Below, piece after piece: positions 1-64,000 of a DNA stretch of 64,000 nt. Source of the DNA: Marinitoga litoralis (GTDB taxonomy: Bacteria; Thermotogota; Thermotogae; Petrotogales; Petrotogaceae); the NCBI RefSeq assembly GCF_016908145.1, contig NZ_JAFBDI010000002.1, positions 1 to 64,000 on the forward strand, written 5' to 3'. Made by a program: the position numbers and the translations under genes. Positions within the stretch are counted from its first letter, which is position 1, and every line of letters starts with the position of its first letter. The notes beneath the pieces are model-generated. The model did no database searches. It was given only the letters and a program-made list of their open reading frames with translations, and was not told where the DNA came from.

Positions 1-223
1 ACACTCCATTTAAAACCTTTCAATTTACTTCCTACTACTACATAAACAGTATCATTTTTCTCTTCTTTCCGTATTACAGAAACTTCAGATTTTTTAATTG
101 TTGTTGATAAGGAGTTAATCCATTAACTAAATGTAATCCTCTAGGCCAAAACATTACGCCACTTCTAGCAAAAACTTCAAATTCACCTGGAGTATTAGAA
201 AAATATACATATAAATTTTTCAT
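1..223 (-). pseudogene. Frameshifted small hypothetical gene, 3' end outside window
   Basis: The ATG at 223 follows a strong AGGAGG site (231-237). The first frame encodes 49 residues (starting MKNLYVYFSNTPGEF) and stops at 74-76. The -1 frame stays open from there to the window edge and reads as ordinary protein (SEVSVIRKEEKNDTVYVVV). The two frames join smoothly if one A is added to the run of six A on the coding strand at 90-95. I do not recognise the family. The break could be a real mutation, a sequencing error in a homopolymer, or slippage. The gene has its own consensus promoter, so it was or is expressed. Confidence 0.6.
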
Positions 224-292
224 TTGTCCTGCCTCCTAAATTTTTATTATAAGATTTTTGATACTATAAAAATAATTATTTATCCCTAAAGT

Positions 293-321
293 ATTATAAC
301 AATTTTATTATTTTATGTCAA
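293..321 (-). promoter_or_regulatory. Consensus sigma-A promoter for the gene starting at 223
   Basis: On the minus strand TTGACA (321-316) is followed after exactly 17 bases by TATAAT (298-293). Transcription would start near 286, about 60 bases before the ATG at 223. Confidence 0.75.
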
Positions 322-425
322 GTAATGCTAATTATGTTTATATTTTGTTATAACAGTTTTTGGTATATTTTTATATAGCAAACATAATTTTAAATATATT
401 GGTTTTTAATTTGTTTAGAAAAATA

Positions 426-452
426 AAACTCCCTGCAAAAAGCAGGGAGTTT
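426..452 (-). terminator. Intrinsic terminator of the GltD-like remnant
   Basis: A perfect 11-bp stem (AAACTCCCTGC / GCAGGGAGTTT) with a five-base loop lies six bases past the stop at 458. On the minus strand it is followed by a T-rich tract. Confidence 0.85.
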
Positions 453-457
453 ATCAA

Positions 458-784
458 TTATTTTTTATTTTTATCTTGATCATAACCTGTTAAATAAAAA
501 TCAATACCTTGTGCTGCCTTGTGTCCATCAGCAATACCATGGATAATATCTGGACCATGTACGTTATCTCCACCGGCGAATATCCATGGAAAACCAACAA
601 CATGATTATATCATCAGTCTTTATTCTTCCTCTAACGATTTCAATTTTTTCTTTGATTTCTTCTGGTAAGATGAATAATCAGGCATTTGACCTATAGTTT
701 CTACAACCATATCAGCTTCTATTTCTAATATTTGTGATTCATCATATTTTGGATTAAATCTTCTATTTTCATCGAATACAGTAT
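458..784 (-). pseudogene. Decayed 3' end of a GltD-like (NADPH-dependent glutamate synthase type) oxidoreductase
   Basis: Read in three frames, this stretch matches the C-terminal part of the intact gene at 60359-62206: RFNPKYDESQ, EIEAD, IGQMPDYS, then AGGD, HGPDIIHG, ADGHKAAQGIDFYLTGYD, ending at the stop 458-460. Against the intact copy there is a one-base deletion near 672 (TCATAC read as TCATC) and another near 610 (GATGAATAT read as GATGATAT), so no single frame spans it. The 5' part of the gene is missing. Sequence upstream of about 784 is unrelated to the intact copy. This is a partial, diverged paralogue and is not functional as an oxidoreductase. Confidence 0.85.
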
Positions 785-986
785 ATTGATTATTAACTCT
801 AAATGCATCTCTATTTAATGTTTTATCTATTTTTCTAGCTACATTTTCTGCTACCTGTTTTACATAATCTCCCGATGGACCAAGAAATACAAAGTTTAAC
901 GGATCTTTCTTATATAACAGAATTATAAAATCTGAAATTTTATTAAAATGATTTTTATTTATATCTATAATTATAGCTTTTTTCAT
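785..986 (-). pseudogene. 5' fragment of an unrelated gene joined to the GltD remnant
   Basis: An ATG at 986 with a GGGGG site opens a frame whose first roughly 68 residues do not match the GltD family. They then run directly into the remnant (NQYTV followed by FDENRRF), giving a chimeric 121-residue frame ending at 621. The segment FVFLGPSGDYVKQVAEN and NRDAFRV resembles the N-terminal region of AddB/PD-(D/E)XK-type nucleases. I offer that only as a weak resemblance. A deletion that fused the start of one gene to the end of another is the simplest reading. The frame may still be translated because start and ribosome site are intact. Confidence 0.5.
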
Positions 987-1125
987 AATTTACCCCCATC
1001 TTATAATTTATTTATATAATTATACCTTTTATTTCACCATATTTGCAATCTAATTATTAATTAGTATGGTATTTTTCTTTCTTTTATAATATGATATAAT
1101 TTAAAAAAATATACGGAGGATAAAA

Positions 1126-3294
1126 ATGTTTATAGATTTCTTATATAATTATAATTTAACAAAAGATCAAGAATATATAGCTAATGAATTAGAGAATTTT
1201 ATTTATAATTCACTAGATTTTATAATTATACAAGGTAGTGCTGGTACTGGTAAAACATTTTTAATATCTCAATATGCTAGATATTTATATAGAAAAAACA
1301 AAAATTTTGTAATTTTAGCTCCAACCGGAAGAGCTGCTAAGATTCTTAATGAAAAATCTAAATTTCAAACAAAAACAATTCATAGTGAAATATATAGTTT
1401 TTATGATAAAACAATAGATCTTGATAATGATGAAATTAAGGTATATTTCAAACTAAAAGATATATATTATAATAATACAATTTTTATAATAGATGAAAGC
1501 TCTATGATTTCTGATATGCAATTGTTAGATGAAAACCTTGTGTTTGGTAGCGGAAAATTACTTTCAGATTTAATTGAGTATATTAAAAACGGTTTGAATA
1601 ATAAGATAATATTTTTAGGGGATGAATATCAACTTCCACCAATTAACTCTAACTTTTCACCAGCTTTAAATAAAGAATATTTAGAAAAGAATTTTAATCT
1701 TAATGGAGAAAAGTTTTTTCTAAATGATATAGTAAGACAGAAAAAAAATAGTTTTATATTAAAAAATGCAAAAATACTAAAAAATCACATTGATAATAAA
1801 AAATTTTTTAATTTGAAATTTGAATATAGTAATGATTTTATAAAAATAGATGACTTTATTAATGACTATAATTTTAATAATCCAGGAAAAGATATTATAA
1901 TTACTTCAACAAATGAAAGAGCTATTAATTATAATAATAAAATTAGAAAAAAATTGGGATACAAAAACAATATAGAAATAGGAGATATTTTATTAAATAC
2001 AAAAAATGTATATTATAATAACATTACAGTATTTAATGGAGAATTTTTTAAAGTTATCGATATTATAAATCATGAAAAAAAAGATACTTTCATAGGAAAC
2101 AATGAACATATCATTCTAGAATTTTATGATTTGAAATTAAAAAATACTTTTTCAGGTGAAATTATAAAATTTAAAGTATTTGCTAATTCACTTTTTTCTA
2201 AATCTTCTAATATAGATTTTAATTTAAAAAAAGCTTTAATAAATTTTTGTATAGAAGATACATATAACCAAGAATATAATATTCAACATATTGATACAAA
2301 TCCATATTTTAACTCTTTGCAAGTAAAATATGGTTATGCTGTGACTGCACATAAAGCACAAGGTGGGGAGTGGGATAGAGTTTTTATTGATCCATATTAT
2401 TATAATTCTCCAAAAACTAAAGAATATTTTCAATGGTTATATACTTCGATTACCAGAGGGAAGGAGCGAATATATATTAAAGAATTACCTTTAAAAACTT
2501 TTCCACAAGACAAATTAAAAATTCAAAAGGATTTTGTATTAAAGGATAAAATCAAAATTTCTTATAATTTAATGTTTAATGATGTTGAATTAAGAAAATT
2601 ATATGAAGCTCTGGAACAAAAAATTTCAGAGTATTTATTTGAAATTATAGGTATTGAACATTTTCAATATCAAGAAGTATATTATATTAAAAGTAACAAT
2701 CATTATTTAAAAGTGCAATTATATTATAATAAGAATTATGAACCTACAAGATTAAAAATATTAGAAACAACAGATGAGAAAATAGCTTTTGATTTTTTAA
2801 ATATTTTTTATTCTCAAAATGAAAATTTAAATAATAAAAACAATATAGATAAATGTATAAAAATATATATTGATGGAAGCTATGATCATCAAAAAAGAAA
2901 ATTTGGTTCTGGTGTTGTGGTTTTAAGAGATGAAATAGAAAAATATTGGAAAGGTTATTACAATGAAGAATACATAAAACATAGAAATGTTGCTGGAGAA
3001 ATATATGCGGCATTATTAGCTTTTGAATATTCTAAAAAAGAGAATTTAAAATGTATAGAAATCAATTATGATTATGAAGGTATAGAAAAGTGGGCTTTAG
3101 GAATATGGAAAACAAACACATATTTATCAAAGTTATATAAAGAAAAATATGATTATTATTCTAAATATTATATAATTAAATTCAATAAAATAAAATCACA
3201 TTCTGGAGACAAATATAATGAATTAGCCGATGAATTAGCAAAAAAAGCTGTATTTGAAGACAATTACAATGTAAAATATGACATTGATATCTAA
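1126..3294 (+). CDS. RecD/Pif1-like SF1 helicase fused to an RNase HI domain
   Basis: A 722-residue cytoplasmic protein predicted to unwind nucleic acid and cut RNA in hybrids. Helicase motifs are in order: Walker A GSAGTGKT (37-44), LAPTGRA (64-70), DESS (123-126), GDEYQLPP (165-172), a late TAHKAQGGEWD (about 407-417) and TSITRGKE (about 440). From about residue 578 an RNase HI domain follows, with the four acidic positions visible: YIDGS (about 583), GEIYAA (about 625), YDYEG (about 650) and ELADELA (about 702). It lacks the long N-terminal region of RecD2. The start has GGAGG seven bases upstream, and TATAAT-like -10 boxes lie at 1085-1100. A nitroreductase follows 12 bases downstream. 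R-loop or hybrid removal is inferred from the fusion. Confidence 0.88.
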   Translation: MFIDFLYNYNLTKDQEYIANELENFIYNSLDFIIIQGSAGTGKTFLISQYARYLYRKNKNFVILAPTGRAAKILNEKSKFQTKTIHSEIYSFYDKTIDLDNDEIKVYFKLKDIYYNNTIFIIDESSMISDMQLLDENLVFGSGKLLSDLIEYIKNGLNNKIIFLGDEYQLPPINSNFSPALNKEYLEKNFNLNGEKFFLNDIVRQKKNSFILKNAKILKNHIDNKKFFNLKFEYSNDFIKIDDFINDYNFNNPGKDIIITSTNERAINYNNKIRKKLGYKNNIEIGDILLNTKNVYYNNITVFNGEFFKVIDIINHEKKDTFIGNNEHIILEFYDLKLKNTFSGEIIKFKVFANSLFSKSSNIDFNLKKALINFCIEDTYNQEYNIQHIDTNPYFNSLQVKYGYAVTAHKAQGGEWDRVFIDPYYYNSPKTKEYFQWLYTSITRGKERIYIKELPLKTFPQDKLKIQKDFVLKDKIKISYNLMFNDVELRKLYEALEQKISEYLFEIIGIEHFQYQEVYYIKSNNHYLKVQLYYNKNYEPTRLKILETTDEKIAFDFLNIFYSQNENLNNKNNIDKCIKIYIDGSYDHQKRKFGSGVVVLRDEIEKYWKGYYNEEYIKHRNVAGEIYAALLAFEYSKKENLKCIEINYDYEGIEKWALGIWKTNTYLSKLYKEKYDYYSKYYIIKFNKIKSHSGDKYNELADELAKKAVFEDNYNVKYDIDI

Positions 3295-3305
3295 GGAGGT
3301 GTAAT

Positions 3306-3866
3306 ATGAATATACAAGAACTAGCTAAAAAAAGAAAAACTGTTAGAAAATTTAATAATGTTATCCCGCCAATTGAAGATATAATATACGCTATAAACGT
3401 TGCAAAAGAAGCTCCTTCTGGGAAAAATGATCAGCCATGGTTATTTATGCTTATTTCTAATAATGAAGAAAAGAATAAAATTAGAGAAATATGCGAAAAA
3501 GGAGAAAAAGCATTTTACAAAAATTCCAAAGGAAGATTAAGAGAATGGTTAGACAAAATGGGGTTTTCTTGGAAAAAAGAATTTCTTTCTGATGCACCAT
3601 ATTTATTATTTGTATTTTCATATCAAATATCTCCTTTTTCAAAAGAATCTGTATGGTTATCAATAGGATATTTACTTTTAGCTTTAGAAGAAAAAGGTCT
3701 ATCTACAGTTACTTATACTCCTTCAAATTATAATGAAATTACAAATTTTATTGCACCACCTGAAAATTATAAATTAGAAGTTATACTTCCAATAGGTTAT
3801 TCTATAGATCCTAAACCCAAATACGAAAGAAAAAATATAGATGAAATTCTTATAATAAAAAAATGA
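3306..3866 (+). CDS. Nitroreductase-family FMN-dependent oxidoreductase
   Basis: A 186-residue protein of the nitroreductase fold, which reduces nitro or quinone-type compounds, or sometimes dehalogenates or processes flavins, using FMN and NAD(P)H. The N-terminus has the family signature RKTVRKF followed by APSGKNDQPW, the FMN-phosphate region. The C-terminal half has the usual hydrophobic dimer segment (SIGYLLLALEEKGLSTVTYTP) and IGY. The start has a strong AAGGAGGTG site and sits 12 bases after the helicase gene, so co-transcription is likely. The stop codon lies inside the downstream terminator stem. The actual substrate cannot be told from sequence. Confidence 0.85.
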   Translation: MNIQELAKKRKTVRKFNNVIPPIEDIIYAINVAKEAPSGKNDQPWLFMLISNNEEKNKIREICEKGEKAFYKNSKGRLREWLDKMGFSWKKEFLSDAPYLLFVFSYQISPFSKESVWLSIGYLLLALEEKGLSTVTYTPSNYNEITNFIAPPENYKLEVILPIGYSIDPKPKYERKNIDEILIIKK

Positions 3867-3884
3867 CACTAGCAAAGTGTCATT
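3861..3884. terminator. Bidirectional terminator between nitroreductase and moaB
   Basis: AAATGACACT and AGTGTCATTT form a 10-bp stem around a short loop, with a T run on the plus side and an A run on the other. The nitroreductase stop (3864-3866) is within the stem. The minus-strand moaB gene ends at 3889. Confidence 0.85.
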
Positions 3885-3888
3885 TTTA

Positions 3889-4374
3889 TTATGTTCTGGC
3901 ACAATCACCACCAATATTTTTTATTTTTTCAACAGCATGAGAAATTGCTGGTAATAATACATTCAAATTTTCTTTTACTGCTTTAGGACTACCTGGCAAA
4001 TTAATTATCAAAGTATTGTTTGCTACACCAACAACTGCTCTTGATAACATACCATGTGGAGTGTGTTTTAAAGCTTCTATGATCATAGCCATTTCCATTC
4101 CATATATTCGTCTTTCTATAACTTCTAAAGTCGCTTCAGGGGTTACATCTCTGGGAGTTAATCCTGTACCACCAGTGGTTAATATAATATCTACATCTTT
4201 TTTGATAATTTCTTTTAATTCCTTTACAATAATATCCTTTTCATCAGGTAATATCTTATAACCAACTAATTCACCGTTAATTGTATCCATGATTTCTTGA
4301 ATTACTTTTCCACTTAAGTCCTCTCTTTCGCCTTTAGATCCTTTATCACTTAAAGTTAATATAAAATATTTCAT
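3889..4374 (-). CDS. moaB: Molybdopterin adenylyltransferase-type protein MoaB/Mog
   Basis: A 161-residue protein of the MoaB/MogA fold, which adenylates molybdopterin before metal insertion. Visible motifs are LSDKGSKGERED near the N-terminus, TTGGTGLTPRDVTPEAT in the middle (the substrate-binding signature) and LPGSPKA near residue 130. The length is normal for the family. The start has an AGAGGTG site and overlaps moaC by 4 bases (ATGA). It is the last gene of a minus-strand run of seven that builds the pterin cofactor and imports molybdate or tungstate. In tungsten users MoaB commonly takes this role, which fits the Wtp transporter upstream. Confidence 0.92.
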   Translation of the reverse strand: MKYFILTLSDKGSKGEREDLSGKVIQEIMDTINGELVGYKILPDEKDIIVKELKEIIKKDVDIILTTGGTGLTPRDVTPEATLEVIERRIYGMEMAMIIEALKHTPHGMLSRAVVGVANNTLIINLPGSPKAVKENLNVLLPAISHAVEKIKNIGGDCART

Positions 4375-4847
4375 TTAATATCACCTCTTTTAAAATGACC
4401 ACTCTTACCACCAGATTTTTCTAATAAACATATATCTGAAATTTCCATTTCTTTATCTATCGATTTACACATATCGTATATTGTTAAAGCAGATAGACTT
4501 ACTGCTGTTAATGCTTCCATTTCTATCCCCGTTTTGGATTCCGTTTTTGCCATAGAGAATATCTCAATATTATCTTCATTTATTTTGAATTCAATATCTA
4601 TTTTTGAGATAAAAATATTATGACACATTGGTATTAGTTCTGATGTTTTTTTAGCTCCCATAATACCAGCTATTTTTGCAGTTGTTAAAACATTTCCTTT
4701 AGCGATTTCACCATTTATTATAGAGTTTATAGTTTCTTTTTTCATTTTTATTTTACCATATGCTTTTGCAATTCTTAAGGTAATATCCTTTTCTGATACA
4801 TCTACCATTTTTACATTTCCTTTTTCATCTAAATGTGTAAATTTCAT
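4371..4847 (-). CDS. moaC: Cyclic pyranopterin monophosphate synthase MoaC
   Basis: A 158-residue enzyme that, together with MoaA, converts GTP to cyclic pyranopterin monophosphate, the first step of molybdenum/tungsten cofactor synthesis. Signature stretches are MVDVSEKD, IPMCHNI, EMEALTAVS and LTIYDMCKS, ending in SGGKSGHFKR, all typical of MoaC. The ribosome site GGGGGG is made by the last two glycine codons of moaA, whose stop lies one base before the moaC start, so translation is coupled. It overlaps moaB by 4 bases. Length and motifs are complete. Confidence 0.95.
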   Translation of the reverse strand: MKFTHLDEKGNVKMVDVSEKDITLRIAKAYGKIKMKKETINSIINGEIAKGNVLTTAKIAGIMGAKKTSELIPMCHNIFISKIDIEFKINEDNIEIFSMAKTESKTGIEMEALTAVSLSALTIYDMCKSIDKEMEISDICLLEKSGGKSGHFKRGDIK

Positions 4848-4848
4848 C

Positions 4849-5790
4849 TTATCCCCCCATTTTATGCATAGGTGTTGTTTTTTTTATTTCTTTAAAATAA
4901 TGTTTTTGAGGTTTTTCAAAAACTGCCATTTTTATTTTTTCTTTTAATTCAATTTCATTATTAAAATATTCTTTTAGTGAAATATGATAATCATATGCAA
5001 GACATGGATAAATATCTCCATTAGCAGCAATTCTTATTTTATTGCATAATGAACAGAAATTATGAGTTATAGCAGATATAAAACCTATATATGAATTTAA
5101 TTCTTTTACAAAATAATACTTTGATGGTCCAATTCCAAAATTTTCTTTGTAAGGTATTAATGTATATTTTTCTGAAATTTTTGATTTTAATATATCTTCG
5201 CTTATAAAATCATCTTCATTATAATTTTTTCCAATAGGCATTAATTCAATAAATCTTATTGGTAATTTATATTTTGCTGCAAATTCTATTAATTCAAATA
5301 CCTCATTAAAATTTCTTTTTTGAATTACTGTATTTAATTTTACTTTTAATCCAATTTTTATAGATTTTTCTAAACCTTTAAGCACATTATTAAGGTCATC
5401 TCTTTTCGTAATATCTATGAATGTTTCTCTTTTTAGTGAATCTAAACTGAAATTAACGTTTTTTAACCCATTTTCTTTTAAATCTTTAGCTAAAAGTTCC
5501 ATAAAAGAACCATTTGTAGTAATACTAAATTCTCCAAAATAATAATGTATTATTTTGGCAATATCTATAATATCATTTCTAAGAGTTGGTTCTCCTCCTG
5601 TTAACCTAATATGTTTAAAATCCAACTCTTTTAAATTTTTTATTAATATCCTTATTTCATTTAAAGATAGTAATTCATTGTTTTGCATGAATTTTGCATC
5701 TTCACCCATGCAATAATTACATCTAAAGTTACATTTATCTGTAATAGATAATCTTACATAATTAATTTTCCTATTATACTTATCAATCAT
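4849..5790 (-). CDS. moaA: GTP 3',8-cyclase MoaA (radical SAM)
   Basis: A 313-residue radical SAM enzyme using two [4Fe-4S] clusters to cyclise GTP. The N-terminal cluster motif CNFRCNYC is at residues 20-27. RLTGGEPTLR follows, and the C-terminal cluster cysteines appear in NFCSLCNK and further on in YPC. The protein ends in Gly-Gly, as functional MoaA proteins do. I chose the ATG at 5790 over one at 5820 because GAGGT lies just upstream of it and the earlier start would overlap the transporter gene. It starts 6 bases after that gene's stop. The gene is complete with no missing key residue. Confidence 0.95.
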   Translation of the reverse strand: MIDKYNRKINYVRLSITDKCNFRCNYCMGEDAKFMQNNELLSLNEIRILIKNLKELDFKHIRLTGGEPTLRNDIIDIAKIIHYYFGEFSITTNGSFMELLAKDLKENGLKNVNFSLDSLKRETFIDITKRDDLNNVLKGLEKSIKIGLKVKLNTVIQKRNFNEVFELIEFAAKYKLPIRFIELMPIGKNYNEDDFISEDILKSKISEKYTLIPYKENFGIGPSKYYFVKELNSYIGFISAITHNFCSLCNKIRIAANGDIYPCLAYDYHISLKEYFNNEIELKEKIKMAVFEKPQKHYFKEIKKTTPMHKMGG

Positions 5791-5795
5791 ATATT

Positions 5796-6572
5796 TTACC
5801 TCGATTCTGTATATTTCCAAATATTTTGAATAATTCTAATTATCACAAAAATAATCATAGACATAATAAATATTAAAGCAGTTATAGCTAAAGCTTCTTT
5901 AAGTCCATAGCCTTGAAATTTATCGTATGTGAGAACTGATAATGTCATAGGATAATAGGCTAAAATAGCAACAGCACCAAATTCAGAAATGCCTCTAGCC
6001 CACATTAATAATGATCCTGTAATAATATCATGTTTAACCATTGGAAGAGCTACATAAAAAAATACTTTAAATGGTGATGCACCTAATGATCTAGCGACTT
6101 TTTCGTATCTAATATCAATTTTTTTAAATCCCTCTTTTACTGAATTTACTAAAATACTAAAACTCAAAAATCCCATCGCTGCTACAACACCCCAAAAAGT
6201 ATGAACAAAAGAAATTCCTAACAAGGAAGCTCCTTTTCCAATTAAAGATGATCTACCTAATGTCATTAATAACGCTATACCAGCTGCTGTATGTGGAATA
6301 GTTTGTGGAATATCAATTATAGCTTCGAATAAACTTTTAAAAGGAAAATTATATCTTGTTAATGCATATGCAAAAGGTATTCCAAATAATATAGAAATAA
6401 TTGTTGCAATTAAAGCTGCTAAAAAAGTTGTTTTTACAGCGTTTAAAAATTCTGGAGATTTAGAAATTTCAAATAATAATTGATAATCAACATTTAAAAA
6501 AACTGTGATAAAAGGTAAAATTATAAGTATAACAAAAACTAAACTAATAGTTATAATTATATTCTTGAACAT
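5796..6572 (-). CDS. wtpB: Tungstate/molybdate ABC transporter permease
   Basis: A 258-residue inner-membrane permease with about six hydrophobic segments. It carries the cytoplasmic EAA-type loop (KVARSLGASPFKVFFYVALP), where the ATPase docks, followed by RGISEFGA, as in ModB/WtpB/CysU permeases. The ATG at 6572 is chosen because GGAGG precedes it by six bases. This gives a 29-base overlap with the ATPase gene (6544). The gene sits between wtpC and moaA in the cofactor operon. The WtpA-type binding protein next to it points to tungstate/molybdate rather than sulfate as substrate. Confidence 0.88.
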   Translation of the reverse strand: MFKNIIITISLVFVILIILPFITVFLNVDYQLLFEISKSPEFLNAVKTTFLAALIATIISILFGIPFAYALTRYNFPFKSLFEAIIDIPQTIPHTAAGIALLMTLGRSSLIGKGASLLGISFVHTFWGVVAAMGFLSFSILVNSVKEGFKKIDIRYEKVARSLGASPFKVFFYVALPMVKHDIITGSLLMWARGISEFGAVAILAYYPMTLSVLTYDKFQGYGLKEALAITALIFIMSMIIFVIIRIIQNIWKYTESR

Positions 6573-7203
6573 TTTCTTCCTCCATAAGAATACCATTTTT
6601 TATTTTAAAAATTCTGCTATCATTAATTATTTCATTTTTATCATGTGTTACATGAATTGTAGTTAAATTGTATTCTAAATTCAATTCATGTAATAATTTT
6701 AATATGTCTGTTTTTGTATCTTGATCTAAAGCCGATAACGGCTCATCTAATAAAAGAATTCTAGGTTTAATAACCAATGCTCTAGCTAAAGCAACTCTTT
6801 GTTTTTCTCCACCTGATAAGTTTTGTATTTTCCTATCTAAAAGGTGTTTAATACCTAACTTATTTATAATATATTCAAAAAAACTATAATCATTTATTTT
6901 TTTCATTTTTAAACCAAATTCTATATTTTTTTTCACGTTTAAATGAGGAAATAAATGATAATTTTGATACATAAATCCTACATTCCTTTTTTCTGGAGAT
7001 ATTTTATTCATATTAAAATTATCAAATTTTATTTCTCCTGATTCAGGAGTAACAAAACCAGCTATACATTCTAATAATAGTGTTTTTCCTGAACCTGTAG
7101 GTCCTATAATATATACATATTCCCCTGATTTTATAGAAAAGTAATCAATTTTTAATCTAAAATTATCAACCTTTATTATTAGATTTTTTATATCTAAATT
7201 CAA
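6544..7203 (-). CDS. wtpC: Tungstate/molybdate ABC transporter ATP-binding protein
   Basis: A 219-residue ATPase with Walker A GPTGSGKT (about 36-43), signature LSGGEKQRVALARAL, Walker B LLLDEP and the switch His in IHVTHD. At 219 residues it lacks the C-terminal TOBE/mop domain of many ModC or WtpC proteins, so substrate-dependent feedback through that domain is not expected. It starts with TTG at 7203, preceded by GGAGGTATTAAT that overlaps the end of wtpA (whose stop is 7205-7207). It powers uptake through the WtpB permease encoded next. Confidence 0.88.
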   Translation of the reverse strand: MNLDIKNLIIKVDNFRLKIDYFSIKSGEYVYIIGPTGSGKTLLLECIAGFVTPESGEIKFDNFNMNKISPEKRNVGFMYQNYHLFPHLNVKKNIEFGLKMKKINDYSFFEYIINKLGIKHLLDRKIQNLSGGEKQRVALARALVIKPRILLLDEPLSALDQDTKTDILKLLHELNLEYNLTTIHVTHDKNEIINDSRIFKIKNGILMEEENVQEYNYNY

Positions 7204-7204
7204 A

Positions 7205-8122
7205 TTAATACCTCCATATTTTTTTTAATTCATTTGGAATATTATTAGGATTATCGACATTTACAAATAATTCCATACCTTTTTCTTTAAATATTCTTTT
7301 TCCTTCATCAGAATACATGAATTTAATAAATTCAATAGCTTCATTTTTATTATTTGCATTTTTTGGAATAGTAAAACTATAATTAATAGATTTACCATAT
7401 ATTTTTGTTTTTTCTCCATTTTTTCCTGGAACTTCTATAAATGTTTTATTATAATTTTCTTCAAAATTTACAGATGATAAATTTATTTCATCAGGAAATT
7501 CTATATATTTTAAATTATGTTGAATGGCATTTGATTTGTATAAAAAAGCATAATCCATTTCGGTTGCTTCTAAATATGCAATTAAATCTATAGACTTTTT
7601 TAATATCATTCTATTTTTAGAATTTAAAAAATTGTTATATAGTCCATTTAGATTATAATATTTTTCAGCTAATTGCATAGCCATTAAAGTTCTATAACCT
7701 GCAGGGTCTAAGTCAGGATTTGAATGTCCAAAGATAACCCCCTTATTAAAAATAACCTTATACCAATTATCTTTATTTATTTCTTCACTATATTTTGAAT
7801 TCTCTGTATATCCTAAAACCATGCTATTATTTGAAAAAATCACATTGAAATTTGCATATTCAGGATATAAAAAACTTGGAATTATTGTATAATCTGCTAC
7901 AAAAGCTAAATCAGCCATTTGACCTAATTCTGTAATTTTTCTTACTACAACTAAACTACCAGAACTCATTAATTGAACTTCCACATCAGGATTATTTTTT
8001 TCAAATTCTATTGCTATAGCTTTTAATACATTAGTTAAAGAACCAGCATGAAAAATGATCAATTTCTTGGAAAATGAAATCATAGTTAAAATAATAAATA
8101 AGAATAAAAAAATTTTTTTCAT
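7205..8122 (-). CDS. wtpA: Tungstate/molybdate-binding periplasmic protein WtpA
   Basis: A 305-residue exported binding protein. A hydrophobic signal (FLFLFIILTMISFS) precedes IIFHAGSL. The WtpA/ModA-like pattern continues with SSGSLVVVRKITELG, FVADYTIIPSF, PEYANF, NWYKVIF, and DLDPAGYRTLMAMQLAEKYY, which closely follows the archaeal WtpA type rather than E. coli ModA. WtpA proteins bind tungstate and molybdate tightly. No lipobox cysteine is visible after the signal, so it may be free or held by the signal anchor. Its start overlaps the MOSC gene's stop by 4 bases (ATGA). Confidence 0.9.
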   Translation of the reverse strand: MKKIFLFLFIILTMISFSKKLIIFHAGSLTNVLKAIAIEFEKNNPDVEVQLMSSGSLVVVRKITELGQMADLAFVADYTIIPSFLYPEYANFNVIFSNNSMVLGYTENSKYSEEINKDNWYKVIFNKGVIFGHSNPDLDPAGYRTLMAMQLAEKYYNLNGLYNNFLNSKNRMILKKSIDLIAYLEATEMDYAFLYKSNAIQHNLKYIEFPDEINLSSVNFEENYNKTFIEVPGKNGEKTKIYGKSINYSFTIPKNANNKNEAIEFIKFMYSDEGKRIFKEKGMELFVNVDNPNNIPNELKKIWRY

Positions 8123-8583
8123 CTTACATTTTCCTCCACAAAATCATTACTAAAAAATATTACTTCATCTCCAACTTTTATTTTTCCACCTTTTAATACC
8201 TTTAAAAATATTCCTTCTAATGGCATTACACATTTTCCAATAGTTTGAGATATTGCACATGATGTATGGCATTCTTTTCCAATTTGAGTTATTTCTAGTA
8301 ATGTATCACCAATTTTCACTTTTGTACCTATAGGAAGTTTATAAATATCCCCGTTTTTTATGGTGATATTTTCTGCGAAATCACCATAATTTAATTCATA
8401 ACCATATTTTCGCATCTTATCTATACTCTCTTCTGATAGCATTGAGATTTGTCTATGCCAATTTCCTGCATGAGCATCGCCTTCAATTCCCCAATTTTCT
8501 TTTAAAATTGCATATTCAATTGGTTCTTTAGTAACTCCCTTTTTTCTTGAAATATTAATAGAAACAACATATGAATTAAGCAT
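8119..8583 (-). CDS. MOSC-domain protein
   Basis: A 154-residue stand-alone MOSC domain, related to the C-terminus of molybdenum-cofactor sulfurases. Family features are IEGDAHAGNWHRQIS near residue 37, GDFAENI in the middle and the conserved cysteine region GKECHTSC near residue 105. Small bacterial MOSC proteins are usually found with moa/mog genes and are thought to carry or transfer sulfur to the metal-pterin site, but the exact reaction is unproven. It is first in the seven-gene minus-strand operon and has a GGGGGG ribosome site. TATAAT at 8627-8622 with a weak TTTGTA 17 bases upstream may be its promoter. Confidence 0.85.
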   Translation of the reverse strand: MLNSYVVSINISRKKGVTKEPIEYAILKENWGIEGDAHAGNWHRQISMLSEESIDKMRKYGYELNYGDFAENITIKNGDIYKLPIGTKVKIGDTLLEITQIGKECHTSCAISQTIGKCVMPLEGIFLKVLKGGKIKVGDEVIFFSNDFVEENVR

Positions 8584-8621
8584 AAATACCCCCCTTGAAA
8601 AAAAATAATAATTTCAAACTA

Positions 8622-8650
8622 ATTATATCATTTTTCATTTTTTTTACAAA
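8622..8650 (-). promoter_or_regulatory. Candidate promoter of the MOSC-wtp-moa operon
   Basis: Minus-strand TATAAT (8627-8622) is preceded after 17 bases by TTTGTA (8650-8645), a weak -35. It lies about 40 bases upstream of the MOSC start. A TTGAAA/TTTCAA inverted pair (8595-8617) lies in the leader. Confidence 0.45.
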
Positions 8651-8692
8651 ACTAAGTATTATTGTTTCTCGTCTATTAATTTAAAGATAACC

Positions 8693-8721
8693 TTCATTTT
8701 TATGTTATTTTGTTGTATAAT
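8693..8721 (+). promoter_or_regulatory. Candidate promoter of the moeA operon
   Basis: TATAAT (8716-8721) has TTCATT 17 bases upstream, only a half-match to the -35 consensus. The -10 is strong and well placed, about 30 bases before the TTG start at 8754, so a regulator may assist. Confidence 0.45.
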
Positions 8722-8753
8722 TTAAAATAGCAAAACTAACAGGGGGGATTTTT

Positions 8754-10670
8754 TTGAAAAGAAGGATTTATCTTAATAAAAAAGATTTTGAAGAGTCCAT
8801 AAAGGATTATTTTAGTGAATTAAAAGATTATTTTTTAAAGGATAATATCGAATATATTAATACAAGAGAAGGAATGAAACGAGTAACAGCTTTACCGATA
8901 ATAGCAAATGAAAATGTACCTTCATACAATAGTAGCGCAATGGACGGAATAGCTGTTATTAGCAAAAGAACATATGGGGCAAATGAATCTAATCCTATTA
9001 TTTTAGAGAAAGAAAAAGACTTTGAATATATTAACACGGGTTATCCAATTAATACTCCATATGATAGTGTAATAATGATTGAAAATGTTGAAATTATAGA
9101 TGATGAACACGTTCAAATAAGAAGTAGCGTTTATCCTTACAAAGATGTAAGGAAAGTAGGAGAGGATATATGTAAGGGTGAAATGCTATTCCCTAGATAT
9201 CATACCTTGACTGCATCTGATATCTCATTTTTAATGATGGCAAAAGTTTTTAAAATACCTGTTATTAAGAAAATGAAAATATTATTAATACCAACAGGTA
9301 ATGAAATTGTTAAACCAGAAAATCTAACTGAAGAGTTTCAAATTCCTGAAACTAATTCTTTAATGATAAAAAATTATTTAGAACAGTTTAATGCTATAGT
9401 TGATGTAAACGAAATTCTACCTGATGATATAAATATAATAAAAAATACAATTGTAGAAAAAATAAAAGAATATGATTTAATCCTTTTAAATGCTGGTTCA
9501 TCAGCAGGTTCAAAAGATTTTACTTTTCATGCAATAAATGACCTTGGAAAAGTTATTATTCATGGAATAAATATAAAGCCTGGAAAACCTGCTGTTTTAG
9601 GTATTGTAAACGAAAAACCTGTCATAGGATTACCAGGATTTCCTGTTTCTTGTAATATTATTATGGCAGATATAGTCAAACCTTTAATTCTAAATAAAAC
9701 AAAATATGAAATATATTATGATAATGAAATTATTGAAGGTATTTCTGCAAAAAGGATACATTCTTCTATCACAGAAAAAGAGTATTTAAGAGTAGGTGTT
9801 GGAAAAGTAGGAGATAATTATGTAGCAATTCCTTTAAAAAGGGGAGCTGCAAATATTTCAGCTGTTTCTAAACAAGATGGGATTGTATATATAGAAAAAG
9901 GTGTTGAAGTTATTGAAGATGGTGAAGCAGTATCTATACATTTAAAAAGAAGTAAAAAATTAATTGATAATAATATCTTGATTATAGGCAGCCATGATTT
10001 ATTATTGGATTTGCTTGCGGATTTTATAAAAAAATATGATAAGAATATCAATATTGTGTCTGCAAATGTAGGAAGTCTTGGAGGAATTTTATCAATAGCA
10101 AAAGGGTATTCCCACATGTCAGGAATGCATTTACTTGATCCAGTAACTGGAGAATATAATATTCCATATATAGAAGAATATATGGATGATTTTAAATTAA
10201 TGAATTTATCTTACAGAGAACAAGGATTTATAGTTCAAAAAGGCAATCCGAAAAATATAAAAGATTTTGAAGATTTGACAAAAGATGGTATAAGGTACAT
10301 TAATAGGCAAAAGACTGCTGGGACAAGAATATTGTTAGATTATTATCTTGATAAAAAAGGAATATCTCCACGTGAAATACATGGTTATTCGGATGAAGAG
10401 TATTCTCATGTCAATTTAGCTTTAAAAATAAAAAAAGATATGGCTGATGTGGGGTTAGGAATTAGAGCTGCAGCTAATATTTATAATTTAGACTTTATCC
10501 CAATTGCTTTAGAAAGATATGATTTATTGATTCATGATAGTTTCTTAAAGGATAGAAGATTTGAATTAATTATGAATATTATTACTTCAAATGAATTCAA
10601 AAAAGAAGCAGAAAAATTAGGTGGATATATATTAAAAGACACTGGAAAAATATGGGAGGTTATAAAATGA
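8754..10670 (+). CDS. MoeA-type molybdopterin molybdotransferase fused to a PBP-like domain
   Basis: A 638-residue two-part protein. Residues about 1-400 are MoeA-like, inserting molybdate or tungstate into adenylated pterin. SSAMDGIAV, the NTGYP region, PTGNEIV, LLNAGSSAGSKDF and KPGKPAVLG with LPGFPVS are the usual MoeA motifs. Residues about 415-620 form a PBP-like domain (GSHDLLLDLLADF, GSLGGILSIAKG, RQKTAGTRILLDYYL), like a periplasmic binding protein but with no signal peptide, so it acts in the cytoplasm. This fusion is known in several anaerobes and the PBP part may sense a ligand. The start is TTG after AGGGGGGA. It overlaps the next gene by ATGA. Confidence 0.9.
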   Translation: MKRRIYLNKKDFEESIKDYFSELKDYFLKDNIEYINTREGMKRVTALPIIANENVPSYNSSAMDGIAVISKRTYGANESNPIILEKEKDFEYINTGYPINTPYDSVIMIENVEIIDDEHVQIRSSVYPYKDVRKVGEDICKGEMLFPRYHTLTASDISFLMMAKVFKIPVIKKMKILLIPTGNEIVKPENLTEEFQIPETNSLMIKNYLEQFNAIVDVNEILPDDINIIKNTIVEKIKEYDLILLNAGSSAGSKDFTFHAINDLGKVIIHGINIKPGKPAVLGIVNEKPVIGLPGFPVSCNIIMADIVKPLILNKTKYEIYYDNEIIEGISAKRIHSSITEKEYLRVGVGKVGDNYVAIPLKRGAANISAVSKQDGIVYIEKGVEVIEDGEAVSIHLKRSKKLIDNNILIIGSHDLLLDLLADFIKKYDKNINIVSANVGSLGGILSIAKGYSHMSGMHLLDPVTGEYNIPYIEEYMDDFKLMNLSYREQGFIVQKGNPKNIKDFEDLTKDGIRYINRQKTAGTRILLDYYLDKKGISPREIHGYSDEEYSHVNLALKIKKDMADVGLGIRAAANIYNLDFIPIALERYDLLIHDSFLKDRRFELIMNIITSNEFKKEAEKLGGYILKDTGKIWEVIK

Positions 10671-11896
10671 AAAAAAGATTTCAAATATTCGTTCCAAGAC
10701 AAGAAATATATGAAAACTTTATTGATAACTTAGATATCAGAACACAGATAATTGAAATAAATACTGAAGATTCTCTTGGATATGCTGCTGCAGAAGATAT
10801 TTATTCCCCAGAAGATTTGCCTGGATTTGATAAATCTACAGTTGATGGATATGCTGTATATGCTGAGGATACATTTGGTTCTAGTGATGGAAATCCAGCA
10901 TTTTTAAAGATTGTTGGCGAAGTGTTCATGGGAGAAGAATATACAGAAGAAATAAAATCTGGCGAATGCGTAAAAATACCAACAGGAGGTATGTTACCAA
11001 AAGGCGCAAATGCTGTAGTTATGGTTGAAAATACTAAAGAATTTGGAAATAGAGTGGAGATATATAAATCTGTTGCTCCAGGAGAAAATGTTTTATCTAA
11101 AGATGAAGATGTAAAAAAAGATAGTATTGTATTAAACAAAGGAGAAAGTATTAATATAGGACATATTCATAATTTAATGAGTTTGGGAATAACATCTATA
11201 AAAGTATATAAAAAACCAACAATTTGCATTATACCAACAGGAGATGAGGTAGTAGAACCTACAGAAAGAAGAATTAAAACACAAATTAGAGATGGGAATT
11301 CATATGCTTTAATGTCATGGTTAAAAAAATTTGGTTACGATGCAAAGAGATTTAGATTAATAAAAGATGATCCAGATGAGTTCAAAGAAGGTGTAAAATG
11401 GGGATTAGAAAATGGGGATATTGTAGTTATTTCTGGTGGAAGTTCTCTAGGTGCACGTGATTATTCATTATCAACTATAGAACATTTTGGTGAAGTATTA
11501 TACAATGGAGTACAGGTTAAACCTGGAAAACCTGTAATTTTTGGTAAAACTAAGGAAAAAGTAATATTAGGTTTACCTGGTAATCCTACTTCTTTTATTG
11601 TTAGTTCCTTCTTATTTTTATTTCCAACATTAAAAAAAATATCTGGTCATAATTTATTTAAACCAGAACCTGATTTTTATGTAAGAATTACAACTAATGT
11701 CCCAACTGCTCAAGGCAGAGAGAGATTTATTTTTGTCAAATTAGAAAAGAAAAACAATGAAATATTAGCTTATCCAATTTTAGGTGAATCTGGTATTGCT
11801 TCACCATTTAGAATGGCTGATGGAATTGTTAGAATCCCATTAGGAAAAGAAGGGTTGTATAAAGACGAATTGTGTGAATTCTATTCGTGGAGATGA
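10667..11896 (+). CDS. moeA: Second MoeA molybdopterin molybdotransferase
   Basis: A 409-residue MoeA without extra domain. Motifs are GFDKSTVDGYAVYA (near 60), IPTGGMLPKGANAVVMVE (near 105), PTGDEVV, ISGGSSLGARDY and LPGNPTS, followed by the C-terminal beta domain. The start at 10667 has GGGAGG ten bases upstream and forms an ATGA overlap with the preceding fusion gene. Two MoeA paralogues are common in tungsten-using prokaryotes, where they are thought to discriminate metal or cofactor form. Which copy serves which metal cannot be read here. Confidence 0.92.
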   Translation: MKKRFQIFVPRQEIYENFIDNLDIRTQIIEINTEDSLGYAAAEDIYSPEDLPGFDKSTVDGYAVYAEDTFGSSDGNPAFLKIVGEVFMGEEYTEEIKSGECVKIPTGGMLPKGANAVVMVENTKEFGNRVEIYKSVAPGENVLSKDEDVKKDSIVLNKGESINIGHIHNLMSLGITSIKVYKKPTICIIPTGDEVVEPTERRIKTQIRDGNSYALMSWLKKFGYDAKRFRLIKDDPDEFKEGVKWGLENGDIVVISGGSSLGARDYSLSTIEHFGEVLYNGVQVKPGKPVIFGKTKEKVILGLPGNPTSFIVSSFLFLFPTLKKISGHNLFKPEPDFYVRITTNVPTAQGRERFIFVKLEKKNNEILAYPILGESGIASPFRMADGIVRIPLGKEGLYKDELCEFYSWR

Positions 11897-11903
11897 TAAT
11901 ATT

Positions 11904-12989
11904 ATGAAAGAATATATTTTTAAAATGAATTCAGGAGAATTAATTTTAAAACCAAAAAAAGATTTAAAAAAAGTTTATATTGAATTATCCTCTAGATGTA
12001 ATCTAGATTGTCCTATGTGTTTTAAAAATACATTTACAGATCAAGAGGGTTGTATGTCAAAAGAAACTTTTGACAAAATTATTAAAGATTTAAAAGAATT
12101 ACCAGAGGTTGATCATATAATTTTTGGCGGCATTGGGGAATGTACAATGAATACGCATTTTCTTGATATGGTTAGGAAAGTGAAAAATGAAGGATATATG
12201 ATAACTATTACTTCGAATGGCTATATGTTATCAGATCTTTTGATAACACAATTTATAGATTTAAAAGTTGATGAAATAGTTGTATCTGTAGAAACAGGGG
12301 ATGTAGGTCATCCAAGTTTTAAATATGTTGAAAAATTACTAAAGAAAATATATGAATTAAAAAATAAAAGAAGTACAGGAAAACCTGCTTTATCAATAGA
12401 AACGGTATTAACAAAGAAGAATTATATGGATTTTAGAAATATAGTGAAATCCTTATTACCATATGGCATTAGAAAAGTAGTTATCTCCAATATTTTACCA
12501 GTATATGAACATTTTCTTGGACTCGAATTATATAGTGATGATACTAAAGAAAAAGATTTAGAATTAAGAAAATTAATATCAAATGCTGTTACAGCTAAAG
12601 TTAGTGCCGTAATTCCAAACTTTAAATTAAAAACTGAAAGACATTGTAATTTCATCGAAAAGAATGCAACTGTTATTAGATGGGATGGTGAAGTTGTTCC
12701 ATGCTATAGGTTTTTACACGATGGAATTGAATATGTATATGGAGAAAAGAAAGAAATAAGGGCATATTCTTTTGGTAATGTTAATAATACCTCTATATCT
12801 GAAATATGGACTTCAAAAGATTATACATGGTTTAGATATAAAGTTAAAAATGCTTTATACCCTTCATGTACAGATTGCGGCTTAAAGGACGGTTGCCAGT
12901 TTGTAGAAACAACACAACAAGATTGTTGGGGGAATGAACCTTCTTGTGCCGATTGTCTCTGGTGGAGAAACATAATAATGTGTCCATAA
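11904..12989 (+). CDS. Radical SAM/SPASM maturase of tungsten cofactor oxidoreductases
   Basis: A 361-residue radical SAM protein. The cluster motif CNLDCPMC lies at about residues 32-39, GGIGEC follows near 74, and a cysteine-rich SPASM-type C-terminus (CYRF, CTDCGLKDGC, CWGNEPSCADC) would hold auxiliary iron-sulfur clusters. The pattern matches proteins annotated as tungsten-enzyme (aldehyde ferredoxin oxidoreductase type) maturases, usually encoded next to their oxidoreductase. No such enzyme is in this window, so its target must be elsewhere. I prefer ATG 11904, which has GGAG upstream and begins 7 bases after moeA, over an in-frame ATG at 11874. A terminator follows. Confidence 0.82.
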   Translation: MKEYIFKMNSGELILKPKKDLKKVYIELSSRCNLDCPMCFKNTFTDQEGCMSKETFDKIIKDLKELPEVDHIIFGGIGECTMNTHFLDMVRKVKNEGYMITITSNGYMLSDLLITQFIDLKVDEIVVSVETGDVGHPSFKYVEKLLKKIYELKNKRSTGKPALSIETVLTKKNYMDFRNIVKSLLPYGIRKVVISNILPVYEHFLGLELYSDDTKEKDLELRKLISNAVTAKVSAVIPNFKLKTERHCNFIEKNATVIRWDGEVVPCYRFLHDGIEYVYGEKKEIRAYSFGNVNNTSISEIWTSKDYTWFRYKVKNALYPSCTDCGLKDGCQFVETTQQDCWGNEPSCADCLWWRNIIMCP

Positions 12990-12991
12990 TG

Positions 12992-13016
12992 AAAAAGAAG
13001 CTTAGTGCTTCTTTTT
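12992..13016. terminator. Bidirectional terminator with an embedded stop codon
   Basis: AAAAAGAAGC and GCTTCTTTTT form a 10-bp stem with loop TTAGT. It ends the plus-strand maturase operon and the minus-strand diguanylate cyclase gene, whose stop (13002-13004) is in the loop. Confidence 0.85.
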
Positions 13017-14342
13017 TCTTTTGTTTTGATACATTACTTTATCAGCTTTTGAAATAATTTCATCAAGAGATTTATTGTTTTCATATTCAACAAATCCTAG
13101 ACTTACACTTATTGGTAATTTTTCAATTTTACTTATAACTATTAATTCTCTTTTTATACTACTTTCTATTCTTTTTGCATTTTCTATATTGCAATCATAT
13201 AATCCAATAAAAAATTCATCTCCGCCATATCTGGCTATAATATCTGATTCCCTAATATGCTTTTTAATGATTTCTGATATTAATTTAATTACTCTATCAC
13301 CTACAGAATGTCCATATTTATCATTAATATATTTTAAATTATCAATATCTATAAAACCTATAACAAGAGGTTTATTTTTTCTTTTTGCTAATATTATTAA
13401 TTTATTTAATAATTCAAATCCCATTCTCCTATTATATACTTTTGTTAAAGAATCAGTTGAGGCTAATTTTTTTAATTCAATATTTTTTATATTCAATTCA
13501 AGTGTTTTTTGTTTGATAATTCTTTTCATAATAAATACAATTGTGATTAAAATAATAAAAACTAATCCACTTATTATTAAAAATATATATAACCATTTTT
13601 TAATAACATTATCCTTTATATATTTACCTATTATAGAGTAATATATTGATTTATTATCATTTTTTAAAGATTTTAAATTATCATCAATTATATCAATAAC
13701 ATTTTTTAAATCATCGTTATGATATATAATATATAAATTAATTAAATAGAATTCCAATGGAGTTTCTTTAATCCCTTTTGATTCATAAAAATATTTTCCA
13801 ATATAATAATCAAAAACTCCAGCAGAAACTTCACCAGATAATATTGCATTAAAGATATCAGAATAATTATCATATTCTACAAACTCAACATTTATACCCA
13901 TTGTTTCTGAAATATTTCTTATACCATTTGGACCTTCATAATATATATCTTTCTTTAATACCCCAACTTTTTTATTATCTAAATCTAAAAAAGAAAATAT
14001 TTTGGAGTTTTTATTTACAAATACTCCACCATGTGAATTAATAAAAGGTATTTTATTATATATAAACTTTTCATCTCTTTCTTTTGTATATCCAACTCCT
14101 AGCATTAAATCAATCTCATCGTTTTCTAGTAATTCAAAACAATTAGAAAAGGTTGTATATATATATTCCAATTGAATATTTTCTTTTTCTGAAATATAAT
14201 TTAATATTTCAGGCAATACACCTTTTACTTCATTTTCTTCTTTAATAATTATTGGTGGATATTCATATATACCTACTTTTAATGTTTTACCAAAAGAATA
14301 AGCAATAATTATTAGAAAAAGAAACAAACAAATCTTTTTCAT
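13002..14342 (-). CDS. Membrane sensor diguanylate cyclase with periplasmic solute-binding domain
   Basis: A 446-residue protein. A signal or anchor segment (ICLFLFLIIIAYSFG) is followed by a type-3 solute-binding domain (LKVGIYEYPPI, DLMLGVGYTKERDEKF), one membrane helix near residue 255 (WLYIFLIISGLVFIILI) and a GGDEF domain. The active motif YGGDEF is intact, and RESD five residues before it is a standard inhibitory I-site. It should sense a small external ligand, perhaps an amino acid, and make cyclic di-GMP. The start at 14342 has GGAG upstream and lies 4 bases after the PLD-like gene, so they form an operon. The last codons lie in a terminator stem. The ligand is unknown. Confidence 0.9.
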   Translation of the reverse strand: MKKICLFLFLIIIAYSFGKTLKVGIYEYPPIIIKEENEVKGVLPEILNYISEKENIQLEYIYTTFSNCFELLENDEIDLMLGVGYTKERDEKFIYNKIPFINSHGGVFVNKNSKIFSFLDLDNKKVGVLKKDIYYEGPNGIRNISETMGINVEFVEYDNYSDIFNAILSGEVSAGVFDYYIGKYFYESKGIKETPLEFYLINLYIIYHNDDLKNVIDIIDDNLKSLKNDNKSIYYSIIGKYIKDNVIKKWLYIFLIISGLVFIILITIVFIMKRIIKQKTLELNIKNIELKKLASTDSLTKVYNRRMGFELLNKLIILAKRKNKPLVIGFIDIDNLKYINDKYGHSVGDRVIKLISEIIKKHIRESDIIARYGGDEFFIGLYDCNIENAKRIESSIKRELIVISKIEKLPISVSLGFVEYENNKSLDEIISKADKVMYQNKRKKKH

Positions 14343-14346
14343 AATA

Positions 14347-15255
14347 TCACTCCAAAGTATTATCATTCCATATGGAATTAAATAAATTAATAAAAAAGTT
14401 TTTTAGAGAATTTTTTGAAGAAATAATTATATATTCATCATTTTTTTCTCGTGCTCTATAAGTTAAATTATAACTTCCTAACAATACCCCATTTTCATTA
14501 ATTAAAGCTTTTAAATGCATGTTTCTATATTTGTTTACTATTTTATAGTCTATTCCCTTTAAATACTTAATATTAGAATAATTCATAATATTCCATTTAT
14601 CGGCTATTATTTTTACTTCAACGTTTCTTGATGCCAATTTTTCTAAATCATACAATATTCTTCCATCAGTAAAAGAAAAAGAAAAAATGTATAAATATTT
14701 TTTAGATGAATTAATAAAATTATCAACTACATTATATATATTTTTTGATGGTCCAGTGACAAATTTAATTTTTCCTAAATCTTGAGATTTTACCTCTTTA
14801 TCTATACTTCTTTTTTTATTACCAAAATTCCCATTTTTAAAGTTATTAAATTCACTTTTAAATAAATCTACTATTTTATTATCTTCAGAATAAACAAATA
14901 CATTTAAATCTTCAAATATACTACCAGAAGTAAGATTTCCAGTCCCAAATAATACACTTTCATCATCAAAAATAATAAACTTTTCATGTAAATATCCATC
15001 TATATTTTTATCGGGTAGTATGTTAGTGCTTTCAAAATTCATCATTTCATATTCAATAAACCCGCGTGTTTTATTACTATCTAAGATATCAAGAAAAGGT
15101 GTATCTATACTTAATGAAACAAACTTTACATTATTTGATATTATAACTTTTTCTTTAACAAACTCAAATAATTCATATGATGGAGTCAAGAAAATTTTAT
15201 AAGAAAAAGAAATTGAATACAGTGTTATAAAAATAATAAAAATTATTTTTCTCAT
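14347..15255 (-). CDS. Secreted phospholipase D/nuclease-like protein
   Basis: A 302-residue protein with an N-terminal signal (IIFIIFITLYSISFS) and two PLD-type repeats. The first active motif, HEKFIIFDD, is a standard HxKx4D with GTGNLT after it. The second, HLKALINE, has Glu where Asp is expected, then GSYNLT. Two such repeats together make one active site that cuts phosphodiesters in lipids or nucleic acid. The start at 15255 has GGAGG seven bases before it. It is co-transcribed with the diguanylate cyclase downstream. Whether it acts on DNA or lipid is not clear. Confidence 0.82.
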   Translation of the reverse strand: MRKIIFIIFITLYSISFSYKIFLTPSYELFEFVKEKVIISNNVKFVSLSIDTPFLDILDSNKTRGFIEYEMMNFESTNILPDKNIDGYLHEKFIIFDDESVLFGTGNLTSGSIFEDLNVFVYSEDNKIVDLFKSEFNNFKNGNFGNKKRSIDKEVKSQDLGKIKFVTGPSKNIYNVVDNFINSSKKYLYIFSFSFTDGRILYDLEKLASRNVEVKIIADKWNIMNYSNIKYLKGIDYKIVNKYRNMHLKALINENGVLLGSYNLTYRAREKNDEYIIISSKNSLKNFFINLFNSIWNDNTLE

Positions 15256-15274
15256 TATATCCTCCAAAAAATAT

Positions 15275-15293
15275 AAAGCCTCAAAAAGGCTTT
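15275..15293 (-). terminator. Terminator of the mgsA-hemolysin III operon
   Basis: AAAGCCT and AGGCTTT form a 7-bp stem with loop CAAAA. The stop of the hemolysin III gene (15292-15294) overlaps the stem. It lies only 20 bases upstream of the PLD-like gene start. Confidence 0.7.
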
Positions 15294-15951
15294 AATTAAG
15301 AACATAAAAAAATACTGCAACAAAATGAGAAATACTACCGCCTAAAACAAATAAATGCCAAATCATATGGCCATATGGCAATTTTCTCCAGATATAAAAA
15401 ATTGCTCCAATAGTATATAATAATCCACCTGTAACCAGCCATATAATCCCACCAAAAGGCAATGTTGATACTAAAGGTTTAATAGCAAAAATTATTATCC
15501 ATCCCATGGCTATATATAAAATAGTAGATAATATCGTAAATTTTTTTACAAAAAAAGGTTTCAAAGCTATTCCAATAAAAGCAAGTATCCAAACAGTAAT
15601 AAAAATAGTCCACCCAATTTTACCGTTTAAAGTTACAAGGGTAAAAGGTGTATACGTTCCTGCAATTAATAGATATATCGCTGAATGATCAATTACTTCT
15701 AATACCTGTTTTACTTTTTTATTTTGAATACTATGATATAATGTTGAAGCTAAATATAATAGGAATAAACTAATTCCATATATAGTAACACTAATAGTTT
15801 GTAAAAAACTTCCTTTTAATAATGAAAATATTATTAAAACTATTAAGCCTGCTAAGCTTAATAATGCACCAATACCATGTGTTATTGAATTTGCAATTTC
15901 TTCACCTAAAGTGTATTTTTCAAAATTATCAAAATCTTTTATATTATTCAC
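15292..15951 (-). CDS. Hemolysin III/PAQR-family membrane protein
   Basis: A 219-residue integral membrane protein with seven hydrophobic segments. The family residues are present: [15 protein letters not shown] near residue 22, STLYHS near 70, [17 protein letters not shown] near 88 and a late HFVAVFFY. The Ser, His and Asp residues form the metal site known from PAQR/hemolysin III proteins, which may be ceramidase-like hydrolases. True hemolytic activity is doubtful for most members. It overlaps mgsA by 8 bases and is likely translated with it. Confidence 0.88.
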
Positions 15952-16336
15952 CTTCTATCAGAGGAATTTTCTTTTCTATTTCTAACACTAAACCTTCTGC
16001 AGTAGCTAAATTAGTTGCAAGAGGTATATTATGGACATCACATACTCTCATTAATGCAGAAACATCTGGTTCATGAGGTTGTGCTGTTAGCGGATCTCTT
16101 AAAAAGATTACAAAATCCATATTTCCTGAAGTTATAAGAGCGCCTATTTGTAAATCGCCACCATACGGTCCTGAAGCAAATTTTGTTATTTTTAATCCAA
16201 CTTTTTCTTCAATTAAAGCACCTGTTGAACTTGTAGCGTATAAATTGCATTTTTCAAATACATGCTTCCATTCTTTAACAAACATAACTAAATCTAATTT
16301 TTTCTTATCGTGCGCTATTAATGCAACATTTATCAT
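15944..16336 (-). CDS. mgsA: Methylglyoxal synthase
   Basis: A 130-residue enzyme converting dihydroxyacetone phosphate to methylglyoxal and phosphate, a bypass of lower glycolysis used when phosphate is short or sugar phosphates build up. Clear motifs are IAHDKKK at the N-terminus, [11 protein letters not shown] (phosphate binding), [11 protein letters not shown] with the catalytic Asp, [14 protein letters not shown], and [12 protein letters not shown]. It has an AGGAGG site. Its leader is unusual: a perfect promoter about 110 bases upstream is followed at once by a terminator hairpin, while a second TATAAT lies closer to the gene. Confidence 0.95.
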
Positions 16337-16404
16337 TTTTCTACCTCCTATGATTTTCTTATATATTAAATTATATCATATTTATATGATTTTATATCTA
16401 AAAT

Positions 16405-16431
16405 AAAAAAAACGACCCAAAATTTGGGTCG
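16405..16431 (-). terminator. Intrinsic terminator or attenuator in the mgsA leader
   Basis: CGACCCAAA and TTTGGGTCG (16413-16431) pair perfectly and on the minus strand are followed by eight T. No gene ends here. The only minus-strand transcript that could reach it is one starting at the promoter 16480-16452, so it would stop after about 40 bases. Confidence 0.75.
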
Positions 16432-16451
16432 CCTAAATAAATATCAAAAAT

Positions 16452-16480
16452 ATTATACCACAAAATATTGTTTTTGTCAA
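16452..16480 (-). promoter_or_regulatory. Perfect consensus promoter upstream of mgsA
   Basis: Minus-strand TTGACA (16480-16475), a 17-base spacer, then TATAAT (16457-16452). The predicted start is near 16445, just before the hairpin at 16431-16413. A second TATAAT-like box near 16372 could transcribe mgsA without the hairpin. Confidence 0.8.
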
Positions 16481-16593
16481 GTAAAATTTTTATTAATTGA
16501 TAAAAATAGATATTTTGTTATCCATTCTACTTAATTTATATAATAAAACACGATAATCACTATTTATTGTTTAATTTTGTTATTATTTTAATT

Positions 16594-16646
16594 TTGATAT
16601 TATATAAATCTATGATAGAATATAATTAGATATAAATTGTATCTAA
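16594..16646 (+). promoter_or_regulatory. Candidate promoter and palindromic operator of the ferritin-like gene
   Basis: TTGATA (16594-16599) and TAGAAT (16616-16621) are spaced by 16 bases, with TATAAT at 16621-16626 as an alternative -10. Immediately downstream TTAGATA (16626-16632) and TATCTAA (16640-16646) form a 7-bp inverted repeat around seven bases, placed like a repressor site. Beyond this promoter, its palindrome and the mgsA signals I see nothing else in the 332 bases between 16336 and 16669. Confidence 0.5.
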
Positions 16647-16668
16647 ATTTTATTAGGGGGGATTAAAT

Positions 16669-17169
16669 ATGAAAAATGGTATTATAGGAATTTTAAATTA
16701 TGCATTAACAAAAGAAATTGAAGGAAGAGAATTTTATAAAGCTAAAATGGATAGTTTATCTAACCCAGAATTAAAAACAATTTTTCATACTTTAGCAAAC
16801 ATGGAACAAGGTCATGTTGAATATATAAAAAGGTTAATAGAAACATATGAAAATAGTGAATCTTTAGAAGTTGATTTTGAAGAATCTCAAGAGAATATTT
16901 TTGAAAAGAGAGAATTAGAAGAAATCACTGGTGGAACAGTAAGTAATATGACTTTGGATTTAACTGTATTAAAAATGGGATACATGATAGAAGACGATTT
17001 TATGAAATTCTATTTAAAAGCAGCAGAAAGTGTAGAAGATAAAGAGGCTAAAGAATTATTTTTAAAATTAGCTAAGTGGGAAGAACATCATAGAGATACA
17101 TTATATGAATACTATAAAAGATTATCAGATGAATATTGGACAAATATGAACTTCACACCATTATATTAA
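16669..17169 (+). CDS. Ferritin-like diiron protein (rubrerythrin-related, without rubredoxin domain)
   Basis: A 166-residue helical protein with two halves, each giving carboxylate and ExxH metal ligands: EIEGREFY and EQGHVEY in the first, MIEDDFMKFY and EEHHRDT in the second. This is the four-helix diiron arrangement of the rubrerythrin/ferritin superfamily. It has no cysteines for a rubredoxin centre. Such proteins in anaerobes reduce peroxide or bind iron. The start follows a GGGGGG site, and its promoter carries a possible operator. A terminator directly after the stop separates it from iorA. Confidence 0.82.
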   Translation: MKNGIIGILNYALTKEIEGREFYKAKMDSLSNPELKTIFHTLANMEQGHVEYIKRLIETYENSESLEVDFEESQENIFEKRELEEITGGTVSNMTLDLTVLKMGYMIEDDFMKFYLKAAESVEDKEAKELFLKLAKWEEHHRDTLYEYYKRLSDEYWTNMNFTPLY

Positions 17170-17170
17170 T

Positions 17171-17193
17171 TGGAATGGGTTTTTCCCATTCCA
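17171..17193 (+). terminator. Terminator between the ferritin-like gene and iorA
   Basis: TGGAATGGG and CCCATTCCA form a 9-bp stem around TTTTT. Its position rules out translation starting at the upstream in-frame TTG (17170) for iorA. Confidence 0.75.
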
Positions 17194-17217
17194 TTTATGT
17201 TATTAAGGAGGGATAAT

Positions 17218-19116
17218 GTGAAAACTTTAGGAGAAATACTAATTTCTAAAGAACCAATTACTGAAATATTAATGGGCAATCATGCTTTGGTTAGAGCTAT
17301 GTTAGAATCAGGTGTTAAAGTAGTAACTTCATACCCTGGTTCTCCTACACCAGAAATCGCTGAAGGTATAAGAAGTATTCCAAAAGATAAAAATCCAATG
17401 TATTTTGAATTTTCCGTTAACGAAAAAGTAGCTACTGAAGTAGCTTTTGGTGCCGCTATGAATGGACATTTATCAACTGTATTTTTTAAAAGTGTTGGTT
17501 TAAATGTAGCAGCTGATTCTTTTGTTCAATTAGGATTATTTGATTTACAAGGTGGAATGGTAATAGTTCTAGGAGATGATCCAGGAGCTAATTCATCTCA
17601 AAATGAACAAGATAATAGACATTTTTCTAAACTTTCATATATTCCTATGTTCGAGCCAAACTCACCTAAAGAAGTGTATGAAATGTTTAAAGAGGCTGCT
17701 AATATTGCAAAAACTAAACATATGCCAGTTATTTTAAGACTTACTACTCATGTGTGTCATGCAAAAGAAAAAATAGAATTTGATAAATTAGAAATTGAAG
17801 AATATGACTATTCCCCAAGGTTTGATCATATAAATGCACCACATATCCCTATTGCTGCTAGAGCATTGGATATGAAAAGAATGGCATTAAAAAGATTAGA
17901 AGAATTTAAGAAGATTTCAAATAATTCTAAATTCAATGAATTTATATGTAATGGAAACAAAAAAAGAGGAATTATTGTTGCAGGACTTCCATATTTATCT
18001 TTATTAGATGTACTTGAATATGCAAATGAAAAAGTTGATATTTTAAAAATAGGTATTGTCAATCCATTACCTGAAGAAAAAATAATAGAATTTTTGAAAA
18101 ATCATGAAGAAGTAAAAATACTAGAAGAATTAGATGACATAATGGAAAAAGATATAAAAACATTAGCGTATGAAAATAAAATAAATACAAAAATAATTGG
18201 TAAAATTGATATTGAAGATTGGATAGGTGAATATAAACCTGATAAAGTATATGAGATTCTAAAGAAAACATGGCCAGATTTATTACCAGATTTAGAAATA
18301 GAAAAAGCTAACATTGAATTAAATCCTAGACCGCCACAATTATGTCCTGGTTGTGGTCATCGTTCAGCATTTCATGCAATAAAATATGCTTTAAAAGAAA
18401 CTGATATAACAGTTGCTGATATTGGATGCCATACTTTAGGTTTCTTAGAACCATATAATATGGGACAAGTTCTATTATCTATGGGACATTCAACCTCAAC
18501 AGGCGCGGGTTTATCATTATTTAATAAAACTAGAAATGTTGTTGCATTTTTAGGTGATTCAACGTTATTCCATGCTGGTATTCCAGGAATAATAAATGCA
18601 ATTTTTAATAATCATAATTTAACTTTGATTATTATGGAAAATGGTACCACAGCAATGACAGGACATCAAGATTTACCTTCTATAGGTAAAAACATTAATG
18701 GTCCTACAGAAGCCATTCCTATAAAGAAAATGCTTGAAGGTTTAGGTGTTAAATATATAAGGGAAGTTGATACTTATCAACAAGCAAAACTAAGAGAATA
18801 TGTTATAGAAGCACAAAAAGAAGAAGGTTTAAAAGTTATAATTGCAAAACATCCATGTATGTTAAAGTTAACCAGAGAACAAAGAAGAAAAGGTACATTT
18901 AGAAATAATAAGGTTGAAGTAACTAATAAATGTGATCATCAATATGTATGTATTAGCGATTTCGGATGTCCTGCATATCAAATTACTCCTGAAGGTGATG
19001 TATGGGTTCAAGAAGATTTATGTATAGGTGATGGTTCATGTATTCAAACATGTCCTACAAATGCTCTTAGTTTTAAAATTGTATCAAAGGGGATGATAAA
19101 TAATGAAAGCATTTAA
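17218..19116 (+). CDS. iorA: Indolepyruvate:ferredoxin oxidoreductase alpha subunit
   Basis: A 632-residue thiamine-diphosphate enzyme that oxidatively decarboxylates aryl 2-oxo acids from aromatic amino acids to acyl-CoA, passing electrons to ferredoxin. The N-terminal domain starts HALVRAMLESGV with YPGSPTPEI. The thiamine domain has CPGCGHRS near residue 376 and GDSTLFHAG with NGTTAMTGHQ. The C-terminus has ferredoxin-type cysteines (CIGDGSCIQTCP). I chose GTG 17218, six bases after GGAGG, because the upstream alternative lies in a terminator. It overlaps iorB by 14 bases. Length and cofactor motifs are complete. Confidence 0.94.
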   Translation: MKTLGEILISKEPITEILMGNHALVRAMLESGVKVVTSYPGSPTPEIAEGIRSIPKDKNPMYFEFSVNEKVATEVAFGAAMNGHLSTVFFKSVGLNVAADSFVQLGLFDLQGGMVIVLGDDPGANSSQNEQDNRHFSKLSYIPMFEPNSPKEVYEMFKEAANIAKTKHMPVILRLTTHVCHAKEKIEFDKLEIEEYDYSPRFDHINAPHIPIAARALDMKRMALKRLEEFKKISNNSKFNEFICNGNKKRGIIVAGLPYLSLLDVLEYANEKVDILKIGIVNPLPEEKIIEFLKNHEEVKILEELDDIMEKDIKTLAYENKINTKIIGKIDIEDWIGEYKPDKVYEILKKTWPDLLPDLEIEKANIELNPRPPQLCPGCGHRSAFHAIKYALKETDITVADIGCHTLGFLEPYNMGQVLLSMGHSTSTGAGLSLFNKTRNVVAFLGDSTLFHAGIPGIINAIFNNHNLTLIIMENGTTAMTGHQDLPSIGKNINGPTEAIPIKKMLEGLGVKYIREVDTYQQAKLREYVIEAQKEEGLKVIIAKHPCMLKLTREQRRKGTFRNNKVEVTNKCDHQYVCISDFGCPAYQITPEGDVWVQEDLCIGDGSCIQTCPTNALSFKIVSKGMINNESI

Positions 19117-19681
19117 TATATATTTAATAGGTGTAGGTGGTCAAGGGATTGGATTGTTAAGTGAAGTTATTATTAGAGCAGCGGATAAATCAGGATTGAA
19201 TGTAAGAGGCGTTGATACTCATGGATTAGCTCAAAGAGGAGGAACTGTTTCTTCTAATATTAGAATTGGTGATAATATAAATTCACCATTAATTATGAAA
19301 GGTCAAGCAGACTTGGTTGTAGCATTAGAAAGACATGAAGCATTAAGAGGAATGAATGACTATTCAAAAAATAATTCTACAGTAATATATTATGATGCAG
19401 TTTGGCAACCACTAGATGTAAGATTAAGAAAGACAAAAGAAATTGAAAATGAAACAATTGAAGTTGAGGCAAAAAGAAGAAAAATTAAGTTAATTAAAGT
19501 TTTTTTAGATGATTTAAAAGATGCAAGAATGCAAAATATGGCAGTATTAGCTACTATGGCGAAAAACAAGTTAATCCCTAATGTAGAAAAAGAACATTAT
19601 TTATCAGCTATTAATGACTTATTATCAGGAAATGTATTAGAAAATAATTTAGAACTATTTGAAAAAGTTTTTTCATTATAA
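19103..19681 (+). CDS. iorB: Indolepyruvate:ferredoxin oxidoreductase beta subunit
   Basis: A 192-residue gamma-domain subunit that partners IorA. The N-terminus has VGGQGIGLLSEVI, and VDTHGLAQRGGTVSSNIR follows near residue 40, the standard signature of 2-oxoacid:ferredoxin oxidoreductase gamma chains. GQADLVVALERHEALR completes the family pattern. The 14-base overlap with iorA implies coupled translation. A long perfect hairpin just after the stop ends the operon. Together the pair supports fermentation of aromatic amino acids. Confidence 0.93.
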   Translation: MKAFNIYLIGVGGQGIGLLSEVIIRAADKSGLNVRGVDTHGLAQRGGTVSSNIRIGDNINSPLIMKGQADLVVALERHEALRGMNDYSKNNSTVIYYDAVWQPLDVRLRKTKEIENETIEVEAKRRKIKLIKVFLDDLKDARMQNMAVLATMAKNKLIPNVEKEHYLSAINDLLSGNVLENNLELFEKVFSL

Positions 19682-19684
19682 TTT

Positions 19685-19720
19685 ATACAAAAATGGAGCT
19701 TTTTAGCTCCATTTTTGTAT
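19685..19720. terminator. Long bidirectional terminator after iorB
   Basis: ATACAAAAATGGAGCT pairs with AGCTCCATTTTTGTAT, a perfect 16-bp stem with loop TTTT. It serves iorB and the convergent small gene ending at 19723. Confidence 0.88.
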
Positions 19721-19722
19721 AT

Positions 19723-19962
19723 TTATGCTGAAAGAGGTTGTTTGTTTTTAAACATTTGTTTTACTTCATTATCAAATACGTCTTTAATAAATTTTTCCAA
19801 CTCTTCAATAGAATTAAATCTAATAATTTCTTTTTCAGTAATTTTATTATCCAACCCAATTAATTCTAAAATGAATTTATTATTTTCTGGGTTCATAAAA
19901 AATGTTTTAAAATAATGTTTTTTTTCTTCGTACCATTTTACTAACTCATTTGTTTTAATCAT
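19723..19962 (-). CDS. Small hypothetical protein
   Basis: A 79-residue soluble, charged protein that I do not recognise. It begins MIKTNELVKWYEEKKHYF, has no cysteine or histidine cluster, no membrane segment and no clear motif. The start follows a GGGGG site, and the gene ends against the iorB terminator, so it is a plausible real gene transcribed convergently to iorAB. The phrase NPENNKFILELIGLD suggests a helical fold. Its promoter would lie between it and the divergent repressor gene. Confidence 0.6.
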   Translation of the reverse strand: MIKTNELVKWYEEKKHYFKTFFMNPENNKFILELIGLDNKITEKEIIRFNSIEELEKFIKDVFDNEVKQMFKNKQPLSA

Positions 19963-20084
19963 ATTATTGCCCCCTTTATGTATTTTTATATCATTTCATT
20001 TCTACTATTTTGTATGTAATTATATATTACTACAAAACCAATATAAAATCAATTAAGAAAATGTAAAGTTTAAGTAACAAGACT

Positions 20085-20111
20085 ACACTATGGTAGAAAA
20101 TAGTGTATAAT
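20085..20111 (+). promoter_or_regulatory. Promoter with overlapping palindrome, likely autoregulatory operator
   Basis: TATAAT (20106-20111) lies before the HTH-peptidase gene. ACACTAT (20085-20091) and ATAGTGT (20100-20106) are a 7-bp inverted repeat spanning the -10/-35 interval. No good -35 is seen. The overlap suits control by the HTH protein encoded next. Confidence 0.55.
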
Positions 20112-20139
20112 ATATATGTATAGAAAGAGAGGTGATCTT

Positions 20140-20766
20140 ATGGCAAGAGATGAAAATATAATTGGTAAAAGAATTGAAATGTTAAGAAAAAGGAAGAATT
20201 TATCTAGGGAAAAATTGGGAGCAATTATTGGAATTGCTGGTAATAGTATATATAGAATTGAAGCTGGATATAATTTACCTTCAGCAGATGTAGTAATTGA
20301 ACTTTCAAAATTTTTTGATGTTCCTGCAGATTACATTTTAGGAATTGATAAAAGTTTTGGAGATCAAACTGGGGTTAATATGAAAAAAATTCCCGTATAT
20401 GAAAAAGTTGCCGCAGGAGTTGCTGGAGTTGCTGAACCTATTGATTATCCAATTGATGAAATATATATACCTTTAGGTTCTAAGGGTGAATTTGCTGTTG
20501 AAGTAGTTGGGGATAGTATGGAACCTGAAATTAAGGAAGGTGACTATGTTATTGTAGATACAAATTCTTTTGTTGAATCTGGTGATAGAGTGGTTGCAAT
20601 TATTAACGATGGTGCAGACGCTTTAGTTAAAGTATATAGAAAATTTATGGATGGTCCAGCAATGTTATACAGTTTAAATCAAAAATATGATCCAATTGTT
20701 TTAACTGAAGAATTAAAGTGGGAAATAGTTGGAAAAGTTGTAAGTTTATATAGAAGATATAGGTGA
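20140..20766 (+). CDS. XRE-type HTH repressor with LexA/S24 autopeptidase domain
   Basis: A 208-residue regulator. Residues about 1-65 form an XRE helix-turn-helix (IGKRIEMLRKRKNLSREKLG through FDVPADYILG). From about residue 80 a LexA/UmuD-like S24 domain follows, with an Ala-Gly in the cleavage region (AAGVAGVAEP), the catalytic Ser in GDSMEPEI and the catalytic Lys in ALVKVYRK. Such proteins repress their own and stress genes until self-cleavage. The ATG at 20140 is used because it has GAGAGGTGAT upstream and the earlier in-frame ATG lies at the transcription start. It may control the transporter gene directly downstream. It is too short on motif evidence to call it LexA. Confidence 0.85.
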   Translation: MARDENIIGKRIEMLRKRKNLSREKLGAIIGIAGNSIYRIEAGYNLPSADVVIELSKFFDVPADYILGIDKSFGDQTGVNMKKIPVYEKVAAGVAGVAEPIDYPIDEIYIPLGSKGEFAVEVVGDSMEPEIKEGDYVIVDTNSFVESGDRVVAIINDGADALVKVYRKFMDGPAMLYSLNQKYDPIVLTEELKWEIVGKVVSLYRRYR

Positions 20767-20771
20767 TATAT

Positions 20772-21623
20772 ATGAAAAAAGTTATTATTTCAGGATTATT
20801 GATGTCCTTTATTTTTGGGACATCCTTTCTTTTTACTAAAAATGCATTAGATTATGTTTCTCCTTTTGAATTTTTAGCATTTAGATTTTCAATAGCATTT
20901 TTAACAATGACATTATTACTACTATTTGGGGTGTTTAAATTACAAAGGAAAAACTATTTAAAATTATGGAAGGTAATTATATTTCAACCAATTTTATATT
21001 TTATTTTTGAAACAACAGGTATTAATTTAATTCCTTCTTCTGAGGCTGGTATTATTATTGCTAGTATTCCAATAATGATTTCTTTTATAGCCCCCTATTT
21101 TTTAAAAGAAAAACCACCTAAAAAACATTATATATATGTTTTTACTAGTTTCTTTGGAGCGTTATTAATATTAGGGTTTAATTCGTTTAAAGGTAATTTA
21201 CTCGGAGATTTGTTAGTTTTTGGGGCAGTTATTTCAGCTACTTTCTATAATATTGTTGTTAGACTTTTAAAAGATCAATTCAGCCCATTTGAAATTACAT
21301 ATTCTATGATGTTAAGTGGTGCAGTTTTTTTTAATTTATTTATTCCAGATTATACATTATTAGCAAATAAGACTGTGTTTGTTTCTGCAATATATTTAGG
21401 TATATTTTCATCAGTAATCACATTCTTTTTATTGAATTATATGATTAGCAAAGCATCACCTATACAAACATCAATTTTTGCTAATTTAACAACTGTAATC
21501 TCTGTATTAGCAGGATTCTTATTTAGAAATGAAATAATATATTGGTATCATATTGTTGGTATGTTATTAATTATATTTGGAGTTTGGAAGGTAAATACAG
21601 AAAAAATAAGAAAAATAAAATGA
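20772..21623 (+). CDS. DMT-superfamily (EamA) transporter
   Basis: A 283-residue membrane protein with about ten hydrophobic segments in two EamA repeats, typical of drug/metabolite exporters. The N-terminal repeat has FGTSFLFTKNALDYVSPFEF, and the second starts near residue 140. I chose ATG 20772, which has AGGTGA upstream and starts 5 bases after the repressor stop, rather than a GTG at 20763. Co-transcription with the S24 repressor suggests that it is induced by the same signal. The substrate is unknown. The stop lies inside the terminator. Confidence 0.85.
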   Translation: MKKVIISGLLMSFIFGTSFLFTKNALDYVSPFEFLAFRFSIAFLTMTLLLLFGVFKLQRKNYLKLWKVIIFQPILYFIFETTGINLIPSSEAGIIIASIPIMISFIAPYFLKEKPPKKHYIYVFTSFFGALLILGFNSFKGNLLGDLLVFGAVISATFYNIVVRLLKDQFSPFEITYSMMLSGAVFFNLFIPDYTLLANKTVFVSAIYLGIFSSVITFFLLNYMISKASPIQTSIFANLTTVISVLAGFLFRNEIIYWYHIVGMLLIIFGVWKVNTEKIRKIK

Positions 21624-21646
21624 GAGAACCTTTGTTCTCTCATTTT
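21617..21646. terminator. Bidirectional terminator between the EamA gene and uvrB
   Basis: AAAATGAGAGAAC pairs with GTTCTCTCATTTT, a 13-bp stem with loop CTTT. It contains the EamA stop (21621-21623) and the uvrB stop (21640-21642). Confidence 0.88.
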
Positions 21647-23613
21647 AATCTATATTTTTTCTTCACTTTTTTTATTTCATCCCTATATTTTGCAGCATCT
21701 TCATATCTCAATTCAGAAGCAGCTTTAAACATTTCCATTTCAAGTAATTGTATATACTCTTCTGGAGTTGTATTTTCTGCAACCTCAAAAATAAATTCTG
21801 GTTTTTCTACTTTTTCCATAAATTGTTCGAATATATTTTTAGGCAATTCTTTTACAATTGTTTTTGGAGTTATTTGATGGGTTTCATTATAATCCATTTG
21901 TATTTTTCTTCTTCTATTAGTTTCATATATTGCATTTTGCATAGCATCAGTTATTTTATCTGCATATAATATAACTTTACCATTTACATTTCTAGCTGCA
22001 CGTCCAATTGTTTGTATTAAAGTAGTTTCAGATCTTAAAAATCCTTCTCTATCTGAATCCATAATTGCAACTAATGATACTTCAGGTAAATCTAGTCCTT
22101 CTCTCAACAAATTAACACCAATGACTACATCGACTTCTCCACTTCGTAATTTTCTAACAACTTCAGATCTTTCCATTGCATCTAATTCAGAATGCAAATA
22201 TGTAGCTTTAATTCCTAATAAATTTAAATGATCTGATAACATCTCAGCATCTTTTTTAGTCAATACAACAGCAATAGCTCTTTCATTTCTTTTAATTACT
22301 TTTTTTAGTTCTCCTATAAAATCATCAACTTGTCCTATAGTTGGTCTTACAACAACTTCTGGATCAATTAATCCTGTTGGTCTAATAATTTGTTCAACAA
22401 TTTGTTCAGAATGTTCAAATTCAAACGGACCAGGTGTAGCAGAAACAAAAATTGTTTGTCGTATTCTTTTTAAAAATTCTTCAAATTTTAATGGTCTATT
22501 ATCAAAAGCTGATGGCAACCTAAATCCATAATCTACTAAATTTTTCTTTCTAGAATGATCTCCTGCCCACATAGCTCTTAATTGTGGAATAGCTATATGT
22601 GATTCGTCAATAAAAGTAATAAAATCTTCATCAAAATAATCTAACAAAGTCCAAGGAGGATCTCCAGGTTTTCTATTATCAAAATGTCTAGTATAATTTT
22701 CTATACCTTTACAATGTCCTAATGTTTCTAATAACTCCATATCCATTAATGTTCTTTGTTTAATTCTTTGTGCTTCTAATAATTTACCCATTTTTTCAAA
22801 ATCTTCTACTCTAATTTCTAACTCTTTTCTAATTGATTCTATGGCATTGCGTATTTTTTCTTCTGTAGTAACAAATTCACTTGCTGGGTAAATTGTTATT
22901 TTATCAAAAAACTCAATTTTTGTTCTATTTAATATATCAAAAGAATACATTTTTTCTATCTCATCATCAAAAAATTCAACCCTTATTCCAAAATCTTCAT
23001 AAGGAGGATAAATTTCTAAAACATCACCTTTAAATCTAAAATTTCCACCACTAAACTTATCTTCAGTACGATTATATAACATTTTTGCTAATGATTCTAA
23101 AATAAATCTTCTACCATATTCTTTTCCAACTTCAAGTTTTAAGTTTATATTTGCAAAGTCATCTGGATTACCTGATGCATATATAGTAGACACACTTGCA
23201 ACAACAATGACATCCCTTCTAGTTAATACAGATTTTAAAGTAGATAATCTCATTTTTTGCAGCACTTCATTTATACTTGCATCTTTTTCAATATACATAT
23301 CTCTTCCAGGTAAATAAGCTTCTGGTTGATAATAATCATAATAACTGATAAAAAATTCTACTTTATTTTCAGGAAAAAATTCTTTAAATTCTCTATATAA
23401 TTGAACTGCTAGTATTTTATTTGGAGATAATATTAATGTAGGTCTATTTACTTTTTCTATAACATTAGCCATTGTAAATGTTTTACCAGAACCTGTAACG
23501 CCTAATAATGTTTGAAATCTATAATTCTTATTCAAGCCTTCTACTAGTTTTTCTATTGCCTCAGGTTGATCGCCTTGAGGTTTATATTTGGAAGATAATT
23601 TAAAACGATTCAT
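21640..23613 (-). CDS. uvrB: Excinuclease ABC subunit B
   Basis: A 657-residue DNA-repair helicase-like protein that loads at damage with UvrA and positions UvrC. It has Walker A GVTGSGKT (38-45), [16 protein letters not shown] with the beta-hairpin region after it, DESHIA for Walker B, SATPGPFE, and [16 protein letters not shown] with IGRAARN as helicase motifs V and VI. The C-terminus carries the UVR coiled-coil domain ([20 protein letters not shown]), which contacts UvrC. Length and motifs are normal. It lies ten bases downstream of the phosphofructokinase gene. Confidence 0.97.
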
Positions 23614-23623
23614 ATAATCACCT

Positions 23624-24835
23624 CTATTTTGTTTCTAACTTTAATCTAGCATAAACAGGTATTCCGTTTAAATATGGAGGATAATACTCTCCTTCAATTA
23701 GTGGTAAAGCATATTCAATAAATTTTTCATTAACGAACATACCATCATCACATATAAATTCATCTGGAATTAATTTCGTTTTATTTGCAACATTTCCTAA
23801 TGGAACAAGTTTTGTACTACTAATATATGGTGAATTATTTATTCGCTCAATAGCAACCATATATCCACTATATTCATCTAAAGCATATTTAACTGCCATT
23901 GCTCCAACTTTAATAGCTTCATTTACATCAACTTGACTAGAAATATGTCTTCCACTTCTTTGTAAATAATCAGGTAAAGCATAATGTGTTTTTATATTTA
24001 ATTCTGTTTTTATTAAATTAGCTAAAGTAGAACCAATTCCACCTAATTGAACATTACCAAAATTATCTTGATATCCTCTAGCTGAAACAAAAGTTCCATC
24101 TTCATATTTAATTCCTTCAGATGCTGCGATTGAACAATAACCATATTTCTCAATTGTTTTTAATATTTTTTCAAAAAACAATTCCTTGTTAAAAGGTCTT
24201 TCTGGTATTAATATAATATGGGGTCCATCACTTTCATGTCTTTTTGCTAAAGTTGTAGAAGCTGCAACCCAACCTGCATGTCTTCCCATTGTTTCTAATA
24301 TAAATACTTTTGTAGAATCAGCAGACATACTTTTAACATCTAATGTTCCTTCTAAAATTGAAACTGAAAGATATTTAGCAATTGACCCAAAACCTGGTGT
24401 ATGATCGGTTTCTGGTAAATCATTATCAACAGTTTTTGGAATACCTATTACATTTAAATCATATCCAATTTTCTTAGCATAATTATGTATTTTGTTAGCA
24501 GTATCCATAGAATCATTTCCGCCATTATAGAAAAAATAATGAATATGATACTTTTCAAATACTTCAAATATTTTTTCTAATTCTTCTTCATTTTTTATTT
24601 TTCTTCTACAAGACCCAAATGCACTTGCAGGAGTGAACTTTAATAATTCAATTTGATCTGGATCTTCATTTTTCATATTTGCTAATTTTTCATCGAAAAC
24701 TCCATTAATACCATTTAATGCAACATATATATTATCTATTTCTTTTGAATTCAAAGCTGTTTTAATTACACCATAAGCAGATGCGTTTATAACACTAGTA
24801 ACTCCACCAGATTGAGCATATATAGCATTTTTCAT
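23624..24835 (-). CDS. Pyrophosphate-type 6-phosphofructokinase
   Basis: A 403-residue phosphofructokinase. Two residues mark the pyrophosphate-dependent type: GGNDSMD, with Asp at the position where ATP enzymes have Gly, and PKTVDNDL, with Lys where ATP enzymes have Gly. MGRHAGW and the substrate His/Arg region [12 protein letters not shown] follow. It phosphorylates fructose 6-phosphate reversibly with PPi in glycolysis, as in Thermotoga, which has a similar PPi enzyme. The start has a GGGGG site. Only 17 bases separate it from a terminator-like hairpin, so no ordinary promoter fits between them. Confidence 0.88.
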
Positions 24836-24852
24836 AATATTACCCCCTTAAA

Positions 24853-24883
24853 AAAATAGTCCTATCTAAGATAGGACTATTTT
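24853..24883 (-). terminator. Terminator-like hairpin between the pit gene and pfk
   Basis: AAAATAGTCCTAT and ATAGGACTATTTT form a 13-bp stem with loop CTAAG, followed on the minus strand by a T run that leads straight into the pfk ribosome site. It ends the pit operon but may also be part of the pfk leader. TGGTAAAAT just upstream resembles an extended -10. Confidence 0.8.
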
Positions 24884-24914
24884 ACCATATTTAATTTTAG
24901 ATATTATTAATTTT

Positions 24915-26144
24915 TTATATAAAAAGCAATATTATTTTAAATAATACATAAGATACTATTGCTGCTGCTGGAACAGTCAAGAACCAGGAAACAAATATAT
25001 CTTTAACAACACCTAAATTGATAGATCCTGTACCTCTAGCTAATCCATTACCAATAACAGAACCAACAACAGTATGAGTTGTAGAAATAGGCATACCTAA
25101 ATTAGATGCCATTAAAACAGTTGTTGCAGTTGAAAAATCTATCGCAAATCCTCTTGAATTGTTTAATTCAGTAATTTCTGTACCAACTGTTTTCATAACC
25201 CTGCTTCCCCATACAGCAACACCAATAGCAATTCCTAAACCACCTAAAGCTAAAATATATCTAGGTATTTCAGCTTTAGCACCAACTGTCCCTGTCACAA
25301 CAGCTGCATATACAGCAGCAACAGGACCTATTGCATTTGCAACATCATTTGCTCCATGGGCTAAAGCAACATAACATGATGTAATAACTTGAGATTTTCT
25401 AAAGATTTCTTCAACATATACATAAGGATCATCTGATGCATTTTTTAATTTTAATATAACATATATCATTAATACTATAGCCATTAATATACCAAAAAGA
25501 ACAGCATATATTATAGCTTTAAAAGTAATTGACATATGAAGTGTTTTTGTAATAAAAGAAAGAGCAATAATAAATGCAGCCAAACCTAAGAAGAATGGTA
25601 TCCATAATTTAGAATTTCTTTTGATATCTTTACTGTGAAGAATTGTAGCAGAAATTGATTTAAACATAATGTAAGATACAGCTAAACCTACTAATGGTGA
25701 AATAACCCAACTTAAAGTAATAGTAATTATTTTTGACCAATTTACAACTGCAAAACCTCCAGCAGCAATACCATATCCAACCATACCACCAACAATAGAA
25801 TGTGTTGTAGATACCGGCCAAGACTTATATGTTGCTATAGCAAGCCATATAGTAGCGCCGATTAATGCTGATAAAGAACCCCAAATAACAATTTTTGGAT
25901 CAGCTAAAACATCTAAATGCAAAATACCTTTTCTAATTGTTTCTGTAACTTGTTTTCCAAAAAAAGTAGCACCAACAAATTCTAATACACCTGCAATTAA
26001 AACAGCTTGCTTAGGTGTAATAGCTTTAGCACCAACAGCAGTAGCCATTGAATTAGCAACATCATTAGCTCCAATAGCTAATGCCATACCAAACCCTATT
26101 AATAATGCAAAAATTAATATTGCACTCACAATATACCTCCTCAC
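24915..26144 (-). CDS. Inorganic phosphate transporter, Pit family
   Basis: A 409-residue integral membrane protein with about ten segments and the duplicated Pit signature: GANDVANSMATAVGAKAITP near the N-terminus and GANDVANAIGPVAAVYA in the second half, with VSTTHSIVGGMVG and ISTTHTVVGSVIG. These transporters take up phosphate as a metal complex, driven by proton or sodium. The start overlaps the DUF47 gene by 4 bases. The Pit-DUF47 pairing is very common, and the partner probably regulates transport. Confidence 0.93.
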   Translation of the reverse strand: MRRYIVSAILIFALLIGFGMALAIGANDVANSMATAVGAKAITPKQAVLIAGVLEFVGATFFGKQVTETIRKGILHLDVLADPKIVIWGSLSALIGATIWLAIATYKSWPVSTTHSIVGGMVGYGIAAGGFAVVNWSKIITITLSWVISPLVGLAVSYIMFKSISATILHSKDIKRNSKLWIPFFLGLAAFIIALSFITKTLHMSITFKAIIYAVLFGILMAIVLMIYVILKLKNASDDPYVYVEEIFRKSQVITSCYVALAHGANDVANAIGPVAAVYAAVVTGTVGAKAEIPRYILALGGLGIAIGVAVWGSRVMKTVGTEITELNNSRGFAIDFSTATTVLMASNLGMPISTTHTVVGSVIGNGLARGTGSINLGVVKDIFVSWFLTVPAAAIVSYVLFKIILLFI

Positions 26145-26815
26145 TCATTTATTAGAATATGTATTCTGTCACAAACGTTTTGAGTTACATCGGCAATGCG
26201 TGAAAGTAATAAAACTAATTCTCTAATAAAAATAAAATCAATAGGATGTATATTTTCTTTTTGAGAGTATAACCATTTACCAAATTCAAACAATTTATTG
26301 TCTACATCTTTTTCAAACCATTTCATTTCAGCTATATCGTCTTCTTCAATTTTTACTGTATTTTTTGCAAAATCAGATTCTAAAACAATATTTATATATT
26401 TAACAGTTTTTTTGAAATGGTCTAACATGTTTTCTATTTCATCCACTACAGAGTAAATCATTTTTTTATGTTCTTCATCAAAATCTATTCTATTGAAAGT
26501 CATTTTTTTAGCAACGTCTTCAATAAGATCTATTATTTTATCTTGCATATCAATAAAATCTAATAAATCTGCTCTTTCAAATCTGTATAAATGACCTTTT
26601 TTTAAATATTGCCTAAAATTTCTTTTAATGTCATCAGCATCATCTTCTAATTTATCAATTTTGTCAACTAATTCTGTTATGTCTTTACCGTTTAAATACC
26701 TTTCAAATAATTCTGGTAAATAATCTGAAGCTTCTTCTACAATACGAGCATGATTTATAACTTCTTCAATAGGGTTAAATCTTTGAAACATCTTTCCCCA
26801 AATACTAATGGCCAT
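26141..26815 (-). CDS. DUF47/PhoU-like protein, partner of Pit transporter
   Basis: A roughly 225-residue helical, acidic protein of the DUF47 family (PhoU fold), usually encoded beside Pit transporters and thought to modulate them. Typical stretches are ELVDKIDKLEDDADDIKRNF, DLLDFIDMQDKIIDLIEDVA and REL with LLLSRIADVTQNVCDRI near the C-terminus. The start is uncertain. GGAGG lies only two bases before ATG 26815, and another ATG (26791) follows a GGGGAAAG. I keep 26815. It overlaps pit by 4 bases. Confidence 0.88.
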   Translation of the reverse strand: MAISIWGKMFQRFNPIEEVINHARIVEEASDYLPELFERYLNGKDITELVDKIDKLEDDADDIKRNFRQYLKKGHLYRFERADLLDFIDMQDKIIDLIEDVAKKMTFNRIDFDEEHKKMIYSVVDEIENMLDHFKKTVKYINIVLESDFAKNTVKIEEDDIAEMKWFEKDVDNKLFEFGKWLYSQKENIHPIDFIFIRELVLLLSRIADVTQNVCDRIHILINE

Positions 26816-26830
26816 CACCTCCAATATATT

Positions 26831-27256
26831 TTATTTGGCATATTTTAAAAGAAATTCATAAGCTTCATTTATTTTTTTAAACTGTTCTTCACATTTTTCT
26901 TTATCTTCTTGACATTTATCAGGATGATATTTTTTCGTTAATTCTCTAAATCTCTTTTTTAATTCATCTTTTGTAAAATTTTCCGGAAGATTAAATAAAC
27001 TCCTATAATAATCATATTGTTGTCTTAAGTTATTATATTGCTCTTGTTGATTATAATATCTCCTATTATTTTCATTATAATATCTTCTAGATCTATATGT
27101 ATAAAAACGAACATTTCTAAATAAGAAATATATTGCTAATAAAGCAAATAATAATAAAAGTGGATATCTAAATAATAATATAAAAATTGCACCTATAAAT
27201 CTAAAAATAATTGAAATCACTACAAGCAATCCTATAAACATTAATAATACTTCCAT
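26831..27256 (-). CDS. Membrane-anchored J-domain protein
   Basis: A 141-residue protein with two hydrophobic segments near the N-terminus (LLMFIGLLVVISIIF and FILLFRYPLLLLFALLAIYF), a tyrosine/arginine/asparagine-rich linker, and a C-terminal J-domain. The DnaK-contacting HPD is in KKYHPDK, and INEAYEFLLKYA closes the domain. It should recruit DnaK to the membrane. The order is the reverse of classic DnaJ, where the J-domain is N-terminal. ATG 27256, with GAAGGA upstream, is favoured over a start at 27283. It lies just upstream of the DUF47-pit pair. Confidence 0.8.
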   Translation of the reverse strand: MEVLLMFIGLLVVISIIFRFIGAIFILLFRYPLLLLFALLAIYFLFRNVRFYTYRSRRYYNENNRRYYNQQEQYNNLRQQYDYYRSLFNLPENFTKDELKKRFRELTKKYHPDKCQEDKEKCEEQFKKINEAYEFLLKYAK

Positions 27257-27338
27257 AAAATTCCTTCTTTCATTTGGATTCAATGCTAATATAACATGTT
27301 TATTTTGAATATTTGTTTCTAAAGTTTTTCAATAAAAA

Positions 27339-27359
27339 ATAGGCTCATTAAGAGCCTAT
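27339..27359 (-). terminator. Terminator of the thioredoxin-like gene
   Basis: ATAGGCTC and GAGCCTAT form an 8-bp stem with loop ATTAA, followed by T on the minus strand. The gene's stop (27356-27358) is inside the stem. Confidence 0.8.
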
Positions 27360-27628
27360 GAATTCATAATTGATATATATCTGTCTATAAAAGCTTGTAC
27401 TTCCATCATACCAAAATTTCTATAAAATCTTGTTAATTCTCTATTTTCTTCATCTACAAAAACTAATGTTGGTACGGAAAAAACAAGCATTTGCCCCGAA
27501 ACCTCAGGTTTTTCTTCAATGTCAACATATTCTAATTCAATGTTATTTTCTTTCATTAAATTTTCTACTTTTGGCCATAAACCTTTACAAGTTCTACATG
27601 TTTTATTTGCAAAATAGTATGCCTTCAC
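27356..27628 (-). CDS. Thioredoxin-like protein
   Basis: A 90-residue cytoplasmic thioredoxin-fold protein. The active-site motif CRTC lies at residues 11-14, and VPTLVFVDEE, with the cis-proline, is near 52. It is shorter than thioredoxin because it begins almost at the CxxC. The CRTCK form is more like that of glutaredoxin or small redox carriers. It probably exchanges electrons with disulfides, but partner and donor are unknown. The start follows a GGGGG site, and the stop is embedded in the terminator. Confidence 0.78.
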   Translation of the reverse strand: MKAYYFANKTCRTCKGLWPKVENLMKENNIELEYVDIEEKPEVSGQMLVFSVPTLVFVDEENRELTRFYRNFGMMEVQAFIDRYISIMNS

Positions 27629-27720
27629 TAAATTACCCCCTTTACAAATTTTATTTTCAGGGGGATTTTAACAAATCGACTTTAAATATTAAAGAAAAAT
27701 TGTTAACAAGAATGATTTTT

Positions 27721-28404
27721 TTAAAATTCTATATATTCTCCTGGTTTTAGAATATTACATTTTATCTTTAAACTTTCAACTTTTGTTTTAAAAGCTTTAG
27801 CGTCAGCATTAATAATTTCCCATGTATTATAATGAAAAGGAACAACAATTTTAGGCTCAATCATTTTAGTAGCAAGAATTGCATCTTCAACATCCATTAC
27901 AAAGTTTCCACCAATTGGTAAGAAAGCCAAGTCAATATTCTCTAATTTTAATAATTCCATATCTTTAGTTAAACCGGTATCTCCAGAATGGTATATTTTC
28001 TTATTATCAATTTCTATAACAAATCCACCTGGATTCCCACCATATAATATATTATTTCCTTCAATTATGCCAGAACCATGCAAAGCTGGTGTCATTTTTA
28101 TTGTGCCAAATTCAAATTTTTTTCTACCACCAATATGCATAGGATGTAAATTTTTTAATCCTTTTGAAGCTAAATAATTAATAATTTCAAAATTAGAAAT
28201 AATTACAGCATTAGTTTTTTTTGCTAATTCTATTGTATCCCCTAAATGATCGCCATGTCCATGAGTTACTAATATATAATCTAAATCTTCAAAATCATCT
28301 ATAGATTTGGTTGACTGTGGATTACCTGATAAAAAGGGATCTATTATAATTTTTTTACTTCCTTCTATATATACAACAGCATGTCCAAGAAAATAAACTC
28401 TCAT
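27721..28404 (-). CDS. Metallo-beta-lactamase-fold hydrolase, UPF0173 family
   Basis: A 227-residue zinc-dependent hydrolase fold. Metal-binding residues are HGHGDHLGD near residue 50, a later HSGDTG and the C-terminal PFHYNTW. The short N-terminus [15 protein letters not shown] is typical of UPF0173 proteins. The substrate is not known for most members. The GGAGG site 7 bases before ATG 28404 favours this start over one 18 bases upstream. It follows the CaCA exchanger gene by 27 bases on the same strand. Confidence 0.88.
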
Positions 28405-28431
28405 ATTATCCCTCCTCTTCAAAGAATTATC

Positions 28432-29391
28432 CTATCCCAGTCTTATGTTAATAACGACATATATAATATATGATAAAAATAATACTAACCCCTTCCAAAA
28501 TCCGGCTTCTCTTTTTCTAATTAAGAATAATTCTGTTAATAATACAACTCCAACCATATAAATTGCATCAAAAGTAATATTTCTATCTGGAACGATAGGA
28601 TGAATACTTGCAGTAATACCTAAAACAACTAATATATTAAAAGCATTTGATCCTATTAAATTTCCAATTAAAATATCATTAGTTCCTTTCTTGGCAGCAA
28701 TAATACTTGTAACAAGTTCAGGCAAAGATGTTCCTATAGCTATAATAGTTACACCTATTAAAGTTTCTGTTAACCCTAGTATTTTAGCAAAATGAGAAGC
28801 TCCTCTAACTGTAATTTCTCCACCTATTGCTAACATAACTATTCCCAAAATCACAAAAAATATAATTTTATTCCAAGACATTTCTGATTTTTTTGCTTCA
28901 TTTAACTCTTCAAACAATTGCTCTTGAATGTTTTTATCATTTTTTGCCATATTATACATATATGCTATAAAAATTATTAAGTATGTTAATAATATTAAAC
29001 CATCATAGTTTGAAAGTACATTATTCCCATCTAAAAGCATAAATAATAATGTTAAAGAAATTAAAATTACAAAAGGAGTTTCATATAATAAAGTGCTTTT
29101 TGGAATTGTGGTTCTCCTTACCATTAATGATAATCCTAATATTAAAGCTATATTTGTAATATTACTACCAACAACATTACCCAAGGCTATACCAGCTGAT
29201 CCATTTAATGCCGCACTGATACTTACAAATAATTCCGGAGCACTTGTACCAAATGCAACTAAAGTTAATCCTGTAAATAATTCAGAAACTCCAATTCTTC
29301 TAGAAAATCCTACAGAACCTTCAATTAAATAGTCTGCACCTTTAATTAGTAAAACCATACCTAAAACAATTAATACAAGATCTAGTATCAA
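28432..29391 (-). CDS. CaCA-family sodium/calcium exchanger
   Basis: A 319-residue membrane antiporter with two inverted repeats of about five segments each. The alpha-1 motif GTSAPELFVSISAAL (near residue 48) with GNVVGSNITNI, and the alpha-2 motif GTSLPELVTSIIAA with GNLIGSNAFNI, carry the ion-binding Glu and Asn residues. It should export calcium in exchange for sodium or protons. Between the repeats is a charged loop (EQLFEELNEAKK). It overlaps the metallopeptidase-like gene by 4 bases. Confidence 0.92.
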   Translation of the reverse strand: MILDLVLIVLGMVLLIKGADYLIEGSVGFSRRIGVSELFTGLTLVAFGTSAPELFVSISAALNGSAGIALGNVVGSNITNIALILGLSLMVRRTTIPKSTLLYETPFVILISLTLLFMLLDGNNVLSNYDGLILLTYLIIFIAYMYNMAKNDKNIQEQLFEELNEAKKSEMSWNKIIFFVILGIVMLAIGGEITVRGASHFAKILGLTETLIGVTIIAIGTSLPELVTSIIAAKKGTNDILIGNLIGSNAFNILVVLGITASIHPIVPDRNITFDAIYMVGVVLLTELFLIRKREAGFWKGLVLFLSYIIYVVINIRLG

Positions 29392-30194
29392 TTAGTTACA
29401 CCCCTTCCAAAAGAGTTATAAATATTATTAAAATCTTTATCTGATATTATTTCATACTTTAAGAGCTCTTTAATAACAATACTTAAATTATTCAATAACT
29501 TTGGATAATCTAAAATCTTAGAATAAACATTATTCTCTTCTTTTTTCTTATCTAGTAATTCAATATATAACTCATTATCAAATTTTGACAAATATTTTAA
29601 CCTTATAGCTTCACAAATAATTTCTGGCCAAATATCATCAACATTTTCTTTTTTTATAATATATCCAAATGTATAATGAGACAATTCATGTATAATTACT
29701 CCATTTAATATATCTTTCTTTTTTAGAAAAAAATTATTTGAAGGAAGAAAAAATGATTGATTATAATTTAAGTCATATATATATAATTCATTTGGTAATA
29801 TTAAGTCATTTTCATTTAAAAAAGATATAACATTTTTAATGCCTTTTATATTTTTATATTGAGAATAAATAACATGATTACCAATAGTAATTTTTTCAAA
29901 ATCATTTTTATATATAATTATTGCTTTTGTTTTTTTATATCCTAAATTTGAATTATTAATTATTATAGGAATAGTAAAATCCCCTAAATTTACCAAAACA
30001 CTATTTCTTACATCAAATGAATTAAAAATGTCAAATCCTTCAAAATATTCATTATCACTAATAGCACTATATGGAAAAATAGAAAAATTAATAATTTTTA
30101 TATTATTTTCATTTATGATAATAATTTTTATAAAATTAATTATTAGTATTACCAAGAAAAGAGTAAATATCCTTCTGTATTTCCACCTATCCAT
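29388..30194 (-). CDS. Membrane-anchored putative zinc metallopeptidase
   Basis: A 268-residue protein with one N-terminal membrane helix (IFTLFLVILIINFIKIIII) and a zinc-protease motif HELSH near residue 170. A later WPEIICEAIRLKYL could give the third, Glu ligand, as in the peptidase MA-like group. The rest is rich in Asn, Ile and Lys and otherwise not recognised. The AGGAG site before ATG 30194 supports this start even though it overlaps the preceding gene by 46 bases. It is probably an outward-facing protease. Its substrate is unknown and family assignment is by motif only. Confidence 0.6.
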   Translation of the reverse strand: MDRWKYRRIFTLFLVILIINFIKIIIINENNIKIINFSIFPYSAISDNEYFEGFDIFNSFDVRNSVLVNLGDFTIPIIINNSNLGYKKTKAIIIYKNDFEKITIGNHVIYSQYKNIKGIKNVISFLNENDLILPNELYIYDLNYNQSFFLPSNNFFLKKKDILNGVIIHELSHYTFGYIIKKENVDDIWPEIICEAIRLKYLSKFDNELYIELLDKKKEENNVYSKILDYPKLLNNLSIVIKELLKYEIISDKDFNNIYNSFGRGVTN

Positions 30195-30679
30195 GTATTT
30201 TCTCCTAATTTAATTTTTGTTTTACCTAAAATTGGTTGAGTTAAATATAAATAGTTTCCACTTAAAGAGTCGCTATTTACTAATTCAAAATTTGGATTAA
30301 TTATTACATTCAATACATTATTATCATTTTGAATTTCTGAGTTAAGTAGTATTTTTTTACCATCATTTAATTCAAATTCATACGAATTTGTTATTTCTAA
30401 AGCTTCATATGGTTTTTGAATAAATAATTGATATTTTTTTTGATAAGTTTGCGCTGTAATTATAGTGCAATTATTATAATCTGTAATAGCAGATAAGAAA
30501 TCTTCTACTTGTTCTAGTTCTTCGTCATTTAATGAACCATTTTTAAATGGATTTCCGTTAATAAAAAAAAATGATAATTTTTTATGATACACAAAATCCA
30601 TAATACCTTCAATAAACTCAAGATTATCTTCTATTGTGTTTAATGTATTAAATTGTAGAGCTAAAAAATTTAAATTCAT
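30149..30679 (-). CDS. Hypothetical protein, weakly nitrilase-like
   Basis: A 176-residue protein that I do not firmly recognise. Its beginning (FLALQFNTLNTIEDNLEFIE) looks like the first strand and helix of nitrilase-fold amidohydrolases, and the phrase NGNPF stands where the catalytic Glu region would be. I see no Glu-Lys-Cys triad, so if it belongs to that fold it is inactive. The start has a strong AAGGAGG. It overlaps the metallopeptidase-like gene by 46 bases, so the two are translationally linked and may work together. Confidence 0.5.
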   Translation of the reverse strand: MNLNFLALQFNTLNTIEDNLEFIEGIMDFVYHKKLSFFFINGNPFKNGSLNDEELEQVEDFLSAITDYNNCTIITAQTYQKKYQLFIQKPYEALEITNSYEFELNDGKKILLNSEIQNDNNVLNVIINPNFELVNSDSLSGNYLYLTQPILGKTKIKLGENTWIGGNTEGYLLFSW

Positions 30680-30798
30680 AAAATCCCTCCTTAATTATTT
30701 TTATATTTTACAATAGTATTATATCATAGAATATTATTTATTAAGGATATATTTAATATGGATATTATTGTATACTATAAAATTAATGTAAAAAATAG

Positions 30799-30804
30799 TA
30801 TAAT
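30799..30804 (+). promoter_or_regulatory. -10 box of the PspC-ABC operon
   Basis: TATAAT 39 bases upstream of the PspC start. No good -35 is present at the usual distance (TACTAT at best), which fits a promoter that needs an activator. Confidence 0.4.
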
Positions 30805-30842
30805 AATATTGGAAAATCTAAAAAATGCGGAGGGGTGGTTTA

Positions 30843-31226
30843 ATGAGAAAAGAATTATATAGATCTAAGACTGATAAAATGCTTGGAGGAGTATGTGGCG
30901 GATTAGCGGAGTACTTTAATGTTAGTTCAACGTTAGTAAGATTAATATGGTTAGCATTAATATTAATTGATGGAGTTGGATTAATTATATATATAATAGC
31001 TTGGATAGTAATACCTGAAGATTATATCGATGAAAACTTAAAAAGCGAAAAAGAAAATATTCCCGAAGATAATGAAAGAAAAAATATGTTTATAGGATTA
31101 GCATTTATATTGTTTGGTTTTATATTTTTATTAAATAATTTTTTCCCAAATATATTATCTTTTAATGTAATAGTTGGAATTTCATTTTTGGTTTTAGGAA
31201 TATATTTTATTGTTAGGAGGAAATAA
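30843..31226 (+). CDS. PspC-domain membrane protein
   Basis: A 127-residue membrane protein whose first 60 residues are a PspC domain (LYRSKTDKMLGGVCGGLAEYF, split around the conserved Gly-Gly, then a membrane helix ending AWIVIPED). Two more hydrophobic helices follow, of the type seen in LiaI-like proteins. PspC proteins sense envelope stress in phage-shock and Lia systems. ATG 30843 has GGAGGGG upstream. It is the first gene of a six-gene operon ending with an ABC-2 exporter, and the next gene begins 1 base after its stop. Confidence 0.87.
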   Translation: MRKELYRSKTDKMLGGVCGGLAEYFNVSSTLVRLIWLALILIDGVGLIIYIIAWIVIPEDYIDENLKSEKENIPEDNERKNMFIGLAFILFGFIFLLNNFFPNILSFNVIVGISFLVLGIYFIVRRK

Positions 31227-31227
31227 T

Positions 31228-32058
31228 ATGAGGTATTTAGTAGGATTATTTTTTATAATTTTAGGAATATTATTTGTTGTTCAAGGGTTTAACCTTGATT
31301 TAATTTTACGGATAGGGATTAATTTCACTAAATTTTGGCCATTTATATTAATATTTATTGGAATATCAATATTATCAAAAGAATTAAAATGGTTAAAAGG
31401 TATAAATATATTATTAGTAGCTATATTTTTATTATTACTAGTATTTTGGAATTTTAATAAAAATGTTATAGATTTTAATGTTTATAATAATAAAAATTAT
31501 GAAAAAATTGATTTTGAAATACTGCCTGATTCAAATGTTTTAGATTTGTTTTTTGACTTATCTACGCTTAGCTTAGAAATAAATACAGATAATACCTCTG
31601 ATAAAATTTCAGGATATTATTATGGACCTATGTTATTAAATATTGATAAAAAAGATAATGATATATTTTTTAAAAATCAAAAAATTATAGGCAATGGATA
31701 TAAAATATACTTAAATATACCTGAAAAATACTTATATAATATTTATATTGATAGTGGAGTTGCAAATGTAGATTTAAATAATATAAATAATACAATTAAA
31801 ATGTTGTCTATAGATGCGGGAGTTAGTAATTTAAAAGGAAGAATAAATGAGTTTAAAGAAAGTTTTTACTTAGATATTGATAGCGGTGTTACAAAAATTA
31901 ATTTAATACTTCCTAAAAATACCACATATAATTTAAATTATGATGGAGGAATAAAAACTGTTAAAATATCAGATGATTTAATGAAAAATATAGATGCACT
32001 ATTTGAAGGTAATATTGATGCTGGAGTATTAAATATAAATATTGATGCTGAGGAGTGA
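31228..32058 (+). CDS. LiaF-like membrane protein with toastrack domain
   Basis: A 276-residue protein. The first 75 residues hold three membrane segments (LVGLFFIILGILFVVQG, FWPFILIFIGISIL, LLVAIFLLLLVFW), and the rest is a repetitive beta domain with recurring Ser/Asp-Gly-Val steps (DSGVANVDL, DAGVSNLKG, DSGVTKINL, DAGVLNINI). This fits the toastrack/DUF4097 fold of LiaF and related envelope-stress proteins. AGGAGG lies eight bases before the ATG at 31228. It is presumably an inhibitor or sensor paired with PspC; this is inferred. Confidence 0.75.
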   Translation: MRYLVGLFFIILGILFVVQGFNLDLILRIGINFTKFWPFILIFIGISILSKELKWLKGINILLVAIFLLLLVFWNFNKNVIDFNVYNNKNYEKIDFEILPDSNVLDLFFDLSTLSLEINTDNTSDKISGYYYGPMLLNIDKKDNDIFFKNQKIIGNGYKIYLNIPEKYLYNIYIDSGVANVDLNNINNTIKMLSIDAGVSNLKGRINEFKESFYLDIDSGVTKINLILPKNTTYNLNYDGGIKTVKISDDLMKNIDALFEGNIDAGVLNINIDAEE

Positions 32059-32062
32059 TTAT

Positions 32063-32545
32063 ATGAAAAACAGTATATTTGGTGGTTTAATTTTAATATT
32101 ATTAGGATTGTACTTAATAATTTCTAATATAATAGACTTTAATTTAAATTGGAATTATATTTGGCCTGGAATATTATTAATTTTAGGATTTAGATTTGAA
32201 TATCTATATTTTAAATATAAGAAAAATCCTGGTGGATTGGTTCCAGGCAGTATATTAATAACAATAGGAATTATCTTTTATTTATCAGCATTTTTGGGTT
32301 ATGAATCAATGGAGTATTTATGGCCAGGTTTTATACTTGCTCCCGCAATAGGATTATTACAAATGTCTATAGTTACTAAAAAAATAAAAGAATATTTATT
32401 TCCAATAATCTTTTTAAGTGGCCTTTCAATTATATTTTTCCTAGAAGAATTAGTAAAAATTAATATATGGAATTATATTATAGGATTATTGTTTATAGGA
32501 ATCGGAACAAATATATTAATAAAAAGAAGTGATCATGATGAATAA
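32063..32545 (+). CDS. LiaI/LiaF-type multi-pass membrane protein
   Basis: A 160-residue membrane protein with about five hydrophobic segments. Short motifs repeat inside it (WPGILLILG and later WPGFILAP), the pattern of the LiaI-LiaF/DUF5668 membrane region. It lacks a soluble domain. The ATG at 32063 has GAGGAGTGA upstream and starts 4 bases after the preceding stop. Its end overlaps the ABC ATPase gene by 11 bases. It probably forms a membrane complex with its two upstream neighbours. Confidence 0.72.
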   Translation: MKNSIFGGLILILLGLYLIISNIIDFNLNWNYIWPGILLILGFRFEYLYFKYKKNPGGLVPGSILITIGIIFYLSAFLGYESMEYLWPGFILAPAIGLLQMSIVTKKIKEYLFPIIFLSGLSIIFFLEELVKINIWNYIIGLLFIGIGTNILIKRSDHDE

Positions 32546-33437
32546 CATTATAGAAGTAAAAAACTTAAAAAAATATTATGGAAATGTGAAAGCAGTTGAT
32601 GGAATATCCTTTTCTGTTAAAAAGAATGAAATTTTTTCATTACTCGGACCTAATGGTGCTGGAAAAACTACTACTTTAGAAATAATTGAAGGATTAAGGA
32701 AAATGGATGATGGAGAAATAATATATTTTGATAAATATAATTCTCCTGAAGATTTTTATATTAAAGAAAGGATTGGGGTTCAATTACAAAGTAGTTCTTT
32801 TTTGGATAATTTAACAGTTCTTGAAACATTGAAGATGTTTAGTGGATTATACAAAAAATCATATGATGTACAGAAATTAATATCTAAATTTTCATTAGAT
32901 GAAAAAAAGAATTCCAAAGTTAAAGAATTATCAGGTGGTCAAAAACAAAGATTAGCAATAGCTGTTGCTTTAGTAAATGACCCTGAAATAGTATTTTTAG
33001 ATGAACCCACTACAGGTTTAGACCCACAAGCAAGACATATGATATGGGATTTAATTTTAGAATTAAAAAATGAAGGAAAAACTATTATTTTAACTACTCA
33101 TTATATGGAAGAAGCTGAATATTTATCTGATACTATTCATATTATTGATAAAGGGAAAATTATTGCTAAAGGTACTGTAGAAGAATTAATAAGATCATTA
33201 AAAAAAGAGTCTGTTATTATTTTTCAAACTAATAATCCTGAATTGTTCAAAAGTAACTTTAATGGAATCATTTTAGATGACAAAATTGAAATAAGCACTA
33301 ATGATTTAGAAAAAACATTATTTGAAATACTTGAATTTTCTAAGAAAAATGAAATTTCAGTAGATAATATTGTTATAAGAAAACCCAATTTAGAAGATGT
33401 ATTTTTAAGTTTAACAGGACATTCGTTAAGGGAATGA
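32535..33437 (+). CDS. ABC-2 type exporter ATP-binding protein
   Basis: A 301-residue ATPase. It has Walker A GPNGAGKTT (near 40), signature LSGGQKQRLAIA, Walker B IVFLDEPTTGLDPQARH and switch His TTHYMEEAE. A C-terminal regulatory region of about 80 residues follows, typical of CcmA/DrrA-like exporters. Two adjacent ATGs (32535, 32538) could start it. I use the first. It drives the two permeases that follow, forming an exporter for a lipid, peptide or antibiotic-like compound; the substrate is unknown. Confidence 0.9.
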   Translation: MMNNIIEVKNLKKYYGNVKAVDGISFSVKKNEIFSLLGPNGAGKTTTLEIIEGLRKMDDGEIIYFDKYNSPEDFYIKERIGVQLQSSSFLDNLTVLETLKMFSGLYKKSYDVQKLISKFSLDEKKNSKVKELSGGQKQRLAIAVALVNDPEIVFLDEPTTGLDPQARHMIWDLILELKNEGKTIILTTHYMEEAEYLSDTIHIIDKGKIIAKGTVEELIRSLKKESVIIFQTNNPELFKSNFNGIILDDKIEISTNDLEKTLFEILEFSKKNEISVDNIVIRKPNLEDVFLSLTGHSLRE

Positions 33438-33441
33438 TAGT

Positions 33442-34560
33442 ATGAAAAAAATATTAAAACTTTCGTTTTATCAATTTAAAAATGATATAAGAGAATTTGA
33501 TACATTTTTTTGGTCTTTCGTTTTTCCACTAATACTTTTTATGATTTTGGTTTCAATATTTGGAAGTCCGAATGAATTAAATATTAGTGATTTTAATGTA
33601 GGGATAGTATATGAAAAAAATATAAATATACTATCTAAAAGTATATTATCAAAAACTTTTGATAATATGCCAATGAATAAAACAGAGATAAATGATTTAA
33701 ATGAAGCAATAGATAAGTTAAAACATCGCGAATTAGATGCGGTATTATTTATACCTAAAACATTAACTTTAATAAATGACAAAAATCCACAAGTGGATTT
33801 GTATTATGTTGAAGGAAGAAGCAGTTCAAATATATCAAAAGATGTAATTAATATATTTATGGATTATGTAAATATAGAAATGATAAAAAGAGTAAAAAAT
33901 ATAAAAGATGATATTGAAATTGAAAAAGTTTCTATTAGTTCTTTAAGAGAAGAATTTTCATATAAAGACTTTATTTTTCCAGGAATATTAATGCTATCTA
34001 TTATGTCAGTTTCCTTTTTTAATATTCCTTTTAATATTTTATTCTCAAGAGAAAAAGGAGTTAATAAAAGATTTTTATTAATCCCTATAAATGGAGCATC
34101 TTACTTTTTTGCTGTAGTTATTAGTAGTATATTAATGGTTTTAATTTCAAGTGTTTTTGTAGTGATTGAAAGCTTTTTTATGAAAGTTTCAAATAAATTT
34201 TTCTCCATAGAATTTATTGTTTTTTATCTATATTCTTTAATTGTATTATTTTCGATTGGTCTTATATTTGTATCAATATCAAGAAAATTATCAACATCAA
34301 TGGTATTAATAAATATTTTATTTCAAATTTCTATGTTTTTAGGAGGATTATACTTCCCTATATTTAATATACCTTGGATAATAAGATGGTATGTATATAT
34401 TAATCCTGTTACTTATTTAGTAGAAGGAATGAGGCGTTTAGTGGGATTTAATATTGCTCCATTTAGTGATATTTGGATATATATAGTACCAACAATTTGG
34501 TTAATTATATCAATTTTATTATTTTCTTTAAATTATAAGAAGGTGTTAGGATATGAATAA
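33442..34560 (+). CDS. ABC-2 type permease (first of two)
   Basis: A 372-residue permease of ABC-2/DrrB-like exporters. A first membrane helix (FWSFVFPLILFMILVSIFG) is followed by an extracytoplasmic domain of about 130 residues and five C-terminal helices. The NPVTYLVEGMRR segment near the C-terminus is a usual mark of these permeases. It starts 4 bases after the ATPase gene and overlaps the next permease by 8 bases. It likely forms a heterodimer with it. Confidence 0.87.
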   Translation: MKKILKLSFYQFKNDIREFDTFFWSFVFPLILFMILVSIFGSPNELNISDFNVGIVYEKNINILSKSILSKTFDNMPMNKTEINDLNEAIDKLKHRELDAVLFIPKTLTLINDKNPQVDLYYVEGRSSSNISKDVINIFMDYVNIEMIKRVKNIKDDIEIEKVSISSLREEFSYKDFIFPGILMLSIMSVSFFNIPFNILFSREKGVNKRFLLIPINGASYFFAVVISSILMVLISSVFVVIESFFMKVSNKFFSIEFIVFYLYSLIVLFSIGLIFVSISRKLSTSMVLINILFQISMFLGGLYFPIFNIPWIIRWYVYINPVTYLVEGMRRLVGFNIAPFSDIWIYIVPTIWLIISILLFSLNYKKVLGYE

Positions 34561-35611
34561 AATATTTTGGTTATCTAAATATATAACTAAAGAAGCTTTG
34601 AGAAATAAAGCTGAAATATTTTTTACATTATTTTTCCCTTTGATTTTTTTAATTATATTTGGTTTTGTTTTTTTTGATCAATATTCTGATACTTTAATAA
34701 GTGTAGCTATATATACAGAAGATAAAAGTGTTATAGAAGATTTATCTGATGTATATAAAATTATTAATATTAATAATATTGAAGATATTGCAAAAAATAT
34801 AAAAAAAGGAAATTATGATGTTGGAGTAATTGTTAAAGATAATAAAGTTACAATTTATTATGATGAGGCAAATATGAATAATACTTCTTTAATTCAAGGA
34901 TTGGAGCTAAATTTAAAGAAAGCGATATTAAATAGAAAAAATACTATAAAAAATTTTAATTATATAAAAATAAATGAAAAAAATGTTCTTCTTACTAAAA
35001 CTAAAACAAGTTATATTGACTATCTTTTAACTGGAGTAATAGCTATATCCTTATTATCAAATGGAATGTTTTCTGTAATAACAGTTTTTGGAAGATATAA
35101 ACGATTAAATGTTTTAAAAAGATTTATACTTGTTCCAATTAACCCCTATACTTTTGTTATTGGGATAACTTTAACTAGAATATTAATAAGTTTTGCATCT
35201 CTATTAATATTGATTTTTTCTAGTAAAATTATATTTAATCTCTCAATAGTTATTAATTGGCCATTATATCTTTTATTAGCCTTTACATCTACAATTGGAA
35301 TGATGGGTTTTGGATTATTATTTCTATTCTTATTTAAAAAAAGCGAAACAGCCCAAAATGCAGCATCGATATTTTTTTCTTTGATGATGTTTTTTTCTGG
35401 AATTTATTTTCCAATAGAATTTTTACCAAAAACATTTAAGATTATTTCATATATATTTCCAATTAAATATATTGTAGATTCTTTAAGATATATATCAGGG
35501 ATAGAATTAATGGATATAAACATATTTTTATTAATTAATGGCATTATGTTATTTGGAGGTATTTTTCTTTTAGTATATGCATCAAAGAAATTCCTATTAC
35601 CGGAAAAATAA
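34553..35611 (+). CDS. ABC-2 type permease (second of two)
   Basis: A 352-residue permease with the same layout as its neighbour: helix 1 (AEIFFTLFFPLIFLIIFGF), an external domain of about 120 residues, then five helices and FPIKYIVDSLRYISG near the C-terminus. The 8-base overlap with the preceding permease implies coupled translation and a heterodimer. It is the last gene in the PspC-LiaF-ABC operon. No strong terminator is obvious before mnmG. Confidence 0.87.
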   Translation: MNKIFWLSKYITKEALRNKAEIFFTLFFPLIFLIIFGFVFFDQYSDTLISVAIYTEDKSVIEDLSDVYKIININNIEDIAKNIKKGNYDVGVIVKDNKVTIYYDEANMNNTSLIQGLELNLKKAILNRKNTIKNFNYIKINEKNVLLTKTKTSYIDYLLTGVIAISLLSNGMFSVITVFGRYKRLNVLKRFILVPINPYTFVIGITLTRILISFASLLILIFSSKIIFNLSIVINWPLYLLLAFTSTIGMMGFGLLFLFLFKKSETAQNAASIFFSLMMFFSGIYFPIEFLPKTFKIISYIFPIKYIVDSLRYISGIELMDINIFLLINGIMLFGGIFLLVYASKKFLLPEK

Positions 35612-35727
35612 AATTTAGGAAATAATTATTTAATAATTATATTTAAAATTCACAAATTATAATATCAAAAGAAAAAAAATGATAGTATAATAAATAAAAA
35701 TATATATTATTGTATGGAGGGAAATTT

Positions 35728-37602
35728 GTGATAAATTTTGAAGATGACTTGAAATATGATGTAATTGTTGTTGGTGCAGGTCACGCTGGGATAGAAGCTG
35801 CATATGCATCTGCAAGAATGGGTATGAAAACGTTATTACTAACAATTAATTTAGATAATGTAGGTTGGGCTCCTTGTAATCCGGCTGTTGGAGGGCCTGC
35901 AAAAGGTATTGTTACTAGGGAAATAGATGCTTTAGGTGGGTTACAAGCTAAAGTAACAGATAAGAGTATGATAAACATTAGAATGTTGAACACTAAAAAA
36001 GGTCCTGCTGTAAGAGCTTTAAGAGCTCAAATTGATAAATACGAATATTCTCAAAATATGAAAGAATTTTTACATTCAACACCTAACTTATTATTAAGAT
36101 ACGGACTTGTAAAAGAATTAATTGTTGAAAATAAAAAAGTTAAAGGTGTTATTACAGAGTTAGGTGTAAAATATGAGGCAAAGGCTGTAATATTAACTAC
36201 GGGAACATTCTTACGCGGAAAAATTTTTGTAGGTAGAAGCGTATTTGAATCTGGAAGAATGGGAGATTTCCCAGCTAAAGGTTTAAGTAAATCTTTAATA
36301 GATAACGGCATTAAATTAGGAAGATTTAAAACCGGAACACCTGCTAGAATATTAAAAGATAGTATCGATTTCTCTAAAATGGAAAGACAAGATACAGCCG
36401 ATGAACCTTTAGCATTTTCTTATTCTTCAGAACCTAAGGTTTTAGATAAAGATTACCCATGTTGGCTTACAAGAACAACTGAAGAAACACATAATATTAT
36501 TAAAAAGTATTTAATGTTTTCCCCATTATATGGCGATGTAAAGTTAATAGAAAGTGTTGGTCCGAGATATTGTCCTTCAATAGAGGATAAAGTTGTTAAA
36601 TTCAACAAAGAATCTCACCAGCTATTTGTTGAACCAGAAGGTAGAAAAACAAAAGAATACTATATTAATGGTTTAAGTACTAGTTTACCCTACGAAGCTC
36701 AAATACAAATGGTAAGAAGTGTGCCTGGATTAGAAAATGCTATTATTGTAAGGCCTGCTTATGCTGTTGAGTATGATTTTGCATATCCAGATCAATTACA
36801 ACATTCATTAGAATCCAAAATAATTGAAGGTTTATTTTTTGCGGGGCAAATAAATGGTACCAGCGGATATGAAGAAGCAGCAGGACAAGGTTTAATTGCA
36901 GGTATAAATGCTGCATTAAAAATACGTGGAGAAGATCCATTTATTTTATCTAGATCAGAATCATATATTGGAGTACTAATAGATGATTTAATAATCAAAG
37001 GCACAAATGAACCATATAGATTATTAACCTCTAGAGCAGAATTTAGACTTTTATTAAGACATGATAATGCTCATTTAAGGTTAGCAAAATATGGTTATAA
37101 ATATGGATTAATATCTAAAGATTTTTATGAAAAAGTAATAAAATTAGATAAAGAAATAGATGAGCAAATCGAAAGATTGAAAAATATAAAAGTAAAGCCA
37201 AATAATAAAATTAATGATATACTAATTAAAAAAGGTTCTACCCCAATAAAAGCCGGTATGAGTTTATATGAAATATTAAAAAGACCTCAAATTTTATATA
37301 ATGATATTATAGAATTTGATCAAGCGCCAATTAAAGATTCCGAATTATTGGAACAAGTAGAAATTGAAATTAAATATGGTGGTTACATAAAAAGAATGAT
37401 GGAAGATGTTGAAAGAATGAAAAATTTAGAAAAAGAAAAAATACCTGAAAATATTGATTATTCAAAAGTTCCAAACTTAGCATTTGAAGCTGTTGAAAAA
37501 CTAAGTAAAGTAAAACCAAAATCTGTTGGGCAAGCTATGCGAATACCTGGTATTACACCTGCTGATATAATGAATTTAACAATGTATTTAAAGAGCAAGT
37601 AA
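35728..37602 (+). CDS. mnmG: tRNA uridine 5-carboxymethylaminomethyl modification enzyme MnmG (GidA)
   Basis: A 624-residue FAD protein that with MnmE modifies U34 of several tRNAs. The FAD dinucleotide fold is VIVVGAGHAGIEAA near residue 13, followed by CNPAVGGPAKG, GTFLRGKIF and GQINGTSGYEEAAGQG, and a C-terminal tRNA-binding domain ending in RIPGITPADI. The start is GTG 35728 with GGAGGG upstream; TATAAT at 35685-35690 may be its -10. Length is normal. A 13-bp terminator follows. Confidence 0.96.
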   Translation: MINFEDDLKYDVIVVGAGHAGIEAAYASARMGMKTLLLTINLDNVGWAPCNPAVGGPAKGIVTREIDALGGLQAKVTDKSMINIRMLNTKKGPAVRALRAQIDKYEYSQNMKEFLHSTPNLLLRYGLVKELIVENKKVKGVITELGVKYEAKAVILTTGTFLRGKIFVGRSVFESGRMGDFPAKGLSKSLIDNGIKLGRFKTGTPARILKDSIDFSKMERQDTADEPLAFSYSSEPKVLDKDYPCWLTRTTEETHNIIKKYLMFSPLYGDVKLIESVGPRYCPSIEDKVVKFNKESHQLFVEPEGRKTKEYYINGLSTSLPYEAQIQMVRSVPGLENAIIVRPAYAVEYDFAYPDQLQHSLESKIIEGLFFAGQINGTSGYEEAAGQGLIAGINAALKIRGEDPFILSRSESYIGVLIDDLIIKGTNEPYRLLTSRAEFRLLLRHDNAHLRLAKYGYKYGLISKDFYEKVIKLDKEIDEQIERLKNIKVKPNNKINDILIKKGSTPIKAGMSLYEILKRPQILYNDIIEFDQAPIKDSELLEQVEIEIKYGGYIKRMMEDVERMKNLEKEKIPENIDYSKVPNLAFEAVEKLSKVKPKSVGQAMRIPGITPADIMNLTMYLKSK

Positions 37603-37607
37603 AAATA

Positions 37608-37636
37608 GAAAACTCTGGAAAAATTCCAGAGTTTTC
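37608..37636 (+). terminator. Terminator after mnmG
   Basis: GAAAACTCTGGAA and TTCCAGAGTTTTC form a 13-bp stem with a three-base loop, followed by TTATTG, and lie six bases beyond the stop. Confidence 0.85.
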
Positions 37637-37660
37637 TTATTGTTATATTAAACTTATTTT

Positions 37661-37936
37661 TTAATAAATATATTTTAATCTATAATATCCTTCATTACCA
37701 ACAACATAAAGTGTGTCTTCTTTATCTAATTTGTATGGATTTTCATTTACTTTTACTTCTACACCAATTTTTTCACTAATTTCACTTGCTCTTTTTTCAC
37801 ATCTTACATGACTTTCAAATCCGTCTTTTATTCCATGTTTTAATTCTTCTAATGTAATTTTTTCTACTCTTAATTCTTCTACAGGTTTTATTAATATTAA
37901 ATCTAAATCAACCCTATCTGCTATGTATTTAGCCAT
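37661..37936 (-). CDS. Small DUF1874-like protein (relative of viral/cellular ring nucleases)
   Basis: A 91-residue protein. Its second half (KITLEELK, then DGF followed by GVEVKVN and KLDKEDTLYVV) follows the pattern of the DUF1874/STIV-B116 family, which includes AcrIII-1 and Crn2 enzymes that degrade cyclic tetra-adenylate from type III CRISPR. In those enzymes a Gly-His-Asp/Glu-Ser motif holds the active His. Here the matching place reads VRCEKR, with Cys instead of His, so the same catalysis is unlikely. The start has GGGAGGG. It is convergent to mnmG, and no CRISPR locus is in the window. Family assignment is from memory of motifs. Confidence 0.5.
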   Translation of the reverse strand: MAKYIADRVDLDLILIKPVEELRVEKITLEELKHGIKDGFESHVRCEKRASEISEKIGVEVKVNENPYKLDKEDTLYVVGNEGYYRLKYIY

Positions 37937-37990
37937 AGTATCCCTCCCTGATTTGTAATTTTACAATTCTATTATACCATAGTTAAAACT

Positions 37991-38518
37991 TTAAATCAAA
38001 TTAGATAAATCGAATTCTAGCTGAATATCTAATGGTTCTCTGTCATAAATCTCTCTAATTATTTCTTTTGCAGGCACACATCCCATTTTTCTATAAAATG
38101 CTTGAGTTTCTATTGATGGATGAGCACCAATGTATAATTTTTTAGCACCTTTTTCTTTGGCTAATTTGGCCAACATTAAAAAAAGTTTTTTACCAATTCC
38201 TTTATTTCTATACTCTTTACTGACATGAAAAGAATCTAATTCTAAATATTCATTTTTTTCGCCTAAAAATTTATTAGGAATTTTTCCGAATCCAATTAGA
38301 TTATTATTTTCAAAAACCCCTACTACTATACCTCCATCTTTAACTGTATTTATTAAAGATAAAGCTCTATTTCTTTTGTCCTGTAATGTCCAATCATCAA
38401 TAAAATGATTTTCAATAATTTCATTATCTTTATACATAAATTTGGTTTCTTGAAATCTATTAAAATTATCAAGGATATTAATATCAATATCTTTTTCTTC
38501 AAGAACTTTAAATTCCAT
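37991..38518 (-). CDS. GNAT-family N-acetyltransferase
   Basis: A 175-residue acetyltransferase. The acetyl-CoA site is KEYRNKGIGKKLFLMLAKLA near residue 110, preceded by a beta strand (LELDSFHVS), and ends with AFYRKMGCVPA, as usual in GNAT proteins. The substrate is unknown. It follows psuG by 3 bases and its ribosome site overlaps the psuG end, so it belongs to the pseudouridine operon, though a role there is only suggested by position. Confidence 0.85.
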   Translation of the reverse strand: MEFKVLEEKDIDINILDNFNRFQETKFMYKDNEIIENHFIDDWTLQDKRNRALSLINTVKDGGIVVGVFENNNLIGFGKIPNKFLGEKNEYLELDSFHVSKEYRNKGIGKKLFLMLAKLAKEKGAKKLYIGAHPSIETQAFYRKMGCVPAKEIIREIYDREPLDIQLEFDLSNLI

Positions 38519-38521
38519 GTT

Positions 38522-39433
38522 TCACCCTAAATATTTAGAAATTTGTGCAGCTAGTTTAGCATTATTATATACTAATTGGATATTTGACTCCAAACTTTTT
38601 CCTTTTGTTATTTCTTTTATTTTAGCTAATAAAAATGGTGTGGTTTCTTTCCCTTTAATTCCTAATTTATCCGCTTCTTTTAATGCATTTTCAATAGCCA
38701 AATTAATTTCTTCATAATCCATTTGATATTCTTCTGGTATAGGGTTTGCAATAACTGCTCCACCTTTTAAATTTAAACCCCATTTAACTTTTAAAAATTC
38801 TGCAATTTCTTGTGGAGTATCTAATTTAAAATTCACCTTAAATCCACTCTTTCTAGTATAAAATGCTGGCAACTCATCAGTTCTATAACCTATCACAGGA
38901 ACTCCAAAAGTTTCTAAATATTCTAAAGTAAGACCTAAATCTAATATTGATTTAGCCCCAGCACATACTACAGCAACATTTGTATTAGCTAATTCTTGTA
39001 AATCAGCAGAAATATCAAATGTTTCTTGAGCGTTCCTATGAACTCCTCCTATTCCTCCTGTTGCAAAAACTTTTATTCCAGATAAAGCTGCAATTATCAT
39101 TGTTCCAGCAACAGTTGTAGCGCCATCTAATTTTTTTGATACAACGTATGGAATATCTCTTCTACTTACTTTAATAACATTAGTTCCTTTTTTACCTAAA
39201 TATTCTATTTCATCTTTTGATAAACCCGCTTTCAAGTTACCATTAATTATTGCAATAGTTGCAGGTATTGCACCATTATCTCTAATGATGTTTTCAACGT
39301 TTAAAGCAGTCTCTACATTTTGAGGATAAGGCATTCCATGTGATATTATAGTTGATTCTAAAGCTACAACAGGTTTATTATTGTTTAGAGCCTCTTTTAC
39401 CTCTTCAGATAATACCAAATATTCATTTAACAT
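38522..39433 (-). CDS. psuG: Pseudouridine-5'-phosphate glycosidase
   Basis: A 303-residue enzyme cleaving pseudouridine 5'-phosphate to uracil and ribose 5-phosphate. The family pattern is clear: VALESTIISHGMPYPQN at residues about 23-39, DGATTVAGTM, FATGGIGGVHR with the catalytic region, VCAGAKSILDLG and the TPFLLAKI close to the C-terminus. It overlaps the upstream kinase gene by 7 bases. With PsuK it forms the complete two-step pathway for salvaging pseudouridine. Confidence 0.95.
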   Translation of the reverse strand: MLNEYLVLSEEVKEALNNNKPVVALESTIISHGMPYPQNVETALNVENIIRDNGAIPATIAIINGNLKAGLSKDEIEYLGKKGTNVIKVSRRDIPYVVSKKLDGATTVAGTMIIAALSGIKVFATGGIGGVHRNAQETFDISADLQELANTNVAVVCAGAKSILDLGLTLEYLETFGVPVIGYRTDELPAFYTRKSGFKVNFKLDTPQEIAEFLKVKWGLNLKGGAVIANPIPEEYQMDYEEINLAIENALKEADKLGIKGKETTPFLLAKIKEITKGKSLESNIQLVYNNAKLAAQISKYLG

Positions 39434-40518
39434 ATTTTCATCTCCTTTATTATTTTATTTATGTTTTCAATATTTAAATCTTTAGAAATTGTTTCTTCTG
39501 ATTGTAGAGCAATTATTGAAGATGCTATAGCGAAAGAAGTCATTTTATTTAAATCAAAATCGTTCAAATATCCGTATGCTAAAGCAGCAATAAATGCATC
39601 ACCAGCTCCTGTTGCATTTTTTATCTCAATTTTAGGTGGTATTTTTATTATCATTTCATTTTCATTTGCACTGATAACTCCTTTTCCTCCCATTGTCAGA
39701 AATACCTGTTTAACTCCTTTTGATAATAACTTTTCACATGCTTTTTTTGCATCATTTTCATTATTTATTTTAATATCAGTTAAAATTTCTGCTTCAAGTA
39801 AATTTGGTTTTATTGTGTGAAATTTACCTATAATATCTTTTATTTTATGAGTTTTTGAAGCTGAAACAGGGTCTACAAATACTGGAATGTCATAATAATC
39901 TAAAATGTATTTAATACTTTCTTTTGGAATATTTGTATCTAAAATAATTAAACTACTATTTTTTATAATATTACTTTTAGTATTTAAAAAATCTGCTGTA
40001 ATTTCATCACATATATCCATATGAGAAATAGCTATTTCCATATCTCTATTTTCATTTAGTATAGCTAAATATGTAGATGTTGGATTTATTGTAGAAAATA
40101 ACGAATTACTTATATCTATTCCAAGATTTTTAGAATGATTGATTATTTTTTGACCATATATATCATTCCCTAATGCTGTTATTAATTTTACATGAATATC
40201 CAATCTAGAAACATTTTCTGCAATATTTCTGCCAACACCACCAAGAGATAAATTTACATATCCTGGATTAGAATCCCTATGCAATATTTTATTTTTAGGA
40301 TATCCCGTAATGTCTATATTTGATCCACCTATAACTACTACATATTTATTTTCATTAACAATATATCCTCTTCCTAAAATATACCCTTTTTTCATTAAAT
40401 TTGTAATGTGTATTGCTACAGATGATCTAGCAATTCTTAATTTTGAAGCAATTTCTTCTTGCGTAATAAACGGATTTAATTTAATTAGTTCTAAAATTTC
40501 TTTTTCCCTATTTGTCAT
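39427..40518 (-). CDS. psuK: PfkB-family pseudouridine kinase with N-terminal HTH
   Basis: A 363-residue two-domain protein. Residues 1-55 form a winged helix-turn-helix (ILELIKLNPFITQEEIASKL, then RSSVAIHITNLMKKGY), and the rest is a PfkB sugar kinase with GGSNIDITG, LGGVGRNIAEN and the catalytic ATGAGDAFIAALAYG. The psuG neighbour identifies it as pseudouridine kinase. The HTH suggests that it also regulates transcription. Directly upstream is a perfect promoter and two TAAAC-N4-GTTTA palindromes, a likely target of its own HTH. The start has AGGTGAT. Confidence 0.9.
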   Translation of the reverse strand: MTNREKEILELIKLNPFITQEEIASKLRIARSSVAIHITNLMKKGYILGRGYIVNENKYVVVIGGSNIDITGYPKNKILHRDSNPGYVNLSLGGVGRNIAENVSRLDIHVKLITALGNDIYGQKIINHSKNLGIDISNSLFSTINPTSTYLAILNENRDMEIAISHMDICDEITADFLNTKSNIIKNSSLIILDTNIPKESIKYILDYYDIPVFVDPVSASKTHKIKDIIGKFHTIKPNLLEAEILTDIKINNENDAKKACEKLLSKGVKQVFLTMGGKGVISANENEMIIKIPPKIEIKNATGAGDAFIAALAYGYLNDFDLNKMTSFAIASSIIALQSEETISKDLNIENINKIIKEMKIC

Positions 40519-40527
40519 AATATCACC

Positions 40528-40589
40528 TAAACATATGTTTAATTTATTAAACTCAAGTTTATTATACTTTTTTTTATTATTTCTGTCAA
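40528..40589 (-). promoter_or_regulatory. psuK promoter with twin palindromic operators
   Basis: Minus-strand TTGACA (40589-40584), 17 bases, TATAAT (40566-40561). Two copies of TAAAC-N4-GTTTA, at 40548-40561 and 40528-40541, are spaced 20 bp apart, about two helical turns, with the first touching the -10 and both within the early leader. Confidence 0.75.
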
Positions 40590-40664
40590 GTAGTTTGTAT
40601 AAAAAAATGATATAATAATATAATGATATAATATTAAAGACAATATATCAAAGGAGGAATTAAA

Positions 40665-42353
40665 TTGGAAATAATCGACCAGAAGGTTATATCAAAGAAA
40701 AAAGAAATTAATGATATTATTGATGATTTATCATATATATTAAAAGATATAAAAAGGGAAGAGAATATATTAGATATAAAACAACGTATTAATGAACCTT
40801 ACACATTTATGATTGTAGGGGAAGTTAATTCTGGAAAAAGTAGTTTTGTTAATGCGCTTTTAAAAAGTCCTGATTTAGCCAAAGTTTCACCACAAACTTG
40901 CACTGATAAAATAAATGTGATCGAATATTCTGATAAACCATATGAAAAAGATCTAATTGATAAATATACAAAATATATAGGTAGGCCATTTGAGATTTTA
41001 AAAAATATTAGAATTGTTGATACTCCTGGTACAAATAGTATGATAATAGAACACGAAAAAATAACTGAATCATTTATACCAAATGCAGACTTAATAATAT
41101 TTGTTTTTCCTGCAAATAATATTGAGGCAGGGACTGCATGGAGATTTTTTGAAAAAATTGTTCAAAAATATCAAAAAAATGTAATTATTGTACTTACAAT
41201 GAAAGATATCGCAAAAGAAGAACAAATAAAAACAAATTTTGAAAATGCTAAGATCAGAGCAAAAGATAAAGGAAAAGATGTTCCTGTATTTGTTGTATCT
41301 TCAGATATGGAAATGGCAGGGAAAGAAAATTCTGGTTTTGATGAAGTTAGAAAGTTTATAATTGAAACTGTTACTGGTATAAAAAAAGAATTTGGTAAAT
41401 TAGAATCACTTGCAAATCAAATAGTTGCATTATTAAATGATATAAGAGAAGATATATATAATAAGAAAAAGAACTTATTAGATCAAATAGAAATTATTGA
41501 AGATATTGAAAGAAATATAGATATTTCAAAGAAAAATTCTATAAACGAAATAGAATTATGGATCAAAATCATTTTAGAAAATTATAGAATTATTTCTAAA
41601 AGAGTTAAAAATAAGTTAGAAGATGAAATTACAGTATGGAAATTATTAAAAAGATCATTCTCAAAAAAAGAAAACATTAGAGCATTAGAAGAAGAAATAA
41701 AAAACATGTATATATCAGAATTATTAAATACTACAAAAGAGATTTCGTCAGAAAGATCTTCAAAGTTTATTGAAAATATTAAAGATATGCTAAATAAAAA
41801 TATCGATGAATTGAAAAAATTGGAGAAAACTATTGATCTAAAAAATATCTTTTATGATTTTGGGGAACAAAGAAAAAAAATGATTGAAAATACAATTTCT
41901 AAAATAGACGAATATATAAAAAATGAAAAATTTATAAATTTAGTAAAAGAAGAAAAATTAAAATCTGTAAATTCTGCTGTATTTAGTGGGACGGGATTAT
42001 CTGCATTGGGTATTATATTAATGATGTCTACACAAGTATCTGTTTTTGATATTACAGGTGGAATAATAACAGGCTTAGGATTAATGACAGGCACTGTTTT
42101 TGCTGCATTAAAGAAAAATACTATTATTAAGAAAATTGAAAAAAGTTTTGATGAGGGTGAAGAGATAATAAAAAATAACTTGGAATCTAATCTATATGGT
42201 GTAGTAGAATTAATATACAATGATATAAATACATTATTTTCTAATTATGAAGATAATGTATTAGCTGAAAAAGATAAATTAGAAAGTTTAAATGATACTA
42301 TTGAAAGATATATTAATAGATTAAAAGATTTTATTAGATCGTTGGGGGGATAG
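40665..42353 (+). CDS. Dynamin-family GTPase
   Basis: A 562-residue bacterial dynamin-like protein. The GTP-binding motifs are GEVNSGKSSF (near 52), the switch Thr in QTCTDK, DTPGTNS (near 122) and TMKD (near 178). Long helical segments follow, and near the C-terminus two hydrophobic stretches (LSALGIILMMST and GGIITGLGLMTGTVFAAL) form a membrane paddle, then another helix. Such proteins bend, repair or fuse membranes. The start is TTG after AAGGAGGA. The next gene begins 1 base after it, in a run of metabolic genes. The particular role is unknown. Confidence 0.85.
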   Translation: MEIIDQKVISKKKEINDIIDDLSYILKDIKREENILDIKQRINEPYTFMIVGEVNSGKSSFVNALLKSPDLAKVSPQTCTDKINVIEYSDKPYEKDLIDKYTKYIGRPFEILKNIRIVDTPGTNSMIIEHEKITESFIPNADLIIFVFPANNIEAGTAWRFFEKIVQKYQKNVIIVLTMKDIAKEEQIKTNFENAKIRAKDKGKDVPVFVVSSDMEMAGKENSGFDEVRKFIIETVTGIKKEFGKLESLANQIVALLNDIREDIYNKKKNLLDQIEIIEDIERNIDISKKNSINEIELWIKIILENYRIISKRVKNKLEDEITVWKLLKRSFSKKENIRALEEEIKNMYISELLNTTKEISSERSSKFIENIKDMLNKNIDELKKLEKTIDLKNIFYDFGEQRKKMIENTISKIDEYIKNEKFINLVKEEKLKSVNSAVFSGTGLSALGIILMMSTQVSVFDITGGIITGLGLMTGTVFAALKKNTIIKKIEKSFDEGEEIIKNNLESNLYGVVELIYNDINTLFSNYEDNVLAEKDKLESLNDTIERYINRLKDFIRSLGG

Positions 42354-42354
42354 T

Positions 42355-43278
42355 ATGATATTTACATTAACAATGAATCCTTGTCTAGACCGATATATAT
42401 ATGTTGATGAATTAATTCCAGATGATACAATTAGAGCTAAAAAAATAGTTGATTATCCAGCTGGAAAAGGTATAGATGTTTCAAGAGTTATTAAAGAATT
42501 AGGTGGTGTTTCTGTAGCAGTTTCTCTTTTAGGAGGGCATAACGGAAGAAGAATAGAGGAAATGCTTGATGAAGAAGGGGTAATATATTCTTCTATTAGA
42601 GTGTCTTTTGAAACACGTATGAATATAATATTAGAAGAAAAAACACAATATAGAATTAGTATGCCAGGTGAAAAAGTGAAAAGGGAAAAATTACAAAAAG
42701 TATTTGATGTATTAAATTCTTTAGTTAGGAAAGGAGATACAGTGATAATATCTGGAAGTCTACCTAAAGGCGTTGATCCAGATTATTATACAGGATTAAT
42801 TTTTTCTTTAAAACAATGGGGTGCAACAGTATTTTTTGATGCAGATGGAAATAATTTAAAAGCTGGACTTGAAGCTGAACCTTATTGTATAAAACCTAAT
42901 ACACATGAATTATCTAGATTATTAAATAAAGAAATTGATGAAAGAGATAAAATATCTATATCTAAATATGCAAAGGAAACATTGGAAAATTATAATTTAA
43001 GAGAGATTTTGGTTTCAATGGGGAAATATGGAAGTGTATATGTTAACTGGGATGAAGCATATTATGCTTATCCTATAAAATTAGAAGTAAAAAGTGCAGT
43101 AGGTGCTGGAGATTCTTTTTTAGCAGGATATGTTATGAAATATGAAGAAGATAAATTAGAAGCATTTAGATTAGCTAATGCAGCAGGTAATGCTGCAGTA
43201 TTAACTCCTGGTACGGAATTATGTAAAAAAGATGACGTTGAAAGATTGCTTCCGAAAATAAAAATAGAAAAATTATAG
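42355..43278 (+). CDS. 1-phosphofructokinase/PfkB-type hexose-phosphate kinase
   Basis: A 307-residue PfkB-family kinase of the 1-phosphofructokinase/tagatose-6-phosphate kinase group. It starts MIFTLTMNPCLDRYIYVDEL, the hallmark of the FruK/LacC subgroup, with YPAGKGIDVSRVI near 38, SGSLPKGVDPDYY near 131 and the catalytic VGAGDSFLAGY near 248. It phosphorylates a sugar phosphate with ATP. Whether fructose 1-phosphate or another compound cannot be decided without a neighbouring transporter. A GGGGGG site lies before the ATG, and the gene adjoins the dynamin gene. Confidence 0.88.
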   Translation: MIFTLTMNPCLDRYIYVDELIPDDTIRAKKIVDYPAGKGIDVSRVIKELGGVSVAVSLLGGHNGRRIEEMLDEEGVIYSSIRVSFETRMNIILEEKTQYRISMPGEKVKREKLQKVFDVLNSLVRKGDTVIISGSLPKGVDPDYYTGLIFSLKQWGATVFFDADGNNLKAGLEAEPYCIKPNTHELSRLLNKEIDERDKISISKYAKETLENYNLREILVSMGKYGSVYVNWDEAYYAYPIKLEVKSAVGAGDSFLAGYVMKYEEDKLEAFRLANAAGNAAVLTPGTELCKKDDVERLLPKIKIEKL

Positions 43279-43288
43279 GAGGGGTATT

Positions 43289-43765
43289 ATGGGATATTTA
43301 AAATACAAAATTGGAGATAATGTGGATTTTGAAATTGTAGAAACAAATGGTGAAATAATTAAAAGTAATGATTTAAAAGGAAAATGGATTGTATTATATT
43401 TTTATCCTAAAGATAATACACCTGGATGTACAACTGAAGCAAAAGATTTTACATCTTTGATAGATGAATTTCATAAGCTAAATGCTGAAGTAATAGGAAT
43501 TAGTCCCGATAACGTAGATAAACATAAAAAGTTTATTTCTAAATATGATTTAAAAGTTAAATTAGGTTCAGATGAAAATAAAGAATTATTAGAAAAATTT
43601 GGTGTATGGCAATTAAAAAAAATGTTTGGAAAAGAATACTATGGCGTTGCGAGAACAACTGTTTTAATTGATCCAGAAGGAAAAGTAGCACACGTTTGGG
43701 AAAAAGTTAAAGTTAAAGGTCATGCAGAAGAGGTTCTAAATAAAATAAAAGAATTACAAAAATAA
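43289..43765 (+). CDS. bcp: Peroxiredoxin, Bcp/AhpC-TSA type
   Basis: A 158-residue thiol peroxidase. The peroxidatic site is PKDNTPGCTTEAKDF, with the Cys near residue 48. In many Bcp proteins a second Cys sits five residues later, but here that place is Lys, so this looks like a form that uses an external reductant (a thioredoxin-like protein lies at 27.4 kb). The rest, such as ARTTVLIDPEGKV, is typical. The start has an AGGAGGGG site and follows the sugar kinase by 10 bases. Confidence 0.92.
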   Translation: MGYLKYKIGDNVDFEIVETNGEIIKSNDLKGKWIVLYFYPKDNTPGCTTEAKDFTSLIDEFHKLNAEVIGISPDNVDKHKKFISKYDLKVKLGSDENKELLEKFGVWQLKKMFGKEYYGVARTTVLIDPEGKVAHVWEKVKVKGHAEEVLNKIKELQK

Positions 43766-43777
43766 TGGAGGTAAATA

Positions 43778-44929
43778 ATGTCAAATATATGTGATGTTTT
43801 TGGTAAATGTGGTGGATGTACATATTTAAACATAAACTATGACGTTCAATTGAAAGAAAAAACAGATAATATACTTAAAATATTGGAAGATACATTAATA
43901 GAAATAAAAGATTACGAAGGAGTTATATCCTCACCTAATATTTATCATTATAGAAACAAAATGGAGTATTCTTTTGGAAATGAAATGAAAGATGGTCCGT
44001 TAACTATAGGATTAAGAGGAAGAGGAAAATTCTATGATGTATATTCTGCAAAAACTTGTAAAATAGCACCAAAAGATTTTGGGAAAATAATTGAATTTTC
44101 AGAAGATTTCTTTAAAGATTTGCCATTTAGAAATTACAGAAAACATACAGGTTATTTAAGGCATCTAGTTATGCGTAAGGGATTTAAAACAAATGAAATA
44201 TTATTAAATATATCAACTTCTTCAGAAGATTATCATTCGCATGTCGAAAAATGGGCAAATGAAGTTTTAAAATTAGAATTAGAAGGAAAAATAGTAAGTA
44301 TATATCATACAATAACAGATGCTAAATCTACAGTAGTTAAACCAGATGAATTAAAAAAGCTATATGGTAAAGATTATTTTGAAGAAGAAATATTGGGAAT
44401 TAAATTTAAAGTAGGACCATTTTCTTTTTTACAAACAAATACTTTAGGATCCGAAGTATTATATTCTAAAGTATTGGATTATATTGATGAAAATGCAAAA
44501 ACTGGATTTGATTTATATTGTGGTGCTGGTACTATAACATTATTAATGGCTAAAAAACTAGAAAAAGTAATTGGAGTTGAGATTGTAAAAGAGGCTGTCG
44601 AAGCTGCAAAAGAAAACGCTAAGGATAATAATGTAAATAATGTAGAATTTTATTTGGGTGACGCAAAAGACATTGTAAAACAATTAGATGAGAAATTAGA
44701 TACTATAGTTGTAGATCCTCCAAGAGCAGGATTGCATAAGAATGTTATAGATTTTATAATGGAAAATAAATTTGATAATGTAGTATATGTATCTTGTAAT
44801 CCAGAAAATTTTGCTAGAGATATGATTTATTTAAAAGATATGTATGAAATTGAAAAATTTGTTTTTGTTGATATGTTTCCACATACCAAACATCTTGAAT
44901 CTGTAGCGAAATTAAAACGAAAAATTTAA
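43778..44929 (+). CDS. rlmD: 23S rRNA m5U methyltransferase, RlmD/RumA type
   Basis: A 383-residue SAM-dependent RNA methyltransferase of the TrmA/RumA family. Cysteines near the N-terminus (CDVFGKCGGC, plus CKIAP later) can bind a [4Fe-4S] cluster. The methyltransferase domain has GFDLYCGAGTITLLMA near 247, VVDPPRAGLHK near 309 and the nucleophile in VYVSCNPENFARD near 331. The exact uridine cannot be told from sequence, so rlmD is the nearest name. It lacks the N-terminal TRAM domain of E. coli RlmD. A GGAGG lies before the start. Confidence 0.88.
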   Translation: MSNICDVFGKCGGCTYLNINYDVQLKEKTDNILKILEDTLIEIKDYEGVISSPNIYHYRNKMEYSFGNEMKDGPLTIGLRGRGKFYDVYSAKTCKIAPKDFGKIIEFSEDFFKDLPFRNYRKHTGYLRHLVMRKGFKTNEILLNISTSSEDYHSHVEKWANEVLKLELEGKIVSIYHTITDAKSTVVKPDELKKLYGKDYFEEEILGIKFKVGPFSFLQTNTLGSEVLYSKVLDYIDENAKTGFDLYCGAGTITLLMAKKLEKVIGVEIVKEAVEAAKENAKDNNVNNVEFYLGDAKDIVKQLDEKLDTIVVDPPRAGLHKNVIDFIMENKFDNVVYVSCNPENFARDMIYLKDMYEIEKFVFVDMFPHTKHLESVAKLKRKI

Positions 44930-44958
44930 AAAATTAACTACTAGAGATGGTGGGGATA

Positions 44959-45411
44959 ATGAAAGTATCTAAATCAGTATACATTAATTCAACAAAGGAA
45001 AAAGTATGGAAAGTTATTTCAGATATTGAAAATTCGTCTGATATCATTTCAGGAATCAATAAAATTGAAATTGTCAATAAACCTAAGGATGGATTAATAG
45101 GATTAAAATGGAAAGAAACAAGAACAATTTTTGGCAAAGAATCAACAGAAACAATGTGGATCACTGATTCTGTTGAAAATGAATATTATAAAACTAGAGC
45201 TGAAAGTCATGGAATGATTTATATTTCTGAATTAAAAATCTCCGAAGGAGGTGGAAAAACAAAGCTAACTATGAATTTTTATGGTGAAACTACCAATTTT
45301 TTTGGAAAAATCATGTCTTTTATTTTTAGTAAAATGATGAATAAATCAACAGAAAAAATGATTTTAGAAGATTTAAATGATATAAAAAATTATATTGAGG
45401 AAAATAATTAG
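44959..45411 (+). CDS. SRPBCC-family ligand-binding protein
   Basis: A 150-residue protein of the START/SRPBCC superfamily (polyketide-cyclase-like). It opens MKVSKSVYINSTKEKVWKVI, typical of these, and has the usual pattern of strands and a C-terminal helix (EKMILEDLNDIKNYI). Such proteins bind lipids or small hydrophobic molecules in a deep pocket. The ATG at 44959 follows GGTGGGGATA. It overlaps no gene, and a DUF2975-like membrane gene follows 10 bases on. The ligand is unknown. Confidence 0.75.
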   Translation: MKVSKSVYINSTKEKVWKVISDIENSSDIISGINKIEIVNKPKDGLIGLKWKETRTIFGKESTETMWITDSVENEYYKTRAESHGMIYISELKISEGGGKTKLTMNFYGETTNFFGKIMSFIFSKMMNKSTEKMILEDLNDIKNYIEENN

Positions 45412-45421
45412 TAGGGTTAAT

Positions 45422-45865
45422 ATGAAGTTTAAAATTCTTTATTTAAAATCATTCATAATAGGTATTATAATTTTTACTTTAATTATTTCTATTTTTGTAA
45501 TACCTTCTTTGATTAAGGAAGGTATTGCATTTTATTCAAAAAATATAATAATTTCTTTTTTTGTTGGCATATATTTATCTATCATTCCATTTTTATATTC
45601 AAATATTCAAGTAATTAAAATTATCAATAATATTAGTAAAAATATCCTTTTTTCAGAAGATACTATAAAATCTTTAAACAAAATAAAAAAATCATCTTTT
45701 GTTTTTTGTGTAATTTATATTTTCTTATTCCCTATATTTTATTATTTAGGAGAAATAGATGATGCGCCAGGAATGATATTATTAGGATTTATAATTATTT
45801 TATCTTCTATTTTCATATATATATTAATGTCTGTACTGATAGATGAGTTAAAAAATAAATTATAA
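45422..45865 (+). CDS. Small membrane protein, DUF2975-like
   Basis: A 147-residue protein with four hydrophobic segments (FIIGIIIFTLIISIFV, IIISFFVGIYLSIIPFLY, SFVFCVIYIFLFPIFYYLG and a C-terminal one) and the loop SEDTIKSLNKIKKSS, as in DUF2975 membrane proteins. Those often sit beside a small HTH regulator, which is absent here. The ribosome site is weak (TAGGGT), so the start at 45422 is tentative. Function unknown. Confidence 0.6.
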   Translation: MKFKILYLKSFIIGIIIFTLIISIFVIPSLIKEGIAFYSKNIIISFFVGIYLSIIPFLYSNIQVIKIINNISKNILFSEDTIKSLNKIKKSSFVFCVIYIFLFPIFYYLGEIDDAPGMILLGFIIILSSIFIYILMSVLIDELKNKL

Positions 45866-45902
45866 TATTGATACAAGATAATTTTTATAAGTGAGGTAGA
45901 TT

Positions 45903-46435
45903 ATGGGAAAAATAATACTTAATTTAGCTATAAGCATCGATGGATATATTGCGGATGAAAATGGAGGTTTTGATTGGATAAAAGGTAAAGAATCTGAAAT
46001 GAAAACTAAAGAAGTTTTTGATTTTGAAAAATTTATTAAAGAAATAGATGTTATCGTTATGGGTTCTAAAGCATATGAAGATACACCAGAAGATTCTTTG
46101 ATACTCTATTAAACGAAAAAGAAATTTTAGTTTTAACAAATAGAAATCTTAAAAAAAGAAATAATGTCAAATTTATTAATAAAGATATTATTGACAAAGT
46201 GATAGAATATAAAAAATTGGGTAAAAACATCTGGATATATGGGGGAGGAAAATTAGCAACCCTTTTTTTAAAGGAAAATATTATTGACGAATATATTTTT
46301 GGAATTATTCCAATTATACTAGGAAAAGGTATTCCACTTTTTGTAAATAATACTCCTACAATTAATTTAAAATTAATGAATTATTATATAGAAAATGATA
46401 TTGTGATTTTAAAATATGAAAAATATAGGAAGTGA
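45903..46435 (+). pseudogene. Frameshifted dihydrofolate-reductase-family protein
   Basis: The start (GTGAGG site) opens a frame MGKIILNLAISIDGYIADE that runs to a stop at 46110-46112. The -1 frame takes over from about 46092 (FFDTLLNEKEILVLTNR) and runs without interruption to 46435, including IWIYGGGKLATLFL and IIPIILGKGIPLF, the usual end of RibD-C/DHFR-like small reductases. One missing base near 46090-46097 (GA-TTC) joins the two halves into a single protein of about 176 residues. This is a broken gene or a sequencing error. The real enzyme would be NADPH-dependent, substrate unknown. Confidence 0.8.
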
Positions 46436-46440
46436 TTTAA

Positions 46441-47124
46441 TTGTTTCCCATTAGAGATATTAACCCTAGTAGTAAAAAACCTGTAGTAACAATTACACTA
46501 ATAATTATTAATGTAGTAATTTTTACTTTTGAAATACTTTTACCTCAAAATGTAAGAGAAGAATTTATTCAATTTTATGGTTTTATTCCAACAGAATTGA
46601 CTAAATCGATTGTATATGGCGATAATATTATTTTTAATATATTTACAATATTTACCAGTATGTTTTTACATGGAAGTTTTATGCACATATTGGGAAATAT
46701 GTGGTCTCTATGGTTATTTGGAGATAATGTAGAGGATAAATTAGGACATTTTAAGTTTTTACTAATTTATTTATCCAGTGGTTTTATAGCTTCGTTTACT
46801 CATTATATTTTCTATTCCAATTCTCCAATTGTAACTATAGGTGCATCTGGTGCTATTTCTGGAGTAATAGGAATATATTTTATTTTATTCCCATTTGCTA
46901 AAATCGAAACCTTATTCTTATTGTTATGGATTCCATTTTTTGTAAATATTCCATCATTTATATACATTGGATTATGGTTTATATCTCAAGTATTCAATGG
47001 TATCTTGACTTTAATAGGACCATATTATGGAGCTGGAGTAGCTTGGTGGGCTCATATAGGAGGATTCTTGTTTGGCGCATATATTGCTAAAAGATATAAA
47101 CGAAAATATGTTTATTATTTCTAA
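46441..47124 (+). CDS. Rhomboid-family intramembrane serine protease
   Basis: A 227-residue membrane protein with about six segments. Catalytic Ser lies in GASGAISG near residue 139, and the His in HIGGFLFGAY near 206, the dyad of active rhomboids. The first loop has MHILGNMWSLWLFGDNVED, a typical rhomboid stretch. TTG 46441 is the likely start, with AGGAAGTGA upstream. It should cleave membrane proteins near their segments; targets are unknown. The start comes 6 bases after the broken reductase. Confidence 0.9.
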   Translation: MFPIRDINPSSKKPVVTITLIIINVVIFTFEILLPQNVREEFIQFYGFIPTELTKSIVYGDNIIFNIFTIFTSMFLHGSFMHILGNMWSLWLFGDNVEDKLGHFKFLLIYLSSGFIASFTHYIFYSNSPIVTIGASGAISGVIGIYFILFPFAKIETLFLLLWIPFFVNIPSFIYIGLWFISQVFNGILTLIGPYYGAGVAWWAHIGGFLFGAYIAKRYKRKYVYYF

Positions 47125-47136
47125 TGGGGGAATATT

Positions 47137-48372
47137 ATGAATTACCTAGAAAAAATTAAAAAATTAAAACCAGTATTATGGGTAAATCCAAATAAAATAA
47201 ATTCAAAACAAGCTTTAGAAAAAATAGATATGAAATATGATGATATATTAGACGCTGAAGAAAGATTAAAAAGGTTTGCACCTTTAATAAAAAAACTATT
47301 TCCAGAAACAATTGATGGAATTATAGAATCGCCATTAGTGGAAATAAATAATATGAAAAAAGAACTTGATAAATTATATAATTATAAACTTGATGGAAAA
47401 CTATTGCTAAAATGCGATAATTATTTAAAAGTAGCTGGGTCAATTAAAGCTCGTGGAGGTATATATGAAGTATTAAAACATGCTGAAAAAATTGCTATTG
47501 ATAATAATATTATAAAATTAGAAGATGATTATTCAATTTTATCAGATTATAAAGATTTATTCTCAAAATATAAAATTGCTGTAGGATCCACTGGTAATTT
47601 AGGTTTATCAATTGGAATCATTTCATCTGCATTAGGTTTTCAAGTAGATGTGCATATGTCAAACGATGCTAAAGAATGGAAAAAAGAAATTCTGAGAAGT
47701 AAAGGTGTTAATGTAATAGAATATAGTGATGATTACTCAAAAGCAGTTGAGGAAGGAAGAAAACAATGCTTAAAAGATAAAAATTGTTATTTTATTGATG
47801 ATGAAAATTCCAAAGATTTATTTTTAGGTTATGCAGTAGCTGCATTAAGATTAAAAAAACAATTAGACAATTTAAATATAAGTATTTCCGATGAAAATCC
47901 GTTATATGTGTATTTACCATGTGGTGTAGGTGGAGCACCTGGAGGCATTACCTTTGGGTTGAAATATGTTTTTGGAGATAATGTGCACAGCTATTTTGTC
48001 GAACCAACTCATGCGCCGTGTATGTTACTAGGTCTTTTAACAAGAAAATTTAATAATATACATGTAAAAGATTTCGGTATTGATAATATAACTGAAGCTG
48101 ATGGTTTAGCTGTTGGTTCTCCATCAAAACTTGTATCAGAAATTGCTGATATGCTTATTGATGGTATATATACCATAGAAGATAATGAATTGTTTAAATT
48201 ATTATCTTTAATAAAAGATGCTGAAAATATTAAATTAGAACCCTCTTCAGCTGCATCACTAAAAGGTCCATATATAATAAAAGAAAATGGGATTCATATA
48301 GCTTGGGCTACTGGAGGTTTACTTGTCCCAGAGAATATATATAATAAAATGTATGAAAGAGGTAAATTATAA
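47137..48372 (+). CDS. dsdA: D-serine ammonia-lyase
   Basis: A 411-residue PLP enzyme deaminating D-serine to pyruvate and ammonia. The PLP lysine is in SIKARGG near residue 109. GSTGNLGLSIGI near 149 and the phosphate loop PCGVGGAPGG near 265 are as in DsdA. Length is a little below E. coli DsdA. The start has a GGGGGA site. A gene group handling D-amino acids surrounds it: racemase at 51 kb, M55 peptidase at 52 kb and GGT at 55 kb. It overlaps the next gene by 1 base (TAATG). Confidence 0.9.
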   Translation: MNYLEKIKKLKPVLWVNPNKINSKQALEKIDMKYDDILDAEERLKRFAPLIKKLFPETIDGIIESPLVEINNMKKELDKLYNYKLDGKLLLKCDNYLKVAGSIKARGGIYEVLKHAEKIAIDNNIIKLEDDYSILSDYKDLFSKYKIAVGSTGNLGLSIGIISSALGFQVDVHMSNDAKEWKKEILRSKGVNVIEYSDDYSKAVEEGRKQCLKDKNCYFIDDENSKDLFLGYAVAALRLKKQLDNLNISISDENPLYVYLPCGVGGAPGGITFGLKYVFGDNVHSYFVEPTHAPCMLLGLLTRKFNNIHVKDFGIDNITEADGLAVGSPSKLVSEIADMLIDGIYTIEDNELFKLLSLIKDAENIKLEPSSAASLKGPYIIKENGIHIAWATGGLLVPENIYNKMYERGKL

Positions 48373-48845
48373 TGTTTTATTTAAATTCAGAATTTATAAT
48401 GTATCCTAAAAATGTTATATCTTTTGCATTAACAGTAAGACCTGCAAATTCTGGTAGAATATACTTATATTTATATGCAAACTCATTAGCAGCTTCTTGG
48501 AAGCTAGGAAAAATGAGGAAATATACAGACTATATATCATATAGAAAAATGGCAAGATATTTAGAAATAGATTATTTTGTTATAGAAAAAAGTACTCAAG
48601 CATTAAAAAAAATGGGAGCAATTGAAGTTATTGAAACAAATAATAGAGGTACAATATATAAAATAAATATACCAGAATATTATGATGAAGATAAATTAGA
48701 ATGGATATTTAAAGATCCTGAAGAATCAAAAATTTTTTCAAATTTCAATAATCCAATAGATGATATTTTAGATTCATTAAAACATATGAAATCTAAAATA
48801 AAAGAAAACAAAATTCCATTGTTTAAAAAGGGGGAAAACAAATGA
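48372..48845 (+). CDS. Hypothetical winged-helix protein
   Basis: A 157-residue protein that I cannot assign to a family. Residues about 55-100 (ISYRKMARYLEIDYFVIEKS, then QALKKMGAIEVIETNNRG) look like a winged helix with a recognition helix and a beta wing, so a DNA-binding role is suggested. The first 40 residues may form a small beta domain, and the C-terminus is a charged helix ending KKGENK. A 1-base overlap with dsdA and an ATGA overlap with the next gene link it to both. Confidence 0.6.
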   Translation: MFYLNSEFIMYPKNVISFALTVRPANSGRIYLYLYANSLAASWKLGKMRKYTDYISYRKMARYLEIDYFVIEKSTQALKKMGAIEVIETNNRGTIYKINIPEYYDEDKLEWIFKDPEESKIFSNFNNPIDDILDSLKHMKSKIKENKIPLFKKGENK

Positions 48846-49462
48846 ATATTAAAAAAGTAGAAGAAGCTTCAAAAAAATTCTTAAGTGTTTATCCAGGTGG
48901 TTTTTCAAATCCTGAATTATTAAAATTAGCAAAAAAACATATTCCAGAAAAAATGCATAATATGGCATTAGAATTTTTTAATTTAGATGCTTTTGAAGAT
49001 TTAAACAAAGTAACAGATAATTTAATTAAAATTGTTTCCAAAGCTTCTTTAGTTTGATTATTTGAAAAGCCTAAATTTAGAGATGCTGTTAAAGCTATGA
49101 CTGAAGAAGAAAAGAAACAATTATCTGAAGGAATTAAACAATTAATTCATGGAGATAAGGAATTAGGTTTTAATTTAACTTTAGAAATTTTAGGAAATTA
49201 TAAATTAGCAAAATGGACATTACTAACAATAGTTCCATATTATTATAGTCCCAGAAAAGAAGTATTTGTAAAACCAAACACTACTAAATTAATAATAAAA
49301 TATTATGAATTAGAAGATATCAAATATTCAGCAAAACCTACATATGATTTCTATAAAAAATTTAGAAATTATATATTAGAAATGAAAAAATATGTAGATA
49401 AGTCTTTAGATATTGATAATGCGGCCTTTACTGGATTTTTAATGATGGCAACAGAACTATGA
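48842..49462 (+). pseudogene. Conserved-looking hypothetical gene interrupted by an in-frame TGA
   Basis: The start at 48842 has a strong GGGGG site and an ATGA overlap with the preceding gene. The frame reads KASLV, then TGA (49055-49057, codon 72), and continues in the same frame with LFEKPKFRDAVKAM for 134 more codons to 49462. Both parts are lysine-rich helical protein and belong together. A change from TGG (Trp) or TCA (Ser) to TGA would explain it. I know no function. The other genes use TGA as an ordinary stop, so the code is standard. It may be dead, read through, or a sequencing error. Confidence 0.75.
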
Positions 49463-49743
49463 AAATAAAAATATTTGATTTTTCAAAAATACATTTTATA
49501 GTATTTGGTTTTATAGGGTTGATATTTGGCATTCTATATTCATTTGGTGGATTAATTTATGATATAATCCACAATTCAGTTGGTTATGGAACACTATTAG
49601 CTTTTTTTGCTTTAATAGGTATGCCATTAATATTTTCAATTTTTGGTTTTTTATTGGGTTTATTTATTGGTATTATATTTAATTTTATTAATAAATATTT
49701 GAAATTAAATATACAGTTGGAGGATAAAAATGAAAAAATATAA
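49459..49743 (+). CDS. Small two- or three-segment membrane protein of unknown function
   Basis: A 94-residue protein with two or three hydrophobic helices (FIVFGFIGLIFGILYSFGG and FALIGMPLIFSIFGFLLGLF, then a short one). It begins within an ATGA overlap with the interrupted gene and has no clear ribosome site of its own, so its translation may depend on ribosomes passing the in-frame TGA. I do not recognise it. It completes a three-gene set of unknown function. Confidence 0.6.
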   Translation: MKIKIFDFSKIHFIVFGFIGLIFGILYSFGGLIYDIIHNSVGYGTLLAFFALIGMPLIFSIFGFLLGLFIGIIFNFINKYLKLNIQLEDKNEKI

Positions 49744-50185
49744 TTTTATTGCTGAAATAAAAGAATCTAAAATAGGAAAAGGTGGAGCATATATTGAATT
49801 CCCATACGATGTGGAAAAAGAATTTGGGAAAAAAGGAAGAATAAAGGTTGTAGCATTTTTTGATGGAGTTGAATATAGAGGATCACTAGTAAAAATGGGA
49901 ACTGATTGTCATATTTTAGGTATTCAAAAGGCTATAAGAAAAAAAATCAATAAAGATATTGGAGATAATGTTGAAATAACTTTATACGAAGATACTGATG
50001 AAAGAAAAATAATTTTAAATAAATTATTAGAAAACAAATTAAAAGAAAATAATCTAATTGAAGTTTTTGAAAAATTATCTTATTCAAAGAAAAAAGAATA
50101 TAATAATTTAATTGAAAATGCGAAGAAAGAAGAAACAAAATTAAAAAGACTAGAAAAAATAATTTCTGAATTAAAGAGAGGTTAA
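49730..50185 (+). CDS. DUF1905/YdeI-like protein
   Basis: A 151-residue soluble protein. The first 90 residues follow the DUF1905 pattern (KGGAYIEFPYDVEKEFGKKG, then VEYRGSLVKMGTDCHILGIQ), a small beta barrel. The C-terminal part is a helical region (LSYSKKKEYNNLIENAKKEE) like that of YdeI/OmpD-associated proteins. Function unknown. GGAGG lies before the ATG, and it ends 1 base before the TSUP gene. Confidence 0.75.
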   Translation: MKKYNFIAEIKESKIGKGGAYIEFPYDVEKEFGKKGRIKVVAFFDGVEYRGSLVKMGTDCHILGIQKAIRKKINKDIGDNVEITLYEDTDERKIILNKLLENKLKENNLIEVFEKLSYSKKKEYNNLIENAKKEETKLKRLEKIISELKRG

Positions 50186-50186
50186 T

Positions 50187-50954
50187 ATGAATATAGATTT
50201 AATTGATAAACTAACATTATTCCCATTAATATTTCTTGCAGGATTTGTTGATTCTATAGCTGGTGGTGGTGGGCTAATATCTCTTCCAGCATATTTATTT
50301 ATTGGGTTACCTAGTCATAATGCATTAGCTACAAATAAATTATCCTCTTCAATAGGTACGACAATAAGTACTTTAAGATTTGCAAAAGGTAAAGCGATAA
50401 TATTTGAAGTAGGAATTTTTTCAGTAATCTTTTCTTTTATTGGCTCTTTTTTAGGAGCAAAATTAGCATTGTTTTTATCTGATGATATTTTAAAAATTAT
50501 TTTAGCAATATTAATTCCTTTGGCTGCAATTTTTATTATGATTAGAAAACCCGTAAAAAATGAAAATAAAGAATATGACTTATCTCATATAAAAACAATT
50601 ATTTTATCTAGTTTAATAGGACTAATTATTGGTATGTATGATGGTTTCTTTGGACCTGGTACTGGAACGTTTTTAATCATTTTATATGTTTCCATTTTAT
50701 CTATAGATCATGTTAAAGCTTCAGGAACAGCAAAAATTGTTAATTTAGCTTCTAATATTAGTGCGTTATTAACTTTTATTATAGGTGGAAAAGTAATTTT
50801 TTCTATAGGTCTTCCGGCAGCATTATTTGGTATAGCAGGCAATTGGATAGGTTCTGGATTAGCTTTAAAAAATGGTGAAAAAATTATTAAACCAATAATG
50901 ATTATTGTTCTATCTTTGTTATTCCTTAAGATATTATCAGACATTATATTTTAA
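50187..50954 (+). CDS. TSUP-family (TauE/SafE-like) anion exporter
   Basis: A 255-residue membrane protein with about eight segments in two repeats. It has the family stretch AGFVDSIAGGGGLISLPAYL near residue 16, and a second MYDGFFGPGTGTFLIIL. These transporters move sulfite, sulfoacetate or similar anions. It starts 1 base after the DUF1905-like gene and ends 1 base before the racemase, so it is in that operon. A second family member is at 53.9 kb. Confidence 0.87.
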   Translation: MNIDLIDKLTLFPLIFLAGFVDSIAGGGGLISLPAYLFIGLPSHNALATNKLSSSIGTTISTLRFAKGKAIIFEVGIFSVIFSFIGSFLGAKLALFLSDDILKIILAILIPLAAIFIMIRKPVKNENKEYDLSHIKTIILSSLIGLIIGMYDGFFGPGTGTFLIILYVSILSIDHVKASGTAKIVNLASNISALLTFIIGGKVIFSIGLPAALFGIAGNWIGSGLALKNGEKIIKPIMIIVLSLLFLKILSDIIF

Positions 50955-50955
50955 T

Positions 50956-51951
50956 ATGGAATATCCAAATTTAATTATAAATATTAAAAAAATAAGAGAA
51001 AATACTATTAAAGTAATTAAAAAATGTATGGAACATGGAATTGAAGTTGCAATAGTAACTAAAGTTTTTGCTGGTGATATTACTATAGTGAAAAATATTA
51101 TAGATAGTGGTGCAAAATTAATAGCTGATTCTAGAATATTAAATTTAAAAAAATTTAATTCTTTTGATGTGAAAAAAATGCTTATCAGAATACCCGAAAA
51201 GAGTGAAATAGAAGAAGTTATTAAATTCTCTGATATTTCTTTAGTTTCAGAATTTGAAACAATAAAAGAATTAAACTATTATGCAAAATTATATGGAAAA
51301 ATATACGAAATATTTTTAATGATTGATTTAGGAGATTTAAGAGAAGGTATTTTTTTTTATAATTATAATGAAATATATAATACTGTCAAAAATATTATTA
51401 AATTAAAAAATATAAAACTAAAAGGATTAGGAACAAATTTTTCATGTTTTGGTGGAGTAATACCATCAGAGGAAAAATATAATATATTGACAAATATAAA
51501 AAATAGGTTAGAAAAAGAATTGAACATAAAAATTGAAAAAATTTCTGGAGGAAGTTCTGGGACGTTATCATTAATCGATAAAATAAATATCCCAAAAGAA
51601 ATTAATAATTTAAGATGTGGTTCATCAGTAGCCCTGGGAATAGGGTTAAATGATACACCATTTTCATATTTAAATCAAGATACTTGTGTATATAAATCTA
51701 AATTAGTAGAATTTAAAAATAAAAAGAATTTAAAAATAGGAATTTGTCCAATAAATGAAATTGAACTGCCAAAAAACTACTTAATACCAGTAGATAATAA
51801 AATTAAGGTAATTGATATTAAAAATGATTATATATTTTTAGATTTACCTGAAAATTATTCTTTAAATGATACTATAGATTTCCATTTATCATATGGAGGA
51901 TTGCTATCTTTAATGAGCTCATCAAAAACAAAAAAATATTATGTTGAATGA
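50956..51951 (+). CDS. Alanine/ornithine racemase-family PLP enzyme
   Basis: A 331-residue PLP enzyme of the alanine racemase N-terminal barrel family. The PLP lysine is in AIVTKVFAGD near residue 35, and the ribose/phosphate region shows SGGSSGTL near 200 with the flanking CGSSVALG. The ornithine racemase subgroup has this architecture and lacks the second domain fold of true Alr; substrate D/L-ornithine or alanine is inferred. ATG 50956 follows the upstream stop directly. No ribosome site is visible, so translation is probably coupled to the TSUP gene. Confidence 0.85.
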   Translation: MEYPNLIINIKKIRENTIKVIKKCMEHGIEVAIVTKVFAGDITIVKNIIDSGAKLIADSRILNLKKFNSFDVKKMLIRIPEKSEIEEVIKFSDISLVSEFETIKELNYYAKLYGKIYEIFLMIDLGDLREGIFFYNYNEIYNTVKNIIKLKNIKLKGLGTNFSCFGGVIPSEEKYNILTNIKNRLEKELNIKIEKISGGSSGTLSLIDKINIPKEINNLRCGSSVALGIGLNDTPFSYLNQDTCVYKSKLVEFKNKKNLKIGICPINEIELPKNYLIPVDNKIKVIDIKNDYIFLDLPENYSLNDTIDFHLSYGGLLSLMSSSKTKKYYVE

Positions 51952-51956
51952 TAATA

Positions 51957-52775
51957 TCAGATATATTTTGATGCTATAGTAATATATGTCATTGCTAATA
52001 AACCTTCAAAAACAACCTTGTAATCTTCATGAACTAATTTTACTCTTCTTCCATCTATTCTTTCTACTAAAGGCATCGATTCTATCATATCAGCTTTTGA
52101 TGTATCTGATAATTCAACTATCATTTCAATTGGCTTTTCAAATTTAAATATAGTAAAATCTTCTTTCTTATAATTTAGCATTATTTGAGTAGCATCTTCA
52201 ATTTCTTCTAATAATTTTTTCATAGGCTTAAATTTAGCTGAATATCTTCCTAATGATTCTTTTGTTGACACATAAATAAGGTTATTGAAATATCCATCCA
52301 ATTGAGATTTCAATTTATCATCACCAACAACCATTGCTAGTGGCACATTAAACAACCCACCAAAAGCTGCATTTATTAATGTTTCATTCATATATTTACC
52401 ATTTATCCAAATATTATGAATAGATGAACTAGAATATGTATGATCCATAGTAGAATACATTTCTCCAATTCCAGAATGATATCCGAAAAATATCATTCTA
52501 TCAAAAGAAGAATCAATTCCTGACATCATATAATATTTTCTAATCCCACCTGAGATTAATTCTACATTAGGAAATTCATTAGTTATTTCCCATAAAATAT
52601 TGTCCCCCATAGCATGTGAATCAGAAATTACTACCTCATTATCTCTCAAAGATTTTAATAATGCTTTTAACTGTTCAATAGCATATTTTTGTTTGTAATC
52701 ATTTCCCTTATTAACATCAGACCATTGAGTAACTCCACCTAACCCTTCAAAATCAAATGATATATATATTTTCAC
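51957..52775 (-). CDS. D-aminopeptidase, M55 (DppA) family
   Basis: A 272-residue metal peptidase that cleaves peptides starting with D-alanine or D-amino acids. Visible zinc-ligand stretches are DFEGLGG near residue 8, SDSHAMGDN near 58, GYHSGIGEMYSTMDHTYS near 98 and NETLINAAFGG near 132. The start is GTG 52775, six bases after GGAGGGG, in preference to an upstream ATG with no such site. It is convergent to the racemase and divergent from the DegV gene. It would release D-amino acids from peptides, linking it to dsdA and the racemase. Confidence 0.9.
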   Translation of the reverse strand: MKIYISFDFEGLGGVTQWSDVNKGNDYKQKYAIEQLKALLKSLRDNEVVISDSHAMGDNILWEITNEFPNVELISGGIRKYYMMSGIDSSFDRMIFFGYHSGIGEMYSTMDHTYSSSSIHNIWINGKYMNETLINAAFGGLFNVPLAMVVGDDKLKSQLDGYFNNLIYVSTKESLGRYSAKFKPMKKLLEEIEDATQIMLNYKKEDFTIFKFEKPIEMIVELSDTSKADMIESMPLVERIDGRRVKLVHEDYKVVFEGLLAMTYITIASKYI

Positions 52776-52949
52776 TTTATCCCCTCCCATTATATTTATT
52801 CTCTTTATTAAATTATACAACATATATTAAAATTAATAAAATAATAATTATATCTATAACTAATAATCTCACTTTTAATTATACAAACAAATATGATATA
52901 ATAAGTATAACTAACAATAATACTATATATTATCTTTTAGGAGGAAAAT

Positions 52950-53783
52950 ATGATAAAAATAGTAACCGATAGTGTAGCTGATTTGCCAAAAGAAATAATT
53001 GAAAAGTATAATATTATAGTTATTCCTTTAAATGTTGAAATTGATGGAGTTAGTTATCAAGATGGAGTTTCAATTTCAGCTGAAGAGTTTCAAAATAAAA
53101 TGTTAAGTAGTGAGAAACTCCCAAAAACTTCACAACCATCCCCGGAATTATTTAAAGAAGCTTTCGAAAAAATTATAAATAATGGGGACGAAGTACTGTG
53201 TTTAACAATTTCTTCTAAATTAAGCGGAACTATCCAAGCAGCTAATTTAGCTAAAAATTTAATTGAGAAAAATGACGATATATATATTTTTGATACACTT
53301 GGAGCTTCATCAGGTGAAGGAGTGCAGGTTATTAAAGCTGCAGAAATGGCATCTGAAGGATATTCTATAAAAGAAATAATTAATGAACTAACAAAACTTA
53401 GAGATGAAATTACTATACTAATATTATTGGATACTCTTGAAAATATAGTAAAAGGTGGAAGATTAAGTAAATTTCGTGGAACTGTAGCTAAAATATTAAA
53501 TTTCAAAATTATTTTGCATAATGACGAAGGTGCTGTAGAAATGCTTGAAAGAGTCAGAGGTAGAAAAAAATTTCATATGAAAGTTTTAGAATTAATAGAA
53601 AAAAGCAAGGTAGATTTTCATGATAGAATAGTGGGTATAACTCATGTTAATAATATTGAAGATGCTGAATATTTTAAAAATATAATTCAGGAAAAATATA
53701 AACCTAAAGAAATTTATATTAATTATATGGGATCAACACTTGCAACATATGCAGGAGATAGAGGTATAATAATTTCTTTTTAA
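52950..53783 (+). CDS. DegV-family fatty-acid-binding protein
   Basis: A 277-residue DegV (EDD) protein. The N-terminus IVTDSVADLPKEII and VIPLNVEIDGVSY, TSQPSPELF and the basic block GGRLSKFRGTVA (near 170) are family signatures. DegV proteins bind a fatty acid between the two domains and hand it to fatty-acid kinase. A GGAGG site and upstream AT-rich TATAAT boxes precede it. The terminator overlaps its stop. Confidence 0.92.
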   Translation: MIKIVTDSVADLPKEIIEKYNIIVIPLNVEIDGVSYQDGVSISAEEFQNKMLSSEKLPKTSQPSPELFKEAFEKIINNGDEVLCLTISSKLSGTIQAANLAKNLIEKNDDIYIFDTLGASSGEGVQVIKAAEMASEGYSIKEIINELTKLRDEITILILLDTLENIVKGGRLSKFRGTVAKILNFKIILHNDEGAVEMLERVRGRKKFHMKVLELIEKSKVDFHDRIVGITHVNNIEDAEYFKNIIQEKYKPKEIYINYMGSTLATYAGDRGIIISF

Positions 53784-53809
53784 TTCCCCGTTATAAAATT
53801 CGGGGAATT
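53782..53809 (+). terminator. Terminator of the degV gene
   Basis: AATTCCCCG and CGGGGAATT form a 9-bp stem with a 10-base loop, followed by a T run. The stop TAA (53781-53783) overlaps the stem. The next promoter's -35 begins six bases further. Confidence 0.85.
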
Positions 53810-53814
53810 TTTTG

Positions 53815-53843
53815 TTGACAAAATATGTAAATTTCAATATAAT
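53815..53843 (+). promoter_or_regulatory. Consensus promoter of the TSUP-ggt operon
   Basis: TTGACA (53815-53820), 17 bases, TATAAT (53838-53843). It starts right after the degV terminator. The RNA start near 53850 gives a leader of about 30 bases. Confidence 0.85.
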
Positions 53844-53882
53844 AAGAATAATTAGCTTAGCAAATTTTTCGGGAGGGATAAT

Positions 53883-54623
53883 ATGTTATATATTTTAGTA
53901 TTTTTAGCTGGTCTATTTAGTGGATTTATTAATGTAATTGCTGGTGGTGGATCTTTAATTACATTACCAATTTTAAATTTACTAGGTCTTCCTATTGATG
54001 TTGCAAATGGTACTAATAGGATAGGTATAATTTTCCAAAATATTACGGCTACTGCAAAATTCAGAAAAAGTGATGTTTTAGATTTAAAAAGAGCTATTTT
54101 TTTAGCTATTCCTGCTACTTTAGGAGCTATTTTAGGTGCCAATATTGTTGTTAATATAGATAAGAATTTATTAAAAAGTATTGTTGGGTTTATATTAATT
54201 ATTATGAGTATTTTTTTAATTAAAAAACCTGATCTATGGACAAAAGAAAGAAAAGTAAAAAGAAATAATGTTTTAAGTTTTATTGTCTTCTTTTTAATAG
54301 GAATATATGGTGGATTCATTCAAGCTGGTGTTGGTTTTTTCTTAATGAGTGCTTTGGTATTACTTGAAGGATATGATTTGGTTAAAACAAATGCAATAAA
54401 AGTTTTTCTAGTTTTATCCTATACTATTTTTGCTTTTATTATATTTGCAATTAATAAACAAGTTGATTATTTAGCAGGTTTTGTATTAGCTTTAGGTAGT
54501 ATAACTGGTGGATATTTAGGAAGTACATTTTCAGTTAAAAAAGGGTCAAAATGGATTCAAAGAATATTATTCATACTTTTAATTTTAATTGGTATATATT
54601 ATATATATAACGCATTGAGTTAA
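53883..54623 (+). CDS. TSUP-family (TauE/SafE-like) anion exporter
   Basis: A 246-residue membrane protein of about eight segments, with SGFINVIAGGGSLITLPILN near residue 17, the same family signature as the gene at 50.2 kb, and a second half starting GIYGGFIQAGVGFF. It exports an anion, often sulfur-containing. The start has GGGAGGG. It is followed 17 bases later by the gamma-glutamyltransferase gene, so glutathione or sulfur-compound turnover is conceivable, but no direct evidence is present. Confidence 0.87.
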   Translation: MLYILVFLAGLFSGFINVIAGGGSLITLPILNLLGLPIDVANGTNRIGIIFQNITATAKFRKSDVLDLKRAIFLAIPATLGAILGANIVVNIDKNLLKSIVGFILIIMSIFLIKKPDLWTKERKVKRNNVLSFIVFFLIGIYGGFIQAGVGFFLMSALVLLEGYDLVKTNAIKVFLVLSYTIFAFIIFAINKQVDYLAGFVLALGSITGGYLGSTFSVKKGSKWIQRILFILLILIGIYYIYNALS

Positions 54624-54640
54624 TTAATTGGGGGTATAGT

Positions 54641-56233
54641 ATGAATTTTGATTATTTAGAATATCCATATAGTTCAAAGAGAAATTGTGTTGTTGCTAAA
54701 AATGGTGTAGTTGCTACAACTGAACCATTAGCTGCTCAAGCAGGATTAGAAATATTAAAAAAAGGTGGAAATGCAATTGATGCTGCAATAGCAACTGCAG
54801 CCGCATTAACAGTTGTTGAACCTACATCAAATGGTATTGGTTCAGATAATTTTGCTATTATTTGGTACAATGGAAAATTATACGGCATGAATTCAAGTGG
54901 TTATTCTCCAAAAAAACTATCTTTGGAAGAGTTATCTAAAAGAGGGATAAAAGAAATAAAACCTCATAGTTGGGAAGCCGTTACAGTACCAGGTACTCCG
55001 GCGGGTTGGAATTTGTTATGGGATAAATTTGGAAAATTAGAATTCAAAAAAATATTTGAACCAGCAATAAATTATGCTTTAGAAGGATATCCTGTTTCAC
55101 CAACTATATCTTATTATTGGAACAGAGCAAATAAAATATATAAAGAAAGATTAAAAGGTGATGTATTTAGATATTGGTTTGAAACTTTTGGATATGATGC
55201 TCCTCAGCCTGGGGAAATAGTTAAACTTCCATATCATGCAAAAACTTTAGAATCTATTGCTAATTCTAATTCGAGAGAGTTTTATAATGGTTCAATAACA
55301 GAAAAAATAATTGAATTTTCTAATAAATATGCTGGATACTTTGACTATGATGATTTTACTGAATTTGAAAATAATTTAGTAGACCCTATAAAAATAAATT
55401 ATAAAGGATATGATATATGGGAGTTACCTCCAAATGTTCAAGGTATTATTACTTTAATGGCATTGAACATTTATAAAAAATTAGAGATAAATGATGATTA
55501 CGAATTTTATCATAAATCAATAGAAGCTTTAAAATTAGCTTTTGTAGATGGCAAGGAATATATTACTGATATTTCTAAAATGAAAGTAAAAATTGAAGAA
55601 ATGTTATCGGAATCATATGCAAAAGAAAGAGCAAAATTAATTTCTGATTACGCTATTGAACCTTCTCCAGGAAAAATTCCAACTTCTAATACAGTTTATT
55701 TAGCAACAGCTGATAAATGGGGTAATATGGTTTCTTTTATACAAAGTAATTATATGGGTTTTGGATCTGGCATAGTAGTTCCTGAAACAGGAATTGCTTT
55801 GCAAAATAGAGGACATAGTTTTTCATTAGATAAAAATCACATTAATTTTTTAGAACCTAGAAAAAAACCTTATCATACAATAATTCCTGGGTTTATAACA
55901 AAAGAAAATAATCCTATTGGTCCTTTTGGTGTAATGGGTGGCTTTATGCAACCACAAGGACATTTACAAGTTATTTTAAATATGATAGATAAAAATTTAA
56001 ACCCTCAAGCAGCTTTGGATGCCCCAAGATGGCAATGGACTGAAAAGAAGACTATATTAATAGAAAAAGATTTTCCTACTCATATAGCTGAAAAACTAGA
56101 AAGAAATGGTCATGATATAAGAGTTTCTTTAAGCTCAGGTCCTTTTGGGAGAGGACAAATAATTATTAAAGATAAGGATTCATATGTTGCTGGAACAGAA
56201 AAAAGAGCTGATGGATATATTGCTGTGTATTAA
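54641..56233 (+). CDS. ggt: Gamma-glutamyltransferase
   Basis: A 530-residue N-terminal nucleophile hydrolase that transfers or hydrolyses gamma-glutamyl groups. It shows the family elements KGGNAIDAAIATAAAL near 43, SNTVYLATADKWGN near 347 with the self-cleavage Thr, NYMGFGSG, and FGVMGGFMQPQGH near 425. No N-terminal signal is visible, so it may act in the cytoplasm, unlike many GGTs. The substrate may be a gamma-glutamyl amino acid or peptide. A GGGGG site lies upstream and a 15-bp terminator downstream. Confidence 0.9.
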   Translation: MNFDYLEYPYSSKRNCVVAKNGVVATTEPLAAQAGLEILKKGGNAIDAAIATAAALTVVEPTSNGIGSDNFAIIWYNGKLYGMNSSGYSPKKLSLEELSKRGIKEIKPHSWEAVTVPGTPAGWNLLWDKFGKLEFKKIFEPAINYALEGYPVSPTISYYWNRANKIYKERLKGDVFRYWFETFGYDAPQPGEIVKLPYHAKTLESIANSNSREFYNGSITEKIIEFSNKYAGYFDYDDFTEFENNLVDPIKINYKGYDIWELPPNVQGIITLMALNIYKKLEINDDYEFYHKSIEALKLAFVDGKEYITDISKMKVKIEEMLSESYAKERAKLISDYAIEPSPGKIPTSNTVYLATADKWGNMVSFIQSNYMGFGSGIVVPETGIALQNRGHSFSLDKNHINFLEPRKKPYHTIIPGFITKENNPIGPFGVMGGFMQPQGHLQVILNMIDKNLNPQAALDAPRWQWTEKKTILIEKDFPTHIAEKLERNGHDIRVSLSSGPFGRGQIIIKDKDSYVAGTEKRADGYIAVY

Positions 56234-56265
56234 ATAACAGGATTGGCAAAGCCAATCCTGTTATT
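56233..56265 (+). terminator. Terminator after ggt
   Basis: AATAACAGGATTGGC and GCCAATCCTGTTATT form a 15-bp perfect stem with loop AAA. It follows directly on the ggt stop. The convergent lipoprotein gene ends at 56285, so it may serve both. Confidence 0.85.
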
Positions 56266-56284
56266 ATAATTCAATATATTATTA

Positions 56285-57127
56285 TTACTTCTCTAATTGT
56301 ATATTTAAATTAATATCATCACTATTAATAATAACTGTAGTAGAAAAATCAGTAACAAAATCATCAAAGTTTATATCAGAATTTTCATCATCTGGCAAAT
56401 TAATATTTGTATATATTTTTATATCATATTCACCATTAGGATGTTTCCCTAAATAAAATTCTCCATATTTATTAGATATACTTACTCTTATAATTGTTGG
56501 CTCATCTGTTATTGTAGCGGACAAAGTAATTATGGCTTTGCTAACAGGATTTTCAGAAACATCTAAAACTTTTCCTTTAATAGAAAATATATCAGTAGCA
56601 TTCTTCCTTCGGAATGAAGGTTTTAATACAGGAATAAGTTTATAGCCATTACCTGTAATTTTTAAAGACCTAGCAACATCAAAATCTATTACTAATTCCC
56701 CATCATAATTTACATTTATTCCTACATTAGGAACAACTAATTTACCATTAGCAGCCACAATAACATTTTTTTCATCATCATTTATAACTGCTGTAGCGTT
56801 TTTGTTTACGTCCATATGAATAACACCTAATTCTGCTCCTTCTGGAATTTCAAAATTAAATAGACTTACTTCTGTTCCTGCTAAACTCAAAATATCATAA
56901 TCCTTGTTTATAGTTACTGGAGTTGTCTCAAAACTTTCTCCGTTTAATTCATAAGTAAAGTATATATCTTCAATGTGCACAAATAATGAATCAATATTAC
57001 TAATAGGCTTATCTGTTAAAAGAACTTTTAAATTAATCTTTTCATCATTTAATTTATCTACATTAAAACAACTTGATAACAAAACAATTAGTGTAAATAG
57101 TAAGATTAATACGTAATTTTTTTTCAT
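56285..57127 (-). CDS. Lipoprotein with DUF4382 domain
   Basis: A 280-residue exported lipoprotein. The signal (LILLFTLIVLL) ends in the lipobox LSSC, giving lipidation at Cys near residue 20. The DUF4382 region follows (LKVLLTDKPI, VHIEDIYFTYEL, LIPVLKPSFR), and the last 100 residues are an Ig-like carboxypeptidase-regulatory type fold (IKGKVLDVSENPVSKAIITL, then YGEFYLG). Such proteins are surface-located and of unknown binding function. The start has GGAGGTG. Confidence 0.82.
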   Translation of the reverse strand: MKKNYVLILLFTLIVLLSSCFNVDKLNDEKINLKVLLTDKPISNIDSLFVHIEDIYFTYELNGESFETTPVTINKDYDILSLAGTEVSLFNFEIPEGAELGVIHMDVNKNATAVINDDEKNVIVAANGKLVVPNVGINVNYDGELVIDFDVARSLKITGNGYKLIPVLKPSFRRKNATDIFSIKGKVLDVSENPVSKAIITLSATITDEPTIIRVSISNKYGEFYLGKHPNGEYDIKIYTNINLPDDENSDINFDDFVTDFSTTVIINSDDINLNIQLEK

Positions 57128-57152
57128 AGTGTCACCTCCAAATATTATTAAT

Positions 57153-57977
57153 TTAATTATACACTTTTTTACTATAATTTGAAATTAATATACTTAACAA
57201 TAATATAATTGCTCCATATATTTGATTTTTTGACATTTTTTCATTTAAAATTATAGCTGAAAGAAATGCAGAAAATACAGGTTGTATTAAAAATATTATA
57301 GCTGTTAAATTACTACCAACATTTTTCTGAAATTTCAATTGTAAATAAATAACTATTATACTTCCAACTATTGCAGAGTATAATATTGTATAAAATGATA
57401 ATGTTGTAATATTAGTACTTACCTTAAATATGAATGAAGCTATTATTCCTATAATAGACACTGTTAAAAATTGTATTGTCAATAAGTTTTTTTCTTGTAC
57501 TTTTTTACTAAATTTTGTTATCAAAACTATATGTAGAGCAAAACTAACAGCACAAAAAATCATTAATATGTCTCCAATATTAAAACCATTAATACCTCCA
57601 GCTAATAAATAAGAACCTATTATAGAAAGAAAAAAACTTATTCCTTGAAATATATTGATTTTTTCTTTTTCTATAATATAAGAAAATATAGGAATAAATA
57701 CAATATATTGTGAGGTTATAAATCCTGCTTTTGATGCAGTTGTATAATTTATTCCTATTATTTGTGTTATATAGCCTATAGACAACACAAATCCTAAAAT
57801 AATAGAATAATAAACATTACCTTTTTTAAAAATAAAAAAAGATATTATAGTTGCTATTAAAAATCTTAATGTTAGATAAAACAAAGGATCTACACTATTA
57901 AGTCCCAATTTTTGAATAGGAAAAGTACTTCCCATTAATCCTGCAGCTATCAAAAGAAAATATATAGACTTTTTCAT
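57153..57977 (-). CDS. DMT-superfamily (EamA) transporter
   Basis: A 274-residue membrane protein with about ten segments in two EamA repeats. The first repeat has AAGLMGSTFPIQKLGL and the second starts near residue 135 (GFNIGDILMIFCAVSFALHI). The ATG at 57977 is supported by TTGGAGG and is chosen over an upstream one. Substrate unknown. It is the second such transporter in the window (see 20772-21623) and is encoded next to the lipoprotein on the same strand. Confidence 0.85.
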   Translation of the reverse strand: MKKSIYFLLIAAGLMGSTFPIQKLGLNSVDPLFYLTLRFLIATIISFFIFKKGNVYYSIILGFVLSIGYITQIIGINYTTASKAGFITSQYIVFIPIFSYIIEKEKINIFQGISFFLSIIGSYLLAGGINGFNIGDILMIFCAVSFALHIVLITKFSKKVQEKNLLTIQFLTVSIIGIIASFIFKVSTNITTLSFYTILYSAIVGSIIVIYLQLKFQKNVGSNLTAIIFLIQPVFSAFLSAIILNEKMSKNQIYGAIILLLSILISNYSKKVYN

Positions 57978-58080
57978 ATTTTCCTCCAACACAATAAAAA
58001 ATATATATTTTTCAAATATTTTTAGCATATTTATAAGTGCATTTTTATTATATCATTTTTAATACATAAATATAACAAAA

Positions 58081-58105
58081 AAACTCCCTAAAAATTAGGG
58101 AGTTT
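58081..58105 (-). terminator. Terminator of the tRNA operon
   Basis: AAACTCCCTA and TAGGGAGTTT form a 10-bp stem with a five-base loop, followed by a T run on the minus strand. It starts just after the tRNA-Phe 3' end. Confidence 0.85.
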
Positions 58106-58109
58106 TTCG

Positions 58110-58185
58110 TGGTGGCCAGGGACAGAATCGAACTGTCGACACCTGGATTTTCAGTCCAGTGCTCTACCAACTGAGCTACCTGGCC
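58110..58185 (-). tRNA. tRNA-Phe (GAA)
   Basis: The minus strand folds as a tRNA: acceptor GGCCAGG pairs with CCTGGCC, the D-arm GCTCAGTTGGTAGAGC, anticodon stem CTGGA with loop CTGAAAA (anticodon GAA), and T-arm with TTCGATTC. The discriminator A and the encoded CCA follow. Confidence 0.95.
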
Positions 58186-58196
58186 ATTTAATAAAA

Positions 58197-58272
58197 TGGT
58201 GGGTGCTGCAGGGATCGAACCTACGACCTTCTGCTTGTAAGGCAGACGCTCTCCCAGCTGAGCTAAGCACCC
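58197..58272 (-). tRNA. tRNA-Val (TAC)
   Basis: Acceptor GGGTGCT pairs with AGCACCC. The D-arm is GCTCAGCTGGGAGAGC, the anticodon loop CTTACAA gives TAC, and the T-arm contains GGTTCGATCCC. Discriminator A and CCA are encoded. It lies 11 bases upstream of tRNA-Phe. Confidence 0.95.
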
Positions 58273-58285
58273 ACTCAGATTTTCC

Positions 58286-58361
58286 TGGCGCCCCCAACGG
58301 GATTTGAACCCGTGCCTTTGGCGTGAAAGGCCAATGTCCTAGGCCGCTAGACGATGGGGGC
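58286..58361 (-). tRNA. tRNA-Glu (TTC)
   Basis: Acceptor GCCCCCA pairs with TGGGGGC, anticodon loop CTTTCAC gives TTC, and the T-arm contains GGTTCAAATCCC. Discriminator G and CCA are encoded. First gene of a three-tRNA operon. Confidence 0.95.
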
Positions 58362-58377
58362 ATCACAACCGAAATAT

Positions 58378-58406
58378 ATAATATCAAAAAAAAGATTAAA
58401 TATCAA
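58378..58406 (-). promoter_or_regulatory. Promoter of the tRNA-Glu/Val/Phe operon
   Basis: Minus-strand TTGATA (58406-58401), 17 bases, TATTAT (58383-58378). The expected start is about ten bases before the tRNA-Glu 5' end. Confidence 0.75.
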
Positions 58407-58537
58407 TAAATCGAATATTTAATTTATGTAAATTTTTCATAAGCCTTTATTATTGAATTTTTTTATGTTTTTGGATAGTTAATGAGAAAAAATATTTATT
58501 AATTTTATTTCAACATTACCATCGATATATCAAATAG

Positions 58538-58563
58538 CCCCCATCAAAATAAATTGATGGGGG
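58538..58563 (-). terminator. Terminator of the nucleobase permease gene
   Basis: CCCCCATCAA and TTGATGGGGG form a 10-bp stem with a six-base loop, ten bases past the stop at 58573. The tract after it on the minus strand (CTATTTGA) is only moderately T-rich. Confidence 0.7.
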
Positions 58564-58572
58564 ATTATGTAA

Positions 58573-59868
58573 TTAATATTCAGATGCACCTGTTATTGTT
58601 AATATTAAATTAGTCAATACTCCAACAACAGCAGCAAGACCTAAACCTTGTAAAGCAAAGTTACCAGCTTGGAAAACTGCTCCACCTAATCCTGTTACTA
58701 ACATCAATGACATTGTTACTAAGTTCTTTCCTTCTACCTTTACTTGGTTGTTTATCAATGTTTTTGCACCTATACTTGCTATCATTCCAAATAATAATAT
58801 TTCTATTCCACCCATTACTGGTACTGGTATTGATCTTACTATTGCTCCTACTTTAGGTATTAATGCTAATAATATTGCAAAGAATGCTGCTATTCTCATT
58901 ATCCATGGGTTAAATGCTTTTGTAAATGCTAATACTCCTGTGTTTTCACTATATGTTGTATTTGCAGGTCCTCCTAAAAATCCTCCTAATGATGTTGCAA
59001 GCCCATCTCCCATTAATGTCCTGTGCATTCCTGGATCTTCATAGAATTTTTTCCCAACTACTGCTGATATTGCAAATACATCTCCAAAATGTTCAACTGA
59101 TGGTGCTATTGCAACTGGTATTATTGCTGCAGCTGCATACCATGAGAATTTTGGTAAGTATAATTCTGGCATTCCTACCCAGCTTGCTGTTCCTACTTCT
59201 GCAAAACTTACATTTCCTGTTATTGCTGCTACTACATATCCTACTATTATCCCCCAAATAACTGGTACTAATCTGCTAAATCCTCTTGTGTATAACCTTA
59301 CTATTACTGCTGTAAATAATGACACTAATGCTATCCACCAATTTCCACTTGCCATATTTATTGCTACTGGACTTAATATCAAACCGATTAATATAATCAT
59401 TGTTCCTGATATTACTGGTGGGAATAATTTTTCGAATCTCCTAATACCTATAAACTTTATCAATATACCAAAACCAAATTTAACCAATCCAGCTAAGAAT
59501 ATTCCGCCTGTTGCATATGCCAAATATGGTCTTAAATCTACACCTGCTGCTACCGCATCATTTATACTTCCATAATTTAAACCAGCTTCATTCATGTAAT
59601 GCATTGTAACTGCTATAATTGGTGCAATATATGCAAAACTAGAACCTAAAAATACTGGTACTTTCCAATTGGTAATCCAGTGGAATAACAGTGTTCCGAG
59701 TCCGGCTGTAAATAACGCTACATTTACTGGAATACCTGTTAAATAAGGTACCAATACTGTTGCTCCAAACATTGTGAAGGTGTGTTGTAATCCTAATAAT
59801 ATTAACCCCCCTGTACTCATACCTTCACTTCTGTCCTCTTGTAATGTTACATCCACATATTCATTCAT
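58573..59868 (-). CDS. Nucleobase:cation symporter-2 (uracil/xanthine permease)
   Basis: A 431-residue membrane protein with about 14 segments of the UraA/xanthine permease family. Signatures are GLQHTFTMFGATVLVP (near 27) and AIAPSVEHFGDVFAISA, with the substrate Glu and His, then GGPANTTYSENTGVLAFTKA. It imports uracil, xanthine or uric acid with a cation. The last helix ends at GASEY. The start has a GGGAGGG site, and no good promoter lies within 70 bases. Its transcript may begin at the promoter at 60276, which gives a leader of over 300 bases. Confidence 0.9.
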   Translation of the reverse strand: MNEYVDVTLQEDRSEGMSTGGLILLGLQHTFTMFGATVLVPYLTGIPVNVALFTAGLGTLLFHWITNWKVPVFLGSSFAYIAPIIAVTMHYMNEAGLNYGSINDAVAAGVDLRPYLAYATGGIFLAGLVKFGFGILIKFIGIRRFEKLFPPVISGTMIILIGLILSPVAINMASGNWWIALVSLFTAVIVRLYTRGFSRLVPVIWGIIVGYVVAAITGNVSFAEVGTASWVGMPELYLPKFSWYAAAAIIPVAIAPSVEHFGDVFAISAVVGKKFYEDPGMHRTLMGDGLATSLGGFLGGPANTTYSENTGVLAFTKAFNPWIMRIAAFFAILLALIPKVGAIVRSIPVPVMGGIEILLFGMIASIGAKTLINNQVKVEGKNLVTMSLMLVTGLGGAVFQAGNFALQGLGLAAVVGVLTNLILTITGASEY

Positions 59869-59938
59869 AAAATCCCTCCCTTTATAAGATATATAATTTG
59901 CTATTATTTTATGATTATTATTTGGTGATATTTAAAAA

Positions 59939-60220
59939 TTAAGGTGGAGATAACAATGAAGATAATTTTCTGAGGGAGCTATTTTTTATATGAAGAGGTT
60001 TATAAAAAGAGGCTATTATTGCAGATAACAAAGAGGATAAAATGAATAAAGAATAGTAGTTAGGAGAAAAATTTAAAAGGAGTTTTAAAAAAAGATTAAA
60101 GTGAAGATAGAAAAGAAGAAGAGTTGAAAATCTTTTTGCAAAATTTCTTTGAAGAAGAGAAAAAATTAAATAAATATTTTGGAGGAACTTATATTTTGTT
60201 TTTCGAAAAATGCCATTCAT
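59939..60220 (-). CDS. Leucine/phenylalanine-rich small protein of uncertain reality
   Basis: The ATG at 60220 has an excellent GGAGGTGAT site. The 93 residues are basic and hydrophobic, with repeated Leu, Phe, Ser and Tyr (LYLHFNLF-like stretches), typical of a pyrimidine-rich reading frame rather than of a clear protein. It lies 70 bases upstream of the nucleobase permease in the same direction, so it may be a real small membrane protein, a leader peptide, or only a leader. I find no family. An inverted repeat flanks its promoter. Confidence 0.4.
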   Translation of the reverse strand: MNGIFRKTKYKFLQNIYLIFSLLQRNFAKRFSTLLLFYLHFNLFLKLLLNFSPNYYSLFILSSLLSAIIASFYKPLHIKNSSLRKLSSLLSPP

Positions 60221-60247
60221 TTTATCACCTCCAAAATTCTCTAAGAT

Positions 60248-60290
60248 ATATTACACAAAAAAAGAGAAAAAATCAATAAATTTTGTGTAA
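60248..60290 (-). promoter_or_regulatory. Promoter framed by a 10-bp inverted repeat
   Basis: Minus-strand TTGATT (60276-60271), 17 bases, TAATAT (60253-60248). TTACACAAAA (60251-60260) and TTTTGTGTAA (60281-60290) are perfect inverted copies 20 bases apart around the -35, placed like a pair of operator halves or two sites. Confidence 0.55.
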
Positions 60291-60325
60291 ATTTAAATTT
60301 ACAATACTATATATGGTATATATAA

Positions 60326-60355
60326 AAAACGGAGTAGAAAATTCTACTCCGTTTT
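60326..60355 (-). terminator. Terminator of the Nuo/GltD-like operon
   Basis: AAAACGGAGTAGAA and TTCTACTCCGTTTT form a 14-bp palindromic stem ending 4 bases before the stop triplet of the GltD-like gene (60359-60361). On the minus strand it is followed by T. Confidence 0.85.
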
Positions 60356-60358
60356 TAT

Positions 60359-62206
60359 TTATTTTTTATCCTTATCGTAACCTGTTAAATAAAAATCAAT
60401 ACCTTGCGCAGCCTTATGACCATCTGCAACACCATGAATAATATCTGGGCCATGAACAATATCTCCACCAGCAAATAACCAAGGAACTCCAATTACGTGG
60501 TTATATTCATCAGTTTTTATTCTTCCTCTTTCAATTGTAATTTTTTCTTTTATTTCTTCTGGTAAGTATGAATAATCTGGCATTTGACCAATTGATTCAA
60601 CTACTAAATCTGCTTCAATTTCTAATACTTGAGATTCATCGTACTTAGGATTAAATCTTCCTTCTTCGTCAAATATAGATAAAACTTTCTTAAATCTTGC
60701 TTTTTTAACTTTATCGCCATCAGTTACTATTTCAATTGGACCCCAACCTGGATGGAATATTACACCTTCTTCTCCACCTTCTTCTTTTTCATCCCAATCA
60801 GCTGGCATTTCATCTAATGTTCTTTCTAAACTTACAACGTGTACTTCAGATTGACCGTATTCTATATTTTGTAATCTAACCATTGTTCTGGCAACGTCCA
60901 TAGCAACGTTACCTCCACCAATAACAACTAATTTTTTAGGAATATATGGTTTTGGCCCATCTCCTATTACATAGTATTTCATTTCCTTTAAAACAACCAT
61001 TGCTTGTTTAACCATTGGATGATCTGTTCCTGGAACGCCTGTAGTTCTTCCTAGTGTAAATCCAGTTGATAAAAATACTGCATCATAATTATCTTTTAAT
61101 TCTTCTAATGTAACATCTACCCCAACTTTTGTATTAAATCTAAATTCAACACCTAATGATTCTATATATTTCCAATCTTTTTCAAAAGATTCTAAAGGCA
61201 ATCTATATGTTGGACCACCGTAATTTAATACACCACCAGGTCTTTTTTCCGCTTCAAAAACTGTAACATTATATCCCATTAATACTAAGTAATATGCAGC
61301 TGATAAACCTGCTGGTCCTCCTCCGACTATTGCAACTTTCTTATCTGTTTTCTTAATTATTTGTTGTTCATGCTTTAATACTTCATGATATTCTTCAGCA
61401 GGAATTTGATCAACAATATATCTTTTTAACCATCTTATTGAAACTGCTTCCCCTCTATGACCAATTGTACATGCAGTTTCACATCTGTGAGTACACATTT
61501 TACCACAAACTAATGGTAATGGATTTGTCTTATATAACCATCTTAATCCTTCCTCTACATTATCTTCATATACAGTTCTAATATAATCTGGTATATCCAT
61601 GTGAGCAGGACATGTTTTTGTACAAATACCACAATCAACACATCTTGCAGCTTCTTCAATAGCTTGTTGTTTTGAGAAACCTTTTACTACTTCTAAGAAG
61701 CTCTTTTTTCTTGTATCTGCATCTAAAATTTCCATTGGAACTCTTTCTAAATCTAATAAATCTGTATCTTCTGTTCTTGTATATCCATCTTCATATTCTA
61801 TTTGATGAATTCCATCTTTTTTTGGTAAAAAGAAGAAAGTGTTTGGATTTGTATCTATATGAATATATTCTTTTGACATTGTTAATGAACCTGTTGTACA
61901 AATATCTACACATAATGCACAAAAAGTACATCTTCCATAATCTATTGCTGGTCTTTCTGGTTTTGAACCTTCTTCGTCTGGAAGTTCTGGAATATTAATC
62001 ATGTTAATAGCTTCTGTAGGACAAATTTTTGAACATGTACCACAACCGATACATAAATCCCAGTCATTTTTATGAAAACCTCTATAATTTGCAGCAGCTT
62101 CTCTAGGTTCTTTTAATATATTATCCATTGGAATTGTAACAGGTTTTTTTGTCATATATTTCCATGCTTTTACTGGTGCAAAAAAGCTCTTTTTTCTTTC
62201 TGACAT
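60359..62206 (-). CDS. Ferredoxin-GltD fusion oxidoreductase of a Nuo/Mbx-like complex
   Basis: A 615-residue flavo-iron-sulfur protein. The N-terminal 130 residues hold two ferredoxin-type clusters (CIGCGTCSKICP near 52 and CTFCALCVDIC near 92), like NuoI. A GltD-like part follows, with cysteines for further clusters (CVDCGICTKTCP, CGKMCTHRCETAC), the FAD site VAIVGGGPAGLSAAYY (near 292) and an NAD(P) site VVIGGGNVAMDVARTM. NfnB/SudA-type proteins with this core move electrons between NAD(P)H and ferredoxin. Its place directly after NuoB/C/D-like genes implies an electron-input subunit. A decayed paralogue lies at 458-784. The start has AGGTGAG. Confidence 0.88.
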   Translation of the reverse strand: MSERKKSFFAPVKAWKYMTKKPVTIPMDNILKEPREAAANYRGFHKNDWDLCIGCGTCSKICPTEAINMINIPELPDEEGSKPERPAIDYGRCTFCALCVDICTTGSLTMSKEYIHIDTNPNTFFFLPKKDGIHQIEYEDGYTRTEDTDLLDLERVPMEILDADTRKKSFLEVVKGFSKQQAIEEAARCVDCGICTKTCPAHMDIPDYIRTVYEDNVEEGLRWLYKTNPLPLVCGKMCTHRCETACTIGHRGEAVSIRWLKRYIVDQIPAEEYHEVLKHEQQIIKKTDKKVAIVGGGPAGLSAAYYLVLMGYNVTVFEAEKRPGGVLNYGGPTYRLPLESFEKDWKYIESLGVEFRFNTKVGVDVTLEELKDNYDAVFLSTGFTLGRTTGVPGTDHPMVKQAMVVLKEMKYYVIGDGPKPYIPKKLVVIGGGNVAMDVARTMVRLQNIEYGQSEVHVVSLERTLDEMPADWDEKEEGGEEGVIFHPGWGPIEIVTDGDKVKKARFKKVLSIFDEEGRFNPKYDESQVLEIEADLVVESIGQMPDYSYLPEEIKEKITIERGRIKTDEYNHVIGVPWLFAGGDIVHGPDIIHGVADGHKAAQGIDFYLTGYDKDKK

Positions 62207-62215
62207 CTTCTCACC

Positions 62216-63331
62216 TCACCTATCTATTTCTGGAGAACATACACCCATAGTATCTAACCATATAGCAACATCTTCTAATCTGGTTCCTGGTAAATATTTT
62301 TCAATACCTAATAATCCTTGAGGATAAGAAGCACCTCTAACAGCAATTCTATATGGTTTGTTTTCACCATCAGACACTATGAAATAACCATAATCTCCTC
62401 TTGAAGATTCAACATGAGAATATACTTGTCCCTTTGGCACTCTCCATCTCAAAGCACTTCCACGAGAAATTTTTGCTCTAATTGGACCTTCTTTTGGCAT
62501 TTTATCTAATACTTGTCTAATTATTCTAATTGATTGTTTTATTTCTTCAAATTTCATTGATAACCTGTCATATGCATAAGATACCCCTTTATGAACTGGA
62601 ACATCAAATTCTACTTGGTCATATCTTGCATAAGGTTCAACTTTTCTAATATCATATGGTTCCCCAGTAGTTGATCTTAATCCAATACCTGTAACTCCTA
62701 ATTCCCAACACACTTCAGCTGATAATGGAGCAGCAGCTTTTAACCTTTTTTCCATTACAGGGTTTCTTAAAATTAAATCTTCATATTCAGGTAATCTTCT
62801 TTCTATATCATCCATTAATTTTTCAATTTTTTTCTCTATTCCGTCTGGTAAATCTTTTCTTACACCACCTGGAACTATATACATATGATAAATTCTTGCA
62901 CCTGTTATTGCTTCAAAAATATCTAAGATTAAATCTCTATCAGAAATTGCCCAGTTAGGACCAGTATATAATCCAGTTGGACCTCCAATACCACCAAATG
63001 ACATCATGTGAATTGCAACTCTTGCCATTTCTAATATTAACATTCTGATCCAATGTGCTCTTTCTGGAACTTCAATTTTAGCTAATGTTTCAATTCCCAT
63101 TGCATATACCATTTCATTTATATCTGGTTCAGGAACACAAATTCTCGGAATTAAAGCAAGATTATTCATCCATAATCTTCTTTCCATTAACTTTTCAAAA
63201 CCACGATGAAGCATACCAGGTAATGGTCTAGCTTTTTCTACAATATCTCCATCAACATATAGATGAACACTAAAGTTTCCATGCATACCTGGATGGTTAG
63301 GTCCTAAAAATAATTTTAATTCTCTTTTCAT
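62216..63331 (-). CDS. NuoD/hydrogenase large-subunit-like protein (Mbx-like)
   Basis: A 371-residue protein of the NuoD/group 4 hydrogenase large-subunit family. The N-terminus has GPNHPGMHG and HRGFEKLMERR, and GPTGLY with IYHMYIVPGGVRKD follows. Hydrogenases bind NiFe through two CxxC motifs. Here they read RICVPE (near residue 67) and GVCSPE (C-terminus), so one Cys of each pair is kept and the other is Glu. It is therefore not a hydrogenase and is nearer to Mbx/Mbs or Nuo. The start overlaps the NuoC-like gene by 4 bases (ATGA). Confidence 0.85.
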   Translation of the reverse strand: MKRELKLFLGPNHPGMHGNFSVHLYVDGDIVEKARPLPGMLHRGFEKLMERRLWMNNLALIPRICVPEPDINEMVYAMGIETLAKIEVPERAHWIRMLILEMARVAIHMMSFGGIGGPTGLYTGPNWAISDRDLILDIFEAITGARIYHMYIVPGGVRKDLPDGIEKKIEKLMDDIERRLPEYEDLILRNPVMEKRLKAAAPLSAEVCWELGVTGIGLRSTTGEPYDIRKVEPYARYDQVEFDVPVHKGVSYAYDRLSMKFEEIKQSIRIIRQVLDKMPKEGPIRAKISRGSALRWRVPKGQVYSHVESSRGDYGYFIVSDGENKPYRIAVRGASYPQGLLGIEKYLPGTRLEDVAIWLDTMGVCSPEIDR

Positions 63332-63843
63332 TCTGCTTCACCTTCTTTCGGTATGAAATCAACTTTATAATCTCTTACATCAAATTTTTTCTTTGAGTAA
63401 GCTAATGGATCAAAATCTTTTCTTAGAGGTGGAATATCATCCCACAATTCCAAGAATAATGGCTTTGTTGATCTTTCATTTCCTTCAAATTCAACACCGA
63501 AAAATTCATGAACATCTCTTTCATAAAATTCTGCACCAGGATAAATTGATACAATTGTTCTAAATTTAGGATTATCTCTTTCTATCTTTGTTCTTACATT
63601 TATTGTAATTGGATTTTCCCAATTATATATAATATATACTAATTGAAATTTATTTTCTTTAATCCAATCAATACAAGTTAATAATGTTAATTGTCTCCAT
63701 CCTTGAGCCTTTAAATAAGCTAATATAGTGTGTAATTCTTCATTTTCAACGTCAATTGCAAATTGTCTTTCATTAACAACATCAACATTTATAGGATTAA
63801 ATTTATTTTTTAAATCATTAATAATATCATTCATGGAATTCAT
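63328..63843 (-). CDS. NuoC-like subunit
   Basis: A 171-residue soluble subunit of the complex I/group 4 hydrogenase 30-kDa family. Motifs are LTCIDW near the middle, VSIYPGAEFYERDVHEFFGV (the family signature) and PLFLELW with PPLRKDF near the C-terminus. It starts at 63843, with a nearby in-frame ATG at 63834. Both lie inside the end of the NuoB-like gene, giving a 17-base overlap for the first. It lies in the matrix-side arm and contacts the NuoB and NuoD subunits. Confidence 0.9.
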   Translation of the reverse strand: MNSMNDIINDLKNKFNPINVDVVNERQFAIDVENEELHTILAYLKAQGWRQLTLLTCIDWIKENKFQLVYIIYNWENPITINVRTKIERDNPKFRTIVSIYPGAEFYERDVHEFFGVEFEGNERSTKPLFLELWDDIPPLRKDFDPLAYSKKKFDVRDYKVDFIPKEGEAE

Positions 63844-64000
63844 CTTTTACATACACCTCCCCAAGGGCCCTAATTTGGTTTCTCTTATACCAATCATTAT
63901 ATTTTAAATACCTCTTCCAACCTTTTGCTTCGCCCTTGTTAATCATATCTAATAATGTTCTAAATCCATTCATAACTGCTTCTGGTCTTGGCATACATCC
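63827..64000 (-). CDS. NuoB-like subunit (5' part outside window)
   Basis: Only the last 57 codons are visible, from 64000 down to the stop at 63827-63829. The visible part begins GCMPRPEAVMNGFRTLLDMI, which includes the last Cys of the N2-type [4Fe-4S] site of NuoB/MbhJ-type proteins (GCxPRPEA). The rest is a basic C-terminal helix (KGWKRYLKYNDWYKRN). It overlaps the NuoC-like gene by 17 bases, so translation is probably coupled. The gene order B-C-D matches bacterial Nuo and archaeal Mbx clusters. Confidence 0.85.
   Translation of the reverse strand, partial: GCMPRPEAVMNGFRTLLDMINKGEAKGWKRYLKYNDWYKRNQIRALGEVYVKDEFHE

Follow-up and report, generated by a model that had tools for sequence, protein, structure and literature searches.

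A single gene of Marinitoga litoralis encoding an SF1B helicase, a TBP-like module and an RNase HI domain

R-loops are normally handled by separate helicases and RNases H, and we know of no T4 Dda, RecD2 or Pif1 protein that is fused to an RNase H. Helicases of the SF1B group to which these belong are expected to move in the 5'–3' direction. Pif1-family SF1B helicases are described as acting on R-loops (PMC3999857, PMC7720201). The acronym TOTE denotes TPR, OB, TBP and Effector, and RNase H domains are reported to be often part of TOTE systems; both statements follow PMC12458937, which cites Aravind et al. (2022). RNase HIII has a TBP-like N-domain that binds RNA:DNA hybrids but neither dsDNA nor dsRNA (PMC4132731), and a hybrid-binding logic has also been published for TBP–HEPN fusions (PMC3710099). 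No description of a fusion of helicase, TBP-like domain and RNase HI was found in the papers searched; the gene reported here holds known modules in a new order.

The gene lies at positions 1126–3294 (+) of the window, by which is meant the whole 64 000-nucleotide stretch of M. litoralis DNA that was analysed (contig NZ_JAFBDI010000002.1, positions 1 to 64,000). It is one open reading frame of 722 residues with an ATG start, and a GGAGG ribosome-binding site (1116–1120, +) stands 5 bases before the ATG at 1126. The product begins with a motif, MF[IL][DN]FLY, that is conserved within the genus. As read from its sequence, the gene encodes three modules, a helicase, a TBP-like domain and an RNase HI, with the motifs of the helicase and of the RNase HI intact. 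The initial annotation had proposed a two-part layout, of which the single-chain union of helicase and RNase HI is real and conserved; the third, TBP-like module, which is recognized both by PF22721 and in the predicted structure, had been overlooked.

The SF1B helicase core, of the Dda/PDC-M16A type, occupies residues 9–455 (1150–2490, +), with SF1 helicase Pfam domains spanning residues 24–207 and 402–451 (AAA_30, 67 bits; AAA_19, 64.9 bits; UvrD_C_2, 53.5 bits). Motifs I, Ia, II, III, V and VI of the SF1B helicases (Dda/RecD/Pif1) are all present, as had been noted initially for the SF1 motifs: GSAGTGKT (Walker A; residues 37–44; 1234–1257, +), LAPTGRA (64–70), FIIDESS (120–126), in which motif reading and alignment place the Walker B residues D123 and E124 (1492–1497, +), GDEYQLPP (165–172), TAHKAQGGEW (407–416) and YTSITR (439–444). 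The core matches the Dda-like family phrog_325 (E 2.3e-67), and the best match of the predicted helicase structure was T4 Dda (3upu; Z 16.1, r.m.s.d. 3.4, 225 aligned), the full-length model being poor in the helicase part (overall pLDDT 58.8). Core motifs and fold are like those of T4 Dda, RecD2 and Pif1. Membership of RecD2 itself was rejected: TIGR01448 gave 107.3 bits, far under its cut-off of 500, and the best stretch ran from profile position 332 on, which bears out the earlier remark that the N-terminal part of RecD2 is missing.

The first description of the helicase as RecD/Pif1-like holds as far as the SF1B motifs go, but its nearest described kin are the helicase–TBP proteins of the PADLOC PDC-M16A/TOTE type and not RecD2 or Pif1. 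PADLOC identified it as an A-type helicase of the candidate defence system PDC-M16 (PDC-M16A, E 9.9e-126; residues 4–549 at E 7.5e-124), and no open reading frame of the B-type partner adjoins the gene anywhere in the genus. Related helicases on plasmids (L034–L036) carry DUF4145, the helicase and then two TBP-TOTE domains; in the two loci that were scanned for it (L034 and L035) the gene that follows encodes DUF7017 and S1CSD-TOTE domains, and the TPR repeats of the partner genes are clearest in L034. The fusion shares with these proteins the type of helicase and a TBP-like domain behind it, whereas it lacks DUF4145, has one TBP-like domain in place of two, ends in an RNase HI and has no adjoining TPR/S1-CSD gene. 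Of the features of a TOTE system, the TBP-TOTE domain is present (PF22721 above its cut-off) and the adjacent partner with TPR and S1/CSD (OB) domains is absent, the neighbours being a nitroreductase and an AddB-like fragment. A search of 103 genomes of the phylum with PF22708 (S1CSD-TOTE) gave no match, and its control was equally without one. As an observation on a different locus, L177 (genome G046) contains a TOTE-like pair in which a 661-residue frame with two TBP-TOTE domains and UvrD_C_2, for which Pfam gave no match to helicase N-terminal ATPase domains, is followed by a TPR/DUF7017 gene.

The TBP-like module comprises residues 487–565 (2584–2820, +), with PF22721 (TBP-TOTE) matching at residues 489–552 (47.9 bits, E 1e-12, cut-off 27). 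Residues 470–722 were modelled with AlphaFold from an alignment of 15 rows (mean pLDDT 91); in this model the module (pLDDT about 95) consists of a helix, four strands and a helix, and is followed by a disordered linker (residues about 564–575; 2815–2850, +; pLDDT under 50). Profile comparison matched the module to TBP1 of the TOTE helicases (probability 98, E 1.8e-13) and more weakly to TBP2 (E 1.6e-7), from which it follows that the RNase HI occupies the place of TBP2. With RNase HIII the protein would have in common a single TBP-like module ahead of an RNase H, a putative likeness suggested by PF22721 and by the predicted order of helix, four strands and helix; it differs in that its catalytic domain is an RNase HI (PF00075) and not of the RNase H2 type, in that a helicase stands in front and in that the TBP module is of the TOTE type. 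By analogy, the TBP-like domain probably grips RNA:DNA hybrids. The N-domains that other RNases HI of the phylum carry (A4, A6) were considered as a source of the module and rejected, since they gave no significant profile match, against the probability of 98 for TOTE TBP1. The RNases HI in question, from other families (L023–L030, L220–L222), have an N-terminal domain of about 80 residues with a pattern that looks like helix, four strands, helix.

The RNase HI domain extends over residues 577–712 (2854–3261, +) and is matched by PF00075 at residues 578–709 (38.1 bits, cut-off 25.8). Its predicted fold is clean (best match 2ehg; Z 17.7, r.m.s.d. 2.3, 136 aligned), and the list returned by a structure search with the 470–722 model was filled by RNase HI matches. 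The domain that had been reported after about residue 578 is complete, with all four acidic residues in place: the predicted catalytic residues D583 (2872–2874, +), E625 (2998–3000, +), D649 (3070–3072, +) and D702 (3229–3231, +), together with H692, are the same in all six copies of the genus that are intact. The RNases HI of the other genera of the family are 38–51% identical to that of the fusion; one of them, an HBD (PF01693) RNase HI (L020), shares the catalytic domain and has an HBD where the fusion has a TBP-like module and a helicase. In the RnlA/RNase LS toxins (PMC3710099) RNase HI or TBP-like modules have likewise been joined, independently, to another enzyme, the partner there being a HEPN toxin and here a helicase. 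Two HBD–RNase HI–RnlA (RNase LS/HEPN) fusions of this published class were also found (L040:4520–6001 in G003 and L047:6389–7849 in G054; PMC3710099), and L048:4781–6559 (G039) encodes an RNase HI with a long C-terminal region and weak TPR matches (592 residues).

The genome of the window has a single full-length copy of the fusion. Every one of the seven genomes of the genus carries it, the other six copies being 55–73% identical, and with all its motifs it is also present in three genomes (G075, G083 and G088) of a second family of the same class. The nine intact orthologues from the two families are single open reading frames that retain the helicase and RNase HI motifs; across them the helicase and the RNase H are each 56–79% identical and the linker 7–21%. 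The suspicion that two separate genes had been merged through an assembly or sequencing error, which had been put forward as a possible refutation, could draw on one copy only, that of G002, in which helicase and RNase H are read in different frames. There the frame is broken within the unconserved linker, no ATG, GTG or TTG stands in the RNase H frame ahead of the first catalytic Asp, and the same contig also carries broken copies of purH and the nitroreductase gene, so that a sequencing error in G002 is likely. With full-length single frames in nine genomes of two families, such a merger is so improbable that it may practically be dismissed, and by the evidence of these sequences the fusion is a genuine gene and no assembly join. 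In the tree the fused helicases group as a single clade (98/99) and G075 falls inside the sequences of the genus, a position that suggests horizontal transfer.

No second RNase HI was found in the window's genome with PF00075, and RNase HII is present there in one copy. Six of the seven genomes of the genus yielded no RNase HI but the fusion, and these six have no HBD-type RNase HI domain; the exception, G003, has its other RNase HI inside an HBD–RNase HI–RnlA toxin fusion. The fusion is not the sole such enzyme everywhere, since other RNase H genes accompany it in family f10. The neighbours of the fusion are metabolic and differ between species; a nitroreductase gene, in the window the downstream neighbour (3306–3866, +), adjoins it in five of the seven genomes, and no TOTE (TPR/S1-CSD) partner stands beside it in the genus.

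With moderate confidence we favour the reading that the product is a three-module enzyme with a 5'–3' SF1B motor, a TBP-like clamp and an RNase HI, that its helicase–TBP part came from the TOTE/PDC-M16A type and that it is now the ordinary RNase HI of the cell. The helicase–TBP part of a conflict system would have been captured and joined to an RNase HI that replaced the second TBP domain. The clamp may then dock on an RNA:DNA hybrid in the manner of the RNase HIII N-domain, the RNase HI would cut the RNA of the hybrid, and the motor would travel along the DNA, opening the R-loop or clearing proteins and cut RNA, so that the protein could serve R-loops or primer RNA. A role on RNA:DNA hybrids is our best guess from the sequence, and a housekeeping role seems likelier than one as a defence effector, as the fusion is the sole RNase HI found in most genomes of the genus and has metabolic neighbours and no TOTE partner. 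Against this reading count the presence of other RNase H genes beside the fusion in the genomes of f10 and the fact that the helicase families nearest to it among those described are candidates for defence. The protein might instead act against phages or plasmids, with helicase and TBP-like domain recognizing the replication intermediates of an invader and the RNase HI, as effector, destroying the RNA:DNA hybrids that these contain. Such a function would agree with the match of the helicase–TBP part to PDC-M16A of PADLOC (E 1e-125), with the TPR/S1-CSD TOTE genes that come after the plasmid relatives, with the RNase H domains that TOTE systems are reported to contain often (PMC12458937) and with a helicase–TBP gene lacking RNase H in G082 (L159:6493–9865), which may form a conflict system with the SAVED-domain gene directly after it. 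We consider it unlikely, as the fusion is found in every genome of the genus beside metabolic genes and with no adjoining partner gene, is usually the only RNase HI, and leaves TBP–RNase H behind where the helicase is lost.

Genes of about 250 residues for TBP–RNase H without a helicase were found in seven genomes of family f10, four from genus g32, where every sampled genome has one, and three from g26. In the RNase H tree one of these, G087 (g32), is nested within the group of fusions (96/86). Just upstream of its TBP–RNase H gene, collinear and on the same strand, are remnants of the helicase (L160:5990–6135; 'MFINFLSDFELTTDQ', 'LTGRAAKIL' and 'ENLEFGSGK') that are joined directly to the segment preceding the TBP module; the best of them scored 29.3 bits, compared with a maximum of 21.9 in 500 single-base shuffles of the intergenic stretch, and the nucleotide match has an E of 3e-9. 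The remnants and the nesting together indicate that the helicase decayed while TBP–RNase H stayed, at least in that lineage, where the motor is, on this evidence, dispensable; G087 is a natural deletion of the motor. No helicase remnants were found for the other helicase-less TBP–RNase H genes, and the tree leaves the order of events there unsettled.

The loss speaks against our main reading in so far as the motor appears not to be needed everywhere. It could even be that the protein is a plain RNase HI whose activity resides in TBP–RNase H, with the helicase as a passenger that is being lost or contributes little, as the seven f10 genomes and the decayed pieces of G087 might be taken to indicate; with helicase motifs intact in nine orthologues and a helicase identity as high as that of the RNase H, we judge this quite unlikely. 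For the history of the three-module enzyme we put forward, tentatively, that a conflict-system helicase was domesticated: its TBP module would have come to hold hybrids for an RNase HI, the resulting single-chain R-loop eraser would have replaced the HBD–RNase HI of the genus, and some relatives would later have lost the motor. If so, a protein of immunity type would have turned into a housekeeping enzyme. A single-chain helicase–RNase H that is the only RNase HI detected in the genus, with motor-less relatives beside it, would make testable what the helicase adds, and the protein might also provide a heat-stable tool for RNA:DNA hybrids.

Mapping of helicase–RNase H fusions, as proposed in the initial annotation, yielded the seven genomes of the genus and the three of the second family, and none in the other phyla, phages, plasmids and viral contigs surveyed. 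In three sets of genomes from other phyla (287, 398 and 168), profile searches turned up nothing that clearly spanned TBP and RNase H; the widest match, in G442, covered profile positions 17–247 (112.7 bits). Among the matches listed in a GTDB-wide scan, the helicases of Bacteroidota (about 470 residues) are too short for TBP and RNase H. An origin from mobile elements was rejected, as neither the full fusion nor TBP–RNase H was found in the phage, plasmid and IMG/VR records scanned. The surveyed genomes are samples, so that restriction of the fusion to this phylum is provisional. The G442 locus (L217) has its RNase H in a 324-residue frame, and the start of the profile match at position 17 is within the TBP-like part.

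Two further features of the window were recorded. A short open reading frame at 621–986 (−) joins approximately the first 60 residues of an AddB-like protein, which L041 encodes in full, to part of an oxidoreductase (PRK13984); this join, near the left end of the contig and some 330 bases away from the fusion gene, is a rearrangement or an assembly join. Positions 3889–10670 hold a cluster for molybdenum cofactor and transport of the molybdate/tungstate type, with MoaA-, MoaC-, MogA- and MOSC-like genes, an ABC transporter and a MoeA–PBP fusion.
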